From positions 3,844,001-3,908,000 of the forward strand of contig NZ_VISE01000001.1 of assembly GCF_007827275.1 (NCBI RefSeq): a DNA stretch of 64,000 nt, written 5' to 3'. The DNA comes from Gillisia sp. Hel_I_86. Its GTDB lineage: Bacteria > Bacteroidota > Bacteroidia > Flavobacteriales > Flavobacteriaceae. The notes under the pieces were generated by a model that had not been told where the DNA came from, searched no databases, and was given only the letters and a program-made list of their open reading frames with translations. Shown piece by piece: positions 1-64,000 of this stretch (the stretch's first letter is position 1; each line of letters begins with the position of its first letter). The position numbers and the translations under genes are program-made.

Positions 1-130
1 TAACTGGCTATGGTTCACGGCCTTTGTAGGTGCAAACCTTTTACAATCATCGCTTACCAGATGGTGTTTAATGGAAAAAATACTCAAAAAACTAGGTATC
101 AAGGATGAAGGGGATAGCTGCTGTACCTAA
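1..130 (+). CDS. DUF2892 (YgaP-like) membrane protein, C-terminal part
   Basis: Only the last 42 codons are in the window; the frame begins at base 2 and stops at 128-130. The visible part starts with WLWFTAFVGANLLQSS, a transmembrane segment, followed by a short charged tail that ends in a Cys pair (GDSCCT). This is the usual pattern of the DUF2892 inner-membrane domain. In other bacteria that domain occurs alone or fused to rhodanese domains, often next to sulfur or metal genes. The start and upstream context are outside the window, so a fused rhodanese part cannot be excluded. Family assignment is fairly confident; the role is unknown. Confidence 0.6.
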   Translation, partial: NWLWFTAFVGANLLQSSLTRWCLMEKILKKLGIKDEGDSCCT

Positions 131-216
131 CTGGTTTATTTTAAGAATCCTGTTCCTCAAAATATTGAGAATAGGGTTCTTATCTAAGAAATTTTCGCTC
201 TAATTGACGGATACAT

Positions 217-366
217 GTGACAAAAAGCATATTGAAAACAAGCCCTTGGTGGTTATATTATCCCGTAAAAAATGTATTTTTCATTATTGTTTCTTTAATA
301 ATGTTTACCAAGCCTATGTGGCCAGTGGTAGATTATGCTATAAATTATAAAACTGTCCTTTTCTGA
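217..366 (+). pseudogene. truncated small membrane protein (49 codons)
   Basis: A GTG at 217 opens a short frame with KTSPWWLYYPVKNVFFIIVS and then KPMWPVVDYAINYKT, stopping at 364-366. This resembles the N-terminal half of a small one-helix protein common in Bacteroidetes near metal-uptake receptors. The Cys-rich C-terminal half expected in that family is missing. A second short frame (SENSHEYLGGAFYLNYQ) continues in another phase to 426, which suggests a frameshift or a fusion of debris. It lies among other decayed genes, so I call it a remnant. Confidence 0.45.
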
Positions 367-457
367 AAATTCTCACGAATATTTAGGAGGAGCATTCTAT
401 TTAAACTATCAAAACCATATTAAATGAAAGCATTTATAAGTAGGTTTCCTTCAAGAC

Positions 458-706
458 GTGCATCTTGTTATTGCTTTCAAAAGAGCTTTCCCTTTTGGTG
501 GAGAACTGAATTTTTCCGACGAAAAATTCTATGTGAATACCGATGTGATTTATCGAAAAGTCGATAATTACAAGGCTGGTGGCAATAAGGAAATGAAATT
601 TTCACAATTTGCGAAATATAATTTATCCATCAATTCTGGTTATAAAGTGGCTGCTGAAAAATCCATTTCTGCTACCTTAATATCCGATAAGGTTGGGAAA
701 CTATAG
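458..706 (+). pseudogene. TonB-dependent receptor fragment
   Basis: An 82-residue open frame with alternating beta-strand character: FPFGGELNFSDEKFYVNTDV, then RKVDNYKAGGNKEMKFSQFA and a KYNLSINSGYK strand. The 'NYKAGGNKE...KYNL' pattern is typical of the middle of TonB-dependent outer-membrane receptors (copper/iron type). Full receptors have about 650-800 residues with an N-terminal plug, so this is an internal fragment with no signal peptide and no plug. It is flanked by fragments of unrelated genes, which points to deletion and decay. The receptor assignment rests on pattern only. Confidence 0.45.
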
Positions 707-1094
707 ATAATCCACAACCAAAAGTGGTTATTGCTGGGAGCGGAATGGTTGCCGGCGAAAGGGCATAACCTATTTAAAACAGATGATACACAAGGCCAAT
801 ACTACGGTTATATTGGTAGGCCATCAAGCTGAAGGAACTCATGGAAGACATCTTCTGGAAGGCGCGCACGAACTAAAATTCTTCGGAAAATATTATCCTG
901 TAAAAGCAGGTATTCATCATATAGAAAGTTTCTCGGCGCATGCAGATTAGCAAGGCCTTTTAAATTGGACAAGCAAAACTAAAAATATCCCTGAGGAAAC
1001 ATTTTTGATACATGGAGGACCCACGGGGCAAGGCGCTTTTCGCTTAAATTTAAAGGAAACCTATAATTGGAATATCAGTATTTCCAAAGCTTAA
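707..1094 (+). pseudogene. MBL-fold/beta-CASP RNA-specificity hydrolase, 3' remnant
   Basis: The frame ending with TAA at 1092-1094 reads TTVILVGHQAEGTHGRHLLE, then KYYPVKAGIHHIESFSAHAD and a terminal IHGGPTGQGAFRL stretch. These match the C-terminal third of metallo-beta-lactamase-fold proteins with beta-CASP and RMMBL domains, where the SAHAD histidine is a metal ligand. An in-frame TAG at 948-950 directly after SAHAD interrupts it. The upstream part (VVIAGSGMVAGERA at about 716-768) is in another phase, so there is also a frameshift. The catalytic N-terminal half is absent. This is a dead gene remnant. Confidence 0.65.
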
Positions 1095-1447
1095 TAGTAT
1101 AAGGGAGGTTCTAATTTTAAATTTTTTAGGTATCCATAATATGAGGAATATATCATACAAAGTCCCACATTTGATAGTTCGAAAAGTCAGGAGTGACAAG
1201 GGGTACAAGATTTAAAATGCGATCCAACATCCCAACCTATAAAAGCACCCTTATGCAAATGGGGACCTTTTTTGTTTTTAATTACTTCTATAATCAACAT
1301 TAGGTAACCACAGCATTAATCATATAATATACAGTCTACAAAACACAGATAATCTAAAATATAATTTCGTCATACCTTCATTTTAATTAACTTTACCGTG
1401 TACTCCCCACAAAACTTACTCCCCCAAACATTAATAATACATAATTT
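1095..1447. other. intergenic, no gene seen
   Basis: About 350 bases between the decayed left-end genes and the PycTM gene. I see no open frame, tRNA or convincing terminator here. The stretch is AT-rich and presumably carries the promoter of the gene at 1448, but no clear TAnnTTTG box at a sensible distance is visible. Confidence 0.5.
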
Positions 1448-2008
1448 ATGGAGCAAACAGAACCATTGATTCAGGAGCCAAGAATAAAGAATAGGCACAC
1501 CGACGATTTAATAGATCATTATTGGGGCAGTATTAATTATGTAACGAGCCTTATTAAAGCTTCCGAATTAAAGGCTGGTCTTATTCTGACCTTTTATGGG
1601 ATCTTATTAAATTTTATTTATCAAAGTTGGGGCGTGCTTATACTGGAGGTTTCCAACGATTTGTTATTTTATATTCTTGTTGGTTTTTGGTTTTGCTGTA
1701 CAGCCGCCTCTATTTTTTATAGCGTGAGATGTTTTATGCCAAAAATAGAAGGAAATTACGATAAGAATATTTTCTTTTTTGGAGATGTGATCTCTAAGTT
1801 TGGAAATATCAAGCAGTTCGCTAAAACATTTTATACAGTGAGCCTTGATGAGGATCAGCTTTTTGAACAATTAGGAGAACAAATTTATATTATATCAAAA
1901 ATTGCTGCCTGGAAATTCAGAAATGTAAAAAGAGCCATCCTATTGTTGGCATTAGGACTTTTCTTGTTGCTCGTGGTTGCAGTATATTATATCCTTGTAA
2001 CCATATGA
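1448..2008 (+). CDS. Pycsar-type membrane effector (PycTM, DUF5706)
   Basis: A 186-residue protein with the layout of the Pycsar effector family PycTM. A soluble N-terminus ends in HYWGSINYVTSLIKASELKA, two helices follow (residues about 41-60 and 75-95, around LILTFYGILLNFIY and FYILVGFWFCC), then a cytosolic linker and a C-terminal helix (about 162-184). In characterised anti-phage Pycsar systems, a cyclic pyrimidine nucleotide made by PycC activates the TM effector and damages the membrane. No pyrimidine cyclase gene is visible within the window. The small gene at 2072 follows 63 nt later and may be co-transcribed. Stand-alone DUF5706 proteins also exist without a known cyclase, so defence is an inference. 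Confidence 0.7.
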   Translation: MEQTEPLIQEPRIKNRHTDDLIDHYWGSINYVTSLIKASELKAGLILTFYGILLNFIYQSWGVLILEVSNDLLFYILVGFWFCCTAASIFYSVRCFMPKIEGNYDKNIFFFGDVISKFGNIKQFAKTFYTVSLDEDQLFEQLGEQIYIISKIAAWKFRNVKRAILLLALGLFLLLVVAVYYILVTI

Positions 2009-2071
2009 TTAAGGCTTAAAGACAGGAATATCAGCGGCTAATTTAAAACACAGCTAACTAAATTAATTACA

Positions 2072-2407
2072 ATGAAAAATGAATTAAAACACTGGTCTAA
2101 AGAGGAATTAAAGATCTATATCCTATTAATGTGTGCCAAGGCAGATTCCATTGAATCTATTGAAGAAATCGATCTTATAAAATCCAAGATCGATACAGGA
2201 TCTTTTGAGAGGATATATAAAGAATTTTGTTGTGATGATGAAGACCATTGTCTGGAAAAAATTCAATTTGCCATAGCAAAACACGAATATTCAAATAGAG
2301 AGCTCGAAAGCATCAAAAAAGAAATACATGAAGTCTTCCTATCCGATAAAAATTTCAATATGAAAGAACGCAATTTGGATAGATTGCTTGATAGCATGCT
2401 TTATTAA
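2072..2407 (+). CDS. small acidic helical protein, possibly TerB-like
   Basis: A 111-residue, largely helical and acidic protein beginning HWSKEELKIYILLMCAKADS, followed by IEEIDLIKSKID. The 'YILLMCAKAD...EEIDLIK' pattern recalls TerB/DjlA-type helical domains, which use a similar first helix with an A-x-A-D turn. The match is weak and I do not claim the family. It lies 63 nt downstream of the PycTM-type effector on the same strand, so it may be its partner or simply a neighbour. No signal peptide or membrane segment is visible. Confidence 0.5.
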   Translation: MKNELKHWSKEELKIYILLMCAKADSIESIEEIDLIKSKIDTGSFERIYKEFCCDDEDHCLEKIQFAIAKHEYSNRELESIKKEIHEVFLSDKNFNMKERNLDRLLDSMLY

Positions 2408-2867
2408 ACAGCCTGGGTACAGGCATAGGAGGTATTTATTGGAAGAAGAGTTTTTCAATTAATACCTAGGGTTTCAAGCTTTTCTCTTTGCACAATACAA
2501 GCAACGGGGAACAATCCCTCCGAGATTTAAAAACGGCTCTTATTTAGATTGTACAAGGAAATTAATATGGAAGAAAAATTCAAACTCTTAATTTTCGCTT
2601 TTAGATGGTTTTCATTTCGATACATGGAATTTAAGTGAAATCATTCTTGCGATCAGGAATTATCCTATTCAGCAAAATGGAATTTTATCTTAGGCAATAT
2701 TAAAACATTAAAAAGAACGTTATATGTTTTGCAATACTATTAGAATCAATAATTTATATAATTTAACAGCCATTATTCTTAGTAAAACTAAAATAAATCC
2801 TTCTCACTTGGTAGAAAAGACTTAACTTGAATACTTATTTTCATGCGACATTTTATTTGGAAAACCC
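2408..2867. other. intergenic, no gene seen
   Basis: About 460 bases with no supported gene. Short frames are broken by many stops and none has a recognisable product. No strong hairpin was found. It separates the PycTM pair from the lipoprotein gene. Confidence 0.5.
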
Positions 2868-3344
2868 ATGCGGAAATTTAATTTTAAAATCCTAATTATT
2901 GTTGCTCTTAGTGCATTTGCCATGAGTTGTAATAAAACTGCTACTGTAAAAACATTGCCGGACCCTGTTATTGAGAAAACTGTTAAAAAAAGTGAGTTAG
3001 AGAAAGAAATAGACATAAAGAGATCCTATTGCTTTAGAAATGAAACCCGGTTCAAGGAAAATTCCGAAGATGTTGACATTCTCGAATTAAAATTGGATGT
3101 TATTGGGAACTCGGTATCAGGAATTTATAATTGGTTGCCCAAATTTAAGGATCGAAGGGAAGGAACAATAACTGGACTAATTGAAGATGACATAATCCAG
3201 GGAAAATACAAATTCACTCAAGAAGGAAAAACAGCCACCGTTCCTATAGTAATTCAATTAAACGAAGATTCCGTTATTATTTCAGAAGACGCAAATGGCA
3301 TTGGAATTGGTGGCACAATCAATAGAACCAACTGCTCACTCTAA
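2868..3344 (+). CDS. predicted lipoprotein of unknown function
   Basis: A 158-residue protein with a lipoprotein signal: basic MRKFNFK, hydrophobic ILIIVALSAFAMSC, and a lipobox AMSC placing the acylated Cys at residue 21. The mature part is mostly beta (ELKLDVIGNSVSGIYNWLP, then EGTITGLIEDDIIQGKYKF), reminiscent of small beta-barrel or lipocalin-like lipoproteins in Bacteroidetes. It is probably anchored in the outer membrane or facing the periplasm. A family-B repeat begins at its stop codon. No function can be assigned. Confidence 0.7.
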   Translation: MRKFNFKILIIVALSAFAMSCNKTATVKTLPDPVIEKTVKKSELEKEIDIKRSYCFRNETRFKENSEDVDILELKLDVIGNSVSGIYNWLPKFKDRREGTITGLIEDDIIQGKYKFTQEGKTATVPIVIQLNEDSVIISEDANGIGIGGTINRTNCSL

Positions 3345-3392
3345 ACCCTCACCGCGGGTTTAATTATTCGAGGCTTGCCCCGAGGTTCTTGA
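3343..3392. repeat. dispersed palindromic repeat, family B
   Basis: Begins within the stop codon of the lipoprotein gene. It has a hairpin AAACCC...GGGTTT (3343-3361), followed by a TCGAGGCTTGCCCCGAGG block. Related blocks occur at 35105-35134 and twice (once inverted) at 39683-39780. It may also act as a terminator between the convergent genes at 2868 and 3406. Confidence 0.55.
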
Positions 3393-3405
3393 TTTGCAGA
3401 AAAAT

Positions 3406-4125
3406 TTAATTTATAACAAGTACAATTCCAGAAAAGAAGAGCAATACCAATAATACTTTTTTAAAGTAGAATTCATTTATTTTTGAGTACACCAATTTCC
3501 CCATGTACTGCGCCAAAAGAAATACCGGGAAGATAATCAAAGCTACTTTCCAATGAGCCAAGGTTAAAATTCCACTCACACTTAGCATGGGAATTCGCAC
3601 TAAGGTAATCAAGCCCATAATCCCTATCATCGTGGCTCGAAAGGTTTTAACATCCATCGCCATATTCTTTACAGATATTACATATAAGGGCCCACCAGTA
3701 GAAAACACTCCTGAAAAAAAACCTCCTAGAACCCCTAAGCTCATAACCAATTTTCTCCCTGCTTGAAAATCGGCTTTTATTAAAGAAACATACATAACAT
3801 ATAGGATTATAAAGATGCCCAAGGCTTTCTTGAGAAGGATAGGATTGGTGAAAGCAAGAACTAAAATTCCTATTACAACTCCCGTTATAGTTGGAATTGC
3901 CAGTCTAGATAAAATAGAGAAGTCTATGTTTTTCCATTCCTTGTTTATAAGGAAAAAACTTGAAAAAATATAGAATATGGAAATATAGGCAATAGCATCT
4001 GGAAGGGCAGCACTAAGCAATAATATGGGGAGGGCAATTAAAGAGCCCGCAAAACCTATAACAGTTTGTACAAAAAAGCCAAAAAAAATAGCTATTGCAA
4101 CAATAAGATAGAGACCTATTTCCAT
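3406..4125 (-). CDS. TSUP (TauE/SafE) family membrane exporter
   Basis: A hydrophobic protein of 239 residues (242 from a GTG three codons upstream; I prefer the ATG at 4125). It has about seven or eight membrane helices in two similar halves, including FFVQTVIGFAGSLIALPILL in the first and VLGGFFSGVFSTGGPLYVIS in the second. These glycine-rich signatures are the hallmark of the TauE/SafE (TSUP) family, which exports sulfite, sulfoacetate or similar organic anions. It is divergent from the Lrp-type gene at 4248 with 122 nt between them, so the regulator probably controls it and its ligand may be the cargo or a precursor. The substrate is unknown. Confidence 0.85.
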   Translation of the reverse strand: MEIGLYLIVAIAIFFGFFVQTVIGFAGSLIALPILLLSAALPDAIAYISIFYIFSSFFLINKEWKNIDFSILSRLAIPTITGVVIGILVLAFTNPILLKKALGIFIILYVMYVSLIKADFQAGRKLVMSLGVLGGFFSGVFSTGGPLYVISVKNMAMDVKTFRATMIGIMGLITLVRIPMLSVSGILTLAHWKVALIIFPVFLLAQYMGKLVYSKINEFYFKKVLLVLLFFSGIVLVIN

Positions 4126-4183
4126 AACAACCACATAATTTAAAACAAAATTACGTGGTCAACTATCAATTAAGAAACTTAAA

Positions 4184-4211
4184 AATTGGTATAACTAATA
4201 TAATACCAATT
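4184..4211. promoter_or_regulatory. inverted-repeat operator between TSUP and Lrp genes
   Basis: A perfect 9-bp inverted repeat, AATTGGTAT (4184-4192) and ATACCAATT (4203-4211), with a 10-nt AT-rich spacer. The arm centres are 19 bp apart, about two helical turns, which suits a dimeric HTH protein. It lies in the divergent intergenic region and is a good candidate site for the Lrp-type regulator. Confidence 0.55.
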
Positions 4212-4247
4212 AATAAATGTATTTTTAATCAATAAAGCATTTATTCC

Positions 4248-4661
4248 ATGTTAGACATTATAGACCAAAAAATAATAGCGGTATTGCAACTAAATTCCAG
4301 GGCATCGTTTGTTGAAATTGGAAAACAAATTCCCCTTTCAGCTTCTTCTGTAAGGGAGCGTATTCAAAAATTGGAAGAGTTAGAAATCATAATGGGCTAC
4401 AGTTTAAAATTGGATCATGCTAAAATGGGATATGGCTTACAGGTCTTTATTATGATAAAATTATTTAGTGGGAAATTAAAAAGTTTCATGGAAGCTATAG
4501 ATTCTTTTCCCGAGATCAAAAGGGCTTCAAGAATAACTGGTTCCCATAATATACATATGAAGGTAGTTTTAAAAGATCAATTACATCTTCAACAATTTAT
4601 AGACAAGCTTATAAATTATGGGGAACCCACTACACATTTAATACTTTCAGAGTTAAAATAG
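4248..4661 (+). CDS. Lrp/AsnC family transcriptional regulator
   Basis: A 137-residue protein with the standard Lrp/AsnC order: an N-terminal winged HTH (residues about 1-60, LDIIDQKIIAVLQLNSRASF then SASSVRERIQKLEELEII), followed by an alpha-beta RAM effector domain (about 65-135). It lacks a long C-terminal extension, so it is near the short end of the family. Members bind amino acids or related metabolites and regulate adjacent transport genes. The divergent TSUP exporter is the obvious target, with a candidate operator at 4184-4211. Confidence 0.88.
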   Translation: MLDIIDQKIIAVLQLNSRASFVEIGKQIPLSASSVRERIQKLEELEIIMGYSLKLDHAKMGYGLQVFIMIKLFSGKLKSFMEAIDSFPEIKRASRITGSHNIHMKVVLKDQLHLQQFIDKLINYGEPTTHLILSELK

Positions 4662-4837
4662 TCTTTATTTTTGCCTTTTATCGATTAATCATTTCCCTTC
4701 ATAGAACAGCCAAGTTTTTCTTGTGAATTTCTGTTTTTAAATTCTACTTTTACGATCCCACATACTACTTACCATAATCTTAACTGCTTCTAAATGCAGG
4801 TATTGGCATAATTTAATTTTTGATTAGAATTGAAGTT

Positions 4838-5092
4838 ATGAATACTATTTTAGAACCAGCAGTTACTACAAATCAACTTGCATACATAACTGCAGTTAAA
4901 GTGCATGTAGATGAGCTATATGAAAGCCAAGAAATCTTTGGGCTATCACTGGAAACTTTGGAACTTACCAGAAGATTTTATAATTTATACACCCCCATGG
5001 AAAAAGTAGAAGAAGTGGCTCCTTTTGCATTAAACCAACTATTAGCTATTACTCAACACCTGGAACGGAACCTTGTTCAGGAATCCAGGTAA
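4838..5092 (+). CDS. small hypothetical protein (84 aa)
   Basis: I place the start at the ATG at 4838; an in-frame TTG at 4820 would add six residues. The product is soluble and helical (AYITAVKVHVDELYESQEIF, then LALNQLL-type leucine spacing near the C-terminus), with no signal peptide or metal motif. It lies alone between the Lrp gene and tRNA-Arg. I do not recognise a family, and a small conserved flavobacterial protein is the most I can say. Confidence 0.5.
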   Translation: MNTILEPAVTTNQLAYITAVKVHVDELYESQEIFGLSLETLELTRRFYNLYTPMEKVEEVAPFALNQLLAITQHLERNLVQESR

Positions 5093-5174
5093 GTTTTATT
5101 TTTCAGTCTTAAGCTGAATTTTAAGCAGTTAGCAATAGCTGCTTTTTTATTTTCTATTTTTGCTCAAAAAAACC

Positions 5175-5204
5175 TTGTTATAAATATAAAGTACATTATA
5201 TTTG
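5175..5204 (+). promoter_or_regulatory. Bacteroidetes-type promoter of tRNA-Arg
   Basis: TTG at 5175-5177, 19 nt, then TATATTTG at 5197-5204. This fits the Bacteroidetes sigma-A consensus (TTG and TAnnTTTG). The tRNA begins 13 nt after the -7 box, which suits a short leader. Confidence 0.75.
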
Positions 5205-5216
5205 CACCGCGAAATC

Positions 5217-5290
<74 letters not shown>

Positions 5291-5305
5291 CTTCCAAATA
5301 AGAAG

Positions 5306-5330
5306 CCCTTGTAAAACAAGGGTTTTTTTT
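5306..5330 (+). terminator. rho-independent terminator of tRNA-Arg
   Basis: Stem CCCTTGT (5306-5312) with ACAAGGG (5316-5322), a 3-nt loop, then eight T residues. It is 15 nt after the tRNA. Confidence 0.88.
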
Positions 5331-5601
5331 ATTTTAGACCAATTTTATTTCCTGTATAAAAATCTCCATTAGATCGATGCTTTTATTGCGACACCTAGAA
5401 AGCCAACTTAAGCCTTGAAATATCCCCAATTTTAAGTTGGAAGAAATAGTCACTCTCTTAAATAAATGTCAAAGTATGCCTATTAACCTAATAAGCTTCG
5501 ATTAATTTCTAAATTTAAGCATCTAATTTTTATCATATTCCGTGTAAACCCTTATAAATAAAAGGTTTTTGAATATTTCATCAATTAAAATATTCTAATT
5601 T

Positions 5602-7467
5602 ATGGTTTCAGACTTAACCGAAATATCAGAATTATCAGAAAAATCGATTAAGCTAATATTAACAATAGTTGAAAACGAAATTGAAATTAATGCCACGCTC
5701 CCGGGAGGAGGCGTTTTGCATATAGAGAAAGAACTTCCCTATTTAATTATTTATAGAAAGGTCCCAAATGATCCAGAAACTTATAGAATGGTCATTAGTG
5801 AGTCTTCGTATTTAATAATTGGCAACGAAGATTTTAATGGCTATCAAAAATTGTTATTGGAGCTATCCAATTTGTTATCCACAAAATTCAAGTCTTATTT
5901 ATTATTAGAGCTCTACGCCGGAGTACAAAAGAGTTCAAGTTTTGTTTTGAAAGGACCAGAAAAAAAACTGCCCACTACCCTTAAAGTGCTAAAAGAAGAA
6001 TTAGATGCCATAAACACACTTTTTTCTGGACTTTATTTAAAAACTGAAATTAAAGATACTCCTCATAGACAGGCAGCGGGACAAAAAGAGCTTTTAAGTA
6101 TTGAAGAAGCCAAACAATCTGGAGCGTTGTTATTGGGTATGGAAATCCCGCCAATCTATCGGGATGAAACTTTTAAAACCTATCCTGTCTTCTTCAGGAA
6201 TTTTAGGGATTTTATCAATAGGGCGATGCATACAGCAATTTTCGATTATATCCGGGTGCAAACATCATGTGGAGTAGCTAGTATTAATGTACTTGGCAGA
6301 AAATATTTAAAAGATAAAGTGTTCGAGATCGATAAAAAACTTGCAGAAATAGAAACCTCCTATCAATTTTTATGGCTGGTTTCCCCTGTAAACATTAATG
6401 AAATCAAGAAAACATTTCTTGAAAGTAAGTACGAGAAACTATTGGATTATCATTACCGATTGCTCCCGATAGATCCCGATGTACTTAAACGGAAACTGTA
6501 CAATCTTAAGATCGAGGATATAGACGATCCAGCAATGTCTTATCTCTTTAGGGAAAAAAGAGAAGAACTAGATCAGCAAATTAACATGTTGAGCGAGCGT
6601 GGCACCAAGAATTTCTTATATGACAGTTTGAGGCTATACCAAGGAATAGATCCTCACTTATGCAGCGAGGCAAAACAAATTCTTGAAGAAATACCAGAGG
6701 AGGTAGAAAATACTATCCCCAATACATTATTGGATAGTAAAGCATTTAGCAGTCTTGCAAGAAAGGAATTTGATTTTTTTAGAAATCAGGATGAAAATTT
6801 TAAATGCAAGGTACACATCCGCAAGGATGTGAACATCATGATGGTCTCTCAAGGGGAACTCTATATTCCAGAAGATTATAAATTAAGTGAGGTCGATGCC
6901 AAAGGACTTATTCAGCATGAAGTTGGAACCCATGTGCTCACCTATCATAACGGTTTGCAACAGCCTTTAAAACAATTAAGTATTGGACTCGCAGATTATG
7001 ATCCATTGCAAGAAGGTCTGGCTGTAATGTCAGAATATCTTGTAAATGCACTTACTCCAAACCGGTTTAGAACACTTGCAGGAAGGGTAATTGCAGGAGA
7101 AGCTGTTAAAGAAGGAGCGGGTTTTCAGGAAATTTTTAGGTTGTTAACGGCTACTTATAATTTTTCCCCGGAAAGAGCTTTTAACATCACTTCCAGGATT
7201 ATGCAGGGCGGTGGTTTTTTAAAAGATATTATTTACTTAAAAGGATTGGTGGACCTTAGAAAATATCTCCAGGAAGGTGGAGATTATGAACCTTTGCTAA
7301 CTGGAAAGTTCGCTTTAAAGCATACTCAAATTATAGCAGAGTTAACAGAACGAAATGTACTTAAAAAAGGAGCATTACGTCCAAGTTACCTATTAAATGA
7401 AGAATCAACTAAAAGAATCAAATTAATCAGGGATGGGTTACCCATCTCACAAATGATAACCAAATGA
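5602..7467 (+). CDS. DUF1704 (QEGLA-motif) metallopeptidase, MATCAP-like
   Basis: A 621-residue protein. The C-terminal half carries a zinc-peptidase motif HEVGTH at residues 439-444 and the family's QEGLA motif at 470-474, whose Glu probably supplies the third ligand. These define DUF1704. Bacterial members are usually labelled 'flavohemoglobin expression-modulating QEGLA motif protein'. The human member KIAA0895L/MATCAP removes the C-terminal tyrosine of tubulin. No signal peptide or membrane helix is seen, so the protein is probably cytosolic. Its last codons overlap the start of the ATP-grasp gene (7464) by 4 nt, a sign of translational coupling. Peptidase chemistry is inferred from the family; the bacterial substrate is unknown. 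Confidence 0.85.
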   Translation: MVSDLTEISELSEKSIKLILTIVENEIEINATLPGGGVLHIEKELPYLIIYRKVPNDPETYRMVISESSYLIIGNEDFNGYQKLLLELSNLLSTKFKSYLLLELYAGVQKSSSFVLKGPEKKLPTTLKVLKEELDAINTLFSGLYLKTEIKDTPHRQAAGQKELLSIEEAKQSGALLLGMEIPPIYRDETFKTYPVFFRNFRDFINRAMHTAIFDYIRVQTSCGVASINVLGRKYLKDKVFEIDKKLAEIETSYQFLWLVSPVNINEIKKTFLESKYEKLLDYHYRLLPIDPDVLKRKLYNLKIEDIDDPAMSYLFREKREELDQQINMLSERGTKNFLYDSLRLYQGIDPHLCSEAKQILEEIPEEVENTIPNTLLDSKAFSSLARKEFDFFRNQDENFKCKVHIRKDVNIMMVSQGELYIPEDYKLSEVDAKGLIQHEVGTHVLTYHNGLQQPLKQLSIGLADYDPLQEGLAVMSEYLVNALTPNRFRTLAGRVIAGEAVKEGAGFQEIFRLLTATYNFSPERAFNITSRIMQGGGFLKDIIYLKGLVDLRKYLQEGGDYEPLLTGKFALKHTQIIAELTERNVLKKGALRPSYLLNEESTKRIKLIRDGLPISQMITK

Positions 7468-8513
7468 AAATATGTTTTGTAGTAAATGGTATAGATACAG
7501 AAACTTGTGGCACCACAGTTTATATTATGTTTGAAGCTTTAAAAAGAAAGCATGAAGTGCATATGATGGGGGTTGGGGATTTTAACTTTAAACATGATGA
7601 AACCATAAGCATCAATAGTGTGTCCATATCCAAAAATGGAGATCCAAAGACCCCGGAAGAATATTTGGAATTGTTGCAAAGTGATAAGGCTAAAAAGAAG
7701 ACGATTTTGGCAAACGATCTGGATGTGCTGTTTATAAGGAACAATCCTACGGAAGAAGGTGGTTCCAGACAATGGGCAGAACAAGCGGGAGTTGCTTTTG
7801 GAAGAATGATCCAGCAAGAAGGCGTGTTGGTTTTAAATGATGCCTATGCCCTATCCAATGCATTTATTGATAAACTTTATTTTGAAGAGCTTCCCAGCAG
7901 TATTAAACCAGCTTCAATAATTACCAGAAAAAAGGAAGATATTATAAACTTTTTTGAAACTCATAAAAAGAAAATGGTTTTAAAGCCTTTGGAAGGTTCT
8001 GGAGGCCGGGATGTGTATTTGATAGATAAAAACGAAAAAAACTTAAATCAGATTATAGAAAACATCACCCAGCAGGGTTACGTGATCGCTCAAGAATTTC
8101 TTCCCGCAGTTAAGGATGGTGATGTCCGTGTTTTGCTCATGAACGGTCGGGTAATGGAAAAAGATGGGACTTACGGTATAATTCGTCGGGTTGCCGGCGA
8201 AGGGGAATTTAGAAGCAATTTTTCTCAAGGAGCCTCTGCAGATAGCAGTCCACTTACTGATGCTATGAAAAAGATCATAGATATCACCGCTCCAAAACTA
8301 ATTAGGGATGGTTTGTTTTTTGTTGGCTTGGATATAGTAAAAGATAAATTAATCGAGATCAATGTATTAAGCCCGGGAGGTTTGGACCATTTTAAAGATA
8401 TAGGTTTGCCAGATTTTAGTGACGTAATCGTAAAATCTATCGAGAAAAAAGTGGAGTATAAAAGATTATATGGTAATTCGATTTCCAACAGGGAATTAGC
8501 GACCATGGCATAA
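7464..8513 (+). CDS. ATP-grasp ligase, glutathione synthase-like
   Basis: A 349-residue protein with GshB-like architecture: an N-terminal MKICFVVNGIDTETCGTT domain, an ATP-binding KPLEGSGGRDVYLID loop at about residue 173, a REFRSN-type Mg/phosphate segment (GEGEFRSNFSQGA), and EINVLSPGG near residue 298 supplying metal ligands. GshB joins glycine to gamma-glutamylcysteine, and related enzymes form other peptide or amide bonds. No gshA-type glutamate-cysteine ligase is nearby, so glutathione is not assured as the product. It overlaps the DUF1704 gene by 4 nt and is followed 14 nt later by the desuccinylase-like gene. All three are probably made together. Confidence 0.85.
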   Translation: MKICFVVNGIDTETCGTTVYIMFEALKRKHEVHMMGVGDFNFKHDETISINSVSISKNGDPKTPEEYLELLQSDKAKKKTILANDLDVLFIRNNPTEEGGSRQWAEQAGVAFGRMIQQEGVLVLNDAYALSNAFIDKLYFEELPSSIKPASIITRKKEDIINFFETHKKKMVLKPLEGSGGRDVYLIDKNEKNLNQIIENITQQGYVIAQEFLPAVKDGDVRVLLMNGRVMEKDGTYGIIRRVAGEGEFRSNFSQGASADSSPLTDAMKKIIDITAPKLIRDGLFFVGLDIVKDKLIEINVLSPGGLDHFKDIGLPDFSDVIVKSIEKKVEYKRLYGNSISNRELATMA

Positions 8514-8527
8514 TTAAATTTTGAAAT

Positions 8528-9427
8528 ATGGAAAATAGTTCCAGAATAATAGGAAAATATTCAAGCGAAAAAAAAGGCCCACTATTATTTATAACTGCCG
8601 GGGTTCATGGAAATGAACCTTCCGGGGTCGAGGCCTTAAAAAGGGTATTTAAAGCCTTGGATCATTCCAAACCTACCATAAACGGGTGTATAGTTGGAGT
8701 CCTTGGAAATGAAGCTGCTCTAGCGAAAAATGTGCGATATATAGATGAAGACCTAAATAGAACCTGGACAGAAGTAAATATCAGTGAACAAAAACAAGAA
8801 ACAAATGAGCAGAAGGAAATGTTCGAAATCATCGAGATTTTGGAACAATTTCCAGAATCCGATTTTTCCAAACGCTATTTTATGGATTGTCATACAACCT
8901 CTTCAGATAGTTTGCCCTATGTTTCTGTGCAATTAGTAAATGACAATAATGAATGGGCACATAATTTCCCTACCTATATTGTCCAGGGATTTAGCGACAT
9001 AGTTTATGGGGCGATAGATCATTATTTTAGTCGAATCGGCTTAACTGGTTTTACTTTTGAAGCCGGACAACATACCAGTAAAACGTCTGTGGAAAACCAT
9101 GAAGGAATAATTTGGCTGGCCCTTAAAGAGGCTTGTAATTTGGACCTTTCGCAAATACCCGAATATCCCTTATGTGTAGAAAAATTTTCAGTTAAAAATG
9201 CACCAGATCAAAAAACCTTTAAAATTATTTATAGACACGGACTTCAAGAAAATGATGCCTTCGAAATGAAATCTGGATTCAAAAATTTTCAGAAAATTTA
9301 TGAAGGGGATCTATTGGCCATACAAAATGGCAAAGAAATAAAGAGTGAATGGGATGCACGAATCTTTATGCCGCTTTACCAATCCCAAGGAAATGATGGC
9401 TTTTTTGTAATTGAGGAAGTAAAGTGA
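8528..9427 (+). CDS. succinylglutamate desuccinylase/aspartoacylase family hydrolase
   Basis: A 299-residue zinc hydrolase of the AstE/AspA group (M14 carboxypeptidase fold). Visible metal and substrate motifs are GVHGNEPSG near residue 24 (H and E ligands), DLNRTW near residue 77 and DCHTTSSDS near residue 120, plus a late TFEAGQH segment holding the likely catalytic Glu. Known members release an acid from N-acyl amino acids (N-succinylglutamate, N-acetylaspartate). No other arginine-succinyltransferase-pathway genes are present, so the native substrate is probably something else. It is the third gene of the DUF1704/ATP-grasp unit. A 139-bp mobile element is inserted just past its stop. Confidence 0.85.
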   Translation: MENSSRIIGKYSSEKKGPLLFITAGVHGNEPSGVEALKRVFKALDHSKPTINGCIVGVLGNEAALAKNVRYIDEDLNRTWTEVNISEQKQETNEQKEMFEIIEILEQFPESDFSKRYFMDCHTTSSDSLPYVSVQLVNDNNEWAHNFPTYIVQGFSDIVYGAIDHYFSRIGLTGFTFEAGQHTSKTSVENHEGIIWLALKEACNLDLSQIPEYPLCVEKFSVKNAPDQKTFKIIYRHGLQENDAFEMKSGFKNFQKIYEGDLLAIQNGKEIKSEWDARIFMPLYQSQGNDGFFVIEEVK

Positions 9428-9451
9428 AAATGGTTTCATCTAAAAAAAACA

Positions 9452-9590
9452 ATGCTTATCCGTTTACACACCTAAAAATTGGTTTTGCCTCCCTGAGCGG
9501 AGTCGAAGGGTTAAACAAAGACGTCTCGACTGCGCTCGACGTGACATTTTTAGTTCCATTACGACTTTTAGGCATATTAGCGGATATACA
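9452..9590. mobile_element. 139-bp non-autonomous element with IS1595-type ends
   Basis: The left end TGCTTATCCG plus TTTACACACCTA (9453-9474) and the right end, which reads inward as TGTATATCCGCTAATATGCC (9571-9590), match the ends of the resident IS at 25761-26759. The flanks are a 9-bp direct repeat AAAAAAACA (9443-9451 and 9591-9599), at the same offset as in the IS. The interior is a family-C palindromic repeat (GAGCGGAGTCGAAG...TCGACTGCGCTCGAC). The 61-codon frame at 9424-9609 runs through the element and is not a gene in its own right. Confidence 0.7.
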
Positions 9591-9645
9591 AAAAAAACAT
9601 AAAGACTAGTAATTTCAGTACCCTGAAAAGCAATAAGATTTTTAA

Positions 9646-10809
9646 TCAATTTAAAAATTCAATACACACCGGGGTCTTGATTGCCAGACTTTTTCCTGTT
9701 TGGGTTAATTTACCAGTTTCGGAATCAATTTTGAAACTTACTAAATTGTTGGAATCCTGATTGGCTACATATAAAAAAGCTCCATCGGGAGAGATGGCGA
9801 AATTTCTTGGAGTAGCCCCTTGGGTATCGGTAAATCCAATATTCTCCAAGCTACCAATTTTTTGGTCTATTTGAAAAGTTCCAATACTATTATGCCCCCT
9901 GTTAGATACATATAGAAATTTACCCGAGGGATGTACATGTATATCTGCTGCTGAATTTTCTCCTGCAAAGTCTTCGGGTAAGGAAGAAATATCTTCCAGA
10001 TGGGTTAGCTTTCCGTTTTTCCCTATTTTAAATGTACTTATACTTCCGTTTAGCTCATTGATGGTGTAGGCGTGATCATTCGTATTGGAAAATGCGAAGT
10101 GTCTTGGTCCAGATCCTTCAGCAAGTTGAATAAAAGAGGTTTCGTTTGGTTTTAATGAGCTTGAATCGGGATCCAAATCAAAGATCCAAATACGATCATT
10201 ACCAAGATCTGTGATATAAGCAAATTTATTGTTTGATGATATATTCACCGAATGTGGATTGGATTTTTTAGGATTTTCAAGAATGATCTTCTGCAGCTTT
10301 TTTAGACTTCCATCAGCATTTTTTTTGTACATCACCACTACGCCCCCTACATAATTGGCAACAAATACAAAGCGGCCAGTTTGATCTTCAGCAATATAAC
10401 AAGGTGCAAAACTTTCTGTAGAAATACTTCCTGTTTCCTCCAGGCTGTGATCTTTATTAATTTTATAAGAATAGACTAACCCCGCCGTTCCATCGTCCGG
10501 GCCAAGCTCACTTACCGCATAAAGATATTTGTTGTCACCAGAGGTTTTTACAAAGGAAGGATTAACCACCCTGGCCACGGTTTTACCCATCTCCAAAGCG
10601 CCAGTTTTTGGATTTTGATAAACAGAATAAATACCCTCTGCCTGACCATTTACGTGGCCTTCTTTTTTAGTATATGTGCCTATATAAATTGGATTCAATG
10701 TGGAGGCGGTAGAAATAGCAACTTCAGCTTTTTGCTTGTCTTTTGATTCATTCTTACAGGAGCACACACAAAATAGAATACATAAACTGTTTAAAAAATT
10801 TCTTTTCAT
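9646..10809 (-). CDS. lactonase family lipoprotein (6-phosphogluconolactonase-like beta-propeller)
   Basis: A 387-residue protein. The N-terminus MKRNFLNSLCILFCVCSC is a lipoprotein signal with the acylated Cys at about residue 18. The mature part starts IYIGTYTKKEGH and has repeated blade motifs (NPHSVNISSNNKFAYITDLG, GPRHFAFSNTNDHAYTINEL, ATPRNFAISPDGAFLYVANQ), typical of the seven-bladed YbhE/Pgl lactonase family. The cytosolic enzyme hydrolyses 6-phosphogluconolactone, but the exported lipid-anchored form in Bacteroidetes must act on an extracytoplasmic lactone or have another role. It is a single gene with its 3' end facing the mobile element at 9452. Confidence 0.85.
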   Translation of the reverse strand: MKRNFLNSLCILFCVCSCKNESKDKQKAEVAISTASTLNPIYIGTYTKKEGHVNGQAEGIYSVYQNPKTGALEMGKTVARVVNPSFVKTSGDNKYLYAVSELGPDDGTAGLVYSYKINKDHSLEETGSISTESFAPCYIAEDQTGRFVFVANYVGGVVVMYKKNADGSLKKLQKIILENPKKSNPHSVNISSNNKFAYITDLGNDRIWIFDLDPDSSSLKPNETSFIQLAEGSGPRHFAFSNTNDHAYTINELNGSISTFKIGKNGKLTHLEDISSLPEDFAGENSAADIHVHPSGKFLYVSNRGHNSIGTFQIDQKIGSLENIGFTDTQGATPRNFAISPDGAFLYVANQDSNNLVSFKIDSETGKLTQTGKSLAIKTPVCIEFLN

Positions 10810-10857
10810 TTTAAAGGGGTCTTTTATAATTAAGTTGATGAGATAAATTTAGAAAGC

Positions 10858-11940
10858 CTACAACCATTTCTTCCTTTTAAAATATAGGATCATCCCCAGA
10901 AAAACCAAGATCATAAGGCCCCAAAGCACGAAATAGCTGTATTTCCATCGTAACTCCGGCATATACTCGAAATTCATTCCGTAGATACCAGCCATAAAAG
11001 TCAAGGGAATAAAGATAGAAGCCATAATTGTCAATACTTTCATCACTTCGTTCATTTTATTGCTAAGGGTCGTCATATACATGTCCATCAAACCCCAGGT
11101 CATTTCCCTATAGATCTCAATGTTCTCTGAAACCTGAATAATATGATCGTATAGATCCCGAATATAATTCAGCGTTTTATCCTGAATAAGCGTGGTATCC
11201 ATTTTCTCCAGCCTACTTATTACTTCCCTTAATGGAAATACTGCCCTACGAATACGAAGAACGGTTCTTTTTAATTCCTGAATTTCAAAGGTAATGTCAT
11301 CACTTGGTTGGGTGGTGAACAATTGCTCCTCCAAGGCCTCTATTCTATCACTTATTTCTTCTATAACAATAAAATAGTTATCTATGATCGCATCTAAAAG
11401 TGCAAACACCAGATAATCTGGCCCATTATTTCTTAAACGCCCTTTCGGGTTTTTAAGCCGTTCCCGAACTCCATTAAATACATCCCCATCTGCTTCTTGA
11501 AATGTAAGCACATAATCTTGTCCAATTACAATACTGATATGCTCATGCTCCAAAATGCCATTTTCCTTATGGTACAGCATTTTTGCAACTAAAAACAAGT
11601 AATCCTGATACTCATCTATTTTTGGCCGCTGGTTGGTGTTAACGATATCTTCAATAATCAATGGATGTAGTTTATAATACTTCCCCAGCTTTTCAATTTC
11701 GGCAGTATTACTTAGACCATCTACATCTATCCACGTGATATTCTCCTTATTTTCAAATTTAAAAGCAGGCGCTACATTATCGAAAATAAACCGCTCGTAG
11801 TTTACTTTATTATAATCTGTAACCTCCAATTTAATTTCTGCAGACTCCTTTCTTCCTACATAAGCAACGGTTCCCGGGGCTTTATTAAGGGCATTGGTGG
11901 ATTTTGGTCTGCGCTGTAGGTGCCTGTGTCGTTTAGCCAT
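10858..11940 (-). CDS. corA: CorA-family magnesium/cobalt transporter
   Basis: A 360-residue protein with a large cytosolic N-terminal domain rich in charged helices, two C-terminal membrane helices, and the signature GMN at residues 321-323 (AGIYGMNFEYMPEL), followed by the second helix and a basic tail KRKKW. This is the standard CorA pore subunit, which assembles as a pentamer for Mg2+ (also Co2+/Ni2+) uptake. The N-terminus is unusually basic (KRHRHLQRRPKS). It lies between the lactonase gene (same strand, 48 nt apart) and the divergent recQ. Confidence 0.93.
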   Translation of the reverse strand: MAKRHRHLQRRPKSTNALNKAPGTVAYVGRKESAEIKLEVTDYNKVNYERFIFDNVAPAFKFENKENITWIDVDGLSNTAEIEKLGKYYKLHPLIIEDIVNTNQRPKIDEYQDYLFLVAKMLYHKENGILEHEHISIVIGQDYVLTFQEADGDVFNGVRERLKNPKGRLRNNGPDYLVFALLDAIIDNYFIVIEEISDRIEALEEQLFTTQPSDDITFEIQELKRTVLRIRRAVFPLREVISRLEKMDTTLIQDKTLNYIRDLYDHIIQVSENIEIYREMTWGLMDMYMTTLSNKMNEVMKVLTIMASIFIPLTFMAGIYGMNFEYMPELRWKYSYFVLWGLMILVFLGMILYFKRKKWL

Positions 11941-12059
11941 AAATTGAATGTTTGCATAAAAATAGCAAAGTTTTTTATTTATTGGGGCACCGCCACTTTT
12001 TGGACCAAGTTTTAGGCTCCGTCTTCGGAATATTTAAACCTATCTCCTATTTTTGCTGA

Positions 12060-14171
12060 ATGGAAGAAAAGCAACTTTTTGGTACATTAAAAGAATATTT
12101 TGGGTTCGACAGCTTTCGTCCCCTTCAAAAAAAAATTATAGATGCCGTTTTTCAAGGGAAGGATAATGTGGTGATCATGCCCACAGGGGGCGGGAAATCT
12201 ATTTGTTATCAGTTGCCGGGCATCCTCTTGCCAAATATCACCCTTGTAATCTCTCCCTTGATCGCTTTAATGAAAGATCAGGTAGATGGTCTTAAAGTGA
12301 ACGGAATTCCCGCAGCTTACCTAAATAGCAGTCAGTCTGAAACAGAACAGGAGGATATTATTGCCAGCGTTGAAAAAAACGAACTAAAATTATTGTACGT
12401 TGCTCCAGAAAGTTTGCAATTTGTAGATCGGTTTCTAACTGATGGAAAGGTGAGTCTGATCGCCATAGATGAAGCACACTGCATCTCTAGTTGGGGGCAC
12501 GACTTTAGGCCTGCTTATACCCAACTTGGATATTTAAAAAAGCGCTTCCCCTCTACTCCTGTTATTGCCTTGACCGCCACCGCAGATAAAGCAACAAGAA
12601 AGGATATTTGCCAACAGTTGAATATCCCAAATGCAAAAATACATGTAGCCTCTTTTGATAGAAAAAATCTTTCGCTGGAAGTGCGCCCAGGAACGAAACG
12701 GCTGGAACAGATCCTTCATTTTACCGAAGGGCGAAAAAATGAAAGTGGGATAATTTATTGTTTGAGTCGAAAAAATACCAGAGACGTTGCCGCTAAATTA
12801 AAAGCGAATGGCATAAAAGCCGAAGCCTATCATGCAGGTCTAAACCATTTAGAACGAAGTAGGATTCAGGAGGATTTTATTAATGACATCCAACAAGTTA
12901 TTTGCGCCACCATTGCCTTTGGGATGGGGATCGATAAATCGAATATCCGCTGGGTGATCCATTATAATATGCCTAAAAACCTAGAGGGCTATTATCAGGA
13001 AATCGGTCGTGCTGGGCGGGACGGACTGCCGTCTGAAACCATGCTTTTTCATAGCTATGCAGATGTGATCCAGCTTCAAAAATTTGCAGCAAACGCCAAA
13101 AATGAAGCTGTACAAATGGCCAAGTTGGACAGAATGAAGCAATATTCTGAAGCGCTCACCTGTAGAAGAAAAATTTTGCTGAGCTATTTTGGGGAACTAA
13201 AAAAGGAAGATTGTGGCAATTGTGATATTTGTAGGAACCCTCCACAATTCATGGATGGGACGCTCATAGCGCAAAAGGCCCTTTCCTGCATTTACCGCCT
13301 AAAAGGAAAGGAACCTATAACTGTTTTAATAGATGTGCTTAGAGGCGCGCAAAATGAGGCAGTATTAGGAAAAGGATACCAAGAGTTAACAACCTACGGA
13401 ATTGGTAAGGATATTTCCTGGAGGGATTGGCAACTTTATATCATTCAGCTTATCAACCTTGGGTACGTGGAGATTGCTTTTCATCTTCATAATCATCTTC
13501 AGTTAACCCCGATGGCCAAAGATATTTTGTTCAAGGGCGCAAAATTGGAGTTGGCAAAAAACCTGGATCAAAAAGAAATTCAGGAAGAAAGAGCCAAAGC
13601 AATAAAAACCAAGGATGAGAGCCTTTTTGAAAAGCTTCGTCAATTACGATTAGGTATCGCTAAAGAAGAAGGAATTCCAGCCTATCTTATTTTTAATGAT
13701 GCCACCTTAAAGGAAATGGAAAAAGAACGCCCAATGACCGATGAGGATTTTATCCAGATAAATGGAGTTGGGAGAAAGAAAATGGAGGATTATGGGTATC
13801 AATTCATTAAAGAAATCATCGCCTTTACCAAGGAGAAACAATTTAAGAAAAGGCCTAAATCCAAATCTGGCAATACACATCAAGAAACACTGCAACTTTA
13901 CAATAATGGACTTAGTGTGGAAGAGATTGCGGCTTCCAGAAAATTGGCGCCTTCCACCATTAACTCTCATCTGGTAAAACTTTTTGAGGAAGGAGAAAAT
14001 ATAGACCTTGGACAATTAATCTCCAAAGCCGATGTGGAGGCAGTAAGAAAAGCCAAAATTGAAATTGAAGAACCCAAAGGTTTAAAAACCTATTATGAAT
14101 ATTTCGATGAAGCATTGGACTATTGGACAATTAAATTTGCCCTCTCTATACTGGAAAAAGAAGAGGAGTAA
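12060..14171 (+). CDS. recQ: ATP-dependent DNA helicase RecQ
   Basis: A 703-residue protein with the full RecQ layout. The helicase core has Walker A PTGGGKS (residues 41-47), DEAH in IAIDEAHCISSWGHDFRPAY, and motif VI QEIGRAGRDG. Then come an RQC zinc site with four cysteines (CRRKILL...CGNCDIC), the RQC winged helix, an HRDC-like segment (around residues 555-600) and a C-terminal HTH-like extension (LSVEEIAASRKLAPSTINSH). It unwinds recombination and fork intermediates with 3'-5' polarity. Flavobacteria often have two RecQ paralogs, and this longer one with a 'helix-turn-helix' tail is the common type. A perfect palindrome terminator follows. Confidence 0.95.
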   Translation: MEEKQLFGTLKEYFGFDSFRPLQKKIIDAVFQGKDNVVIMPTGGGKSICYQLPGILLPNITLVISPLIALMKDQVDGLKVNGIPAAYLNSSQSETEQEDIIASVEKNELKLLYVAPESLQFVDRFLTDGKVSLIAIDEAHCISSWGHDFRPAYTQLGYLKKRFPSTPVIALTATADKATRKDICQQLNIPNAKIHVASFDRKNLSLEVRPGTKRLEQILHFTEGRKNESGIIYCLSRKNTRDVAAKLKANGIKAEAYHAGLNHLERSRIQEDFINDIQQVICATIAFGMGIDKSNIRWVIHYNMPKNLEGYYQEIGRAGRDGLPSETMLFHSYADVIQLQKFAANAKNEAVQMAKLDRMKQYSEALTCRRKILLSYFGELKKEDCGNCDICRNPPQFMDGTLIAQKALSCIYRLKGKEPITVLIDVLRGAQNEAVLGKGYQELTTYGIGKDISWRDWQLYIIQLINLGYVEIAFHLHNHLQLTPMAKDILFKGAKLELAKNLDQKEIQEERAKAIKTKDESLFEKLRQLRLGIAKEEGIPAYLIFNDATLKEMEKERPMTDEDFIQINGVGRKKMEDYGYQFIKEIIAFTKEKQFKKRPKSKSGNTHQETLQLYNNGLSVEEIAASRKLAPSTINSHLVKLFEEGENIDLGQLISKADVEAVRKAKIEIEEPKGLKTYYEYFDEALDYWTIKFALSILEKEEE

Positions 14172-14186
14172 TCCTTTATAAAAATT

Positions 14187-14206
14187 AGCTGGAGTATACT
14201 CCAGCT
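14187..14206. terminator. 20-bp perfect palindrome after recQ
   Basis: AGCTGGAGTA and TACTCCAGCT form a perfect 20-bp palindrome, followed by TTATTTT. It lies 15 nt after the recQ stop and probably ends that transcript, although a perfect palindrome without a loop would fold with a 4-nt loop and a shorter stem. Confidence 0.6.
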
Positions 14207-14217
14207 TTATTTTGGAG

Positions 14218-14237
14218 TCCTCCCCGCAGGGGGAGGA
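14218..14237. repeat. G/C-rich hairpin between recQ and truA
   Basis: TCCTCCCC (14218-14225) pairs with GGGGAGGA (14230-14237) over a short loop. It stands out in an AT-rich genome and looks like another dispersed palindromic unit; the AGGAGGGGAT that follows partly repeats the arm. It lies between the convergent genes recQ and truA. Confidence 0.5.
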
Positions 14238-14323
14238 TTTAGGAGGGGATGGGAATGTAAATTATATTACCTCATCCCAATCCTAGTACTTCCCATGGGA
14301 AGGCAGCAAGTATTTTCTCATTA

Positions 14324-15130
14324 TCAACGTTTCTCTAAACTAGAGCCTAAAAATTCAATTTTGTGAAGGATTAAGCCAGATGCAGGTGCAATATAGGTCA
14401 TTTGATTATCCACATCTGCTTTCAAACTCTCCTTGATATCCTCTAAGCTCAACGCTCCTTTTCCAAGTTGAACAAGCGTTCCCATCATCAGCCTGATCTG
14501 GTACCTTAAAAATCCGCTTCCCTTAACTATAAGGACGTAGCTTTTCTTCGGAAAAAAATTGGCGGTGTACAAAGTATTTTCGTGTATTTCTGAAAATTGC
14601 ACTTCCCGCTCATATAAACTTTTCCCGGAGGAGCGAACACAGAAATTTTGAAAGTGATGCAAGCCTTCAAATAGCTTTGCCCCTTCTTGCATTAATCCTA
14701 TGTCCAAGCTCTCTTGTAAATTGGTCATGAGCGGCGCACAAAAAGGATGGTTTTTTTCCCCAAAGGAAAATAAATAATGATATTCCTTTTGTTTGGAATC
14801 TTGAATAATATTGAATTTCCCATCGACCTCTTGAATTTCCAAAGCTTTAATATCTGGAGGTAAATTCTTGTTGAACAATTTTAGAAATTCAGAATAGTCA
14901 TCAAGAGGTTCCTCTTCCAAGAACAACTCAAAAGCCGACTCATTGGCCGATACCAATGCATCTGTTCGGCTAGAACCTAGAACTTTAAACCTACGATCCA
15001 GGAGGATAAATTTAAAAGTTTTCTTAATTAAACCTTCTACAGTTTTAAAGCCTGGCTGCCGTTGCCAACCATGCAACCGAAATCCCAGGTACTGAACTTT
15101 TATAAGGTAATAAAATCGTTTTGGCTGCAA
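14324..15130 (-). CDS. TruA-family tRNA pseudouridine synthase, divergent paralog
   Basis: A 268-residue protein starting at TTG (15130), since no ATG precedes the conserved YLIKVQYLGFRLHGWQRQPG. TruA signatures are visible: HGWQ, the catalytic-loop SSRTDALVSANES with the essential Asp at residue 57, and FLRYQIRLMMGTLVQLGKG. Canonical TruA has GRTDAGVHA, so the loop is altered around an intact R-T-D core. The family converts U38-40 in tRNA anticodon arms. The divergence suggests a second paralog with shifted specificity rather than the housekeeping enzyme, which I cannot see in this window. Activity is inferred from the retained Asp. Confidence 0.8.
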   Translation of the reverse strand: MQPKRFYYLIKVQYLGFRLHGWQRQPGFKTVEGLIKKTFKFILLDRRFKVLGSSRTDALVSANESAFELFLEEEPLDDYSEFLKLFNKNLPPDIKALEIQEVDGKFNIIQDSKQKEYHYLFSFGEKNHPFCAPLMTNLQESLDIGLMQEGAKLFEGLHHFQNFCVRSSGKSLYEREVQFSEIHENTLYTANFFPKKSYVLIVKGSGFLRYQIRLMMGTLVQLGKGALSLEDIKESLKADVDNQMTYIAPASGLILHKIEFLGSSLEKR

Positions 15131-15384
15131 GGCTATACTTTTGTTGCGAAGATAGAGAAATATGGATTTTAAATTCCTCTTATTTAGAGATGCATTTAAC
15201 CTCTAAGTTTGAACAATCTATTGACTCTAAATTTTCAAATACGTTATAATTGTCTTTGGGTTAAAAATAAAACCTTAATTTTAACAAAAATTATCGTGTT
15301 ATTTTTGGTTTAAGCCCCCTAAACCAAAAAATCATTTAATGCGATTAATATAACCAATTGTTATATAACCTACTAGTTTTGCCT

Positions 15385-16179
15385 ATGAAGACCCCTACCC
15401 TGCGGCTCCAAATTGGAGTTGTTCAAATATTCACTATTATCCATCAATTCTTTTCGACCTACAAACTCTTAACATTTTTGGCTTTTACTTTACTCCTTTA
15501 TAGTAATTGTTTCTCACAGGAAGAAGTTCCAAAACACAAAAATGCTGGTTTTATAGATCTGAACGGCTATTATGATACGCGCGCCTTTAGCGTTCTTACT
15601 ATTAACCTGTTCGCAGCACTGCCCCATCGATTGCACTATTTTTCATTAACAAATTACACGAACAATCAAGATTCTCCAGATCTTGAAGGCTTTTATGCTG
15701 AACATAACCTACGTTGGGGAATCAATAAAAAGCTCCCTTTAGACCTTACCTATCAATATATATTGCGACAAGGAGAGCAAAATGATGATCATAGATTTGG
15801 TTTAAGATGGCGTTTGCATAACACCCCTTATTTAAATGAACTATTTTCAAAAATCAATATGACATATAGTGTGAACCCCATGTTTATTCAATTTAGAAGT
15901 AAAACTGAAGTGGAGTATATGACGATTATAGAACATGCATACAAAATTAGGGTGTTCCCCGAACAATTAAATAATAGGGTTTATATTGCGGGGTTTGCCG
16001 ACCAGAATTTCACATATTTGAATAATGATAAATTACAGTTTGATTGGGTTACAGAACATCAATTAGGAATTCGGTTAATTGAAGAATTATATGCTGTGGC
16101 CGAGTATAGAATTAACACCTTTTTGCCTGCGGAAAATTACGGGCTAGGTTATGGTTTAGAATATAAAATAATCTTTTAA
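15385..16179 (+). CDS. predicted outer-membrane beta-barrel protein
   Basis: The ATG at 15385 gives 264 residues; a TTG at 15358 is less likely. A hydrophobic stretch LLTFLAFTLLLYSNCFSQ ends in a plausible signal-peptidase site before EEVPKH. The rest alternates polar and aromatic residues in strand-like segments (HRFGLRWRLHNTPYLNELF, TEHQLGIRLIEELYAVAEYR), and the chain ends with an aromatic residue in GLGYGLEYKIIF, as outer-membrane barrels do. It is the first gene of a unit with a binding protein, a sensor kinase and a response regulator, so it may be the entry pore for the sensed ligand. The specific family is not recognised. Confidence 0.65.
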   Translation: MKTPTLRLQIGVVQIFTIIHQFFSTYKLLTFLAFTLLLYSNCFSQEEVPKHKNAGFIDLNGYYDTRAFSVLTINLFAALPHRLHYFSLTNYTNNQDSPDLEGFYAEHNLRWGINKKLPLDLTYQYILRQGEQNDDHRFGLRWRLHNTPYLNELFSKINMTYSVNPMFIQFRSKTEVEYMTIIEHAYKIRVFPEQLNNRVYIAGFADQNFTYLNNDKLQFDWVTEHQLGIRLIEELYAVAEYRINTFLPAENYGLGYGLEYKIIF

Positions 16180-16184
16180 TAATT

Positions 16185-17324
16185 ATGATTTTTAAGAAAG
16201 CACCGGTTTTATTACTATTGAGTTTTATAGCGATTTTTACTAGTTGCAATAAAACTGAAATAAATGAAATTAATATTGGCTATATAGGACCTTTGTCTGC
16301 ACGTGCCACAGATTTGGGGATCGCCCCATCAAAGGCAATGAAACTTGCTGTAGAAAAATACAATACCTCAAAAACAGCATCCCAGCCCAAAATCAACTTG
16401 TTTCTTGAAGATGATAAATGGGAGAAAACAATGGCTTTACCTGCTTATGAGAAACTTCGGAAAGAACATAATATAGATATCGTATTTATTAGTAATACCG
16501 ATGGCACCACTGAAATTCAAGAGAAAATAATGGAAGATGGCGTTATCGCTATAAATCCTTTAAACAACGACAAATTACTGTCCTCTTTAAATAAAAACAC
16601 TTTTAAAATTGCCAAATCTACCGAGGAGACACATAAGACCCTGGGAGTTAGAATTATAGAGCTTGGTTTAAAGAAAGTCTTAATCCTTCATTTTCCAAAT
16701 GAATTTATGACAATTGGAGGAAATGCCATGAAAGATATCTTAACAACAAACAGTGTTGAAAATAAACTAATTAAAGTAGATAAAAACCAGACCGACTTTA
16801 CCGAAATTCTTAAGAACGCAAAAGTGGATGGAACACAGGCTTATGTCTTTTTAGGGTATAGGGATTTTGGTTTTGCTATGAAACAAGCAAGGAATCTTGG
16901 GATTGAAGCACCTTTTTTTGGTTCTACAACTTTATTAGATCCAGTTTTTTTCTCAAACTCCGAAGGGGCGATAATTGGTACCGAATGTACATTTTTCACT
17001 CCTCTGGACGGAAATTATATTTTAGCTAATGAGTTTTTAAAGAACTATAAAAACAAATTTGGGGAAGAACCATTTTCCATTTGGGCTCCCATGCAGGCTT
17101 ATGATGCAATGAATATTGTAATAAATGAAGTAAAAACGATTAATGACGATAAAATAGAAAATGAATCTCTGGAAGATTGGTTAAGAAATCGTTTATTTAA
17201 GGTTAGATATTATCAAGGAGTTTGCGGGAATATTTCTATTACAGAAGATGGTTCCTCAAGAGGGATTTATTTTTCATTATATAAAGTAGAATCTGATGGT
17301 AAGCTTAAGAAGATAAAACGCTAA
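16185..17324 (+). CDS. periplasmic substrate-binding lipoprotein (PBP type 1, Leu/Ile/Val-like)
   Basis: A 379-residue protein with a lipoprotein signal (LLLLSFIAIFTSC, acylated Cys at about residue 21). The mature part follows the type-1 binding fold of LivJ-like receptors: INIGYIGPLSARATDLGIAP at the N-terminus, DIVFISNTDGTTEIQEKI near the hinge, and WAPMQAYDAMNIVINEV late. It starts 5 nt after the barrel gene and ends 21 nt before the kinase. No ABC permease or ATPase genes are adjacent, so it more likely presents ligand to the kinase than feeds a transporter. Confidence 0.82.
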   Translation: MIFKKAPVLLLLSFIAIFTSCNKTEINEINIGYIGPLSARATDLGIAPSKAMKLAVEKYNTSKTASQPKINLFLEDDKWEKTMALPAYEKLRKEHNIDIVFISNTDGTTEIQEKIMEDGVIAINPLNNDKLLSSLNKNTFKIAKSTEETHKTLGVRIIELGLKKVLILHFPNEFMTIGGNAMKDILTTNSVENKLIKVDKNQTDFTEILKNAKVDGTQAYVFLGYRDFGFAMKQARNLGIEAPFFGSTTLLDPVFFSNSEGAIIGTECTFFTPLDGNYILANEFLKNYKNKFGEEPFSIWAPMQAYDAMNIVINEVKTINDDKIENESLEDWLRNRLFKVRYYQGVCGNISITEDGSSRGIYFSLYKVESDGKLKKIKR

Positions 17325-17345
17325 AAACCCGCCCCAAACCTAATC

Positions 17346-19268
17346 ATGAAAATACGCACTAAATTAATCCTGAGCTTTGGCGTCATAATTGGTATCCTGT
17401 GCATAGAAATCGCGCTAAATCAAACTATTAGCAATAATGCTGCGGAGACCTATCAAAAACTAAAAACGCAGGTACTTCCTGCACTTCGCATTTTAGATAA
17501 ATTTGAATCTATAAACAATGAAGTTTTTTTACTCATTTCCAATAAAGTCCATCACAGTAATTTTCCTTCAAAAAGTCAGAATAGGTTAAGTGGGATTTTA
17601 GAGGTGGAACTCCCTTATTTAAAAACTGAACTTTTACTATTATCTGAAAATTTAGAAGAGAACAACGAGGTCGCTTTAAAAGCACCTGTGATTATAGAAT
17701 TAACCAATGAGTTAATCGACTTAAGCAATAAGATTAATAATCTACTAGTACTAAAGAGTGATTATACTAATAGCAATAAAATGCAAGCTGCGGTTTCTTT
17801 GGTAGAAGAAGATATTTCTAAAATACATGCCCAGTTGGATACAAGTCTATTACTTCTTAAAATTGATTTTGGAAATTTATTGGAAGGTTATCAAAATAAA
17901 TTTGTTCAAAGTCTAAAATCCTTGTCTAATATTATTCTTATAACAGGACTTCTGGGAATTCTGTTTGGGATAGCAGTTGCCATAGTTGTTATAAGGTCTA
18001 TTGCAAAACCTATTAAAACCTTAAATAAAGCAGCTTTAAAGGTAAGTAGAGGCGATTATGATGCCGATATCTTCCTGAAAGGAAAAGACGAGCTAGCATC
18101 TTTAGGAGATTCCTTTAACATTATGACTTCTTCCTTGAGGAGTAATTTTAGGTTAATTGAAAGCAATAATGAGGAGATAAAACAACAGGAAGAAAAAATT
18201 AGAAAAGTTATCGAGGCTTCTCCGGCAGCTATAATCTTAATGGATCCTCAAAAGAAAATTTCTTTAATAAATGCTCAAACAGAACATCTCTTTGGATATT
18301 CCAGGGATGAGTTAATTGGGCATTCTGCCGAGGAATTGATTCCGTCCAGATTCCTGAAACAAAAATCCATAATAGACACTGTTTTTTCATCCAAAAACAA
18401 AATAGAGGCCCTGGGCATTAACCAAGATTTTTATGGAATAACAAAACTCAAGGAAGAAGTACCAATAGAAATTAGTCTAAGTTTTATAGAAATTCAACAT
18501 CAAGACATGATCTTAGCTTCCATCGTGGATATTACTGAAAGAAAGCAACAGGAAACAGAGATTAAAAAATATGTAGATCAGCTTAAATCCAAAAATAAAG
18601 AACTGGAACAATTTTCATATATAACCTCTCATGATCTACAGGAACCATTGAGAACTGTTTTAAGTTTTATAGATCTTATTCAGGAAGATTATAGTGGTAA
18701 ATTGGATAACGACATGAATATATATTTAAAATTCATAGCTGATGCCTCTACCAGGATGAGCAAATTGATTAAAAGCTTGTTGGATTATTCCCGGATTGGA
18801 CATAAAGGAATAGTAGGAACCGTAAATTGTAATATTTTATTGGATAATGTATCTGCCGATCTTAAATATAAAATTGAAAAGGCACAGGCCGAGATTTACT
18901 ATAAAGACCTCCCCACAATAAAAGGTTTTGATTTGGAATTAAGACTATTGTTTCAAAATTTAATTACCAATGCCATAAAATTTCAGAAGAAAGCGGAGGT
19001 CCCAAAAATCCATATTTCCTCGGAAGACAAAAGAACCCATTGGCAGTTCAATATTGCAGATAATGGCATAGGGATTCGGGAAGAATTTCAAAATAAAATA
19101 TTTGTGATTTTTCAAAGATTGCATAATAGGGAAGAATATGATGGCACTGGTATTGGGCTTTCCCATTGCCAAAAAATAGTAGAATTGCACGGAGGGGAGA
19201 TTTGGGTGAATTCTGAAGCTGAAGTTGGGAGCACCTTCCATTTTACAATTCCAAAAACTATAAAATAA
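17346..19268 (+). CDS. membrane sensor histidine kinase with HAMP and PAS domains
   Basis: A 640-residue protein. Order: TM1 (about 5-25), a periplasmic four-helix-type region (about 28-190), TM2 (about 192-215), HAMP (ending near residue 270), a coiled linker, PAS (about 285-395, EASPAAIILMDPQKKISLIN), a dimerisation/phosphoacceptor domain with H429 in TSHDLQEPLR, then HATPase with LITNAIKFQKK (N box), DNGIGI and GTGIGLSHCQKIVELHGGE. The SHDLQEPLR type often pairs with single-domain receivers. The next gene, 5 nt on, is exactly that. The upstream binding protein suggests the periplasmic domain senses a PBP-ligand complex; this is inferred. Confidence 0.92.
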   Translation: MKIRTKLILSFGVIIGILCIEIALNQTISNNAAETYQKLKTQVLPALRILDKFESINNEVFLLISNKVHHSNFPSKSQNRLSGILEVELPYLKTELLLLSENLEENNEVALKAPVIIELTNELIDLSNKINNLLVLKSDYTNSNKMQAAVSLVEEDISKIHAQLDTSLLLLKIDFGNLLEGYQNKFVQSLKSLSNIILITGLLGILFGIAVAIVVIRSIAKPIKTLNKAALKVSRGDYDADIFLKGKDELASLGDSFNIMTSSLRSNFRLIESNNEEIKQQEEKIRKVIEASPAAIILMDPQKKISLINAQTEHLFGYSRDELIGHSAEELIPSRFLKQKSIIDTVFSSKNKIEALGINQDFYGITKLKEEVPIEISLSFIEIQHQDMILASIVDITERKQQETEIKKYVDQLKSKNKELEQFSYITSHDLQEPLRTVLSFIDLIQEDYSGKLDNDMNIYLKFIADASTRMSKLIKSLLDYSRIGHKGIVGTVNCNILLDNVSADLKYKIEKAQAEIYYKDLPTIKGFDLELRLLFQNLITNAIKFQKKAEVPKIHISSEDKRTHWQFNIADNGIGIREEFQNKIFVIFQRLHNREEYDGTGIGLSHCQKIVELHGGEIWVNSEAEVGSTFHFTIPKTIK

Positions 19269-19273
19269 CCACT

Positions 19274-19678
19274 ATGGACAATAAATTGAATTGTATTTTA
19301 TTAATAGACGATGATGAGGCAGTAAATTTTATTCATAATAGGGTCATTAAAAAATCTGGATGTGCGAATGAAGTTGCCATTGCCCGGAATGGTCAAGAAG
19401 CTATAGATTTTTTAATCACCAAAGTAGATAATAAATATCCTCAACCAGATCTTATATTTTTGGATATCAATATGCCAGTGATGAACGGATGGGAATTTTT
19501 GGAAGCTTATGAAAAACTGGAAAAAGAACAAAAAGGAAAAGAATTAATTGTCATGCTTACCACCTCCCTAAATCCAGATGACAAGGAAAAGGCTAAAAAA
19601 ATTGCACATATTAACGATTTTCATCCCAAACCATTAAGTGTGGAGCATTTAAATAAAATATTGGAGACTGTATTGTAG
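19274..19678 (+). CDS. single-domain response regulator (CheY/Rcp1-like)
   Basis: A 134-residue receiver domain with no output domain. The acidic pocket is IDDDE near residue 12, the phospho-acceptor is D64 in LIFLDINMPVMNGWEF, Thr in MLTTS and K119 in FHPKPL. The LDINMPxMNGWEF form is typical of Rcp1-like receivers paired with phytochrome-type or PAS kinases. It starts 5 nt after the kinase stop, so it is the cognate partner. Without an output domain it must act by protein contact or relay phosphate onward. Confidence 0.93.
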   Translation: MDNKLNCILLIDDDEAVNFIHNRVIKKSGCANEVAIARNGQEAIDFLITKVDNKYPQPDLIFLDINMPVMNGWEFLEAYEKLEKEQKGKELIVMLTTSLNPDDKEKAKKIAHINDFHPKPLSVEHLNKILETVL

Positions 19679-19721
19679 CTTTTGTAAAAAGATAATTACA
19701 ATGAAAACCACAAGACTGAGA

Positions 19722-21236
19722 TCAAAATTCAGCATTTATTTGTTGACGCAATTTTCTGGCATAGTCTTCTTCCAGCCAATCCCTGTAATTTTTTGTACTT
19801 TTACTAATACAATAGGAATATTGTTTTATTCTAGACGAAATATCGTCCTTTAATTCTTTTGCAAGAATTCTCGCATCAAAAACATCTTCACTGTTCTCTA
19901 CACACATTTTTACATGTTGTTCCATGGACCACTCCAGTACAGCCTTGGACCTAAGCCCTTTTCGTATTACGACATCATATGCTTCTTCTATGTCAAAATC
20001 TACAATTTCAGACTGCTGGAACTGCTCCCTAAGCTCGGGAGGCATTATATATTTAAATTCACGCTCAATTTCTTCGTCACTTAATAAATTCTCGAAATAG
20101 AAATCGGGGGATCTAAATAGCTGTTTCCAATCTACCGGCGCACTCCAATGTCCAAATCTCACTACGTTATTACCAAGATCTATTACATTGAATTCAGATT
20201 TATTCTTTAAAATCCTGGAACCCCGGCCTATCATTTGGAAATAAAGGGTCAAGGATTTAGTAGCCCGGTTTAATATAATGGTTTCTACAGAAGGTTCATC
20301 AAATCCAGTTGTTAGAATACTAACTGAAGTAACAATGGCCTCTGGAGTATGTTTAAACCATTTTAAAATATCTTTTCTGTCTTGTTTACTGGTAGTGTTA
20401 TCGAGATGCCTTATAGGGAAACCTGCATTTCTAAAAGTTTCATAGACTTCTTTAGAGGTGTTAATTCCATTATTGAAAATAAGGGTTTTCTTATTTCTGG
20501 ATTTATCCAAATAGGCATTCAACAGTTTTTCTTGCATACTCATATTGGAGTATAGCTCTTCAGAAGATTTAACTGTATAATCCCCGTTGATCCCCACTTT
20601 TAATGATTGCAAACCTACATCGTAACTAAAAACCTTTGCTTTGGCCAAAAAACCTTTGCCAATTAATGACCCAATGGAATCTCCCACAATAAGTTCCCTG
20701 TAATTATCCTTCATGGGAAGTTTAATATTAGAACTTAATGGCGTGGCAGTCACCCCTAGAATAAAACACTTTTCGAAAAACTTAAATAATTTTCTGAAAG
20801 AATTATAATGTGCTTCATCTATAATTACCAGTCCTATGTCCTGAATTTCCAATTTTTCATCATGAAGTCTATTATTAAGTGTCTCCACCATTGCCACAAA
20901 GCACATATAGTCTTCTTGATCTGGCAGTTCCTTTACTTTACTGTTAATGATCTTGTTTAGAACCCCAAACTCGGAAAGCATTTTTGAAGTCTGCTTACAT
21001 AATTCAATTCTATGAGTTAATATCAAAACCTTTTTATTGGTACGTTGGATATATTCTCTTACAATAGAAGAAAATATAACCGTTTTTCCGCCTCCGGTAG
21101 GAAGCTGGTATAATAAATTATAGTGATTTGGGTGGGCACCTATTACATTAAAAATCTTATCTATATCTACCTGTTGGTAGTCGTAAAGTATTTTGTCATT
21201 TTTTTTTTCTTCAAGTCCAAATGTTTCAACAGCCAT
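19722..21236 (-). CDS. SF2 DEAD/DEAH-box helicase (type III restriction-like fold)
   Basis: A 504-residue protein. Walker A LPTGGGKTVIF (K51), DEAH at 140-143 (VIIDEAHYNSFRKL), GVTATPL motif III, and a C-terminal helicase domain ending in FQMIGRGSRIL. The C-terminal 100 residues are charged and helical without a recognised domain. It resembles the helicase part of type I/III restriction proteins and stand-alone SSL2-like helicases. No nuclease or methylase is adjacent, and it is common as a single chromosomal gene in flavobacteria. The role is unassigned, though nucleic-acid translocation is clear. Confidence 0.88.
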   Translation of the reverse strand: MAVETFGLEEKKNDKILYDYQQVDIDKIFNVIGAHPNHYNLLYQLPTGGGKTVIFSSIVREYIQRTNKKVLILTHRIELCKQTSKMLSEFGVLNKIINSKVKELPDQEDYMCFVAMVETLNNRLHDEKLEIQDIGLVIIDEAHYNSFRKLFKFFEKCFILGVTATPLSSNIKLPMKDNYRELIVGDSIGSLIGKGFLAKAKVFSYDVGLQSLKVGINGDYTVKSSEELYSNMSMQEKLLNAYLDKSRNKKTLIFNNGINTSKEVYETFRNAGFPIRHLDNTTSKQDRKDILKWFKHTPEAIVTSVSILTTGFDEPSVETIILNRATKSLTLYFQMIGRGSRILKNKSEFNVIDLGNNVVRFGHWSAPVDWKQLFRSPDFYFENLLSDEEIEREFKYIMPPELREQFQQSEIVDFDIEEAYDVVIRKGLRSKAVLEWSMEQHVKMCVENSEDVFDARILAKELKDDISSRIKQYSYCISKSTKNYRDWLEEDYARKLRQQINAEF

Positions 21237-21486
21237 ATTTTATGATTTCAGCAAGTTTGCAAAAATAGCAGATTTTTAGGTTATACTAAAATGTTTGGGC
21301 ATATTTAAGTTTTATAATTATTTCTTCCTACTTATAGTATTATTAACTATTTTTACGTCTATCCTTAAAGTTTTTAAAATTCAACATTTTACTTTGCACC
21401 AATATTTGGTCCAGCAACAATCCCCATCTAATAAATAAATTGCAATATTTCCACAAAAGCGCATCCCCCCTACTGGAATCTGAATT

Positions 21487-22209
21487 ATGGGAAAGGAAGA
21501 AACATCGTTGGGAAAATATTTGCTACAGTTAAAAGATTGTGAGTTAACTCAGGAGATGAACTCTAAATCTTCAGAATCTTTTTTCTCCCTTTTTCATGAA
21601 GAAATCTGGCCTAAAAATTCCTGTATCCTCAATCAAGAAAAATTATTTTATCATTTTTATATCATACTCTCCGGAAGAATAAAAATGTATCAAGTAGATG
21701 CCATTCATGGGAAAGAACTCACTTTGTTTTTATTGACCAAAAACGATGTTTTTGATCTCTCCTGTTTATTGGATGGCTGCAAACATAATGTGTATTACGA
21801 ATGCTTGGATGATGCTAAAGTATTGGCGGCACCCATGGAAGATTTAAGAAATTGGTTTAAGGACAATCCCGAGCATTATCAAAAAATTCTCATGTATGCA
21901 GGAAAACAATTGCGCGTACTGGAAAATTTTGTTTCGGATATTACCTTTTCAGATATTTTCACAAGATTGCTAAACCTCTTGTTAAAAAATGTAAACCAAA
22001 ATTCAAAAAACCTAGAACTTATAAATGATCTTCCCAATAAAGAAATTGCAAATTTAATAGGGTCTACCAGAGCGGTCGTTAATAGACATCTTCAAAAATT
22101 GAAGCAAAACGGATCTCTAAAAATTTCCAGAAAAAAAATGGAAATTAAAAATTTAAAAATTCTAATAAGGTTATTGGAAGATAAAAAACATACGAGCTAC
22201 AAATCTTAA
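21487..22209 (+). CDS. Crp/Fnr family transcriptional regulator
   Basis: A 240-residue protein with an N-terminal cyclic-nucleotide-binding fold (residues about 30-140; FYHFYIILSGRIKMYQVDA, then GKELTLFLLTKNDVFDLSCLL) and a C-terminal winged HTH (about 165-235; LPNKEIANLIGSTRAVVNRHLQKLKQNG). The N-terminus has a few cysteines (C16, C43), but I see no clear Fnr-type four-Cys cluster. The glutamate/arginine residues used by E. coli Crp for cAMP are not evident, so the ligand is unknown. It is monocistronic, and a mobile repeat element begins 65 nt downstream. Confidence 0.9.
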   Translation: MGKEETSLGKYLLQLKDCELTQEMNSKSSESFFSLFHEEIWPKNSCILNQEKLFYHFYIILSGRIKMYQVDAIHGKELTLFLLTKNDVFDLSCLLDGCKHNVYYECLDDAKVLAAPMEDLRNWFKDNPEHYQKILMYAGKQLRVLENFVSDITFSDIFTRLLNLLLKNVNQNSKNLELINDLPNKEIANLIGSTRAVVNRHLQKLKQNGSLKISRKKMEIKNLKILIRLLEDKKHTSYKS

Positions 22210-22273
22210 AATAACAAAAGAGGGGAAATTCTTCTCATTTTCCTGTTATAATATCCTAAACTTAAATAAATAA

Positions 22274-22907
22274 ATGTATATCCGTAATGTATCCTAAAAT
22301 GATTTATAACATCATTCTGAACTTGGTTCAGAATCTTATAACACTAAGCATCAATATAGTAAATTGAGGCCCTGAAATAAATTACCATTGACGGATTTAT
22401 ATTTATTTGTGAATCCAAGACCCTGAAACCAGTTCAGGGTGACGACGCGGAATTGTCGTCATGCTGAACTTGTTTCAGCATCCCATCAGCTTATATAAAA
22501 ACACGTCCGTTGCCTACGCTAGATAATTTTTTTATTACGGGTCTACCATTGACGGATTTATATTTATTTGTGAATCCAAGACCCTGAAACCAGTTCAGGG
22601 TGACGATGCGGAATTGTCGTCATGCTGAACTTGTTTCAGTACCCCATCAGCTTATATAAAAACACGTCCGTTTCCCACGCCAGATAATTTTTTTATTAAG
22701 GGTCTATCATTGACGGATTTATATTTATTTGTGAATCCAAGACCCTGAAACCAGTTCAGGGTGACGATGCGGAATTGTCGTCATGCTGAACTTGTTTCAG
22801 CATCCCATCAGCTTATATAAAAACACGTCCGTTTCCCACGCCAGATAATTTTTTTATTAAGGGTCTATCATTGACGAAATAACTATAGGACATAAAGCGG
22901 ATATACA
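22274..22907. mobile_element. 634-bp non-autonomous element with IS1595-type ends carrying tandem repeats
   Basis: The left end TGTATATCCG plus TAATGTATCCTA (22275-22296) nearly matches the left end of the IS at 25762. The right end, read inward, is TGTATATCCGCTTTATGTCC (22888-22907) and matches the IS right end. Outside lie identical AATAAATAA copies (22265-22273 and 22908-22916) at the same offset as in the IS, although AT-richness weakens this evidence. There is no open frame inside. The content is a hairpin (TTCTGAAC/GTTCAGAA, 22315-22333) and three 161-bp direct repeats. Confidence 0.72.
22383..22876. repeat. three tandem copies of a 161-bp unit plus an 11-bp partial
   Basis: Units start at 22383, 22544 and 22705, with a partial copy at 22866, giving an exact 161-bp period with only a few base differences. 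Each unit holds two hairpins, CCCTGAA-ACCAG-TTCAGGG and GCTGAA-CTTGT-TTCAG(C), a GTCATGCTGAAC joint, and an AAAACACGTCCGT segment near the end. There is no coding capacity. A fourth relative lies at 39893-40055 and an inverted one at 41361-41594. The near identity of the tandem copies implies recent amplification. Confidence 0.92.
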
Positions 22908-22996
22908 AATAAATAATATTCAATGCTACTTACGTACTAGTACAAGGAATAAGACTACAATATCTTTAAGGCATTATTAACATAAATCTATATATT

Positions 22997-23551
22997 ATGA
23001 AAAAGGTGATTTTATTTTTGTTCGTTTTATGTGGTTTTGCCACAATGCAAGCACAAGAAGTTATCCAATTGGATGAAGCAAGACTAAGTTTTAGCCCTGA
23101 GGCTATCACGGTAGATTCGGATCTAGGGGCCATTAGGTGTGTAGTTAATGAAAGTTACACAGGGGAGTTTTCCCAAAACCCAATTAGATTCATGACAGAA
23201 AAGTTTGATTTTAAAGAATTCTTATCTGCGATAGTAAACAGGGATAAATTTGATAGATATCTTGTAACTTTTAATAGTACTAAGGGGTATTTAGAAGCTA
23301 TCTATACAAATGAAGGCGAGTTGGTACAAACAAGCCAAAGGTTCAAAGATATTGTGTTACCCTCTTCGATAAGAAATCAATTGTTTCAAGAAAATCAAGG
23401 ATGGACTGCGATAGGCACTAAATATATCGCTAGCGGAAAAAGGGATAGGATAGACAAAGAGATCTACAAAATCAAACTTGAAAATGCCGGCAAAAAGAAA
23501 ACAGTAAAAATTGTTCCTAGCGCTACCCTAGTTGGTCTTGTTAACAATTAA
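22997..23551 (+). CDS. secreted protein of unknown function (184 aa)
   Basis: An N-terminal signal peptide (MKKVILFLFVLCGFATMQAQ, cleavage after AQA-Q likely) and a mature domain of about 165 residues with mixed alpha-beta character (RYLVTFNSTKGYLEAIYTNE, then ELVQTSQRFKDIVLPSSI). The last pattern, 'NEGELVQTSQRFKDI.LP', recalls PepSY-like periplasmic proteins of Bacteroidetes, but I do not claim it. It is monocistronic, and a long hairpin lies between it and the convergent cysM. Confidence 0.6.
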   Translation: MKKVILFLFVLCGFATMQAQEVIQLDEARLSFSPEAITVDSDLGAIRCVVNESYTGEFSQNPIRFMTEKFDFKEFLSAIVNRDKFDRYLVTFNSTKGYLEAIYTNEGELVQTSQRFKDIVLPSSIRNQLFQENQGWTAIGTKYIASGKRDRIDKEIYKIKLENAGKKKTVKIVPSATLVGLVNN

Positions 23552-23604
23552 AAAGAACCCCCTAAAAAGTTAAAAAATGATGTCCTTTTATAAATATATA
23601 TAAT

Positions 23605-23650
23605 GTAAGATTCAAGGAACCACCCTGCAATTGGTTCCTTGGAATCTTAC
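23605..23650. terminator. long bidirectional hairpin between convergent genes
   Basis: An 18-nt arm GTAAGATTCAAGGAACCA (23605-23622) pairs with 23632-23650 with a single bulged G and a 9-nt loop. It separates the secreted-protein gene from cysM and overlaps the last bases of cysM. It probably works in both directions, although no long T tract is present. Confidence 0.65.
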
Positions 23651-24531
23651 ATAAATAGATCTGAAGACAAATAACGATCTCCACGGTCACACACAATACT
23701 TACCACCACTCCTTCCTCTAATTCTTCACACAACTTAACCGCTGCACTAGCGGCACCCCCACTACTCATTCCCGCAAATATTCCTTCATCTTTTGCCAAG
23801 CGTTGTGCCATTCTTTTTGCTTCCATATCACTCACTTCCAATATGCGATCTACTTTTTCAGGATCAAAAATTTTTGGCAAATATTCTTTAGGCCATTTTC
23901 TTATGCCCGGAATTCTAGAATTATCTGTAGGTTGCACCCCAATTATTTGAATAGTATTACTTTGTTCCTTTAAATAAGTGGAAGTCCCCATAATGGTTCC
24001 TGTAGTTCCCATAGAGGAAACAAAGTGGGTAATTTCATGATGGGTATCTCTCCAAATTTCTGGCCCGGTAGTTTTATAGTGTGCTTTCCAATTATCCTTA
24101 TTAGCAAATTGATTGATCATGAAACAATTATCACACTTAACTTTTTCTTCGGCATAGTCTCTAGCGTATTCTATACCTCCATCTGCATCGGTTAGGGTAA
24201 CTTTTGCTCCAAAAGCCCGCATTGTTTGAACCCGCTCTATAGTAGAATTCTCTGGCATAACCAATTCTATATTCAGCTTAAAAATTCCTGCTATCATTGC
24301 TAGAGCAATTCCTGTATTACCACTTGTGGCCTCAATAAGTTTAGAATTTTTATTTATATCGCCCCGATCCAAAGCACTTTTTATCATATTATAAGCGGCA
24401 CGATCCTTTACACTACCGCCTGGATTTTGTCCCTCCAATTTTAAAAAAAGACTGACCTTAGGGTTTTTGATCAAGGTTTCCGTCTTAACCAATGGCGTAT
24501 TGCCTATTAAGCCTAATAATGAATTATTCAT
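23647..24531 (-). CDS. cysM: cysteine synthase B (O-acetylserine sulfhydrylase)
   Basis: A 294-residue PLP enzyme. The Schiff-base Lys is K42 in NPGGSVKDRAAYNMI, the substrate loop is EATSGNTGIALAMIAG, and the phosphate-binding glycine loop is SSMGTTGTIMGT. The C-terminus (VVSIVCDRGDRYLSSDLF) is the CysM-type ending rather than the CysK one. It makes cysteine from O-acetylserine and sulfide (CysM can also use thiosulfate). Its start overlaps the end of cysE by 8 nt, so the two steps of cysteine synthesis are coupled. Confidence 0.93.
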   Translation of the reverse strand: MNNSLLGLIGNTPLVKTETLIKNPKVSLFLKLEGQNPGGSVKDRAAYNMIKSALDRGDINKNSKLIEATSGNTGIALAMIAGIFKLNIELVMPENSTIERVQTMRAFGAKVTLTDADGGIEYARDYAEEKVKCDNCFMINQFANKDNWKAHYKTTGPEIWRDTHHEITHFVSSMGTTGTIMGTSTYLKEQSNTIQIIGVQPTDNSRIPGIRKWPKEYLPKIFDPEKVDRILEVSDMEAKRMAQRLAKDEGIFAGMSSGGAASAAVKLCEELEEGVVVSIVCDRGDRYLSSDLFM

Positions 24532-25321
24532 TTTTTACCGAGTTTTTAATTTTGATTTGAGGATTATGAGTAACCATGGAATTTGAGGGAACCGAAGCGG
24601 TCAACCACACATTTCCTCCAATAATACTATTTGCTCCAATGATCGTATCTCCTCCTAAAATTGTTGCATTTGCATAGATGGTCACATTTTCTTCTATTGT
24701 TGGGTGACGCTTTATATTCCTTAATTTCCTGTTTACCGAAAGAGCACCTAAGGTAACTCCTTGGTAGACTTTCACATTATTTTTAATAACGCAGGTTTCA
24801 CCTATTACAACACCCGTAGCATGATCTATAAAGAAAGGAACTCCAATATGTGCTCCAGGATTGATATCGGTTCCGGTTATTTTATGGGCACATTCAGACA
24901 TTAATCTTGGAACCAAGGGCAATCCAAATTTTTGAAACTCATGGCTTAACCTGTAAATAGCAATAGCGAAGAACCCAGGGTATGCCAAATATACTTCCTC
25001 AATGGAATTTGCCGCAGGGTCATGCAACATAATAGCATTGGCATCGCTATTGAGTTTTTCAAGAATTTCAGGTAGCTTTTGCAAATAAGATTCCCATATT
25101 TCTTTACAAGACCTGTTTGGCTCCCAGCAAACCAAGTCTGCCAATTCCTGAAAGTCATTTTCTAAAACTGCTAAGTTGCTTTCTACAGGAGTATCCCCAT
25201 CAAACAGCGTATAAAACAATTTATGAATGAATGCTTCCGTTTTTTCACGGATAACATATCTTAAATTAGGCAATTTTTTTTGCTCTTGAATTTTATTGAT
25301 AATCTCACTTTTATTCATCAT
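24524..25321 (-). CDS. cysE: serine O-acetyltransferase
   Basis: A 265-residue protein with a helical N-terminal domain (about 1-130) and a left-handed parallel beta helix of hexapeptide repeats (from DINPGAHIGVPFFIDHATGV through YANATILGGDTIIGANSIIG). The catalytic His/Asp sit in the DHATG and HPTIEENV segments. The extended N-terminus is the EpsC-like form usual in Bacteroidetes. It acetylates serine with acetyl-CoA, supplying CysM, whose gene follows with an 8-nt overlap. Confidence 0.92.
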   Translation of the reverse strand: MMNKSEIINKIQEQKKLPNLRYVIREKTEAFIHKLFYTLFDGDTPVESNLAVLENDFQELADLVCWEPNRSCKEIWESYLQKLPEILEKLNSDANAIMLHDPAANSIEEVYLAYPGFFAIAIYRLSHEFQKFGLPLVPRLMSECAHKITGTDINPGAHIGVPFFIDHATGVVIGETCVIKNNVKVYQGVTLGALSVNRKLRNIKRHPTIEENVTIYANATILGGDTIIGANSIIGGNVWLTASVPSNSMVTHNPQIKIKNSVKNE

Positions 25322-25545
25322 AACACAATTCCTTGAGCGGGCCTTTAAAGCCGTCTAAAAATACGCTCTTATTTCTTCAAAGTTATGGATTTCCTAGATA
25401 TAGATAAGGGAACAACTTGGAAGTTTCCATCTCATATAATATCTCAAAAATTTAACATCTCCCTGCCGTTAAAATTATATTAATAGCAAAATATAACTTT
25501 TCAAAAATCTGTAAATTAGCATATTAACCAAATAAATATATTATT

Positions 25546-25650
25546 ATGGCACAATCACAGAATCCTCAAAAAGGGAATCAAAAACAAGATCCTAAAAAAT
25601 CAGACCAAAAAAAACAGGATCAAAAGAAAACTCAACAACCTAAACGCTAG
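25546..25650 (+). CDS. 34-aa Lys/Gln-rich micro-protein
   Basis: An ATG at 25546 opens MAQSQNPQKGNQKQDPKKSD, followed by a similar K/Q/D-rich stretch ending QQPKR; the stop is at 25648-25650. More than half of the residues are K or Q. No hydrophobic core or motif is visible, so it should be disordered. A good terminator follows 18 nt after the stop and a plausible 5' region precedes it, which argues that it is transcribed. Low-complexity composition makes coding status uncertain. Confidence 0.45.
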   Translation: MAQSQNPQKGNQKQDPKKSDQKKQDQKKTQQPKR

Positions 25651-25668
25651 TTAGGTTGAGATTTTGGA

Positions 25669-25693
25669 AGCCACCTTTAAAAGGTGGCTTTTT
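25669..25693 (+). terminator. rho-independent terminator after the micro-protein
   Basis: AGCCACCTT (25669-25677) pairs with AAGGTGGCT (25681-25689) over a 3-nt loop, followed by a short T run. Confidence 0.8.
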
Positions 25694-25750
25694 GTATATA
25701 AAAATTAATTTATTGTTTTAATTCTAATCTTTTGGAAAATCAATTTTGGT

Positions 25751-25760
25751 GATCTTTTTT
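25751..25760. repeat. left target-site duplication of the IS
   Basis: GATCTTTTTT, repeated exactly at 26760-26769 across the IS. IS1595 elements usually duplicate 8 bp, so part of the 10-bp identity may be chance in a T run. Confidence 0.75.
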
Positions 25761-26759
25761 CTGTATATCCGTAAACATTCCTAATTAGTGGAAATATTCC
25801 TATATTTGATTGAATTTAAATTGATTGGATATGAATATATTTTCTTTCGGAGTTCATTTTACTGATGAGGAGAGCTGCCGCCTACATTTCAAGGAGCAAC
25901 GTGATAAGGAAGGAGTTGTCTGTCATCGCTGTGGGTCAATAGATCATTATTGGCTCAAAAACAAATGGAGTTATCAGTGCAAATCCTGTAAGGCGAGGAT
26001 GTCCTTGCGAAGTGGAACAATTATGGAAAGCTCCAAATTATCTTTTATGAGCTGGTATAAGACCATCTTTCTTTTGAGCACGACAAAGAAAGGTTTTTCC
26101 AGCAAGGAAATACAGCGGCAGCTGGGCCTAAAGCGCTATGAGCCGGTTTGGGCAATGGTGCACAAGTTACGCAAAGCCATGGGGCAGCGAGATGACCGCT
26201 ATACGTTGGAGGGGATGATCGAGATGGATGAAGGTTATTTCACCATTGAGGCAAGCCAAAACGATCACCAAACCCAAAAGGCCGGTCGTGGCAGCAAGAC
26301 CAAATCCAACGTTATGGTTCTGGCCGAGAGCACTGTCTTGGAAGATATAAAAACAGGGAAAGTGGAGCGGCATTGCAGGTATTTTAAGGCAAAAGTCCTT
26401 GACAACCATGAGGCCGGTCAAACCAGCAATATGCTCAAAAGCGCAATTGCTGATGAACACATTATCATCTTTTCCGACCAGAGCACATCCTACGTTGATA
26501 TCGCAGATTACGTAGAGCTACATATTACTGAAAAATCAAGTGAAAAGACCACCAAAGAAACCCTAAAATGGGTACATATAGCTATAAGCAATGCCAAAAG
26601 GAATTTTGTGGGAACCTATCATAAGATCAAGAAAAAATATCTGCAATTATACCTCAATGAGTTTGTATACAAGCTTAATCGGAGGTATTTTGGAGATAAG
26701 TTATTCGATAGGTTAGTAATAGCAAGCATTACAGCGAGTGGACATTAAACGGATATACA
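25761..26759 (+). mobile_element. IS1595-family insertion sequence
   Basis: The ends are TGTATATCCG plus TAAACATTCCTA (from 25762) on the left and, read inward, TGTATATCCGTTTAATGTCC (26740-26759) on the right. They enclose one transposase gene. The flanks are GATCTTTTTT direct repeats. It is intact and flanked by an exact duplication, so the insertion is recent. It sits in the 3' end of the FUSC gene (minus strand) and replaces that gene's last codons. Two shorter elements in this window share its ends. Confidence 0.9.
25831..26748 (+). CDS. IS1595-family transposase (ISXO2-like)
   Basis: 305 residues from the ATG at 25831 (a TTG two codons upstream is possible). The N-terminal zinc ribbon has two CxxC pairs (VCHRCGSIDHYW and YQCKSCKARM). 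The ISXO2-like DDE domain starts at MIEMDEGYFTIE (first Asp), includes IFSDQSTSY (second Asp), and has a late NAKRNFVGTYHKIKKKY segment in place of the terminal acidic residue. The last feature matches the family's DDN/DDH variants. The stop lies in the right inverted repeat, within the same TTAA that now ends the FUSC gene on the other strand. It appears functional. Confidence 0.92.
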   Translation: MNIFSFGVHFTDEESCRLHFKEQRDKEGVVCHRCGSIDHYWLKNKWSYQCKSCKARMSLRSGTIMESSKLSFMSWYKTIFLLSTTKKGFSSKEIQRQLGLKRYEPVWAMVHKLRKAMGQRDDRYTLEGMIEMDEGYFTIEASQNDHQTQKAGRGSKTKSNVMVLAESTVLEDIKTGKVERHCRYFKAKVLDNHEAGQTSNMLKSAIADEHIIIFSDQSTSYVDIADYVELHITEKSSEKTTKETLKWVHIAISNAKRNFVGTYHKIKKKYLQLYLNEFVYKLNRRYFGDKLFDRLVIASITASGH

Positions 26760-28991
26760 GATCTTTTTTATTATTTTTTCGCTCAAGGCATGTAACCATT
26801 TTAGTTGTGAAGAAAGTAGCTGTACTTCTTGTAATTCATCTGTCCCCCCTTTAACTGTTGATACCTTATAGCCCTCTTCAATTTCAGTGAGTTTATTTAA
26901 AGATTCAATACGATGTTCAAAATAATGCTGCGCTTCAATCCTATTGTTGGAATCTAGAATTTTAGCATAGGACTTTTCAGAAATAAGGCCATTTGCAACC
27001 TTTAAATTATGTAAAATTCCATCTACATAACTATTAAAATAAATGGAAGCCTCTGTTGTTGGGTGGTTTTGTATATAGGTTCCCAAAGACGCTAAAGAGG
27101 ATAAAAATGTATGGTTTAGGACCACTACTTCATAGAATTTATCCAAATGCAATTGTTTGGATTTTGGTTCCTGGGTCATTCGTTGGAACGCTGTATTTAA
27201 ATTACCACTTGCTAAAAAAGCAGCTTTTCTAGCCAATTTATAAGTTGTAGGAACGGCACCTTTCTCTTGATAATACTTTTGTATAGCAAACAAATATTCT
27301 TTATTTGCCTTCAAACTCTCCCCTATTACAGAATTAATACTGAAATATTCCCACGATGGCCAAAGTATGGCATTTCCTAAAGCCGCTAACCCGGCCCCAA
27401 TTATAGTATCTATTATTCTATATTGAATTACATTAAGTATATCTGGTTTTAAAAGGGCATAAATAAAAACCACACTCAAAGTAATAAAGGTCGCAGAAGT
27501 TTTGTAATTTCTTTGAACCATAGAAAAGGCCATTATCAAACTAAGTATTGCTAAAATGGCATATACTGTAGTGTCCTGAATTAATAGAACAATACCAGCG
27601 GCTATTGCCCCACCTATTAACGTACCTAAAATACGCTGTTTGGATCGTTGCCTGGTAAGCCCATAATTTGGGCGCATTATCACTACAATGGTAAGCAGGA
27701 TCCAATAGGCATTTTGTAAAGAAAAATAGGCTCCCACAGTAAAACCTACCATTACAACAAGGGCAAGCCTTAACGAATGTTTAAAAATTGCTGACTTTAA
27801 GCTGAAATTTTCACTTAAAATATTGAGGTCATATTCCTGATGGGATATAAAGCGTTGGACATCTATATTTTTCACAAAGCTCAAATCCTTAAAATCTTTG
27901 TTACTTAAGATGTGCTCGACCTTACGGATCTTTTCTACTTGCCTATATTGATAAACATATAAATTCTTCAGCAAAATTGAGCTCTCAAGGGATCCTTTTT
28001 CTTCGGCAGGGGCTACATCTTCAATATGTTTCCTGATTTTTTGGAGACATTCTTCGAGTGTATTATTATTATTTAATCCCTTGGATTGTAATAAAGATTC
28101 AGAAATATGCCGCATCCTAGCTGCCATTTCAAAAGTTAAGGTTTGAAATAATTGCATTTTATATGGATGCTTGGAAAGGATCTCATCCATTTTTTCATAA
28201 TCTACCGGATTGGCCATCGCTAGTTCCAAAATATCTATGAGATGAATAAATATTAGCAATCGTTTACGCTCATAATTTGAGCTTCCAGATGATTTACGAG
28301 AAGAAATTAGTATGTCCCGCAAGGTTTCATGATTCCCATTTAGATCTGCCTGAAGCTCCAACATTTTTTTCTGCAGCGCTAACCTGTTGGAGCTAGCATC
28401 CAATAAGTTCCCTCGAACGTCTAGGTACTGGGAAATGAGATCCAAACCTTGCGATAAAAATTGTTCGGTTTGTGCCTTGGGGTTGATCCTATGCCAGATC
28501 ACCGTTAAAAACAAGTACCAAATTCCGCCCAAACCAATAAAAAATGCACGTTCATAAAATTCCAGCACGTCCGAAATATTGGCAAAACTAAGTACGAGTG
28601 CAAATAATCCTGAAAAACTTATTAAAGAGGCCCTAAAACCATATACAGAAAAATAAGAAAATATAAACATGATAATTCCCAATACAGGAATTGTCAGCCA
28701 AGCTGAAGGATTTAAAAACCCGCCGATCAAACTAGCAAAAACGGCAAATAAAGCAGATAAAAGGATACCGAAATTCTTATTTCGAAAACTACCGGTGACA
28801 TCACTTGGAGAACTTAGCAAGGCCCCAAGTGCCAAGGCAAGGCCTACCTCAAAGTACCCTACATATACACCTACCGCAATAGGGACTATGATTCCAAAGG
28901 CAAGAATTATAGCCTTAGTAAAGTCGGTGCTTTTTAAGAAAAATATAGATTCCTTATAGGACTCATTAAAATTAAACTTCGGGTACTTCAA
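26745..28991 (-). CDS. FUSC-family (YccS/YhfK-like) membrane protein with IS-altered C-terminus
   Basis: A 748-residue protein with two hydrophobic blocks (about 25-165 and 405-540), each with several helices, and soluble helical domains between and after them. The second block contains TVGAYFSLQNAYWILLTIVV and GTLIGGAIAAGIVLLIQD, typical of FUSC aromatic-acid exporters such as AaeB/YccS. The final codons ...KKICISV-stop come from the IS inverted repeat. Reading past the IS, the ancestral end would be ...KKI then TKIDFPKD, with the stop at 25724-25726. The protein thus lost eight residues and gained four, and is probably still functional. Confidence 0.85.
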   Translation of the reverse strand: MKYPKFNFNESYKESIFFLKSTDFTKAIILAFGIIVPIAVGVYVGYFEVGLALALGALLSSPSDVTGSFRNKNFGILLSALFAVFASLIGGFLNPSAWLTIPVLGIIMFIFSYFSVYGFRASLISFSGLFALVLSFANISDVLEFYERAFFIGLGGIWYLFLTVIWHRINPKAQTEQFLSQGLDLISQYLDVRGNLLDASSNRLALQKKMLELQADLNGNHETLRDILISSRKSSGSSNYERKRLLIFIHLIDILELAMANPVDYEKMDEILSKHPYKMQLFQTLTFEMAARMRHISESLLQSKGLNNNNTLEECLQKIRKHIEDVAPAEEKGSLESSILLKNLYVYQYRQVEKIRKVEHILSNKDFKDLSFVKNIDVQRFISHQEYDLNILSENFSLKSAIFKHSLRLALVVMVGFTVGAYFSLQNAYWILLTIVVIMRPNYGLTRQRSKQRILGTLIGGAIAAGIVLLIQDTTVYAILAILSLIMAFSMVQRNYKTSATFITLSVVFIYALLKPDILNVIQYRIIDTIIGAGLAALGNAILWPSWEYFSINSVIGESLKANKEYLFAIQKYYQEKGAVPTTYKLARKAAFLASGNLNTAFQRMTQEPKSKQLHLDKFYEVVVLNHTFLSSLASLGTYIQNHPTTEASIYFNSYVDGILHNLKVANGLISEKSYAKILDSNNRIEAQHYFEHRIESLNKLTEIEEGYKVSTVKGGTDELQEVQLLSSQLKWLHALSEKIIKKICISV

Positions 28992-29165
28992 ATTCTAGTT
29001 TACATCTTGAAATGCAAAGGTAACGGCAAAAGCTGTGACGAGCGTTAAACTTTTCTGAAATTCCCTCGAATTATAGCCCAGAGCACCATGAGGGAAATAA
29101 AATTCAATAATTTTACAAAGAGCTATTTAAAAGCATTAATGGCATTAATCTTATAAATTGAAATA

Positions 29166-30161
29166 ATGAACAAAACAATATATCTAAAGAACCGACCTTC
29201 CGGAACACCTAGCCTCAACGATTTTGAATTTAAGGAAGAAAATAAACCAAGTCCCGACGAGGGAGAGGTGTTATTGAAAAGTAAATATATTTCTGTAGAT
29301 CCCTATTTAAGGGGAAGAATGCGCAGTGGAGAATCGTATATCGAGCCATTTAAAGTTAATGAACCTATAGAATCTGGGATTATCGCTGAAGTTATCTCTT
29401 CAAAAAATCCAAATTTCAAGGAAGGGGATTTTGTTAATGGCATGCTTCAATGGAAAGAGTTTCAAGTTAGTCAAGTTGCAGGTCTAAACAAGGTAGATCC
29501 CAATACAGCACCATTATCTGCATATCTAGGAATATTGGGCTTAACCGGGATTACTGCATATGTAGGATTGGAAAAAATAGGCAAATTAAAAGAAGGAGAA
29601 ACCTTACTGGTTTCTGGAGCTGCAGGAGCTGTTGGTAGTATTGTGGGGCAAATTGGGAAAATAAAAGGCTGTAGAGTGGTTGGAATTGCTGGAACGGATG
29701 AAAAAATCCAAAAGCTTAAAAATGATTTTGGATTTGATGAAGCCATCAATTACAAAACGACAGGGAATATAGGGGAAAGTATAAAAAAAGCATGCCCGCA
29801 AGGAGTGGATGTTTATTTTGACAATGTGGGAGGGGAAATCCTGGATGCAGCATTAGAGAATATCAATAAATTTGGGAGGGTCATTAATTGCGGTGCCATC
29901 TCTCTTTATAATGCCACAGAAACTCCAATGGGGCCAAGGCTTGAAGGCACATTAATTAAGAAAAGTGTATTGATGCAAGGCTTTACCGTAAGGGATTATA
30001 TAAAAGAATTTGGACCTGCAATAAATCAATTAGCTGCTTGGTTACAAGAAGATAAAATCACATATTCCGAAACTATAGTTGAAGGTTTTGAACAAACGCC
30101 ACAAGCCTTTTTGGATCTATTTAAAGGCAAGAACAGTGGTAAAATGATTGTTAAAATATAA
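29166..30161 (+). CDS. NADP-dependent medium-chain reductase (PTGR/CurA-like)
   Basis: A 331-residue MDR-family oxidoreductase without zinc ligands. The N-terminal domain has VDPYLRGRMRSGESYIEPF. The Rossmann fold has LVSGAAGAVGSIVGQIGKIKG, followed by DVYFDNVGGEILDAALE and GKNSGKMIVKI at the C-terminus. This is the pattern of prostaglandin/leukotriene reductases and curcumin reductase CurA, which reduce alpha,beta-unsaturated carbonyls with NADPH. It is monocistronic with its own terminator, and a general detoxification role is likely. Confidence 0.9.
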   Translation: MNKTIYLKNRPSGTPSLNDFEFKEENKPSPDEGEVLLKSKYISVDPYLRGRMRSGESYIEPFKVNEPIESGIIAEVISSKNPNFKEGDFVNGMLQWKEFQVSQVAGLNKVDPNTAPLSAYLGILGLTGITAYVGLEKIGKLKEGETLLVSGAAGAVGSIVGQIGKIKGCRVVGIAGTDEKIQKLKNDFGFDEAINYKTTGNIGESIKKACPQGVDVYFDNVGGEILDAALENINKFGRVINCGAISLYNATETPMGPRLEGTLIKKSVLMQGFTVRDYIKEFGPAINQLAAWLQEDKITYSETIVEGFEQTPQAFLDLFKGKNSGKMIVKI

Positions 30162-30213
30162 ATTAAGCACTCCTGAAGCTTATTAATTCAAGGTTCAGGA
30201 GTTCTTAATTTTT
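30162..30213. terminator. terminator after the MDR reductase
   Basis: ATTAAGCACTCCTGAA (30162-30177) pairs imperfectly with TTCAGGAGTTCTTAAT (30194-30209), followed by T residues. It can serve both this gene and the convergent remnant at 30223. Confidence 0.75.
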
Positions 30214-30222
30214 AAAAGTGTA

Positions 30223-30504
30223 TTAATCCCAAATTGCTGTTCCTTTCATTTTATTCCAAATAGTTTTATCGTCTGCCTTTTTTAGTTTGGAAGCATTTAT
30301 AAACTGAAGGACCAAAGTTCCTTCTGGAACTTCTGGGCTATTTTGTAAGCTGAGTATTATATTTTTATTGATCATTGTATACGATCCTCTCCAAATACTA
30401 TCTGTGAGAAAAATATCGGCATAACCGGTTTCCAAAAAATTAATTTCAGAGTGAGAGTTTATAAAAAAATCAGAGGGTTGCGCATCCAAGCATTCGTTCT
30501 CAAT
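30223..30504 (-). pseudogene. C-terminal remnant of a truncated gene at the island border
   Basis: The open frame (IENECLDAQPSDFFINSHSE... to ...MKGTAIWD) has no ATG, no signal peptide and no obvious ribosome site. It starts right after an in-frame TAA at 30505-30507, where AT-rich island DNA begins. About 93 residues with beta-rich character remain (IFLTDSIWRGSYTMINKNII). The likeliest reading is that arrival of the restriction island removed the N-terminal part. The family is not recognised. A TTG start at 30489 is formally possible. Confidence 0.5.
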
Positions 30505-30615
30505 TTAAAATGAGTTGTGTTTCATACTGAAAAGCCACCACACAGTCAAGCACATTTCATTTTGCTCGTGCCTCACAAAATAAAAATAGCTTGCCTTTTC
30601 CCGCCACCATCCGAA

Positions 30616-30645
30616 TTGGAAATCAAAAAATATTTATTATATTTG
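30616..30645 (+). promoter_or_regulatory. promoter of the restriction-modification operon
   Basis: TTG at 30616-30618, 19 nt, then TATATTTG at 30638-30645. This is the same architecture and spacing as the tRNA-Arg promoter. It lies 34 nt upstream of the XRE gene start. Confidence 0.75.
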
Positions 30646-30659
30646 TCAAATACTGACAA
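30643..30659. promoter_or_regulatory. candidate operator of the XRE control protein
   Basis: TTGTCA (30643-30648) and TGACAA (30654-30659), a perfect 6-bp inverted repeat with a 5-nt spacer. It overlaps the -7 box and the expected start site of the promoter, the position expected for an autorepressor. Confidence 0.6.
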
Positions 30660-30678
30660 GTCTAAATATTCAAGTCAA

Positions 30679-31005
30679 ATGAAACAATCTTTCGGAGAAT
30701 ACATAAGGCATTTACGGACAAAAAATGAACTTACTTTAACCCAACTCGGAGCAAAACTTGATTTGGATTCTGCAAATTTGAGTAAAATTGAAAACGGAAA
30801 AAGAGATTTCGACGAAAAACGTTTAACTCTACTTGCCCAAGTTTTTAATTTGGATTTAGAAGAATTAAAAACAGAATTTTTTGGTGACCTATTTGCTAAA
30901 AAACTTTATGAAAGTAGTTCTTCGACAGACGCACTTATTGTTGCGGAAAAAAAAGTTAAATACCTACGTCAGATTAATGCTAAACAAGAAAGTCTTAAAC
31001 TTTAA
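30679..31005 (+). CDS. XRE-family HTH regulator (control protein of the R-M system)
   Basis: The ATG at 30679 gives 108 residues. A longer frame runs to 30517 but crosses the promoter and reads as non-coding. The HTH is FGEYIRHLRTKNELTLTQLG with LDSANLSKIENGKRDFDEKR (residues about 4-55), followed by a short helical tail. It is 3 nt upstream of the methylase gene. XRE proteins in this position set the timing of methylase and nuclease expression when an R-M system enters a new cell. The palindrome over its promoter fits autoregulation. Confidence 0.85.
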   Translation: MKQSFGEYIRHLRTKNELTLTQLGAKLDLDSANLSKIENGKRDFDEKRLTLLAQVFNLDLEELKTEFFGDLFAKKLYESSSSTDALIVAEKKVKYLRQINAKQESLKL

Positions 31006-31008
31006 AAT

Positions 31009-31923
31009 ATGCCAAACAGTATAAACAAATACCTAAACAAAGTAATTCAAGGCGATTGCCTCGAAGAAATGAAGGAAATTCCAAGTAAGAGCATAGATAT
31101 GATTTTATGCGATTTACCTTATGGAACAACTCAAAATAAATGGGATTCAGTTATAGACCTTGATAAACTTTGGACTGAATATTATAGAATAATTAAAGAC
31201 AACGGAGCAATTGTACTTACTTCCCAGGGTGTTTTTACTGCAAAACTAATATTGAGCAATGAAAAGCATTTCAAGTATAAAATTGTTTGGATAAAATCTA
31301 AAGCAACAAATTTCTTGAATGCTAAAAAACAACCGTTGAGAAAACACGAAGATATTTGCGTTTTTTACAAAAAACAACCAAAATACAATCCTCAAATGAC
31401 AGAAGGAGAAGCTTATGACAAAGGATTCCGAAAAGACCAGCTCACAGGTAGTTACGGAGACTTTAAATCAAATCACGTAAAAAGTAATGGAAACAGATAT
31501 CCAACAGATGTGATTGCATATAAAGAACAATCTATTGAAGATTTTGTCTATGTTAAAACAGCTGAATCTGAAGGAACAGTCTATCATCCAACTCAAAAAC
31601 CAATCGAGTTAGGTAGATATTTAATTAGAACTTTTACCAAGCCTGGAGATGTCATTCTTGATAATGCCTGTGGAAGTGGTAGTTTCTTGCTTTCTGCCAT
31701 TCTTGAAAACAGACAATTTATTGGTATAGAAAAAAATGAAGATGTTTTACTTCATAAAGTAAATGAAGTAGATTACATCCAAGTGTGTACTGATAGAATA
31801 CAAGAAACTTTAAAAAGGAAAGAAGTAGAAAAATCTACCTTGAGATTATTCAATGAACCAATCGCTAAGTATCATACTCTAAATTATAAAACCAAAGTTC
31901 TCAATGGCGAAAGTTACGTATAA
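31009..31923 (+). CDS. site-specific DNA methyltransferase, beta class
   Basis: A 304-residue methylase. The catalytic motif IV DLPYG is at residues 35-39 (MILCDLPYGTTQNKWD), and the AdoMet-binding motif I DNACGSGSF follows at 218-226. Catalytic before AdoMet with the target-recognition region between them is the beta-class order. DLPY implies transfer to adenine N6 or cytosine N4; I favour adenine. It overlaps the next gene by 20 nt. Beside a type IIG-like enzyme it would protect the strand that the fused methylase does not modify. The site is not readable from sequence. Confidence 0.88.
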   Translation: MPNSINKYLNKVIQGDCLEEMKEIPSKSIDMILCDLPYGTTQNKWDSVIDLDKLWTEYYRIIKDNGAIVLTSQGVFTAKLILSNEKHFKYKIVWIKSKATNFLNAKKQPLRKHEDICVFYKKQPKYNPQMTEGEAYDKGFRKDQLTGSYGDFKSNHVKSNGNRYPTDVIAYKEQSIEDFVYVKTAESEGTVYHPTQKPIELGRYLIRTFTKPGDVILDNACGSGSFLLSAILENRQFIGIEKNEDVLLHKVNEVDYIQVCTDRIQETLKRKEVEKSTLRLFNEPIAKYHTLNYKTKVLNGESYV

Positions 31924-34657
31924 CGAAAGAAGTTGGGCTATTGATGTTATTAGTTCAATCGAGGTTTTCTTAGCAAATAAGAGCTGGCATTTTAAAGGAG
32001 CTGGAGGAGAAAGTACTATAAGTAATAACAAGAAAAGTCTATTTCCTGATGTATTATTATTTAAAGACCTTACTAAAGATATAATTGTGCAAGGTTGGGA
32101 GTTAAAAATGCCTGACACTCAAATAAATGATGCAGAACTTATAAGCAACGCAATAAAAAAGGCGAAAATATTAAAAAGAGATAGTTTTCTTTTATGGAAT
32201 GTAAAAAGCGCTGTTTTACATATTAGAAATGGCGATAACTTTGAAATTCACAAAAGTTGGAATGACATAAATATAAATTCTCGTCTTGAAGTAAAACCTA
32301 ACGAACAACTCTGGAAAGATTTATTGTTTGAAATTCTTGCCGACTTAAATGGCTTTTTTGAATCTGGGGAAATTTCAGAAGTCACTTCACAAGAAATATT
32401 ATCAATTGATGAAGTAATTGATGTTGTATTAGAGAATACAACCAATACAGCAGAAACACTAAAAGCCAAAGCGAGAACTACTCGCCTATTAGATGCAGAA
32501 ATCAATCTTTGGTGGAATTCATCTTCAAATGAATATGGCTTTACTTCAAGTCAAACTGAACATAAACTACCTACTTTGGCGATGGTAGTTTTAACAGATT
32601 GGGTTTTCAAAATAATTTTTGCTCATATATTAAAAAAGCATTTTATCGAAGCTAAAGAAATTGAGAACATTGAACGTTCAACTTCTATAGTTGATGCAAT
32701 TGAAATACTAACATCTATTTCCCAAAAATGTAATTTCTGGAATATTTTCAGTCCAAACCTTGGACAGCAATTTATTTCGGAAACAGCTTGGAACGAACTG
32801 ACAGAACTAAATCACTTCCTTTCTACTGTAAATATTGAAGCTATTGAAATCGAAATTCTTCATCAATTACTTCAGAGTACAATTACAACAGCCAAAAGAA
32901 AGGTTGCAGGTCAATTTTCTACACCTAATAAATTAGCAGATTTATTAACTCGCCTAACTATTGATGACAAAACAAAAATAGTAATTGACCCTTGTTGCGG
33001 AACAGGTACAATTATAAAACAAGCCTATGAATTAAAAGAAGAATATGAAATAAATTCGAATGATATTCTTGATACCATTTGGGCTTCGGACAAACATTCG
33101 TTTCCTATTCAACTTTCGACATTGTCAATGGCTAAACCTTCAAATATTGGAAGAATAGTCAACGTTTTTGGTTCTAATGTAATTGAACTAAACCAAGGAG
33201 ATACAATAGAGTTTCAAAATCCAAATAATGGAGAAATAGTAGAAAAGGAATTCCCAATAGTAGATTATGTTGTTTCCAATTTACCATTCATTAAGAGTAA
33301 GGAAATGAAAGTTTTGAATCCACATATAGTGGATATTAACGATTGGATAAAAGAAGAAGCTGAGACAACAGAAACATTAAGTGGCAAAAGCGATATTTTT
33401 GCATACATCCCTTTTTATCTTCATCAATTCTTATCCGAGAATGGTAAAATTGGACTTATATTATCAAATGCTTGGTTGGGAACTGATTATGGCGAAAAAT
33501 TTTTAGAGCTTTTTCAAAAATTCTTCAAAATAGATTTCGTAGTAATCTCTGGAAAGGGAAAATGGTTTAATAATGCAGATGTTGTAACAACAATATTAGT
33601 TGCTTCAAAAAAAGACCCAAAAACACCTACCACAGATGCTAGTGAAATCTCATTTTGTACGTTAAAAGAAGAACTAGAGGAAATTGATGACATAAAGACA
33701 TTGAGCGATAACATAATTGTCAATACAGAATCTGAAAATCTAACCATCAATAGATATTCTGTTGCACAAATAAATTCTTTTGAAGATTTTGGGATTCCTT
33801 GGTCAGGTTATTTTTCTAATCTAAGTTGGGTTGCTAATGTTAAAGATAGATTTATCAATACAAGCGATATTTTCCATTTCACACGAGGAGAAAGACGTGG
33901 ATGGAATCCTATGTTTTATCCTGCGTCAGGGCACAATATCGAGCAAGAATATATCAAGCCAGTCCTTAAGCATTTGAGAGGCACTACAAATCTAGAATGC
34001 GTTTCAAATGCAGAAGCTTTTTGCTGTTCTAGAAGTATTGAAGAATTAGAAAACTTAGGACATAATGGAGCGATAGCTTGGATTAATTCATTTGAAAACC
34101 AACGAAATGGAACTAATAGACCTTTACCTGAAGTATTGGCAAAACCAAATATGTATTGGTATGAAATGTCAACCGAAAATATGGCTGACTTTGTAGCAAA
34201 TGTAAATTATGACAAGAGTCTGTTCATTGCCAAATTTGAAAACCGCTCGTTTATCGACCAAAGAATGATAGGTTTTTCAGTAAAAGACGAGTATCTACAA
34301 GAAAATAAAACATTATACTTAGCACTTCTAAATAGTACTGTAAGTCTATTTTTGATTGAAAGTTTTGGTTTTGGTCGTGGTTTAGGAGCATTAGATTTAA
34401 GAGCAACCAAATTCGAAAGAGATTTTAAAATTTTGAATCCAAATATTTTGACCGATGAACAAAAGTTACAAATTGTTGAATTGTTTAGACCTATGATGCA
34501 AAGAAACAGATTGCCACTTGAACAGGAATTAGAATCAGCAGACAGAATCGCTTTTGAAAATGCTTTAATGGGAATATATGGTATTTCAGAATATTATGAA
34601 CCTATTAAAAATTCTTTAAAGCAATTGTATCGAATTCGTTTTGCAGTAAAAGACTAG
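31904..34657 (+). CDS. type IIG-like restriction-modification enzyme (PD-ExK nuclease fused to N6-adenine methylase)
   Basis: A 917-residue protein. The N-terminal nuclease has PD at 48-49 (LFPDVLLF) and ExK at 66-68 (QGWELKMP), the PD-(D/E)xK layout. A helical linker follows, then a gamma-class methylase with motif I DPCCGTGT from residue 362 and motif IV NLPF at 459-462, where NPPF/NPPY is usual. The C-terminal 280 residues are probably the target-recognition domain. This matches single-chain enzymes such as MmeI in length and order. The NLPF variant (P to L) occurs in some active adenine methylases but deserves a check. Both the upstream methylase overlap and the downstream RAMA gene 3 nt away indicate one transcript. 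Confidence 0.85.
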   Translation: MAKVTYNERSWAIDVISSIEVFLANKSWHFKGAGGESTISNNKKSLFPDVLLFKDLTKDIIVQGWELKMPDTQINDAELISNAIKKAKILKRDSFLLWNVKSAVLHIRNGDNFEIHKSWNDININSRLEVKPNEQLWKDLLFEILADLNGFFESGEISEVTSQEILSIDEVIDVVLENTTNTAETLKAKARTTRLLDAEINLWWNSSSNEYGFTSSQTEHKLPTLAMVVLTDWVFKIIFAHILKKHFIEAKEIENIERSTSIVDAIEILTSISQKCNFWNIFSPNLGQQFISETAWNELTELNHFLSTVNIEAIEIEILHQLLQSTITTAKRKVAGQFSTPNKLADLLTRLTIDDKTKIVIDPCCGTGTIIKQAYELKEEYEINSNDILDTIWASDKHSFPIQLSTLSMAKPSNIGRIVNVFGSNVIELNQGDTIEFQNPNNGEIVEKEFPIVDYVVSNLPFIKSKEMKVLNPHIVDINDWIKEEAETTETLSGKSDIFAYIPFYLHQFLSENGKIGLILSNAWLGTDYGEKFLELFQKFFKIDFVVISGKGKWFNNADVVTTILVASKKDPKTPTTDASEISFCTLKEELEEIDDIKTLSDNIIVNTESENLTINRYSVAQINSFEDFGIPWSGYFSNLSWVANVKDRFINTSDIFHFTRGERRGWNPMFYPASGHNIEQEYIKPVLKHLRGTTNLECVSNAEAFCCSRSIEELENLGHNGAIAWINSFENQRNGTNRPLPEVLAKPNMYWYEMSTENMADFVANVNYDKSLFIAKFENRSFIDQRMIGFSVKDEYLQENKTLYLALLNSTVSLFLIESFGFGRGLGALDLRATKFERDFKILNPNILTDEQKLQIVELFRPMMQRNRLPLEQELESADRIAFENALMGIYGISEYYEPIKNSLKQLYRIRFAVKD

Positions 34658-34660
34658 AAT

Positions 34661-34966
34661 ATGGCTTACGAAGAAATACCAGACATAACGTTAAAAATGA
34701 TTATAAATGCTGGAATTATTAAAATCGGAACTAAGGTTTATTCATCACCGAATAATGAAATTATTGGCACTCTAGATAAAGAAGGCGCAATAACATTTGA
34801 AATCGATAATAAAATAAAAACTTTTCCATTTCCTAGTGGAGCTGGAAGAGCAATAACGAAAACCAGTATAAACGGATGGAAATATTGGCGAATTTTAGAC
34901 GATGGAGTTTATAACGAATTAAGTTATTATAAGGAAAAATACAAGCAGAACGAAAGCCAACGCTAA
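34661..34966 (+). CDS. stand-alone RAMA-domain protein
   Basis: A 101-residue protein. The pattern IINAGIIKIGTKVYSS, then GTLDKEGAITFEIDNK, PSGAGRAITKTSINGW and KYWRI is that of the RAMA domain ('restriction system adenine methylase associated'). This small beta-rich module is usually found fused to or beside adenine methylases and is proposed to recognise modified or target DNA. Here it is a separate protein, 3 nt after the nuclease-methylase gene. It may act as a specificity or sensor subunit. Function is inferred from the family. Confidence 0.72.
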   Translation: MAYEEIPDITLKMIINAGIIKIGTKVYSSPNNEIIGTLDKEGAITFEIDNKIKTFPFPSGAGRAITKTSINGWKYWRILDDGVYNELSYYKEKYKQNESQR

Positions 34967-35324
34967 AAGCCATACATATTTGCAATTCGCTTCATCCACC
35001 ACATAAGCCAAAAATTGCAAAAGAGTATATCTTTGCCAACGCTAGCAAGTTTGCGAAAAGCACGAAAACACAACAACGTATACAAAAAGCAGCTATATCG
35101 ATGTAGGCCTCGGGAAATTAAACCCTCGATGAGTGTTCAAATTACTAAATATCAAATAATTATGATGTTTTTTAGTTCTTTAATTATAACGATTCAGCAT
35201 TACATCTTTGGAGCATCCCACTAATGGGCAGCAAAAAATGACACAAGAGTTAAACTCTGGAGGCATTTTTATGCATAAATAATTTCTTGAATTACTCTTA
35301 TCGCAATTCAAAATAAAATTAAAA
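34967..35324. other. right border of the R-M island, no supported gene
   Basis: About 360 bases. There is a 69-codon frame at 35015-35224, but it crosses a family-B repeat (35105-35134) and has no recognisable content, so I do not call it. The segment GCTAGCAAGTTTGCGAAAAG followed by CAACAACGTATACAAAAAGC resembles cassette-like intergenic repeats seen in Bacteroidetes, but I cannot show an inverted-repeat core. Confidence 0.45.
35105..35134. repeat. dispersed repeat, family B (partial)
   Basis: AGGCCTCGGGAAATTAAACC followed by CTCGATGAG, closely matching the second half of the unit at 39738-39774. Only one arm remains. Confidence 0.5.
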
Positions 35325-36044
35325 TCAAGATTTTGCAGGCCTCGAGGGACGGACTTCGATTTTACTAGGCAAACTTCTTGGGTTCATTTTTAACAGGTCT
35401 ACAACTAATTCCCCAATATCCTCTTTTTGAATTTTCCATTCATCTTCTTTACTTGGCTCATGATTATTAAAATGAGTGGCTACAGATCCAGGCATTATTG
35501 TACTTACTTTTATTCCATGTTTCCTAAGATCCAACATGGCAGCTTGAGTAAATCCTGTGACTCCAAATTTACTTGCATTATAAGCCGTTCCCCCGGCAAA
35601 GAAATTTGTCCCAGCCAAACTTGAAATTGTAATAATATAACCTTCAGATTTTTTTAAGCTTTCTATACATGATTTCATACTATAAAAAACGCCGGTTAGG
35701 TTAGTGTCTATTGTTGTCTGCCAATCTTCTATACTCAATTCATCTATTGGCGCGAAATGACCAACTCCCGCATTGGCTACCAAAACATCAAGTTGTCCCC
35801 AAGTGTCTATCACTTTTTTCACTGCTTTTTCTTGACTTTTAAAATCCCTAACATCAGCTTCTACAGCTAAGACCTCTCCATTACCGATTTTTTTCAACTC
35901 CTCGGCTGCTTTTTCAGCGGAATCCAAACTTCTACTTGTAATAGCGACCTTCATCCCGTGCTTTATTAAAGACTCCGCAACACCATATCCTATTCCTTTA
36001 CTGCCTCCTGTTATTAAAGCAACCTTACCTATATTTTTTTTCAT
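35325..36044 (-). CDS. SDR-family oxidoreductase
   Basis: A 239-residue short-chain dehydrogenase. The cofactor loop is TGGSKGIGYGVAESL near residue 12, NAGVGHF near 90, and the catalytic set is Ser in TISSLAG (about 141) and YNASK (Tyr/Lys about 155-159). The sequence resembles 3-ketoacyl-ACP reductase-like members (FabG type), but the isolated location gives no pathway. A probable NADP-dependent alcohol/ketone oxidoreductase of unknown substrate. Confidence 0.9.
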   Translation of the reverse strand: MKKNIGKVALITGGSKGIGYGVAESLIKHGMKVAITSRSLDSAEKAAEELKKIGNGEVLAVEADVRDFKSQEKAVKKVIDTWGQLDVLVANAGVGHFAPIDELSIEDWQTTIDTNLTGVFYSMKSCIESLKKSEGYIITISSLAGTNFFAGGTAYNASKFGVTGFTQAAMLDLRKHGIKVSTIMPGSVATHFNNHEPSKEDEWKIQKEDIGELVVDLLKMNPRSLPSKIEVRPSRPAKS

Positions 36045-36230
36045 TTCGTATGTTTTTTTAATCAGCTTAAAACTACTAAAGATCGACTGTTGCTAAAAAT
36101 TTTAGAGACTAATTAATTGTTAATTCTTAAAGGGTATAAGCATTTTTCCCTATAAATGAAGGCTTTAAATGAGCAACTAAAATCTTTTATAAATATTAGC
36201 CAAAATGGTTTCAAAAAAACTTTAAAGCAC

Positions 36231-36238
36231 TAACTTTG
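36231..36238 (+). promoter_or_regulatory. -7 box upstream of the 36315 gene
   Basis: TAACTTTG, a full match to TAnnTTTG, 77 nt upstream of the start. No clean TTG lies at 19-20 nt upstream, so the -33 element is weak. Confidence 0.45.
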
Positions 36239-36314
36239 CGATCACCCTTAAAAAGCCTATAAAATGAGCTGATATAGGGTTTCAGTATTTGACAGTAACA
36301 TAAAAATATATAAG

Positions 36315-36689
36315 TTGAAAAATCCAAAAGCTCAGAAATTAATAGATAAAATTCAACACGATTTAATGCGTAACGGATTAATTATTAACACGCTTGTAGA
36401 GGATCTAAAACAGTTAAGGCCTTTTGCAATCGAAGAAGAAGATCCACTTTTGGCAAAAGTGATCCGCTTGACCTATGAACATGTAAAAGCCACAAATTCT
36501 TTTGAAATTCCCATTCCAGAAGATGAACCTTTGGATGAGAACGAGAATGAAATTACAGCTATTGAATCTACTCCGCAAGAAAGCTTAGATTATCTTTTAT
36601 CATTGATGCACGATACTTCAATAAAAAACAATGTGATCGATCTACGTGAATACAGTAATGCATTAACAGCATACGCAGATGAGAATTAA
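36315..36689 (+). CDS. conserved hypothetical acidic protein
   Basis: 124 residues from a TTG at 36315; the first ATG in frame is 18 codons later and would cut a well-formed helix. The N-terminal half is helical (KAQKLIDKIQHDLMRNGLII, then NTLVEDLKQLRPFAIEEEDP), the middle is acidic and proline-containing (IPIPEDEPLDENENE), and the C-terminus is helical again. No membrane segment or metal motif is visible. I do not recognise it. It is followed on the same strand by two membrane-protein genes. Confidence 0.6.
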   Translation: MKNPKAQKLIDKIQHDLMRNGLIINTLVEDLKQLRPFAIEEEDPLLAKVIRLTYEHVKATNSFEIPIPEDEPLDENENEITAIESTPQESLDYLLSLMHDTSIKNNVIDLREYSNALTAYADEN

Positions 36690-36763
36690 TTGAATATTAC
36701 TATAAAAGTATTGGAATTGCTTTAATAATAGCGTTTTCATATCCATAACCAAATTAACAATGA

Positions 36764-37381
36764 ATGAAAAAGGAAGCGAAATCTAAAAAGAAATCGCGAG
36801 CGCGTTTACTTCATCAATATTATAGTTATACCGGTTTTTATAAGTTCGTAGCCAAAAGTGTGAAAAAGGCAATTATTCCAATAGTCCTTTTTATCGCTGC
36901 CATTTTTGCCTTGGATTATTTTGTTCTGGACCTTAATAAATTACTGGTAACAGTTACCGAAACCTATTCTCCAATTGGTATCCTTGGTGTGTTTTTTGCT
37001 TCAGAATCTTTACTTGGGATTATTCCTCCAGAGCTGTTTATTGCTTGGGCAGGAAAATCTGAATTCCCCATATTTTATTTATCTTTATTGGCTGCCGCAT
37101 CTTATTTGGGTGGAATTGTCTCCTACTTTATAGGAGTTGGAATCACTAAAATTCCAGTTGTACATAAACAAATTGAAACCAATATGGCGAAACATATTAA
37201 AAACACCCGAAAATGGGGTGGTTTTTTAATTATTGTTGGAGCCTTGCTTCCTATTCCTTTTGCCATGACGAGTATTGCTGCCGGAATTATTAGATTCCCG
37301 TTTATGAGCTATCTTATGTATGGACTTCTAAGGTTTATTAGATTTTATGCCTATGCTTTGGTAATATTTGAAATGGTTTAA
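36764..37381 (+). CDS. DedA/VTT-family-like membrane protein
   Basis: A 205-residue protein with a basic N-terminus and about five helices. The conserved core is GILGVFFASESLLGIIPPEL and KWGGFLIIVGALLPIPFAMT followed by GIIRFPFMSYLMYG. The acidic-proline loop (E..PPELFIAWAGK) and the late arginine are the features of VTT (SNARE-associated/DedA) proteins. These act in membrane-lipid scrambling or transport and envelope homeostasis. Assignment to the YqaA-like subgroup is tentative. Confidence 0.72.
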   Translation: MKKEAKSKKKSRARLLHQYYSYTGFYKFVAKSVKKAIIPIVLFIAAIFALDYFVLDLNKLLVTVTETYSPIGILGVFFASESLLGIIPPELFIAWAGKSEFPIFYLSLLAAASYLGGIVSYFIGVGITKIPVVHKQIETNMAKHIKNTRKWGGFLIIVGALLPIPFAMTSIAAGIIRFPFMSYLMYGLLRFIRFYAYALVIFEMV

Positions 37382-37431
37382 TAACTTATATTTGATGCTA
37401 ATTATATGATTTCTAGTCTATTTGCTTTTTT

Positions 37432-38199
37432 ATGAGCGCGCTAAGAAACATCGCCCGTACAGGATATGTTGCGAAGGGAGTTATTTATACCATAACCGGT
37501 TTGTTAACTTTCATGGCGGCGATAAATATAGGTGGGGAAAAAGCGGGGAAAGAAGAAGTACTGGATTTCATTAAAAAACAAGATTTAGGTAGCACTCTAC
37601 TAATAGTTTTGGCTTTTGGGCTTCTATGCTATGCCATATGGCGCTTTGCACAAGCCATAGTGGATCCTCAAGGAAAGAAGGGGAAAAGCAAAAACAGAGG
37701 ACAGCGTTTTGCCCTATTTATTAGTGGAGTAAGTTATGTAGGTTTAGCAGGGCTGGCAATTTTAACAGCCGGAGGGAAATCGGGCTCATCCAGCATGAAG
37801 CATTCCAGCATATTAACAACCGAAAAAGGGCTTTGGATCTTGGCAGGCATAGGCCTCCTTTTTGCAGGAAGGGGAATCTACCAAATAACGCGAATCTTTA
37901 AAACGAACTTTATAAGAAAATTCGATTTTGAATCTATGACCGATGAGAGGAAAAGAAAAATTATAAAGAACAGTGCCTACATGGGAATGACTTCCCGTGC
38001 AATTATATTTTTAATTATCGGTTTTTTTGCATTGAAGGCATCTTTCACTGCGAACCTAGATGAAATTAAAACCACTTCAGATGTATTTGGTTTTATAGAA
38101 ACTTCAACTTGGGGTTCTTTCCAGTTAGGGATGATATCCACAGGTTTCGTAGGCTATGCCGTTTATATGTTCCTTTCGGCTAAGTACAGAAGCTTCTAA
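37432..38199 (+). CDS. DUF1206 membrane protein
   Basis: A 255-residue protein built of three similar units of two helices each (about 5-75, 90-160 and 180-250). Each begins with a R-x-G-Y/M-x-x-R/K type motif: RNIARTGYVAKGVIYTITGL, FALFISGVSYVGLAGLAIL and NSAYMGMTSRAIIFLIIGFF. Three repeats are the DUF1206 hallmark. The function is unknown. It starts 50 nt after the DedA-like gene, so the two may share a transcript. Confidence 0.85.
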   Translation: MSALRNIARTGYVAKGVIYTITGLLTFMAAINIGGEKAGKEEVLDFIKKQDLGSTLLIVLAFGLLCYAIWRFAQAIVDPQGKKGKSKNRGQRFALFISGVSYVGLAGLAILTAGGKSGSSSMKHSSILTTEKGLWILAGIGLLFAGRGIYQITRIFKTNFIRKFDFESMTDERKRKIIKNSAYMGMTSRAIIFLIIGFFALKASFTANLDEIKTTSDVFGFIETSTWGSFQLGMISTGFVGYAVYMFLSAKYRSF

Positions 38200-38211
38200 A
38201 TTGAAGTTCAA

Positions 38212-39321
38212 TTATTTGACCTTGGTGAATTTTATACTGAGTTCTTTTTCTAATTCATAAATCCTTCTGGTTTCTTTTGGATTAACCAAAACTAACGAAA
38301 TACCTGTGTTTCCTGCTCTGGCTGTTCGTCCACTCCTATGTGTATAATATTCGGTTTGATCTGGTAGTTGGTAATGTACCACGAAAGCGAGATTATCCAC
38401 ATCTATTCCCCTTGCAGCAACATCTGTAGATACTAAAAGGCGCAAACTCTTGTTTTTAAAAGCCCTCATTGCCTTTTCCCTGTCTTTTTGAAGCATATCG
38501 CCTTCCAACAAACCAACTTCGTGGTTCTTGGCCAACAATTGCTTTGCAAGAATTTTTGCTGCAGCCTTGGTCTTTGTGAAAATAATACCTCTCTGTTTTC
38601 CTTGAGACCTTAAGAAAGATGCCAAAGTATCCAGCTTGTTATTATCGTCCCCAGTTACATAGTGATGTGAAATTCCTGTATTTATAGAGTCATTTTTATC
38701 TACAGAGACCCTAAGAGCATCTTTTGAAACATAATTTTCTATGATCTCATTAAGCTCTTTTGGTATCGTAGCCGAAAATAACCACACGTTTCTTTCTCCT
38801 TTTGTCTTGGAAAGGATTTTAGTAAGGTCATCTTTGAACCCCATGCTTAACATTTCGTCCGCTTCATCTAATACCAGCGTATGGATTTTAGAAATATCCA
38901 ATGCTTTTCTCTTTAAAAGATCAATCAACCTTCCCGGAGTTGCCACTACAATTTGGGTAGGCCTTTTTAATCTTGAAATTTGAATATCGATCTTTTCACC
39001 ACCATAGACAGCTTCAGTAAAAACATTTTCTGAATACTTTGTGAATTTAAATAACTGTTTTGCAATTTGTTGTCCAAGCTCCCGGGTTGGTGCTAGTACT
39101 AAAGCTTGAATATGGTCTTTATTAGGATCTACCTTCGCCAATATTGGTAATCCAAAAGCAGCAGTTTTCCCAGTGCCTGTTTGTGCTTGTCCAACAAAAT
39201 CTATATTCTCTACAGATAATACGGGGATTGCAGCCATTTGTATTTTAGTAGGATTAATTATCCCTAATTCTTGCAATCCTTTATTTATTTCTTTTGAAAC
39301 ACCTATCTCTATAAAGCTCAT
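38212..39321 (-). CDS. DEAD-box ATP-dependent RNA helicase
   Basis: I start at the ATG at 39321 (MSFIEIGVSKEINKGLQELG), giving 369 residues; a TTG seven codons upstream is less likely. Motifs: Q motif (IINPTKIQMAAIPVL), Walker A AQTGTGKTAAFG, PTRELGQQ, DEAD in LVLDEADEMLSMGF, SAT, DVAARGIDV and HRSGRTARAG. There is no C-terminal extension, so it is a core-only helicase; RhlE/DbpA-type extensions are absent. It remodels rRNA or mRNA, and cold- or stress-related use is common but not shown. Confidence 0.93.
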   Translation of the reverse strand: MSFIEIGVSKEINKGLQELGIINPTKIQMAAIPVLSVENIDFVGQAQTGTGKTAAFGLPILAKVDPNKDHIQALVLAPTRELGQQIAKQLFKFTKYSENVFTEAVYGGEKIDIQISRLKRPTQIVVATPGRLIDLLKRKALDISKIHTLVLDEADEMLSMGFKDDLTKILSKTKGERNVWLFSATIPKELNEIIENYVSKDALRVSVDKNDSINTGISHHYVTGDDNNKLDTLASFLRSQGKQRGIIFTKTKAAAKILAKQLLAKNHEVGLLEGDMLQKDREKAMRAFKNKSLRLLVSTDVAARGIDVDNLAFVVHYQLPDQTEYYTHRSGRTARAGNTGISLVLVNPKETRRIYELEKELSIKFTKVK

Positions 39322-39476
39322 AGTTATATTTTGAATTTGCAAAGATACCTTTTCTAATTCAGACTGCGTATTCCCAAAGGGAAGTTATAATTAGTTAAAT
39401 TATAGCTAAACCAAACGTGCGAATAGTAGATTTTATAAGAGATTAGCTAATTTCGGCGAAACCAAAAACATATATT

Positions 39477-39632
39477 ATGTCTTTAATTACTATTATTTTA
39501 AATATATTATTACCACCATTAGCTGTTTTCTTAAAGCATGGTCTTGGAGTTACCTTTTTAATTAGTTTATTGCTTACTGCTTTAGGCTGGTTGCCAGGGG
39601 TAATTCATGCCTTTTATGTTAACGGAAGATAG
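39477..39632 (+). CDS. YqaE/Pmp3-family small membrane protein
   Basis: A 51-residue protein with two membrane helices: IILNILLPPLAVFLKHGLGV and FLISLLLTALGWLPGVIHAF, the latter followed by YVNGR. The LPP-LAVFL and LGWLPGVIHA motifs define the Pmp3/YqaE (UPF0057) family, linked in yeast and plants to salt and cold tolerance through membrane potential. The family is usually 50-60 residues, so it is complete. A terminator follows directly. Confidence 0.93.
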   Translation: MSLITIILNILLPPLAVFLKHGLGVTFLISLLLTALGWLPGVIHAFYVNGR

Positions 39633-39640
39633 GATCATTA

Positions 39641-39675
39641 AAAAAGCCACTTTTTAATAATAAGTGGTTTTTTTA
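39641..39675 (+). terminator. terminator after the Pmp3-like gene
   Basis: AAGCCACTT (39644-39652) pairs with AAGTGGTTT (39662-39670), including a G-T pair, with a 9-nt loop and T residues following. Confidence 0.85.
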
Positions 39676-39682
39676 TTTCAAA

Positions 39683-39780
39683 TCAAGAACCTAGGGGCAA
39701 GCCCGCAAGGTATGCATTGGAAAATAATTTTAAAAATTCGAGGCTTGCCTCGGGGAATTAAACCCTCAATGAGGGATTAA
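39683..39780. repeat. dispersed repeat, family B (two opposed blocks)
   Basis: The first block TCAAGAACCTAGGGGCAAGC (from 39683) is the inverse of the 3370-3392 block. The second, TTCGAGGCTTGCCTCGGGGA (from 39737) followed by AACCCTC...GAGGG, has the same order as the 35105 block. The two face each other across a 30-nt spacer. Confidence 0.6.
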
Positions 39781-39892
39781 AATTTAGAGGCCAGTAGATA
39801 GTTACCTATTGAAAAATTTATCAATGTCGCTATCTGTCAGGTTGAGCGTAGTCGAAACCTTTATTTAGAGGACGAAGAGTTCTCGACTGCGC

Positions 39893-40055
39893 TACCATTG
39901 ACGTGTTTTTATTTATTTGTGAATCCAAGACCCTGAAACCAGTTCAGGGTGACGATGCGGAATTGTCCCCATGCTGAACTTGTTTCAGCATCCCATCAGC
40001 TTATATAAAAAACACGTCAATTTCCTACGCTGGATAATTTTTTTATCACGGATCT
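39893..40055 (+). repeat. single copy of the 161-bp unit
   Basis: 163 bp, nearly the same as the tandem units at 22383. It retains what looks like the original structure, with a perfect 14-bp inverted pair ATTGACGTGTTTTT and AAAAACACGTCAAT framing the two inner hairpins. It lies 3' of galE; a partial family-C repeat (GAGCGTAGTCGAAA...TCGACTGCGCT) touches its left edge. Confidence 0.85.
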
Positions 40056-40150
40056 CGAACTGACCATTGTGGTAAAGATTAAAATACTGATTATTAACAG
40101 GATAATCATCTGATTTAGATATGTGTTTATCTACTGACCTCTGTTAAAGT

Positions 40151-41188
40151 TTATTCCTTTTCTTCATTTTTAGAGACTTTTTTCTCCCACTTCCAAGCAC
40201 TTTCCAAAGCTTCATCCAAGCTATGCCCTGCTCTCCAGTTTAATACTGAATTTGCTTTATGCGTATCTGCATAAGCCGCTGTAATATCTCCTTCACGCCT
40301 GTCAACAATTTTATAAGTCAACTTTTTTCCTGTGGATCGCTGAAAAGATTCAATGACCTCTAACACAGAATTCCCGGTTCCGGTTCCCAAATTAAAGACA
40401 TCGTAATTATTTTCAGGATCACCTTTTATCAATCTTTGTAAAGCTACCACATGGGCTTTGGCCAGATCCATTACATGAATATAGTCCCTAATGCAGGTAC
40501 CATCGTTTGTTGGGTAGTCATTTCCAAAAACAGATAATTGTTCGCGCTTACCAATAGCAGTTTGAGTAATAAATGGAACCAAATTTTGTGGTGTTCCAAT
40601 TGGCAATTCCCCAATCTCTGTACTTGGATGCGCCCCAATAGGATTAAAATACCTTAGGGAAATCGCGCTGAAGTTGGGATGGACCTTACAAGTATCTTTT
40701 ATGATCTCCTCCCCTATTTGCTTGGTGTTTCCATAAGGGGACATCGCCTGTTTTACAGGTGCATTCTCACTTATGGGCAAAGAATCGGCTTGTCCATAAA
40801 CTGTGCAGGAAGAACTGAATATAAAATTAGCACGTTCTTTTTTGCTAAGATGTTGCAAGACATAGATTAAAGTAGATAAATTGTTCTCATAATACAGCAA
40901 GGGATTTTCTACGCTCTCTCCCACTGCCTTAGAGGCTGCAAAATGAATAACTCCATTTATATCCTCATGTTTTTCAAAAAAATTGTTCACTGCCTCCTTA
41001 TTCCTTAAATCAATGTTTTGGAATTCTGGCGTAATCTGGGTGATCTTGGTGATTCCCGCCAGTACATCTATCGATGAATTCGATAAATTATCTATTATCA
41101 CAACTTCAAAGCCTTGTTGCTGGAGCGCAACTACGGTATGCGAACCAATAAACCCAAGTCCGCCGGTAACCAATATTTTAGATTTCAT
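40151..41188 (-). CDS. galE: UDP-glucose 4-epimerase
   Basis: 345 residues from the ATG at 41188 (MKSKILVTGGLGFIGSHTVV); upstream codons to 41212 are probably leader. NAD-binding GGLGFIG, the catalytic Ser in FSSSCTVYG and YxxxK (SPYGNTK), then the substrate region RYFNPIGAHPS and NLGTGTGNSVLEV. It interconverts UDP-glucose and UDP-galactose for polysaccharide and lipopolysaccharide building. No other polysaccharide genes are adjacent. The gene is bracketed by inverted relatives of the 161-bp repeat (39893-40055 and 41361-41594). Confidence 0.94.
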   Translation of the reverse strand: MKSKILVTGGLGFIGSHTVVALQQQGFEVVIIDNLSNSSIDVLAGITKITQITPEFQNIDLRNKEAVNNFFEKHEDINGVIHFAASKAVGESVENPLLYYENNLSTLIYVLQHLSKKERANFIFSSSCTVYGQADSLPISENAPVKQAMSPYGNTKQIGEEIIKDTCKVHPNFSAISLRYFNPIGAHPSTEIGELPIGTPQNLVPFITQTAIGKREQLSVFGNDYPTNDGTCIRDYIHVMDLAKAHVVALQRLIKGDPENNYDVFNLGTGTGNSVLEVIESFQRSTGKKLTYKIVDRREGDITAAYADTHKANSVLNWRAGHSLDEALESAWKWEKKVSKNEEKE

Positions 41189-41360
41189 GTTTACTTTTTC
41201 AATTCTGTGCAAATTAGGGAAATTGCAAAAAACGAAGCTTCATTCAATTGATTTCTTGTCGATTTTTGGTATAGTTTTAACAAGCTAACCCATTCAGTAT
41301 AAAATTATGTGGTTACCATTTTGCCTCAAACAAAGCACCTGGCCCTCTCGTCACCCTGAG

Positions 41361-41594
41361 ACCCGTGATAAAAATTATTTAGCGTAGGAAATTGACGTGT
41401 TTAAAAATTACCTCAAATTTAGCCTGTTGAAGGATTTCAGAGCAGATCCCTCCTAGGTGGGAAAGACAATAAAAAAGGAGTGTCATTCTGAAGGAAACGC
41501 AGTGGACTGAAGAATCTCAATAAAACAGAATCAATTTAACTAGAGATCCCTCCTAGCGTCGGGATGACAAAGTATTCAAAATACGTCAATGGTA
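41361..41594 (-). repeat. inverted relative of the 161-bp unit with different internal hairpins
   Basis: 41361-41403 is the reverse complement of the right end of the 39893 copy (ACCCGTGATAAAAATTATTT, then AGCGTAGGAAATTGACGTGT). 41581-41594 (ATACGTCAATGGTA) is the reverse complement of its left end. Between them the usual pair of hairpins is replaced by another palindromic repeat (TGTCATTCTGAAGGAAACGC ... GGGATGACA). The ends are therefore conserved and the interior exchanged. Confidence 0.7.
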
Positions 41595-41714
41595 ACTTGT
41601 TTTAGCATGATAAAAAACCCACATATAGTTAGTTAAAAGTAATTGCTAACATAAAAGCGGACAAGCAGATAGATTTTAATGAAAGGATTCGCTATCTACT
41701 CTAAGTATTAAATT

Positions 41715-41722
41715 TATCTTTG
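41715..41722 (+). promoter_or_regulatory. -7 box upstream of the DUF3817 gene
   Basis: TATCTTTG, a full TAnnTTTG match, 15 nt upstream of the ATG at 41738. The -33 TTG is not clear. Confidence 0.45.
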
Positions 41723-41737
41723 CAAAAATTTAAATTA

Positions 41738-42022
41738 ATGAATGAACGTATTCAAATCAAGGTTTTTAAATGGGTAAGTATTTTAGAAGGGCTTTCCTTT
41801 CTATTGTTGCTTTTTATAGCAATGCCATTAAAGTATTTGTTTGACCTTCCCCAAATGGTTGAAGTAGTTGGAATGGCTCACGGAATCCTTTTTATATCAT
41901 ATCTTGTGGGCGCCATACTCGTTTATAATATACTGAATTGGAAATTTAAAACCTTACTGCTTGCCGTTGCTTGCTCGGTAATTCCATTTGGTCCTTTTTA
42001 TATAGAAAAAAAGTATTTATAA
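41738..42022 (+). CDS. DUF3817 membrane protein
   Basis: 94 residues from the ATG at 41738 (MNERIQIKVFKWVSILEGLS); a start six codons upstream would fall against the -7 box. Three helices are present, with the family motifs EGLSFLLLLFIAMPLKY, GMAHGILFISYLVGA and PFGPFYIEKKYL. DUF3817 is a small integral-membrane domain of unknown function, often encoded next to transporters. It ends 1 nt before the MscS-type gene at 42024, so the two are translationally linked. Confidence 0.85.
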   Translation: MNERIQIKVFKWVSILEGLSFLLLLFIAMPLKYLFDLPQMVEVVGMAHGILFISYLVGAILVYNILNWKFKTLLLAVACSVIPFGPFYIEKKYL

Positions 42023-42023
42023 T

Positions 42024-43337
42024 ATGTTTGAAGACATTTTTGATATAAAACCAATAAGTTGCTTTCTTGAAAATTATTTTATTGAGCAAGGGATGAATAC
42101 CGTTGCCGCTGGATATCTTAACCTCGCAATAAATCTTCTTGCACTTTTTGGTTTGGTGCTTTTGGTGAATTATATATTGAAAAAATTTGTAATAGAATCT
42201 TTTAAAGCCTTTACCAATAAAACCAAAACCACTTTCGATGATTTCTTGATCAAAAGTAATTTTCCAAAATATGTTGGAAGGATAGTCCCCATTCTCGTTA
42301 TCTATGCCACGATTCCTGTTATTCTTATAGATTATCAATTTGTTTTGAAAATCGTTATTTTCTTCACTAATCTCTATATAATAATATTGGTTGTATGGAT
42401 CTTTAGGAGTTTACTGCGAACAAGCAAAAACTATTTAAAAACCAGAAAAGAATATTTTGATAAGCCCCTAGATAGCTATATGCAGGTGCTTATGATTTTT
42501 ATTTGGATCGTGGGGATTATGTTCATTTTCTCTGAAATCACAGGGAAATCTGTTCTTAATTTTGCGATTTCTTTAGGTGCTGCATCTGCAGTTATATTAT
42601 TGATCTTTAAGGATACTATTTTAGGGTTTGTGGCCTCCATACAAGTATCTGTAAACGATATTGTGCGCATTGGGGACTGGATTACCTTTAGCAAATATGG
42701 AGCCGACGGAGATGTAACCGAGATTAACCTTGCAACGGTACGGGTACAGAATTTCGACAATACTTTTACCACGATCCCTACCTATAGTTTAATTGCCGAT
42801 TCTTTCCAGAACTGGCGCGGCATGCAGGAATCACCAGGTAGACGTATTAAGCGGGCAATAAACATTAAACAGAATTCTGTGAAATTTGTCACTTTAGACG
42901 ATTTGGAGAAATTAAAATCCATAAGTTTAATCGCTCCTTATTTGGAACATCGGCAAAAGGAAGTTAATAAATACAATAAAACAAACAATATAGATACGTC
43001 ACTTCCCATAAATGGGAGGAACCAAACCAATTTAGGGATTTTTAGAAAATATGCCGATGCGTATTTACATGACCATCCGGCAATTAATAAAGAGTTATAC
43101 CTCATGGTTAGGCATTTATCACCAACCCCTCAAGGAATTCCATTAGAGATCCTTTGTTTTAGCAGTGATAAGCGTTGGGAAAATTATGAATATATTGCTG
43201 CGGATATTTTTGACCATTTAATCGCGGCATTGCCTTATTTTGGACTCCAACTTTTTGAAGCTCCTTCTGGGGATGATTTAAAATATTTAGCAGACAACAT
43301 GAAACAGGATCCCACTACAATTAAAACCCAACTATAA
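42024..43337 (+). CDS. MscS-family mechanosensitive channel (YbdG/MscM-like, large)
   Basis: A 437-residue protein with five membrane helices (about 25-175), an MscS pore helix and beta domain (FAISLGAASAVILLIFKDTI, then GFVASIQVSVNDIVRIGDWI), and a long C-terminal cytosolic domain (to residue 437). The EFQNWRGMQESPGRRIKRAI insertion and tail identify the YbdG-like subgroup, which contributes to protection from hypo-osmotic shock. It follows the DUF3817 gene immediately and precedes an endonuclease-phosphatase gene by 22 nt. A second MscS lies at 44585. Confidence 0.9.
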   Translation: MFEDIFDIKPISCFLENYFIEQGMNTVAAGYLNLAINLLALFGLVLLVNYILKKFVIESFKAFTNKTKTTFDDFLIKSNFPKYVGRIVPILVIYATIPVILIDYQFVLKIVIFFTNLYIIILVVWIFRSLLRTSKNYLKTRKEYFDKPLDSYMQVLMIFIWIVGIMFIFSEITGKSVLNFAISLGAASAVILLIFKDTILGFVASIQVSVNDIVRIGDWITFSKYGADGDVTEINLATVRVQNFDNTFTTIPTYSLIADSFQNWRGMQESPGRRIKRAINIKQNSVKFVTLDDLEKLKSISLIAPYLEHRQKEVNKYNKTNNIDTSLPINGRNQTNLGIFRKYADAYLHDHPAINKELYLMVRHLSPTPQGIPLEILCFSSDKRWENYEYIAADIFDHLIAALPYFGLQLFEAPSGDDLKYLADNMKQDPTTIKTQL

Positions 43338-43359
43338 CCAACCATCTAAAACTCCTCCT

Positions 43360-44451
43360 ATGAAATTAAAACCTTTCTTGCAAGGTTTCGGACTATTTGC
43401 CATCTTGTTAACCCTAATACCAATTGCCGCAGCAGATTTCTGGTGGGTAAGAATGTTCGATTACCCACATATACAGTTAACCATACTTACTTTTGTGGCG
43501 CTGGTAGTTTATTTTATGAGGTTCGATGTAAAATGGATAAAAGATTATTTTTTTGTTACCATATTACTTGGCTGTTTTGCTTTTCAGCTATACAAAATAT
43601 ATCCTTATTTACCCCATAATTCCTATGAAGTGGGGGAAGCAGAGAACACTATTGAAAGTGACAATGCATTTAAATTTTATGCAGCCAATGTGTTGCAAAA
43701 GAATACCAATCCAAATATTTTAATTGAAGAGATTAAAACAGTAGATCCAGATATTCTTCTACTAACTGAAACGGATACTCGTTGGATGAACGATATTGCC
43801 AAAGCGGTTTCCAAGTACAAGTATAAAGTAGAAATCCCTATAGATAACACCTATGGGATGCTTTTATATTCCAAACTTCAGCTAAAAGATGCACAAAAGA
43901 AGTTTTTGGTAGATGATAGTATTCCTTCCATTCAAACCATAGTTAAGTTAAGGTCGGGCAAGGAAATCATGCTGTACGCAATTCACCCCACTCCCCCAAT
44001 GCCACAAGAAAACCCAAGTTCTACAGATAGGGATGGGGAAATGATGATGGTTGCTAAAAAGGCCTTAAATCGTAAAATGCCAGTAATTATAGCTGGAGAT
44101 TTTAATGATGTTCCATGGTCTGGAAGTACAAAATTGTTTAAGGAGGTAAGTACCCTTTTGGATGTTAGGGTGGGAAGGGGCTTTTATAACACGTTCGATG
44201 CCACTAGTTTTTTAATGAAATGGCCTTTAGATCAATTCTTCGTTTCAGAGGAGTTTAGGGTAATTAAATTGAAAACCGGAAAAGATATAGATTCAGATCA
44301 TCTTCCATTTTATGTGGAATTAAGCCTTGAACCTAATGATGCCGATGAACAAGAATCCGAGAAGCCAACCGAAAGTCAATTGGAAAATGCCAATGAGCAA
44401 ATTCAGGATGCCAAAGATGAACAAGTAGAGAAGAAAAAGGATGGGGAATAA
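43360..44451 (+). CDS. endonuclease/exonuclease/phosphatase-family membrane protein
   Basis: A 363-residue protein. About three N-terminal helices (residues 5-90, as in LFAILLTLIPIAAADFWWVR) precede an EEP domain (about 110-330) with IKTVDPDILLLTETD, the metal-binding IIAGDFNDVPWSG, and SDHLPFYVEL at the end. A low-complexity acidic C-terminal tail (DEQESEKPTESQLENANEQ) follows. EEP proteins hydrolyse phosphodiesters or phosphomonoesters, and the domain here would face the periplasm. It is in line with two MscS genes, and a strong terminator follows. Confidence 0.82.
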   Translation: MKLKPFLQGFGLFAILLTLIPIAAADFWWVRMFDYPHIQLTILTFVALVVYFMRFDVKWIKDYFFVTILLGCFAFQLYKIYPYLPHNSYEVGEAENTIESDNAFKFYAANVLQKNTNPNILIEEIKTVDPDILLLTETDTRWMNDIAKAVSKYKYKVEIPIDNTYGMLLYSKLQLKDAQKKFLVDDSIPSIQTIVKLRSGKEIMLYAIHPTPPMPQENPSSTDRDGEMMMVAKKALNRKMPVIIAGDFNDVPWSGSTKLFKEVSTLLDVRVGRGFYNTFDATSFLMKWPLDQFFVSEEFRVIKLKTGKDIDSDHLPFYVELSLEPNDADEQESEKPTESQLENANEQIQDAKDEQVEKKKDGE

Positions 44452-44496
44452 TTTCTTCAACAAAGAAACTCCTCAGTACATTTCCTTGTTTCACTT

Positions 44497-44550
44497 AAAC
44501 CTTCTTCTATTAAATATTCTAACATATAATTAATAGAAGAAGGTTTTTTA
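44497..44550 (+). terminator. terminator between the EEP gene and the second MscS gene
   Basis: AAACCTTCTTCTATTAA (44497-44513) pairs perfectly with TTAATAGAAGAAGGTTT (44530-44546), a 17-bp stem followed by T residues. Confidence 0.92.
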
Positions 44551-44584
44551 ATATCTATATTTCAGGAAACATAATTGAAATTGA

Positions 44585-45514
44585 ATGCAAGAAACTGCTA
44601 ACGAACAATTGAGCTTGAACGAATCGTTCCTTCACTTTTACGAAAGATTTTTAGAACAATTACCTGGAATAGGTTTAGGCTTGCTAATCATAATCCTTGG
44701 AGTTTTAATAGGGACATGGGTGGGCAATTTTGCCAAAAAGCGAATATTCAACCGTACCAATGACCCGCTTATGAGTAGGTTTCTAGGGAAAACAATAAAA
44801 ATAATTGCTTTAACAATTGCCATTATGCTTGCTTTAAGGGCTGCGGGATTGGGCGGGATTGCCACTGGAATTCTTACAGCTGCGGGGGCGAGTGCCGTTG
44901 TTCTAGGTTTTGCGTTTAAAGATATTGGAGAAAATTTTATTGCAGGAATCATTCTCGCTTTCAATCGACCTTTTGATATAAATGACACCGTGGAAATTGG
45001 TGAAAATTTCGGAAAAGTAAAAGCCTTGGAATTTAGATATACAAAATTGAAAACATTTGATGGGAAGGATGTCTATATTCCAAATAGCGATGTATTAACA
45101 AAACCAGTAACCAATTTTACCGAAGACGGCTTCTTTAGATGGAATTTTGTAATTGGGATCGCTTACGAAGATAATATTGAGGGAGCAAAGAAAACAGTCA
45201 TGGAAGCCTTAAGAAATGAACCCGATGTTATTGAAGATGCCGAACATGAAAATTTTGTGATTGAAGATGAGCTGGCAACAAGCACCGTTAATCTAAAAGT
45301 GTTCTTTTGGGTAGACACCAAGGATTTTAGAAGAAAAGCCCTAACCACAAAAGGGAATGTAGTTAGGGTTGTTAAGGAGGCGTTAGAGGACAATGGATAC
45401 TACATGCCAGCCGATATCCAAGAGATCAAGATCTATGGAGGGAACAAGGATCTAGAATTGCCGGTAAGGCTATCTTCTCTAAAACAAAACGAAACACCTA
45501 CTAAAAAAGACTAA
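44585..45514 (+). CDS. MscS-family small mechanosensitive channel
   Basis: 309 residues, with three N-terminal helices (about 20-130), the pore-lining GLGGIATGILTAAGASAVVL and GFAFKDIGENFIAGIILAFN, the beta domain (NRPFDINDTVEIGENFGKVK), and a C-terminal alpha-beta cage. This is the compact E. coli MscS layout and opens on membrane tension. It is separated from the upstream YbdG-like channel by a terminator, so the two are regulated independently. Its stop overlaps the convergent thioesterase by 4 nt. Confidence 0.93.
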   Translation: MQETANEQLSLNESFLHFYERFLEQLPGIGLGLLIIILGVLIGTWVGNFAKKRIFNRTNDPLMSRFLGKTIKIIALTIAIMLALRAAGLGGIATGILTAAGASAVVLGFAFKDIGENFIAGIILAFNRPFDINDTVEIGENFGKVKALEFRYTKLKTFDGKDVYIPNSDVLTKPVTNFTEDGFFRWNFVIGIAYEDNIEGAKKTVMEALRNEPDVIEDAEHENFVIEDELATSTVNLKVFFWVDTKDFRRKALTTKGNVVRVVKEALEDNGYYMPADIQEIKIYGGNKDLELPVRLSSLKQNETPTKKD

Positions 45515-45900
45515 TCCTTAAGCCTATCTTTCACATATTCTATTCGGGATTTACCGTGAGCATGGGGTTTTCCTTTGGTATCCAAACTTACCATCACTAT
45601 ATTATCTATGGTAATAATAGTATCCCTGGTCATTTTATTTCTCACCTCGCAGCATAATGTCAGCGATGCAGTACCAAATTTTACCACATCTATCCCAATT
45701 TCAATGATATCGCCTTGGGAGGCTGAACTTTTAAAATTAATTTCACTCATAAATTTAGTAACCACTCTGGGATTTTCTAATTGAATGATGGAATAAAGCG
45801 CACATTCTTCATCTATCCATTCCAACAATCTACCTCCAAATAAGGAAGCATTCGGGTTAAGGTCTTGCGGTTTTACCCATTTTCTAGTATGAAATCTCAT
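45511..45900 (-). CDS. acyl-CoA thioesterase (hotdog fold)
   Basis: A 129-residue hotdog protein with LFGGRLLEWIDEECALYSII, in which the active-site acidic residue lies in the WIDE helix, then KFMSEINFKSSASQGDIIEI. This is the YciA/acyl-CoA thioester hydrolase type. It hydrolyses short- or medium-chain acyl-CoA. The C-terminus KGKPHAHGKSRIEYVKDRLK is basic. Its 3' end overlaps mscS by 4 nt on the opposite strand. A palindromic repeat lies upstream. Confidence 0.87.
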   Translation of the reverse strand: MRFHTRKWVKPQDLNPNASLFGGRLLEWIDEECALYSIIQLENPRVVTKFMSEINFKSSASQGDIIEIGIDVVKFGTASLTLCCEVRNKMTRDTIITIDNIVMVSLDTKGKPHAHGKSRIEYVKDRLKD

Positions 45901-45951
45901 ATTTTATTATTTATAAATTATTATTAACTATATCTGTTTTTCGGTACCATC

Positions 45952-46022
45952 TCGTCACCCTGAACTTGTTTCAGGGTCTCCTCTCCACATACTGGGATGC
46001 TGAAACAAGTTCAGCATGACGA
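45952..46022. repeat. paired palindromic repeat between thioesterase and NUDIX genes
   Basis: Two hairpins, CCCTGAA-CTTGT-TTCAGGG and GCTGAA-ACAAG-TTCAGC, framed by TCGTCA...TGACGA. These are the same hairpin cores found inside the 161-bp unit, here in head-to-head order without the unit's outer ends. Confidence 0.8.
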
Positions 46023-46072
46023 AAAATCTGAATGTCCTAGTTAAAATCAATAACTGGCATAAACTCTAAAAA

Positions 46073-46498
46073 TCAGTAATTATTATTTCGTAGATGCTCT
46101 TTTGCATCTTCAATAATTTGTGCATGATCGAAGGCAAGTTTCGGTAATTCATCTACACGAAACCAGTCAGCCTCTTTGGCATCATCTCCTGCTTTTATTT
46201 GCACTTCTTTTCTTAATTCCCCAATAAAAGCAATCGAAATTGTTCTACCTCGTGGATCCCGATTTAAATTTCCATAGGTTTTTAACTGCTTTAAATCATC
46301 CAACTCCAAACCTGTTTCTTCGAATAGCTCCCTTTTTGCACCTTCTATTAGACTTTCGGTTTCTTCCAAAAAACCTCCTGGTAATGCCCATTTATTTTTA
46401 AAAGGAGCGTTCTTGCGTTGTATTAATAGAATTTTAGCGGAAGATCTAAAATCTTTAAATATTACGGTATCAACAGTTATTGCTATTTCTTGTCGCAT
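46073..46498 (-). CDS. NUDIX hydrolase
   Basis: A 141-residue protein with a complete Nudix box (GGFLEETESLIEGAKREL then FEETGL, about residues 41-64). The early KNAPFKNKWALPGGF fits the ADP-ribose pyrophosphatase/NrtR-like subgroup that hydrolyses nucleotide diphosphates. There is no C-terminal DNA-binding domain. It starts one base before the end of the DUF72 gene upstream (46499), so the two are tightly linked. Confidence 0.9.
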   Translation of the reverse strand: MRQEIAITVDTVIFKDFRSSAKILLIQRKNAPFKNKWALPGGFLEETESLIEGAKRELFEETGLELDDLKQLKTYGNLNRDPRGRTISIAFIGELRKEVQIKAGDDAKEADWFRVDELPKLAFDHAQIIEDAKEHLRNNNY

Positions 46499-47371
46499 CT
46501 ATTTTAAAGTTTCAGGTATTGGAAGTTCCAAATTAAACTTGGTGTTCAGTTTTTCTATAAAATAGGCAGATAAAAGCGGGGAAGCTTCTTCAACATTTTG
46601 ATGGACAAAGAAATAGAGGTTTTTAAGGCCTAGCTCATACCACTCTTCGATCACTTTTAACCAATCGTCCAAACGGGTATAGTCCGAAGGATGGTTTGCA
46701 CCATTAAACCTAATAAATGCAGTTTCATTGGTGAGCCTCATATGCAACAGGTCACGCCTACCAGCACTATCGGTTATAATGTTTGCGATATTGTATTTCA
46801 ATAAAATTGAATTTAATTCATCAGCAATGGATGGGTCCTGAAACCATTCTGTATGCCTTAGTTCTAATCCAAGAGGAATTTCCTTTGGCCAATGCTGAAA
46901 AAACGGTTCTAACCTATCCATGTTCTTTGGATGAAAATTCTCCGGCATTTGTAAAAACACCATCCCCAACTTCTCTTCCAAAGGCAGTAAATTACTTACA
47001 TAATCATCTACCAATATTTCAGAATCATTTAGCCTCTTAATGTGACTGATAGATCTTGTTACTTTTGGAAAGAACTGAAAATCCCCCAACGCTTTATCAT
47101 GCCATGTTTGAAATTGATCTGCAGGAAACATTCTGTAAAAAGAAGCATTTAGCTCTATGGAATTAAACTGAGAGGTGTAATAAGTCAATTCATCTTTTGT
47201 TCCCTTAGGGTAAAAATTCTTAAGATCCTTTTTGTTCCATTTGGCACAACCAACTCGAACATTTAAAAATTCAGAAGGATCCTGTTGTTTTAGAATTTTT
47301 ACTGTTTGTTCATGTGTTGGTGGTAAACTAAAATCTATACTGCTCGGGTCGTCAACTTTTCCGAAATTCAT
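46499..47371 (-). CDS. DUF72 (YecE-like) protein
   Basis: A 290-residue protein of TIM-barrel type with the DUF72 signatures: NVRVGCAKWNKKDLKNFYP, FNSIELNASFYRMFPADQFQ, FQFFPKVTRSISHIKRL, and LKNLYFFVHQNVEEASPLLS at the end. The family is widespread in bacteria and has no settled function. It sits between SSADH (18 nt upstream) and NUDIX (adjacent), all on the minus strand, so a three-gene transcript is likely. Confidence 0.88.
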   Translation of the reverse strand: MNFGKVDDPSSIDFSLPPTHEQTVKILKQQDPSEFLNVRVGCAKWNKKDLKNFYPKGTKDELTYYTSQFNSIELNASFYRMFPADQFQTWHDKALGDFQFFPKVTRSISHIKRLNDSEILVDDYVSNLLPLEEKLGMVFLQMPENFHPKNMDRLEPFFQHWPKEIPLGLELRHTEWFQDPSIADELNSILLKYNIANIITDSAGRRDLLHMRLTNETAFIRFNGANHPSDYTRLDDWLKVIEEWYELGLKNLYFFVHQNVEEASPLLSAYFIEKLNTKFNLELPIPETLK

Positions 47372-47389
47372 ATTTTATATTTTGTTAGC

Positions 47390-48742
47390 TTATTTAATGT
47401 ATACCGTTTTCTTATTTACAAACTCCCGAATTCCATGAATGGACAGCTCCCTTCCATACCCGGATATTTTAGTTCCCCCAAAAGGCAATCTAGGATCACT
47501 TTTTACCAATTCGTTGATGAACACTGCGCCATCGTCGAATTTTGGGCATATTTTTTCAGCGAATTCCAAATCTTCCGTGAACACAGAAACTCCCAACCCG
47601 AAATCTGAAAAATTCACCAATTCTATAGCCTCTTCTTCATTTTTAAAAGTAGTAACAGAAATTACTGGGCCAAAAGTTTCTTCTTTGAACACCGCCATTT
47701 CTTTAGTAACACCCGTTAAAATTGTGGGTTCATAATAAGTGCCATTTCTAACACCCCCTAAATGAATTTTAGCTCCCTGTTTTACAGATGCTTGCACTTG
47801 TTTCTCCAGATCTTCTGCAAGATCTTCCCGCGCTAAAACTCCAATATAAGTATCCTCATCCATTGGATTCCCACTTTTCAACTCCCGTACCTTCTTGGAG
47901 AAAAGCTCCAAAAATTCATCGGCGATGGAGTCTTGCAATAAAAGTCTTTTCCCCGCGATACAACTTTGCCCTGTATTCTGAAATCTGGCCTGTACACAAG
48001 TAGCTACGGATTTTTTAATGTTGGCATCCTTAAAAACAACCAAAGCATTGCTTCCGCCCAGCTCTAAAACCGATTTTTTGATCTCTTCTCCTGCTACCGA
48101 AGCTACCGCACTACCTGCGGGTTTACTTCCGGTTAAGGTCACCGCCTTAATCCTAGGATCTCTAATTATTTCTTCCACTCGCTTACTGCCAATTGGAATA
48201 TTTTGAAAACATCCCTTTGGAAAGCCTGCTCTTTCAAATATTTTCTGAATATTATTGGCAGACTTCATCACATTGCTGGCATGTTTTAAAACACCTATGT
48301 TTCCCGCCATTAGTGCTGGAGCTGCAAACCTAAAAACCTGCCAAAAAGGATAATTCCAAGGCATAACAGCCAAAACGACTCCAATAGGCTCAAAAGATGT
48401 ATAGCTCTTTTTAGCATCGGTTTTAATCATTTCTTTTGTCAAGTGTTTTTCTGCATTTTCAGCATAATATTCACAAACCCATGCGCATTTTTCAACTTCA
48501 GCAATTGCCTGGCTAATAGGTTTTCCCATTTCCAACGTAATGGTTTGGGCATATTCCTGCTTATTCTTTTTTAACTCTGCTGCTGCAGCCATCATTAATT
48601 TAGAACGCTCACTAAACGATGTGTTTCTCCAACTTTGAAATCTTTTATCGGCAATATCCAATGCTTCATCAATCTCTTTCTTGGAAAATTCTTGGACGTT
48701 GGCTACTTCTTCGCCATTATATGGGTTTCGGGATACAATCAT
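47390..48742 (-). CDS. NAD(P)-dependent succinate-semialdehyde dehydrogenase
   Basis: 450 residues from the ATG at 48742 (MIVSRNPYNGEEVANVQEF); an in-frame TTG lies four codons upstream. ALDH motifs: VLAVMPWNYPFWQVFRFAAP, VTLTGSKPAGSAVASVAG, general-base Glu in VLELGGSNALVV and catalytic Cys in NTGQSCIAGKRL. The short N-terminus and overall pattern match the 450-aa succinate-semialdehyde dehydrogenase subgroup. It oxidises succinic semialdehyde (GABA breakdown) or similar aldehydes; no GABA transaminase is nearby. Confidence 0.9.
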   Translation of the reverse strand: MIVSRNPYNGEEVANVQEFSKKEIDEALDIADKRFQSWRNTSFSERSKLMMAAAAELKKNKQEYAQTITLEMGKPISQAIAEVEKCAWVCEYYAENAEKHLTKEMIKTDAKKSYTSFEPIGVVLAVMPWNYPFWQVFRFAAPALMAGNIGVLKHASNVMKSANNIQKIFERAGFPKGCFQNIPIGSKRVEEIIRDPRIKAVTLTGSKPAGSAVASVAGEEIKKSVLELGGSNALVVFKDANIKKSVATCVQARFQNTGQSCIAGKRLLLQDSIADEFLELFSKKVRELKSGNPMDEDTYIGVLAREDLAEDLEKQVQASVKQGAKIHLGGVRNGTYYEPTILTGVTKEMAVFKEETFGPVISVTTFKNEEEAIELVNFSDFGLGVSVFTEDLEFAEKICPKFDDGAVFINELVKSDPRLPFGGTKISGYGRELSIHGIREFVNKKTVYIK

Positions 48743-48903
48743 AACTTTTTTCAATTTGATTAAAGGTAAAAATAACCATTTAAAGGGCTAAGCGATTAAG
48801 AGACTTTTAACTGACCCATTTGTTTATAAATCGGTTTAAAAGTTGACTCAGCATTTAAGAAATGTAGGCTTTATTTTAATTAAATTTAAGAAACTTCATA
48901 ACT

Positions 48904-49311
48904 ATGAATCATCGAGATACAGAATTGCTTCGTCTTAGACCGGAAATTCCATCGGCAAGAGTTTCAGAAAAAATGAGTGGGGAAGAACAATTTCAAAACA
49001 AAACCCTCCGCCCAGTTATTAGACTTCAAAGTGAACTCTTTGTAGCAGTATTCAGAAATTACATTAAGAAGCACAAGAACAGTTTCCATTCATATTCTGT
49101 AGAAAAGAAATTGAGTTTTATTGAAAATGCCATCCAAAGGGATATCAAATTCAGGAATAGTTTAAAAGGTATGGTTATTGGCCAGTTTTCTGTGGAAGAA
49201 TATTTGCTTTATATCGAAAATTCGTCTGCCCTAAATAAGCGGATGATGAATATCCTGAAAGAGCGAATGTTCAGCAATATTCAGCTACTGGAAGAGGAAT
49301 TGGCGTACTAA
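48904..49311 (+). CDS. conserved flavobacterial protein of unknown function
   Basis: A 135-residue helical protein: an unstructured start (MNHRDTELLRLRPEIPSARV), then helices LRPVIRLQSELFVAVFRNYI, KLSFIENAIQRDIKFRNSLK and SALNKRMMNILKERMFSNIQ. Close relatives are often labelled 'glyoxalase' in flavobacterial genomes, but I see no VOC-fold metal ligands (H/E pattern), so I do not accept that name. Its last 27 nt overlap the convergent DUF3307 gene. Confidence 0.65.
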   Translation: MNHRDTELLRLRPEIPSARVSEKMSGEEQFQNKTLRPVIRLQSELFVAVFRNYIKKHKNSFHSYSVEKKLSFIENAIQRDIKFRNSLKGMVIGQFSVEEYLLYIENSSALNKRMMNILKERMFSNIQLLEEELAY

Positions 49312-50007
49312 TAGGCCCAAAAGTATTGTTATTGTAAAGCTTATTAATGTCCCAATAAGCACATATTCCGTTTGCTTTCTGGCTCCGGTTTCAGATTTAT
49401 CACTAAATCTTAGAATGGATTTGGCAGCGATCAAAAATCCTATTGCCGAAAAATTATTGGTAAGGATAAAAGTTAGTACGAGAATCCGTTCGAAAATACC
49501 AATATATCGTCCGGCATCATCCAGACTGTTCTTTTTATGGGTTTCTTCTATCTCATTTTGCCATTTCTTGGTTGCTTTTCCAATTAAGAAACCGGCAGGA
49601 AAGATTACAAATAAATAAGTGCCAATAACTGCGAGTATCGCTGTAGAATTAAAAACCTCTTTTAGAAAAGGGAGGATGTTGGAAAAGCCATTTATTAGGT
49701 ATAACCATACCATTGTTATTACCAACAAATGAAAAAATTGGTCCAAGAGAAAGTATTTGAGGTTGTCTTTTTTCTGGTTTAGTTTCCACCAATCTATTAA
49801 GAAATGGGTGACGCTTATTATTAAACCTATATACCACCATTCCAGTTTCTGAAGAAATAGTACGGTCAACACCCCTGCTATTAAAGTATGGATAATCAAA
49901 AAATAAGATTTTACCTTATATTTCCTTTTATGCTTTATCCAGCTATTTGGCTGTAGCACAAAATCTGTCAAGAGATGTGCAAAAAGTAATTGTAATAGGA
50001 TTAGCAT
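49285..50007 (-). CDS. DUF3307 membrane protein
   Basis: A 240-residue protein with about six helices. It starts LLFAHLLTDFVLQPNSWIKH, the DUF3307 signature (H-L-L-T/A-D-F-x-L-Q), and contains IIHTLIAGVLTVLFL and ISVTHFLIDWWKLN with further conserved His/Asp residues that suggest a metal site. The function is unknown. It follows the SatD-type gene by 1 nt, a pairing often seen in Bacteroidetes, and ends in a 27-nt convergent overlap. Confidence 0.85.
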   Translation of the reverse strand: MLILLQLLFAHLLTDFVLQPNSWIKHKRKYKVKSYFLIIHTLIAGVLTVLFLQKLEWWYIGLIISVTHFLIDWWKLNQKKDNLKYFLLDQFFHLLVITMVWLYLINGFSNILPFLKEVFNSTAILAVIGTYLFVIFPAGFLIGKATKKWQNEIEETHKKNSLDDAGRYIGIFERILVLTFILTNNFSAIGFLIAAKSILRFSDKSETGARKQTEYVLIGTLISFTITILLGLLVRQFLFQ

Positions 50008-50008
50008 G

Positions 50009-50683
50009 CTATTTTCTGTTTACTAAGTTGTTTGTGATCACGTCCCTGTACCGCTCCAATAAAACTGCAATGGCATCCCATCCCGCGGCCTTTTTACGTT
50101 GATTTACGGCAGACTGGCTAATATGGATGGCCTCAGCCACTTCGCGCTCCTTAAGGCCTTTCAAAAGATAGTATACTACCTCGGCAGATGCTGTGCTCCA
50201 TTTATCGGTAATGGTATCCAATAGAAACAAAGAGGTGTTAAATTCGGCATTTATCTCCTCAAAATCGGTCTTTAGTTTGGTTTTTCTATGTTCAGTTTTC
50301 ATTTCATCCAACGTACGACCAGAAAATTGAAAAGCGGGGCCATTAGACTCAGAAATTGCTTCCCGTTCCAACTCCTGCTCTCCAATACCTATGGCTATCT
50401 TGAAATCGGCTATTTTGGAATAGGCTTTATTCTTTACCGTTTCCTTAAAATGGATTCTATTTATGGCTGTTTTTATTTGAAGCGCTATCTGGAGGGCATT
50501 CTCAGGGCTTTTAATAATTCCTTGAAAACTGTCCCCCCTATAGATTTGAAGACGCACTTGATCTTGATCATATTCTCTGGTAATCCCCTCAAACTCTTGC
50601 TTGAGCGTATCCAATACTTCTTGTAGCACCTTCTCTTCATAGAGAGAAGAATCTATTAAATCGGCTGTTAAAACTGCTATCAT
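50009..50683 (-). CDS. SatD-family protein with C-terminal HTH
   Basis: A 224-residue protein beginning MIAVLTADLIDSSLYEEKVL, with DQVRLQIYRGDSFQGIIKSP, IAIGIGEQELEREAISESNG and AFQFSGRTLDEM. This is the SatD domain, which resembles a nucleotide cyclase-like fold (the GDSFQ and G-x-G-x-x segments sit where cyclases hold metal and substrate). It ends in a sigma-like HTH (LKEREVAEAIHISQSAVNQR, about residues 168-190). Streptococcal SatD was tied to acid tolerance; its activity is not established. Palindromes just upstream of the start are probably its own binding sites. Confidence 0.82.
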   Translation of the reverse strand: MIAVLTADLIDSSLYEEKVLQEVLDTLKQEFEGITREYDQDQVRLQIYRGDSFQGIIKSPENALQIALQIKTAINRIHFKETVKNKAYSKIADFKIAIGIGEQELEREAISESNGPAFQFSGRTLDEMKTEHRKTKLKTDFEEINAEFNTSLFLLDTITDKWSTASAEVVYYLLKGLKEREVAEAIHISQSAVNQRKKAAGWDAIAVLLERYRDVITNNLVNRK

Positions 50684-50701
50684 AACGTCAAATATATAAA
50701 T

Positions 50702-50777
50702 TTTATTAGTCTGAAACCTTATAAATATAAAATATTAGTCCATAGACTTATAAAGTATAAATATAAGTTTATGGACT
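50702..50777 (-). promoter_or_regulatory. repeated palindromic sites upstream of satD
   Basis: AGTCCATAGACTTATA (50737-50752) and TATAAGTTTATGGACT (50762-50777) form an inverted repeat with one mismatch and a 9-nt spacer. Each arm is itself nearly palindromic (AGTC-CATA-GACT). A weaker direct copy, TTAGTCTGAAACCTTATAAA, starts at 50705. Three related half-sites in front of a gene for an HTH protein suggest autoregulation, possibly reaching the divergent gene at 50879. Confidence 0.6.
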
Positions 50778-50878
50778 TATAATTTTAAAACGAAACAAGT
50801 TTGGCGAATTATTAATTATTTGCAAATAATTATAAAAGTTAAAAAACGATACCTACTTTTAAGTAAAACTCAAAAAAA

Positions 50879-51331
50879 ATGGTGCCAAATAAAATTGAAT
50901 TGTTCAATAATTGCTTGGATGCGATCAATAAGCAAATTGCGCGTTACAAAGGAGAAATGGATTCGATAAAAGAATCCATGGAGGCAAACGATGTTCATAC
51001 AGATTATGACGAAGAAGGTAGCAAAGGAGAATTGTTGGGGGATTTTGAAAAATATGCCACCTATCTCGATACTGCCCAAACTATGAAATTTACCCTAAAC
51101 AAAGTAGATAGAAATCATTACAGTGAATATATAAAATTTGGAAGCGTAATAGAGACCGATGATAACAACTATTTTATTGCCTGCGGTTTAGGAAAAGTGC
51201 ACATGAACGATGATACCAGTGTATATGTTATTTCTACTGAAGCTCCCATTTATGAAAAACTGAAAGGCAAGAAAGCGGGAGAAACCTTTATGTTAAACGA
51301 AAAAGAGATAAAAATACTGGAAGTACACTAA
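50879..51331 (+). CDS. GreA/GreB-like protein
   Basis: A 150-residue protein with an N-terminal helical hairpin (LFNNCLDAINKQIARYKGEM, then SKGELLGDFEKYATYLDTAQ) and a C-terminal beta domain (KFGSVIETDDNNYFIACGLG, ISTEAPIYEKLKGKKAGETF). The 'S-x-x-P-ly-x-x-L-x-gkk-x-Ge' pattern is the GreA/B C-terminal domain that docks on RNA polymerase. The coiled coil is short and I do not see the acidic tip of true Gre factors. It is probably a polymerase-binding protein with a modified role. Its stop abuts the convergent PgpH gene. Confidence 0.7.
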   Translation: MVPNKIELFNNCLDAINKQIARYKGEMDSIKESMEANDVHTDYDEEGSKGELLGDFEKYATYLDTAQTMKFTLNKVDRNHYSEYIKFGSVIETDDNNYFIACGLGKVHMNDDTSVYVISTEAPIYEKLKGKKAGETFMLNEKEIKILEVH

Positions 51332-53377
51332 CTATTCTGGATATTCCACCCTTAGATGAAAAATATTCTTCAGTTTTTGTTTTAAGATTTTTTTGATCAA
51401 CTGGATCTCTTTAAAGGTAATATTGGCATTTAAGAACTGGGCTTCATCCATTTGCTTATTGATGATCCTTTCTACAAAATCATCGATTTTCGCCGATGTA
51501 GGCTCCTTTAAACTTTTGCTCGCTGCTTCCACACTATCGCACATCATTAAAATTGCCGTCTCTTTACTAAAAGGAATTGGACCAGGATATCTAAAATCCA
51601 AGGTGGACACCTTGTCGTTCATTTCCTTTTCTTTCATATAAAAGAAATACACCAAAGAAGTACCGTGGTGGGTCCTAATAAAATCTATTACCCGATCCGG
51701 AATATTATGTTTTCTGGCAATTTCGATTCCCTGGATCACGTGATTGATAATTACTTCGGCACTTTCGGCCGGGGATAGTTCATCATGGGAATTCACAGAA
51801 CTTGTCTGGTTTTCAGAAAAATAAGTAGGGTTTTCCATTTTACCAATATCGTGATACAAGGCTCCTACCCTAGCCAACATGGCATTTGCCCCAATTTCAT
51901 TCGCGGCAGCTTCAGCCAAGTTTGCAACGTTCAAAGAATGATGAAAAGTACCAGGCGCCTTTTCTGCCAGCTCCTTCAGTAATTTAGAATTGGTATCTGA
52001 GAGTTCCAAAAGTGACATATCTGAAACCAATCCGAAGAGTTTTTCATAAATATAAATTAGCGGTTGCACAAATAAAGTGGCCAATCCGCCCAAAATAAAA
52101 GTGAGGAACATTTCAGAATTGAGGTCCTGTATATTTCCCTCCTGAATAATGGTAAATGCAAAATAAACAAGAATATAAATAAAGGTTATTTGCCCTACCG
52201 AAATAAATAAATTAGCCCTTTTATATAATTCTGAAACTGTAAGGATGGTAACGATCCCAGCGATAATCTGAAGGAACATATATTCGTAGCTATTAGGGAC
52301 AACAAATCCTAAAATAAGCACTGTGATTACATGGGTGAACAAACCCAACCTGGAATCAAAAAAAGCTTTTAAGGTCAATGGCAAAATAGATAAGGGAACT
52401 ATATACACATATTTTGCATCGAACCTAACAACAAGTGTAGTTAAAAAAACCATCAATAAAAGGTTGAAGAAAATAAACGAAACCTTCACATTGTTATCGA
52501 ATATTTCCCTTCTATTTCTTCTAATAAACAAGAGCAACATCAGCAAAGCAAGGCTAACCAAAATGCTGTAACCAAACAAGATCCAATTATAACTGGAATC
52601 GCTCCATACTTGCGATTCGTATTCAGATTTCAGTGAGGTTAAAATATCCAAGGTCTCCCCTTCCACTATTTCTCCTTTGGAAATGATAATGGTACCACGT
52701 TCTATGCTTCCCCGGGTATAAGAAATGGAACCTAATTTACTGTCCAGTTCCTTCTGGGTAAGCCCAGTATCGAAAGTAACATTCGGTTTTATAACGTTAT
52801 AAAAGAATTCTAATAATTCTGGTTTTAAGGAGGATAAATTACTTTGGTTGATTTGAACATTTAGGTATGGACGAATTTCATCTTGAAGCAATAATTTGTC
52901 ATAATTAACTTCAAAAGCTTCGTTTCCCCTTTTTAAATAAACCAATTTGTTTGCATCGGCTGGTCTTGCTTCAAGCAAAACTCCATATTCATATATATCA
53001 TCTAAAGTCTTTTCAATAAAACCAGACAACTGCCTTCTTTTCCTTTTTAAAATACTATCGGTAAATGTTTTCCCTAATTGTTCTGGAACTTTGGATTTTA
53101 CTTGCTCCAATACACTTTCATTAACCGAATAATAAGGAATATGGTTCGTATTTACCTGTAGCTTTTCTTTAACTATTTCGGCATCGCTTTTTAGAATAGC
53201 AAAATCAAACGGCGCATATAAATTTTCGTATTGCCAGGGCTTTCCTTTAGTGATCTCATATTTAAATTTGCCGCCCTTCGGAAGGAGATAAACAATTAAA
53301 ACAGCCGTAATTATAAATAGGAAAATCTTGTAGAATAATGCCTGGTTTTTGTAAAAGTTGTTTACGAAATTGTTCAT
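51332..53377 (-). CDS. 7TM-HD phosphohydrolase (PgpH family)
   Basis: A 681-residue protein. A first helix near residues 15-35 is followed by an extracytoplasmic 7TMR-HDED domain (to about 265). Seven helices (about 270-470) come next, then a cytosolic HD domain with HHSLNVANLAEAAANEIGAN, GALYHDIGKMENP and later INHVIQGIEIARKH and RTHHGT. In Firmicutes, PgpH degrades cyclic di-AMP. The metal residues H-HD are intact, so it should be active, but the substrate in Bacteroidetes is inferred. Monocistronic, convergent with the Gre-like gene. Confidence 0.92.
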   Translation of the reverse strand: MNNFVNNFYKNQALFYKIFLFIITAVLIVYLLPKGGKFKYEITKGKPWQYENLYAPFDFAILKSDAEIVKEKLQVNTNHIPYYSVNESVLEQVKSKVPEQLGKTFTDSILKRKRRQLSGFIEKTLDDIYEYGVLLEARPADANKLVYLKRGNEAFEVNYDKLLLQDEIRPYLNVQINQSNLSSLKPELLEFFYNVIKPNVTFDTGLTQKELDSKLGSISYTRGSIERGTIIISKGEIVEGETLDILTSLKSEYESQVWSDSSYNWILFGYSILVSLALLMLLLFIRRNRREIFDNNVKVSFIFFNLLLMVFLTTLVVRFDAKYVYIVPLSILPLTLKAFFDSRLGLFTHVITVLILGFVVPNSYEYMFLQIIAGIVTILTVSELYKRANLFISVGQITFIYILVYFAFTIIQEGNIQDLNSEMFLTFILGGLATLFVQPLIYIYEKLFGLVSDMSLLELSDTNSKLLKELAEKAPGTFHHSLNVANLAEAAANEIGANAMLARVGALYHDIGKMENPTYFSENQTSSVNSHDELSPAESAEVIINHVIQGIEIARKHNIPDRVIDFIRTHHGTSLVYFFYMKEKEMNDKVSTLDFRYPGPIPFSKETAILMMCDSVEAASKSLKEPTSAKIDDFVERIINKQMDEAQFLNANITFKEIQLIKKILKQKLKNIFHLRVEYPE

Positions 53378-53492
53378 GTATTTTAATACTATTTTTCAAA
53401 TGTAGTAAAAAAACACGGTGCACCTAGAAGCCTTGGTTTGTTCTTCATAAAATCACTAAATTCGCATTAAGAGAAAATTAAAATTTTAAGTT

Positions 53493-54671
53493 ATGAATAA
53501 GGAAGTAGTAATTGTAAGTGCTGCAAGAACACCAATAGGAAGTTTCCTAGGTGGATTGTCCACGGTGCCGGCAACAAAATTGGGTTCTATCGCGATTCAA
53601 GGAGCTTTAAATAAAATAGGACTAAAACCAGAAATGGTAGATGAAGTATTAATGGGAAATGTGGTGCAAGCCGGAGTCGGACAAGCCCCAGCTAGGCAAG
53701 CTGCATTGGGCGCTGGAATTCCAGACACTGTACCATGTACCACCATAAATAAAGTATGTGCAAGTGGTATGAAAGCAGTAATGCAAGGAGCACAAGCCAT
53801 TATGTTAGGAGATGCCAACATTGTTGTTGCTGGTGGAATGGAAAACATGAGTTTGATTCCGCATTATATGCACCTTAGATCTGGACAAAAGTTTGGACCG
53901 GCCACCATGATAGATGGAATGCAAAAAGATGGATTGGTAGATGCATACGATCACAATGCCATGGGAACCTGTGCCGATCTTTGTGCAACAGAGCATAACT
54001 TTAGTAGAGAAGATCAGGATGCTTTTGCAATTCAATCTTACGAACGATCTGCTAAAGCATGGAAAGACGGAAAATTCGATAATGAAGTTGTTCCTGTAGA
54101 AGTTCCACAAAGAAAAGGAGATCCCATAGTAATAAAAGAAGATGAAGAGTTCAAGAATGTAAGAATGGATAAGATCGCTTCTTTACGTCCTGCCTTTTCT
54201 AAAGATGGAACGGTTACCGCAGCAAATGCTTCCACAATTAATGATGGAGCCGGGGCAGTAGTTATAATGAGCCGTGAAAAAGCAGATGAACTAGGATTAA
54301 AAGTATTGGCGAGCATTAAGAGTTTTGCTGATGCTGCACACGAACCAAAATGGTTTACCACTGCTCCATCCAAAGCACTTCCGAAAGCATTGGCTAAAGC
54401 AGGTATTACTCAGGATGATGTGGACTTTTTCGAATTTAATGAAGCTTTTGCAGTTGTGGGATTGGCAAATATGAAGATCTTAGGCCTTACAGATAAAAAT
54501 ACCAATGTAAATGGCGGTGCTGTTTCTTTAGGTCATCCCCTGGGATGTTCCGGGGTTAGAATTATTATAACCCTTATGAATGTTCTGGAACAGAACAATG
54601 CTAAAACCGGAGCTGCTGCAATTTGCAATGGAGGTGGTGGAGCCTCTGCAATGGTAATTCAGAGAGACTAA
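53493..54671 (+). CDS. acetyl-CoA C-acetyltransferase (thiolase)
   Basis: A 392-residue thiolase with the nucleophile C89 in NKVCASGMKAV, GNVVQAGVGQAPARQ, the NEAFA segment (FEFNEAFAVVG), VNGGAVSLGHPLGCSG (His) and the second acid-base Cys in AICNGGGG. The length and order are those of biosynthetic/degradative acetoacetyl-CoA thiolase (AtoB-like). It joins or splits acetyl-CoA and acetoacetyl-CoA. It is followed 23 nt later by an unrelated cell-wall peptidase gene. Confidence 0.94.
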   Translation: MNKEVVIVSAARTPIGSFLGGLSTVPATKLGSIAIQGALNKIGLKPEMVDEVLMGNVVQAGVGQAPARQAALGAGIPDTVPCTTINKVCASGMKAVMQGAQAIMLGDANIVVAGGMENMSLIPHYMHLRSGQKFGPATMIDGMQKDGLVDAYDHNAMGTCADLCATEHNFSREDQDAFAIQSYERSAKAWKDGKFDNEVVPVEVPQRKGDPIVIKEDEEFKNVRMDKIASLRPAFSKDGTVTAANASTINDGAGAVVIMSREKADELGLKVLASIKSFADAAHEPKWFTTAPSKALPKALAKAGITQDDVDFFEFNEAFAVVGLANMKILGLTDKNTNVNGGAVSLGHPLGCSGVRIIITLMNVLEQNNAKTGAAAICNGGGGASAMVIQRD

Positions 54672-54694
54672 GTTCATTTAGCAAGTTTTAATCA

Positions 54695-55444
54695 ATGCAA
54701 TACGGAATATGCAACTTAAGCATTGTGCCGGTTAGAATTCAACCGGCCGATGCTTCCGAAATGGTCACCCAGCTCTTGTATGGGGAATATTTTAAAGTTC
54801 TTGAGGAACGTGGTAAATGGAGCCGAATTCGTATTGCATTCGATTCTTATGAAGGTTGGATAGATAACCGCCAATTCATAAAAGTTGAAGAATCGGTCTA
54901 TTTTGACCTTTCTTCTGAAACCAGAAGGTATTCCGCAGATCTCATCGAATTCCTTACCGACGAATCGGAAAGTCTTACAACCATCCCTTTAGGTTCTGTC
55001 CTTAATAGCAATGAGCCCCTCAAAAACACTTTTGACGGCAGTAGTATTTCAGGAACAAAGGAAAAAACCAATTTGGTGAAAACCGCGCTTTTATACCTAA
55101 ATGCCCCTTATATGTGGGGTGGAAAAACTCCTTTTGGAATAGATTGTAGCGGGCTCACCCAAATGGTGTATATGCTCAATGGGCATTCCTTATTAAGGGA
55201 TGCCTCCCAACAAGCTACACAAGGAGAAGCTTTGAGTTTTATTGAAGAAAGCGAGCCTGGAGATCTTGCGTTTTTCGACAATTCTGAAGGAACGATCACC
55301 CATGTTGGGATAATCATGCATGACAATTATATCATCCATGTAGATGGAAAGGTGAGGATAGATAGAATCGATCATTCCGGAATTTTTAATGTGGATTTGA
55401 AAAGGCATACGCACCAACTGAGAGTGATTAAAAAGATAATTTAA
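54695..55444 (+). CDS. NlpC/P60 (C40) peptidase with N-terminal SH3 domain
   Basis: A 249-residue protein. Residues about 5-65 form a bacterial SH3 domain (VPVRIQPADASEMVTQLLYG, then GKWSRIRIAFDSYEGWIDNR). A linker leads to NlpC/P60 with the catalytic Cys in PFGIDCSGLTQMVYML, His in ITHVGIIM and a third polar residue in IIHVDGKVRI. It cleaves peptide stems of peptidoglycan, usually between D-Glu and diamino acid. No signal peptide is visible, so it may act on imported muropeptides or be exported by a non-standard route. Confidence 0.9.
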   Translation: MQYGICNLSIVPVRIQPADASEMVTQLLYGEYFKVLEERGKWSRIRIAFDSYEGWIDNRQFIKVEESVYFDLSSETRRYSADLIEFLTDESESLTTIPLGSVLNSNEPLKNTFDGSSISGTKEKTNLVKTALLYLNAPYMWGGKTPFGIDCSGLTQMVYMLNGHSLLRDASQQATQGEALSFIEESEPGDLAFFDNSEGTITHVGIIMHDNYIIHVDGKVRIDRIDHSGIFNVDLKRHTHQLRVIKKII

Positions 55445-55587
55445 GCTTGTTAGACTATTTTATAATTAGGAGTATTCGAAGAAAAATCCCACTACAATTT
55501 CCAATTGTTAAAAATTAATGTAGGCTGTGTAATTTAAACTCTCATAATGTATGATCTATTCGGGTTGCAGTTCCAATCTAGTATAAG

Positions 55588-55608
55588 ATCCTGAAATAAA
55601 TTCAGGAT
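55588..55608. repeat. single CTGAA-type palindrome
   Basis: A perfect 8-bp stem ATCCTGAA/TTCAGGAT with a 5-nt loop, followed by GATGACA. This is a lone hairpin of the type that is paired elsewhere in the window. Confidence 0.75.
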
Positions 55609-55692
55609 GACATTGCACAATAAATCGTTAAAATATCATTCTCTAATTATAAATCTATCTTGTCAAAGAGTCTAAAAATTTAAATAAAAGAA

Positions 55693-55727
55693 ACAAAAAA
55701 AAAGGCTATCATTATTGACAGCCTTTT
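55693..55727 (-). terminator. terminator of the TPR gene
   Basis: On the minus strand, GAAAAGGCTG pairs with the downstream CTATAGCC-type arm (55700-55710 with 55717-55727, one mismatch). It then runs into a T tract, seen as A residues at 55693-55703 on the + strand. Confidence 0.75.
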
Positions 55728-55748
55728 CTAGTTCAGAACATAAAATTC

Positions 55749-57002
55749 TTATTTATTTTCTTGAGCAGTTAACTTTGCTTGTAATGCATCTGCTTTTTCA
55801 TTTTCTCCTAATTGATAATAGATATTCATAGAAGTTCTAACAGCTTCTAAATTCCCAGCATCATTTTCCATTACTGTTTCTAAATATGGAAGTGCTTTTC
55901 TGTAAACTTCTTTACGTTTCTCAGCAAGCTCATCATACTTTTTGATATCAGCTTTGCTCATTCCCAAGGTATTCATCTCTTCAACTATTTTAGCTTCGTT
56001 AGAAAGTATTGCCGCAGCAATATTTAAACGAGCTTCAGTCATTTCTGGGTTGAATTCAATCGCTTTTTGATAATAAGAAATAGCACCATCATTGTCTCCC
56101 ATCTCAAAAGCCGTCACTCCTAAGTTGTAATATAAAGTAGCATTTGTAGGATCCTGAGCAACAATTTCTTCCATAAGTTCTTTATACTTATCCTTTTTAC
56201 CCATTCTGTAATACATATCCGCTTCGGTTTGCATTAAAGACGTATCATTTGGGTTAGCAGCTTTTGCAGCTTCCAAGGCACTCACTGCCTCATCTTCCCT
56301 ACCTTGCTCAATATATATTAAAGCGATGTTCTTAGTGATCTCTCCTGCTTTGGAAGGAGCAACCCTGTCTTCAGGCTTGATATATTCACCAGATTTAACC
56401 ATTAAGTCACGTTGAGCTTTGGGCATTGCTTCTTTTTCACCTGTTGTTTTGTTAACTGCCAAGTATTCAGTTTCAATACCTGTATATCCAAGTTCTTTAA
56501 GATCTTCATAATATTTAAGGGCAGTATCATAATCTTTAGCTGTAACCGCATTAGATGCTGCAAAGTATAAATACAAGGTATCTTTAGGATTTAGCTTATA
56601 TCCTGCATATAGTTTTTCTGCAGCCATATCATATTTCTCTGCATTTTGGTCATTAATTGCACTTTGGATCAAACTATTTGTAACAGCTGCTAAACCTTGT
56701 GTAGCCGCTTCCGCATTACCTAGTTCTTCAGCTTTTTTGAATGCTTCTGAAGCAGTCATAAGGTCTTTTACAGAAGTTCCTTCTCCTGTACCTAAATATG
56801 CTTGTCCTTTAAAAACATAGAAATCTTGTTTAAGATTATCATTAGCATCACCCAACATAGCTTCTGCTTGTGTCAATAAAGTTTTTGCTTCTGCATAACT
56901 TCCTTTTTCGATTGCCTTACCAGCATCGCGAACTTCTTTTTTCTGGGCTATTGCAACTATGGATAGTAAAGATAAGCCTATTGATAAAATATTCTTTTTC
57001 AT
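55749..57002 (-). CDS. secreted tetratricopeptide-repeat protein
   Basis: 417 residues from the ATG at 57002 (MKKNILSIGLSLLSIVAIAQ, a signal peptide cleaved near AIAQ); codons upstream to 57077 lie inside the gyrA end and are not used. At least six TPR units are seen, for example KDTLYLYFAASNAVTAKDYD, ATLYYNLGVTAFEMGDNDGA and YYQKAIEFNPEMTEARLNIA. It is probably a periplasmic scaffold. It starts 23 nt after the gyrA stop on the same strand, so it may be co-transcribed. The partner is unknown. Confidence 0.85.
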   Translation of the reverse strand: MKKNILSIGLSLLSIVAIAQKKEVRDAGKAIEKGSYAEAKTLLTQAEAMLGDANDNLKQDFYVFKGQAYLGTGEGTSVKDLMTASEAFKKAEELGNAEAATQGLAAVTNSLIQSAINDQNAEKYDMAAEKLYAGYKLNPKDTLYLYFAASNAVTAKDYDTALKYYEDLKELGYTGIETEYLAVNKTTGEKEAMPKAQRDLMVKSGEYIKPEDRVAPSKAGEITKNIALIYIEQGREDEAVSALEAAKAANPNDTSLMQTEADMYYRMGKKDKYKELMEEIVAQDPTNATLYYNLGVTAFEMGDNDGAISYYQKAIEFNPEMTEARLNIAAAILSNEAKIVEEMNTLGMSKADIKKYDELAEKRKEVYRKALPYLETVMENDAGNLEAVRTSMNIYYQLGENEKADALQAKLTAQENK

Positions 57003-57024
57003 TTTAAAATTGGTTTTAGGTTTG

Positions 57025-59562
57025 TTATTCATCTTCATTATTGTCTGCAATTGTTGTGCCATCTGAATTCTCTTCACTGGATTCGGTATCTGACAGCTCT
57101 TCTAGCAGCTCCTCTACCTCCTCATCATCCTTCATTACTTTGGCAACTGCAGCAATGGCATCATTGCTTTTCAGGTTGATTAGTTTAACCCCTTGCGTAG
57201 CCCTCCCCATAACTCTTAGATTATCGACGCTCATTCTAATGGCAAGTCCAGATCTATTGATAATCATAAGATCATCGCTATCAATCACATTTTTAATAGC
57301 CACCAATTCTCCGGTTTTATCTGTAACAGAAATTGTTTTTACTCCTTTTCCCCCACGATTGGTGATTCGGTAGTCATCAAGTTGCGATCGTTTGCCATAC
57401 CCATTGGCAGAAACTACCAAAATATCCGTATTCATTTCATTAACAGCGATCATCCCAATAACTTCATCTTTTTCGTTTGCTAAAGTAATTCCCCTAACTC
57501 CCGAGGCATTTCTCCCCATTGGCCTGGTTTTTTCTTCCTCAAACCGAATCGCTTTTCCACTTTTAACCGCCAACATTACCTGACTGTTTCCAGTAGTAAG
57601 TTTAGCTTCCAAAAGTTCGTCGTCTTCACGAATGGTAATTGCATTAATACCATTTATCCTAGGTCTAGAATATTGCTCTAAAGAAGTTTTCTTAACCTGG
57701 CCTTTCTTGGTAGCCATAATCACAAAATGGCTATTGATGTACTCTTCATCTTTAAGATCCTGAGTACAAATAAATGCCTTCACTTTATCGTCCGGCTCGA
57801 TATTTATTAAATTCTGAATAGCTCTACCCTTTGAGGTTTTACTTCCTTCAGGAATTTCATAAACACGCATCCAGAAACATTTCCCTTTTTGAGTGAAAAA
57901 GATCATGTATTGATGATTGGTTCCTGAAAACAAATGCTCTAGGAAATCTTCATTTCTTGTAGTAGATCCTTTTTGGCCCACTCCACCTCTATTTTGTGTT
58001 TTATATTCTGTAAGTGATGTCCTTTTGATATAACCCGCATGAGATATAGTAATTACCACCTGTTCATCTGGAATCATATCTTCTATACTAAGATCTCCTC
58101 CTGCATATTCTATAACAGATCTACGCTCATCTCCATATTTATTCTTGATCTCCAACAACTCATCCGTAATCACCTGCATTCGACGATCTTTTCTATCAAG
58201 AATATCTTTTAAATCATCAATGGTTTTTTTAATTTCTTCGTATTCTGAACGCAATTTATCTTGTTCCAGACCAGTAAGTTGTCTCAATCGCATTTCTACG
58301 ATTGCTTTTGCCTGAAGTTCAGACAAACTAAAACGTTCAATCAATTTAGACCTGGCTTCGTCTCCATTGCTGGAAGATCTAATTAAAGCAATCACTTCGT
58401 CTATATTATCTGAAGCAATGATCAATCCTTCTAAAATATGAGCCCGCTCCTCGGCTTTACGCAATTCGTATTTCGTGCGTCTCACAACAACTTCATGACG
58501 ATGCTCCACAAAATGAACGATCATATCCTTCAAATTCAACATTTCAGGTCGGCCTTTTACCAAGGCAATATTATTAACACTGAAACTGGTTTGAAGTGCT
58601 GTATGCTTAAAAAGTGTGTTTAATACGATATTTGGGATGGCATCGCGCTTAAGGACATAAACAATACGCATTCCGTTTCTATCCGATTCATCTCGGATGG
58701 TGGAAATCCCATCGATTTTTTTCTCGTTAACGAGATCGGCGGTTTTCTTGATCATATCGGCCTTGTTCACCTGATATGGAATCTCTGTAACAATTATAGC
58801 TTCACGACCATGCACCTCTTCCAAAGTGGATTTTGCGCGCATCATTACCCTACCTCTTCCTGTTTTAAAGGCTTCGCGAACTCCATCGTACCCATAAATC
58901 ACGCCCCCTGTCGGGAAATCTGGTGCTTTAATATGCGTGATCAGTTCATCGATTTCAATATCATTGTTTTCAATGTATGCCACCGTACCGTCTATAACTT
59001 CAGATAAATTATGCGGGGGCATATTGGTAGCCATCCCTACTGCGATCCCACTGGCTCCATTTATCAATAAATTGGGAACCCGTGTAGGCAGAACGGTTGG
59101 TTCTTCTAAGGTATCATCAAAATTCAATCGGTGGTCTACAGTCTCTTTGTCAATATCTGCCAACATATCTTCGGCGATCTTCCGCATTCTGGCTTCAGTA
59201 TATCGCATTGCTGCGGGACTATCACCATCTATAGATCCAAAGTTACCTTGACCATCTACAAGCATATATCGCAAACTCCACTCCTGGGCCATACGTACCA
59301 TGGCATCGTATACAGAAGTATCCCCGTGTGGATGATACTTACCTAATACTTCCCCTACAATTCTTGCAGATTTTTTGTGAGCTCCAGTAGCTCGAATACC
59401 TAATTCATGCATCCCGAACAAAACCCTTCTATGAACAGGTTTTAATCCGTCACGAACATCAGGTAAAGCACGTGACACAATGACCGACATCGAATAATCG
59501 ATATAAGCCGACTTCATTTCATCTTCAATGTTGATAGGAATTAACTTTTCTCCTTCAGCCAT
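57025..59562 (-). CDS. gyrA: DNA gyrase subunit A
   Basis: An 845-residue protein with the N-terminal breakage-reunion domain ([20 protein letters not shown], catalytic Tyr in [14 protein letters not shown] at about residue 123), a coiled coil, and a C-terminal beta-pinwheel with the GyrA box ([11 protein letters not shown]-like, about residue 538). The tail is very acidic ([14 protein letters not shown]). The quinolone-region Ser/Asp pair is at [16 protein letters not shown]; the Thr/Ser identity there is worth noting for susceptibility. With GyrB it supercoils DNA. Confidence 0.97.
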
Positions 59563-59811
59563 ATTAAATATTTTAATTTAGTTTGAAAATATAACGTGCC
59601 AATTTACGGATTTTGCAGTTGATTTGACTACCATTGACAAGGCTTTGTATTAATTTTATTAACAAAAAATTAGCGCTGGTTCGTTAATAAGTTAGCTATC
59701 TTATATTTTGATTATTGAAAGTAATTTTGTCAATTAGCTAGCGACACATTAATAGGTATAATTTTTGAACTATCCCGGTTAATGTTAATAAATTTAGAGA
59801 AAGGAAATAAG

Positions 59812-62358
59812 ATGGATGATAATTTTTCTCCCAAAGTAAAGGATGTGATTGCCTATAGCAAAGAAGAAGCTTTAAGGCTAGGCCACGACTTTATTGGTAC
59901 AGAACATTTAATGCTGGGACTATTGCGAGATGGAGATGGGAAAGCCATAAACATTTTGAATGCCCTCGATATAGACTTGAGTCATTTAAGGCGAAAAGTT
60001 GAAATATTAAGCCCTGCCAACCCGGAATCTTTAGGGATTTCTAATGAAAAAAAGAATTTACACCTGACAAGACAGGCAGAGCGGGCTTTAAAAACCACAT
60101 TTTTGGAGGCCAAGCTTTTTCAAAGCACCTCTATTAATACTGCACATTTATTGTTGTGCATTCTAAGAAATGAAAATGATCCTACAACCAAACTTTTAAA
60201 TAAATTAAAGATTGATTATGATGGCGTTAAAGATCAATTCAAATATATGATTACAAATGATGACGATTATCTAGAAGCACCAAGGGCCGAGTCTTTTTCA
60301 GATGAAGATGCCAGCGCCGATGATACTACTAAGGATAATCCTTTTAGCAATGCCGGAAAATCCAATAAGAAATCCAAAACTCCTGTACTGGATAACTTCG
60401 GAAGGGATCTTACCGTAATGGCAGAGGCAGATAAATTAGATCCTATTGTTGGTAGGGAGAAAGAAATTGAACGCGTTAGTCAGATCCTTAGTAGGCGCAA
60501 AAAAAACAATCCACTTTTAATTGGAGAACCTGGTGTTGGTAAATCTGCAATTGCTGAAGGATTGGCATTGAGAATTGTGCAACGAAAAGTGTCAAGGATA
60601 CTTTTTGATAAGCGTGTGGTAACCCTTGATCTTGCAAGTTTGGTTGCAGGTACTAAATATAGAGGGCAATTCGAAGAGCGCATGAAAGCCGTAATGAACG
60701 AATTGGAAAAGAATGATGATATTATTCTTTTTATAGATGAAATCCACACCATTGTAGGTGCAGGTGGAGCTACCGGAAGTTTAGATGCAAGTAATATGTT
60801 TAAGCCAGCTTTAGCAAGAGGTGAAATACAATGCGTTGGTGCCACTACGTTGGATGAATATAGACAGTATATCGAAAAAGACGGTGCCTTGGAAAGAAGG
60901 TTCCAAAAAGTGATCGTTGAACCTACCACCGTAGATGAGACTTTGGAGATCTTAAACAACATTAAAAGCAAATATGAAGAACATCATAATGTTCATTATA
61001 CTCCAGAAGCTATTGAAGCTTGTGTGAAATTAACCAATAGGTATATTACAGATAGGTTCCTTCCCGACAAAGCGATTGATGCTTTAGATGAAGCCGGCGC
61101 TCGTGTACATATCACCAATATTGAAGTGCCAAAGCAAATATTGGACCTGGAACAAAAGCTGGAAGCGGTTAGGGAAGATAAAAATGCTGTTGTTAAAAAA
61201 CAGAAGTACGAAGAAGCTGCAAAACTAAGGGACGACGAGAAAAATCTTGAAAAACAACTTAGCATTGCCCAAGAGAAATGGGAAGAAGAATCTAAAAAAC
61301 ATAAAGAAACTGTTACCGAAGATCATGTTGCAGATGTGGTTTCCATGATGACAGGCGTTCCTGTAAATAGAATTGCACAAACAGAGATCACCAAACTTGC
61401 AGAACTTCCAGATCGTATAAAAGGAAAAGTGATAGGTCAGGATGACGCTGTTAACAAAGTGGTTAAAGCAATCCAGCGAAATAGGGCAGGATTAAAAGAT
61501 CCAAACAAACCAATTGGCTCCTTTATTTTCCTAGGTCAAACCGGAGTTGGTAAAACACAACTAGCCAAAGTACTTGCAAAAGAATTATTTGATAATGACG
61601 ATACCCTCATAAGAATAGATATGAGTGAGTATATGGAAAAGTTTGCCATTTCACGATTGATTGGGGCACCTCCAGGATACATCGGGTATGAAGAAGGTGG
61701 ACAATTAACCGAAAAAGTGAGGCGCAAGCCCTATGCAGTCATTCTTTTGGATGAAGTGGAAAAAGCGCATCCAGATGTCTTTAATATGTTGTTGCAAGTA
61801 CTGGATGACGGATACCTTACAGATAGTTTAGGACGAAAAATCGACTTTAGGAACACCATTATTATAATGACTTCTAATATTGGTTCAAGAAAATTGAAAG
61901 ATTTTGGACAAGGAGTTGGTTTTGGAACAGCTTCACAGAAATCTCAAATAGATGATAATGCAAGAAGTGTAATCCAAAATGCATTGAAAAAAGCATTTGC
62001 TCCGGAATTTCTTAACAGGATAGATGATGTAGTGATCTTTAATTCCTTGGATAGGGACGATATTCACAAGATTATAGATATCGAATTGGAGAAACTCTAT
62101 GACAGAATTGGAATCATTGGTTATACTTTGGTTTTGAGTGAAAGTGCCAAGGATTATATTGCAGATAAAGGATTCGATAAAGATTACGGTGCAAGGCCTT
62201 TAAATAGAGCTATTCAAAAGTATATCGAAGATGCGTTAGCTGAAGAAATAATAACTTCCCATCTCGAAGAAGGTGACAAAATCTTTATGGATTTGGACAA
62301 AAAAAATGATAAGCTCACAATTAAAATTGAAAAACCTACCAAGGAAAAAGAGGTTTAA
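59812..62358 (+). CDS. clpC: ATP-dependent Clp protease ATP-binding subunit ClpC
   Basis: 848 residues from the ATG at 59812 (MDDNFSPKVKDVIAYSKEEA); a start ten codons upstream is also open. The double Clp N-domain spans about 1-145. D1 has GEPGVGKSAIAEG and LFIDEIHTIVGAGG. The middle domain holds a UVR-like motif (QKYEEAAKLRDDEKNLEKQL). D2 has GQTGVGKTQLAKVLAKELF and ILLDEVEKAHPDV. The UVR motif and length separate ClpC from ClpB. It unfolds substrates for ClpP in protein quality control. It is divergent from gyrA and has its own terminator. Confidence 0.95.
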   Translation: MDDNFSPKVKDVIAYSKEEALRLGHDFIGTEHLMLGLLRDGDGKAINILNALDIDLSHLRRKVEILSPANPESLGISNEKKNLHLTRQAERALKTTFLEAKLFQSTSINTAHLLLCILRNENDPTTKLLNKLKIDYDGVKDQFKYMITNDDDYLEAPRAESFSDEDASADDTTKDNPFSNAGKSNKKSKTPVLDNFGRDLTVMAEADKLDPIVGREKEIERVSQILSRRKKNNPLLIGEPGVGKSAIAEGLALRIVQRKVSRILFDKRVVTLDLASLVAGTKYRGQFEERMKAVMNELEKNDDIILFIDEIHTIVGAGGATGSLDASNMFKPALARGEIQCVGATTLDEYRQYIEKDGALERRFQKVIVEPTTVDETLEILNNIKSKYEEHHNVHYTPEAIEACVKLTNRYITDRFLPDKAIDALDEAGARVHITNIEVPKQILDLEQKLEAVREDKNAVVKKQKYEEAAKLRDDEKNLEKQLSIAQEKWEEESKKHKETVTEDHVADVVSMMTGVPVNRIAQTEITKLAELPDRIKGKVIGQDDAVNKVVKAIQRNRAGLKDPNKPIGSFIFLGQTGVGKTQLAKVLAKELFDNDDTLIRIDMSEYMEKFAISRLIGAPPGYIGYEEGGQLTEKVRRKPYAVILLDEVEKAHPDVFNMLLQVLDDGYLTDSLGRKIDFRNTIIIMTSNIGSRKLKDFGQGVGFGTASQKSQIDDNARSVIQNALKKAFAPEFLNRIDDVVIFNSLDRDDIHKIIDIELEKLYDRIGIIGYTLVLSESAKDYIADKGFDKDYGARPLNRAIQKYIEDALAEEIITSHLEEGDKIFMDLDKKNDKLTIKIEKPTKEKEV

Positions 62359-62380
62359 AAACTCTCATAATTTTTAATAG

Positions 62381-62418
62381 AAAACAGCCATAAAACATAA
62401 GTTTACTGGCTGTTTTTT
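62381..62418 (+). terminator. terminator of clpC
   Basis: AAAACAGCCA (62381-62390) pairs with TGGCTGTTTT (62407-62416) over a 16-nt loop, with further T residues. Confidence 0.85.
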
Positions 62419-62583
62419 ACTTTTAAATCTTCCCGTAATTAGGATGATATGACCGTTTACAACAGCAATAGTCCATATTCAACTCTATTTCAAGTGATTA
62501 AATTGTTTCCTGGTGTCAACAAAAAACATTTGGATTTGCTTCTTAAATTCTTAAATTTGAGTTCATAATTTCCCCTACAGTTT

Positions 62584-62958
62584 ATGACAAAATCTGCTCT
62601 ACAGCTTGAATTCGGAACGGTAACATTTCTTGATAATATTCAAATAGCCGAACTAAACGAAGGAATCCTTTTTGACATTCCACATAATAAAGAGTTATTG
62701 GAATTAGCTCGCGAACGATTTAATAATCAGCTCTACGGCTATATTTCAAATAGAGTAAACTCTTATTCTGTAAATCCGATGATTCATTTGGAATCGGCTA
62801 ATGTGCCCAACCTTATTGCAATTGCTATTGTTTCCAAAAATCCTGTAGTAAAGCAAAATACGATTATCGAGAAACAATTCTTCAGGAACAGTAGTTCCTT
62901 TGAAGTTTTTGAAACTTTGGATGAAGCTGTGCACTGGATGAAGAAACAGCTTGTTTAA
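62584..62958 (+). CDS. conserved hypothetical protein (124 aa)
   Basis: A soluble alpha-beta protein (LEFGTVTFLDNIQIAELNEG, then NQLYGYISNRVNSYSVNPMI, IAIAIVSKNPVVKQNTIIEK, and FEVFETLDEAVHWMKKQL at the end). The final 'F.ETLDEAVHWMKKQL' helix is like the end of SpoIIAA/STAS-type single-domain proteins of Bacteroidetes, but I cannot confirm the fold. Its last 4 nt overlap the convergent ammonia-lyase gene. Confidence 0.6.
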   Translation: MTKSALQLEFGTVTFLDNIQIAELNEGILFDIPHNKELLELARERFNNQLYGYISNRVNSYSVNPMIHLESANVPNLIAIAIVSKNPVVKQNTIIEKQFFRNSSSFEVFETLDEAVHWMKKQLV

Positions 62959-64000
62959 TCGAACAACAATTCTCGTTCAATTTTAAAATCATCAACAAAT
63001 TTTTTGGCTGCTTTAATATGTGTGGACATTATTTGATCTTCCAATAAAATTGGTACCACTTTTCTAAATTCGGCAACAACTTCCTGAAGAATTGGGGAAG
63101 TCTTTTGTGGCTCTCTATAATGCAAGGCTTGCGAAGCGTTAAACAGCTCTATAGCCAAAATAGTAGAAATGTTATCCACAACCTTTAAAAGTTTAGTAGC
63201 ACCATTAGATCCCATACTCACATGATCCTCCTGTCCATTTGAAGAAACTATAGAATCTATACTGGATGGGGTGGCATATTGTTTATTCTGGCTCACAATA
63301 CTCGCTGCGGTATATTGGGGAATCATAAAGCCGCTATTTAATCCCGGGTTCTCCACTAAAAATGTTGGAAGCTCCCGCAATCCTGACACCAATTGGTAGA
63401 TCCGTCTTTCAGAAATATTTCCAATCTCTGCCATTGCAATGGCCATATAATCTAAGGCAAGAGCTAAAGGTTGGCCATGAAAATTTCCTCCGGAAATAAT
63501 TTTATCTGCTTCAATAAAAATATTGGGATTATCTGTCACCGAATTTATCTCGGTTTTTATTGTTTTTCTAGCAAAAGACAAAGTGTCTTTGCTTGCTCCA
63601 TGTACCTGGGGGATACATCTAAAAGAATAAGGATCCTGTACACTTGCTTTCTCCTTCATTGCTATTTCACTTCCCTCTAAAAACGCTCGAATTCTTTCCG
63701 CAGTTTTTATTTGCCCCCGGTGAGGACGTACCATATGCACAAGCTCATCATATGGCGACATGTTACAATTAAACGCATCTATGGATACAGCACCAATCAT
63801 ATCTGCCAAATAACACAATCTGTAAGATGCTATCAAGGCATACACTCCGTGGGCACTCATAAACTGAGTTCCATTCAACAATGCCAAGCCTTCTTTGGAT
63901 TGCATTTTTATTGGCTCCCAATTAAACTTTTCTAGCACTGTAGCGGCCTTCACTTGTTCCCCTTTAAAATAAACCTCTCCCTTTCCTAAAAGTGGTAATG
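62955..64000 (-). CDS. HAL/PAL/TAL-family aromatic amino acid ammonia-lyase, N-terminus off the window
   Basis: About 348 C-terminal residues are visible; the frame is open to the window end (PLLGKGEVYFKGEQV then KAATVLEK), so the N-terminal 150 residues with the ASG that forms the MIO cofactor are missing. Family motifs seen are QDPYSFRCIPQVHGASKDTL, SVTDNPNIF, ISGGNFHGQPLALALDYM, GLNSGFMIPQYTAASIVSQN and SSNGQEDHVSMGSNGA. They match histidine ammonia-lyase closely, but the substrate could also be Phe or Tyr. It deaminates the amino acid to an unsaturated acid. No other histidine-degradation genes are in view. Confidence 0.88.
   Translation of the reverse strand, partial: LPLLGKGEVYFKGEQVKAATVLEKFNWEPIKMQSKEGLALLNGTQFMSAHGVYALIASYRLCYLADMIGAVSIDAFNCNMSPYDELVHMVRPHRGQIKTAERIRAFLEGSEIAMKEKASVQDPYSFRCIPQVHGASKDTLSFARKTIKTEINSVTDNPNIFIEADKIISGGNFHGQPLALALDYMAIAMAEIGNISERRIYQLVSGLRELPTFLVENPGLNSGFMIPQYTAASIVSQNKQYATPSSIDSIVSSNGQEDHVSMGSNGATKLLKVVDNISTILAIELFNASQALHYREPQKTSPILQEVVAEFRKVVPILLEDQIMSTHIKAAKKFVDDFKIERELLFD

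Follow-up and report, generated by a model that had tools for sequence, protein, structure and literature searches.

Related systems and organization of the locus

The RimK/RimB system glutamylates the ribosomal protein S6: RimK modifies RpsF, and RimB removes glutamates from the polyglutamated protein (PMC11957791, excerpt). The Rlo operon of Pseudomonas aeruginosa likewise pairs a protease with an ATP-grasp protein and is tied to hypo-osmotic stress, but unlike the locus described here it includes a secreted retropepsin-like enzyme and a membrane transglutaminase-like protein, and DUF1704 is not named in the excerpted text (PMC12239564). In humans, the DUF1704 proteins MATCAP1/TMCP1 and TMCP2 (KIAA0895L, KIAA0895) remove C-terminal tyrosine and glutamate and deglutamylate tubulin (PMC10499314, section 16, in part). 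These enzymes are characterized by an HExxxH motif, and the glutamate of an EEG motif is the putative third metal ligand of MATCAP (PMC10499314, excerpt).

We analyzed a window of 64,000 nucleotides from the genome of Gillisia sp. Hel_I_86, in which three consecutive open reading frames on the + strand form a compact unit. Gene A (5602..7467, 621 aa) encodes a MATCAP/DUF1704-type metallo-carboxypeptidase with an extra N-terminal domain, gene B (7464..8513, 349 aa) a GshB-like ATP-grasp amino-acid ligase of the PRK12458 subfamily, and gene C (8528..9427, 299 aa) an AstE/AspA-type metal-dependent N-acyl-amino-acid hydrolase. A and B overlap by 4 nt and B and C are separated by 14 nt, as stated in the initial annotation. 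The families it had proposed were also recovered with Pfam: DUF1704 with its HEVGTH and QEGLA motifs for A (PF08014, 5.8e-81), GshB-like ATP-grasp for B (GSH-S_ATP, 2e-48) and AstE/AspA for C (AstE_AspA_cat, PF24827, 2.9e-20). No PADLOC model of anti-phage defence was matched by A, B or C at an E-value of 0.01. In the open-licence literature we found no paper on the bacterial three-gene unit, and the bacterial genes themselves came up only in an expression table (PMC10308900, excerpt), discussed below.

A MATCAP-type carboxypeptidase with a degenerate N-terminal domain

The MATCAP domain of A spans residues 270-607 and scores 272.7 bits against a gathering score of 27. Its HEVGTH sequence (residues 439-444; 6916..6933, + strand) corresponds to the HExxxH metal-binding motif, and H439, E440 and H444 are present in all 55 aligned sequences. 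QEGLA (residues 470-474; 7009..7023, + strand) aligns with the EEG motif of human MATCAP and carries the probable third metal ligand, E471, which is conserved in 55/55 sequences, as is E478. The zinc or metal ligands on which the initial comparison with MATCAP depended are thus retained.

The structural comparison points in the same direction. The AlphaFold model of A (pLDDT 93.6) has the same fold as human MATCAP, which is its best PDB match in Foldseek (7z5g, E 3.1e-9, TM 0.71 by target length). We gave no weight to the weaker matches ranked below it, since their E-values are 0.005 and above and the part of A that they cover was not displayed. On the basis of these sequence and model comparisons, A is a MATCAP-type metallo-carboxypeptidase by predicted activity. 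It shares with the human proteins the PF08014 domain, HExxxH with the third glutamate, and the fold, but identity is only 16-18% (Foldseek), and A differs in its extra domain and in the position of its gene beside a ligase gene.

The first 250 or so residues of A (residues 1-248; 5602..6345, + strand), on which the initial annotation did not comment, look like a degenerate N-formylglutamate amidohydrolase (FGase) domain that lacks the conserved metal-binding histidines: the best-kept histidine is found in only 30 of 51 rows. In a profile comparison with the FGase family encoded beside A in other lineages, hhalign gave a probability of 76% (E 2.3e-5), with a score of 40.2, whereas 60 column shuffles reached no more than 20.2. 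Among 55 A sequences, Pfam detects an FGase-like N-terminal domain in a single one, which its E-value marks as the L021 fusion, and for A proteins of the window's type the assignment is based on the profile-profile comparison and the shuffles rather than on Pfam. The proteins of L021 and L118 carry an intact FGase domain at this position, in fusion with the MATCAP domain (Pfam). The degenerate domain of A would probably serve in docking or substrate binding.

Conservation of the A-B pair

A constant ATP-grasp partner had been expected of DUF1704 genes, and our neighbourhood survey bears this out. Among 80 loci, which are the best 80 of at least 571 confirmed relatives from a genome scan and therefore lean to near kin, 78 have a B gene with the A gene, and in 76 it lies directly downstream on the same strand within 400 nt, frequently with the same 4-nt overlap. 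In the two loci lacking B (L068 and L104), the contig ends at the gene. The neighbouring B copy of L087 is on the opposite strand, and in L112, which has three A-B pairs, the nearest downstream B copy is 768 nt away. A less biased, even sample of the phylum gave a B-family gene in 14 of the 15 loci other than the window (nine directly downstream, five upstream). Two divergent DUF1704 loci (L017 and L117) have no B. Distances on the tree of A correlate strongly with those on the tree of B (r 0.918 over 90 rows, against at most 0.21 in 500 shuffles), a value that includes shared species history. The unit is sparsely distributed, being present in 16 of 296 Bacteroidota genomes.

An AstE/AspA-type hydrolase in the place of an FGase

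C matches PF24827 with 73.1 bits (cut-off 25). Residues H27, E30, N77, R78, H122 and E178 are invariant in 23 sequences and include what we take to be the AstE/AspA signature, namely the metal ligands HxxE and H, the DLNR motif and the catalytic glutamate. The structural model of C matches the AstE structures 2bco and 1yw6 (E 1.5e-13 and 2.3e-13), and the cyanophycin-dipeptide hydrolase CphZ is also among its AstE/AspA matches. C therefore has catalytic residues and fold in common with AstE succinylglutamate desuccinylase, AspA aspartoacylase and CphZ, but it falls far below the cut-offs of the AstE and aspartoacylase models (58.2 bits for the AstE equivalog TIGR03242, cut-off 305.65). The initial annotation, which recognized an M14-fold deacylase of the AstE/AspA type, also drew on the trimming of tails by M14-fold enzymes. 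C is not an M14 carboxypeptidase that trims tails but belongs to the N-acyl-amino-acid hydrolase type, and it stands where other lineages have an FGase.

Of the same 80 loci (the best 80 of at least 571 relatives), 31 have an FGase, 39 a gene of the C type, none has both, and 10 have neither deacylase; four of the loci lacking both (L084, L103, L108, L111) are covered by about 10 kb on each side. The FGase gene is upstream of A on the same strand in 30 of its 31 loci. Sinorhizobium meliloti has an FGase-A-B unit on pSymB. On the tree of A, a single change suffices to explain the FGase-to-AstE/AspA exchange. The partner-type FGase subfamily is missing from the entire genome of the window, in which a different FGase (PF05013) is encoded in another cluster. 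Because several FGase-type genomes also encode C-like proteins apart from the unit, the mutual exclusion of FGase and C holds for the gene cluster and not for the genome. We considered whether FGase and C might be close relatives and rejected this, as their profile comparison gave a probability of only 5.7%; for the same reason, we do not claim that the replacement is orthologous. N-acyl acidic amino acids are substrates of both the FGase and the AstE/AspA families, so a change of enzyme probably left the step itself intact.

A possible add-and-trim cassette

The Gillisia genome contains a PF05618 RimB-like protease, a RimK ligase and an AstE/AspA-like protein in one gene run. The full RimB-RimK-AstE/AspA trio is present in five of 10 RimK-type loci, plus L130, although five of 10 is not an unbiased frequency, because these loci were picked partly for an adjacent AstE/AspA-like match. 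Like this system, our unit combines an ATP-grasp ligase, a peptidase and an AstE/AspA protein in one run, but with a MATCAP-type metallo-carboxypeptidase in place of the retropepsin-like RimB and a GshB-like ligase in place of RimK. It is not itself a RimK/RimB system: B scores 33.2 bits against the RimK equivalog (cut-off 331), and PF05618 is absent from A, B and C. In view of the trio in the same genome, we read the unit as a second RimK/RimB-like cassette.

We therefore propose, with about even confidence, that A, B and C form a three-enzyme add-and-trim cassette that is a functional analogue of RimK/RimB and acts most likely on an acidic residue. It would operate in the cytoplasm, no signal peptide being visible by eye. 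In an ATP-dependent reaction, B would extend a peptide, a protein tail or an acylated amino acid at its carboxyl end by an amino acid, most likely an acidic one such as glutamate, and A would remove C-terminal residues. C, replacing the FGase of other lineages, would hydrolyze the bond, N-acyl or dipeptide, that holds the terminal acidic residue and free the amino acid. We infer these reactions, including their direction, acidic-residue specificity, substrate and cellular target. In favour of the cassette we count the recurrence of the A-B pair and the correlation of the two trees, the single exchange of deacylases, the FGase fusions of L021 and L118, the activities of the human homologues of A and, as described below, the symporter neighbour and the Photobacterium expression data; the closeness of B to GshB, the rhodanese genes, the sparse distribution and the loci lacking B or a deacylase speak against it. 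The general idea of an add-and-remove cycle was already present in the initial annotation and is strengthened by the RimB-RimK-AstE/AspA trio; the glutathione variant offered with it has to be given up, for reasons given below.

Alternative functions

A less probable but serious alternative is that the unit modifies no protein and instead makes and recycles a small peptide metabolite, such as a redox, storage or osmotic di- or tripeptide, which B would synthesize and the hydrolases A and C would salvage. B resembles the small-molecule ligase GshB and by NCBIfam scores is nearer to it than to RimK, which would allow a small thiol peptide as its acceptor. The match of C to CphZ fits such a metabolite as well. 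An SDF symporter gene adjoins the unit in six of 15 Bacteroidota loci (by clustering; Pfam for four), the one in L022 having as its best NCBIfam match, under the cut-off, the glutamate/aspartate carrier GltP. A rhodanese gene lies within the operon in two related loci; one of the two most resembles 3-mercaptopyruvate sulfurtransferase but scores under the cut-off of that model. In Photobacterium damselae at 1% NaCl, adjacent genes labelled GshB and QEGLA, which we matched to ours solely through their names and their consecutive locus tags, are up 38- and 27-fold, and RimK is up 52-fold (PMC10308900, excerpt). Against this reading, protein tails are the substrates of the human relatives of A (PMC10499314, excerpt), and besides the trio every neighbour family (at least 100 aa, filtered ORFs, within 6 kb) is confined to 13 or fewer of 95 loci, which gives no sign of a constant additional ligase or transporter.

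Clusters for peptide natural products often contain ATP-grasp ligases and peptidases, and three loci (L094, L095 and L112) have tandem repeats of the A-B pair. B could accordingly be a peptide ligase whose product is matured by A and C, but this is improbable, as the neighbour families of at least 100 aa beyond the trio each occur in 13 of 95 loci at most.

It is very improbable that B is the cell's glutathione synthetase, with A and C as incidental neighbours. Public annotation calls B homologues glutathione synthase or synthetase, B matches E. coli GshB at 8.3e-34, and it exceeds the cut-off of the PRK12458 'glutathione synthetase' subfamily (NF009110, 429.7 bits, cut-off 408). It nevertheless remains under both GshB equivalog cut-offs (193.5 versus 272 and 186.6 versus 299.05; NCBIfam). 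Elsewhere in the same genome, a canonical glutathione synthase (415 bits, cut-off 272) is clustered with a GCS2 ligase gene, the product of which is itself under the glutamate-cysteine ligase cut-offs. B shares the ATP-grasp family with GshB, but it has SPGG where GshB has SPTC, and the SPT[CG] motif, which the canonical copy has, is absent from all 90 B-family sequences. A GCS2-family match was found in seven of 16 A-bearing genomes, including that of the window, and in the other nine there was none. Of the two other gshA families, PF04262 matched none of the 16, nor did PF08886, for which the control search was also silent. B is thus probably not the glutathione synthetase, and we reject the glutathione alternative of the initial annotation on the strength of the canonical gshB and GCS2 ligase genes encoded elsewhere.

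Finally, regulation of flavohemoglobin expression is hardly credible: it derives from what NCBIfam calls its model TIGR02421 ('flavohemoglobin expression-modulating QEGLA'), a label that A does not formally earn (299.5 bits, cut-off 338.65) and that, as the initial annotation rightly remarked, leaves B and C unexplained, and we found no paper on such a function under the label, DUF1704 or QEGLA in the open-licence literature.

Implications

A more specific form of the add-and-trim proposal, which we regard as unlikely but worth stating, is a bacterial tail-modification cycle in which the GshB-like ligase adds a C-terminal residue to a protein and the MATCAP-type enzyme removes it, and from which eukaryotic MATCAP may descend. 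By analogy, such a cycle would resemble tubulin tyrosination/detyrosination and glutamylation.

This conserved enzyme trio is found in many bacterial phyla and now goes under two misleading names, flavohemoglobin modulator and glutathione synthetase. The kinds of enzyme, the gene order and the single clean exchange suggest that an acidic residue undergoes a defined reaction. If a protein tail is the target, a eukaryotic enzyme of the tubulin code would have a bacterial counterpart, and possibly its origin, in the trio.

Genomic organization of the three-gene unit

In our ORF reading of the window, three genes lie head to tail on the same (+) strand: a MATCAP/DUF1704-type metallo-carboxypeptidase, or QEGLA protein (A; 5602-7467, 621 aa, Pfam MATCAP PF08014 over residues 270-607), a GshB-like ATP-grasp ligase (B; 7464-8513, 349 aa, Pfam GSH-S domains) and an AstE/AspA-type N-acyl-amino-acid hydrolase (C; 8528-9427, 299 aa, Pfam AstE_AspA_cat). 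The ORF coordinates bear out the 4-nt A/B overlap and 14-nt B-C gap described in the initial annotation. The closest relatives of A among the best 80 of 571 found in a GTDB genome scan are Gillisia-labelled (89 and 86%). Upstream of the unit are a tRNA-Arg (5217-5291) and a divergent pair encoding a TauE/SafE exporter (3406-4134, - strand) and an Lrp/AsnC-type regulator (4248-4661, + strand). A 186 aa protein at 1448-2008 (+) matches the Pycsar effector PycTM (PF18967, 1e-16; PADLOC, 4.4e-28).

The carboxypeptidase and the ligase are recurrent partners

The recurrent ATP-grasp partner of DUF1704 anticipated in the initial annotation was found in our neighbourhood survey. Among the best 80 of the 571 confirmed relatives of A, a near-relative sample biased towards the window, A and B occur together in 78 loci, and in 76 B lies on the same strand within 400 nt downstream, most frequently with a 4-nt overlap. 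The two loci lacking B (L068 and L104) stop 18 and 7 bases past A. The neighbouring B copy of L087 is on the opposite strand, and L112 contains three A and three B genes, the nearest downstream B being 768 nt from the counted A. PF08014 is present in 16 of 296 Bacteroidota genomes, including that of the window. In the other 15, for which we took 20 kb or the entire contig around A, a B-family gene was present in 14 loci: 11 with a homologue of N-formylglutamate amidohydrolase (FGase), two with C, and one (L021) with an FGase fused to the MATCAP domain; the remaining locus, L017, is divergent and has no partner gene. B is <400 nt downstream of A in nine of these 15 loci, and an ATP-grasp gene is upstream instead in five. 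Within 6 kb, no neighbour family other than A, B, FGase and C was found in more than 13 of 95 loci. Across 90 rows, the correlation between the tree distances of A and those of B is 0.918, a value that includes shared species history.

Two or three tandem A-B pairs occur in L112, L094 and L095, which suggests diversified substrates. A rhodanese gene lies within two related operons (L022:12216-13037, L025:7370-8209); that of L022 is most similar to 3-mercaptopyruvate sulfurtransferase, under that model's cut-off. Like L017, L117 carries a divergent DUF1704 gene without a ligase partner; it adjoins a redoxin gene, with an AbgT transporter gene nearby.

By record title, the rows of the A tree, many of them metagenome bins whose organism labels come from the records, span Bacteroidota, Balneolota, Gemmatimonadota, Acidobacteriota, Myxococcota, Poribacteria, Planctomycetota, Verrucomicrobiota, Kiritimatiellota, Calditrichota, Campylobacterota and Pseudomonadota. 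Two rhizobial plasmids carry FGase, then the QEGLA protein, then a 'glutathione synthase/synthetase'. The annotation table of S. meliloti pSymB has only FGase and the QEGLA protein; a B-family frame is nonetheless present. A partial MATCAP-like match was seen in a Pseudomonas phage Y1 record (OQ572403.1:63533-64072).

The third gene is usually C or an FGase homologue

Across the best 80 of 571 relatives, the third gene is C in 39 loci and an FGase homologue in 31, never both; of the 10 with neither, L084, L103, L108 and L111 have about 10 kb on either side and several others are short contigs. A single change divides C from FGase on the A tree (81 labelled of 90 rows), on a branch with support 93 in a quick FastTree tree, and midpoint rooting nests C within FGase lineages. 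Searching the 16 Bacteroidota genomes in full, we found the FGase subfamily in 12, and not in the three C-type genomes (G000, G053, G273) nor in G186. The absence of C from FGase-type genomes is looser: seven have a C-like protein away from the unit, of moderate similarity (226-288 bits vs 432-542 for the three C proteins within units).

C retains the AstE/AspA catalytic residues in a sequence alignment, and its AlphaFold model (pLDDT 90.7) gives structural matches to AstE, aspartoacylase, EutE and CphZ. Because the FGase and AstE/AspA families both act on N-acyl derivatives of acidic amino acids, we infer that the reaction was retained while the enzyme was swapped.

The two halves of the carboxypeptidase

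Residues H439, E440, H444, E471 and E478 of A are invariant in 55/55 sequences and include the predicted metal ligands, whose loss would have spoken against the proposed add-and-remove system. The structural comparison agreed, human MATCAP chains being the five best PDB matches of the AlphaFold model (pLDDT 93.6). The human MATCAP family cleaves off C-terminal Tyr and Glu and deglutamylates tubulin (PMC10499314). For bacterial members, searches of an open-licence library of papers turned up no description of an enzyme activity.

The apparent FGase likeness of residues 1-248 is new here. Profile comparison with the partner FGase family gave a probability of 76% (E 2.3e-5) and a score of 40.2, vs at most 20.2 in 60 column shuffles and 16.0 for the reversed profile; control comparisons of the same residues with B and C were negative. 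The most conserved histidine of this part is kept in 30 of 51 rows, and Pfam places an intact FGase domain at the same position in two fusion proteins, one from L021 and one from Photobacterium L118. Because of this match, the poorly kept histidine and the intact fusions, the window-type A looks like a fusion with a dead FGase half, whose activity a separate FGase, or C, seems to provide.

The ligase and glutathione synthesis

B scores over the PRK12458 subfamily cut-off and under the glutathione synthase cut-offs. The same genome encodes a canonical glutathione synthase elsewhere (415 bits, cut-off 272), clustered with a GCS2 ligase. Against two glutamate-cysteine ligase models this GCS2 protein reaches 167.8 and 157.9 bits, short of the cut-off in each case. 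The canonical synthase has the motif SPTC, vs SPG[GA] in 84 of 90 B-family sequences, none of the 90 having SPT[CG]. Among the 16 carrier genomes, a GCS2 match is absent in nine, and neither PF04262 nor PF08886 matched in any, the control of the PF08886 search being silent too. In the cluster with the canonical synthase (L128:4491-8702), gshB and GCS2 are interleaved with DNase II-like (PF03265) and HAD-like (weak Pfam match) proteins, downstream of an AAA/GAF/nucleotide-cyclase protein.

A possible add-and-trim system

The strongest clue outside the unit is a run of genes elsewhere in the same genome (L131:1942-4227), in which RimK is encoded together with a RimB-like PF05618 protease and an AstE/AspA-like protein. 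Three genes make up a third cluster of that genome (L033:443-3821): one for an RLAN-RimK ligase, one for a GCS2 ligase and one for an FGase. Together with the window unit, these clusters therefore make a ligase plus a peptidase and/or N-acyl hydrolase a repeated theme. RimK modifies RpsF, and RimB takes glutamates off it (PMC11957791). In Photobacterium damselae at 1% NaCl, adjoining genes identified by their labels GshB and QEGLA, and also RimK, are strongly induced (PMC10308900). Based on the repeated theme, the RimK/RimB analogy and this co-induction, we propose that B may add an acidic residue at the carboxyl end of a small peptide or protein tail, that A would trim it from that end, and that C or FGase would clear the terminal amide.
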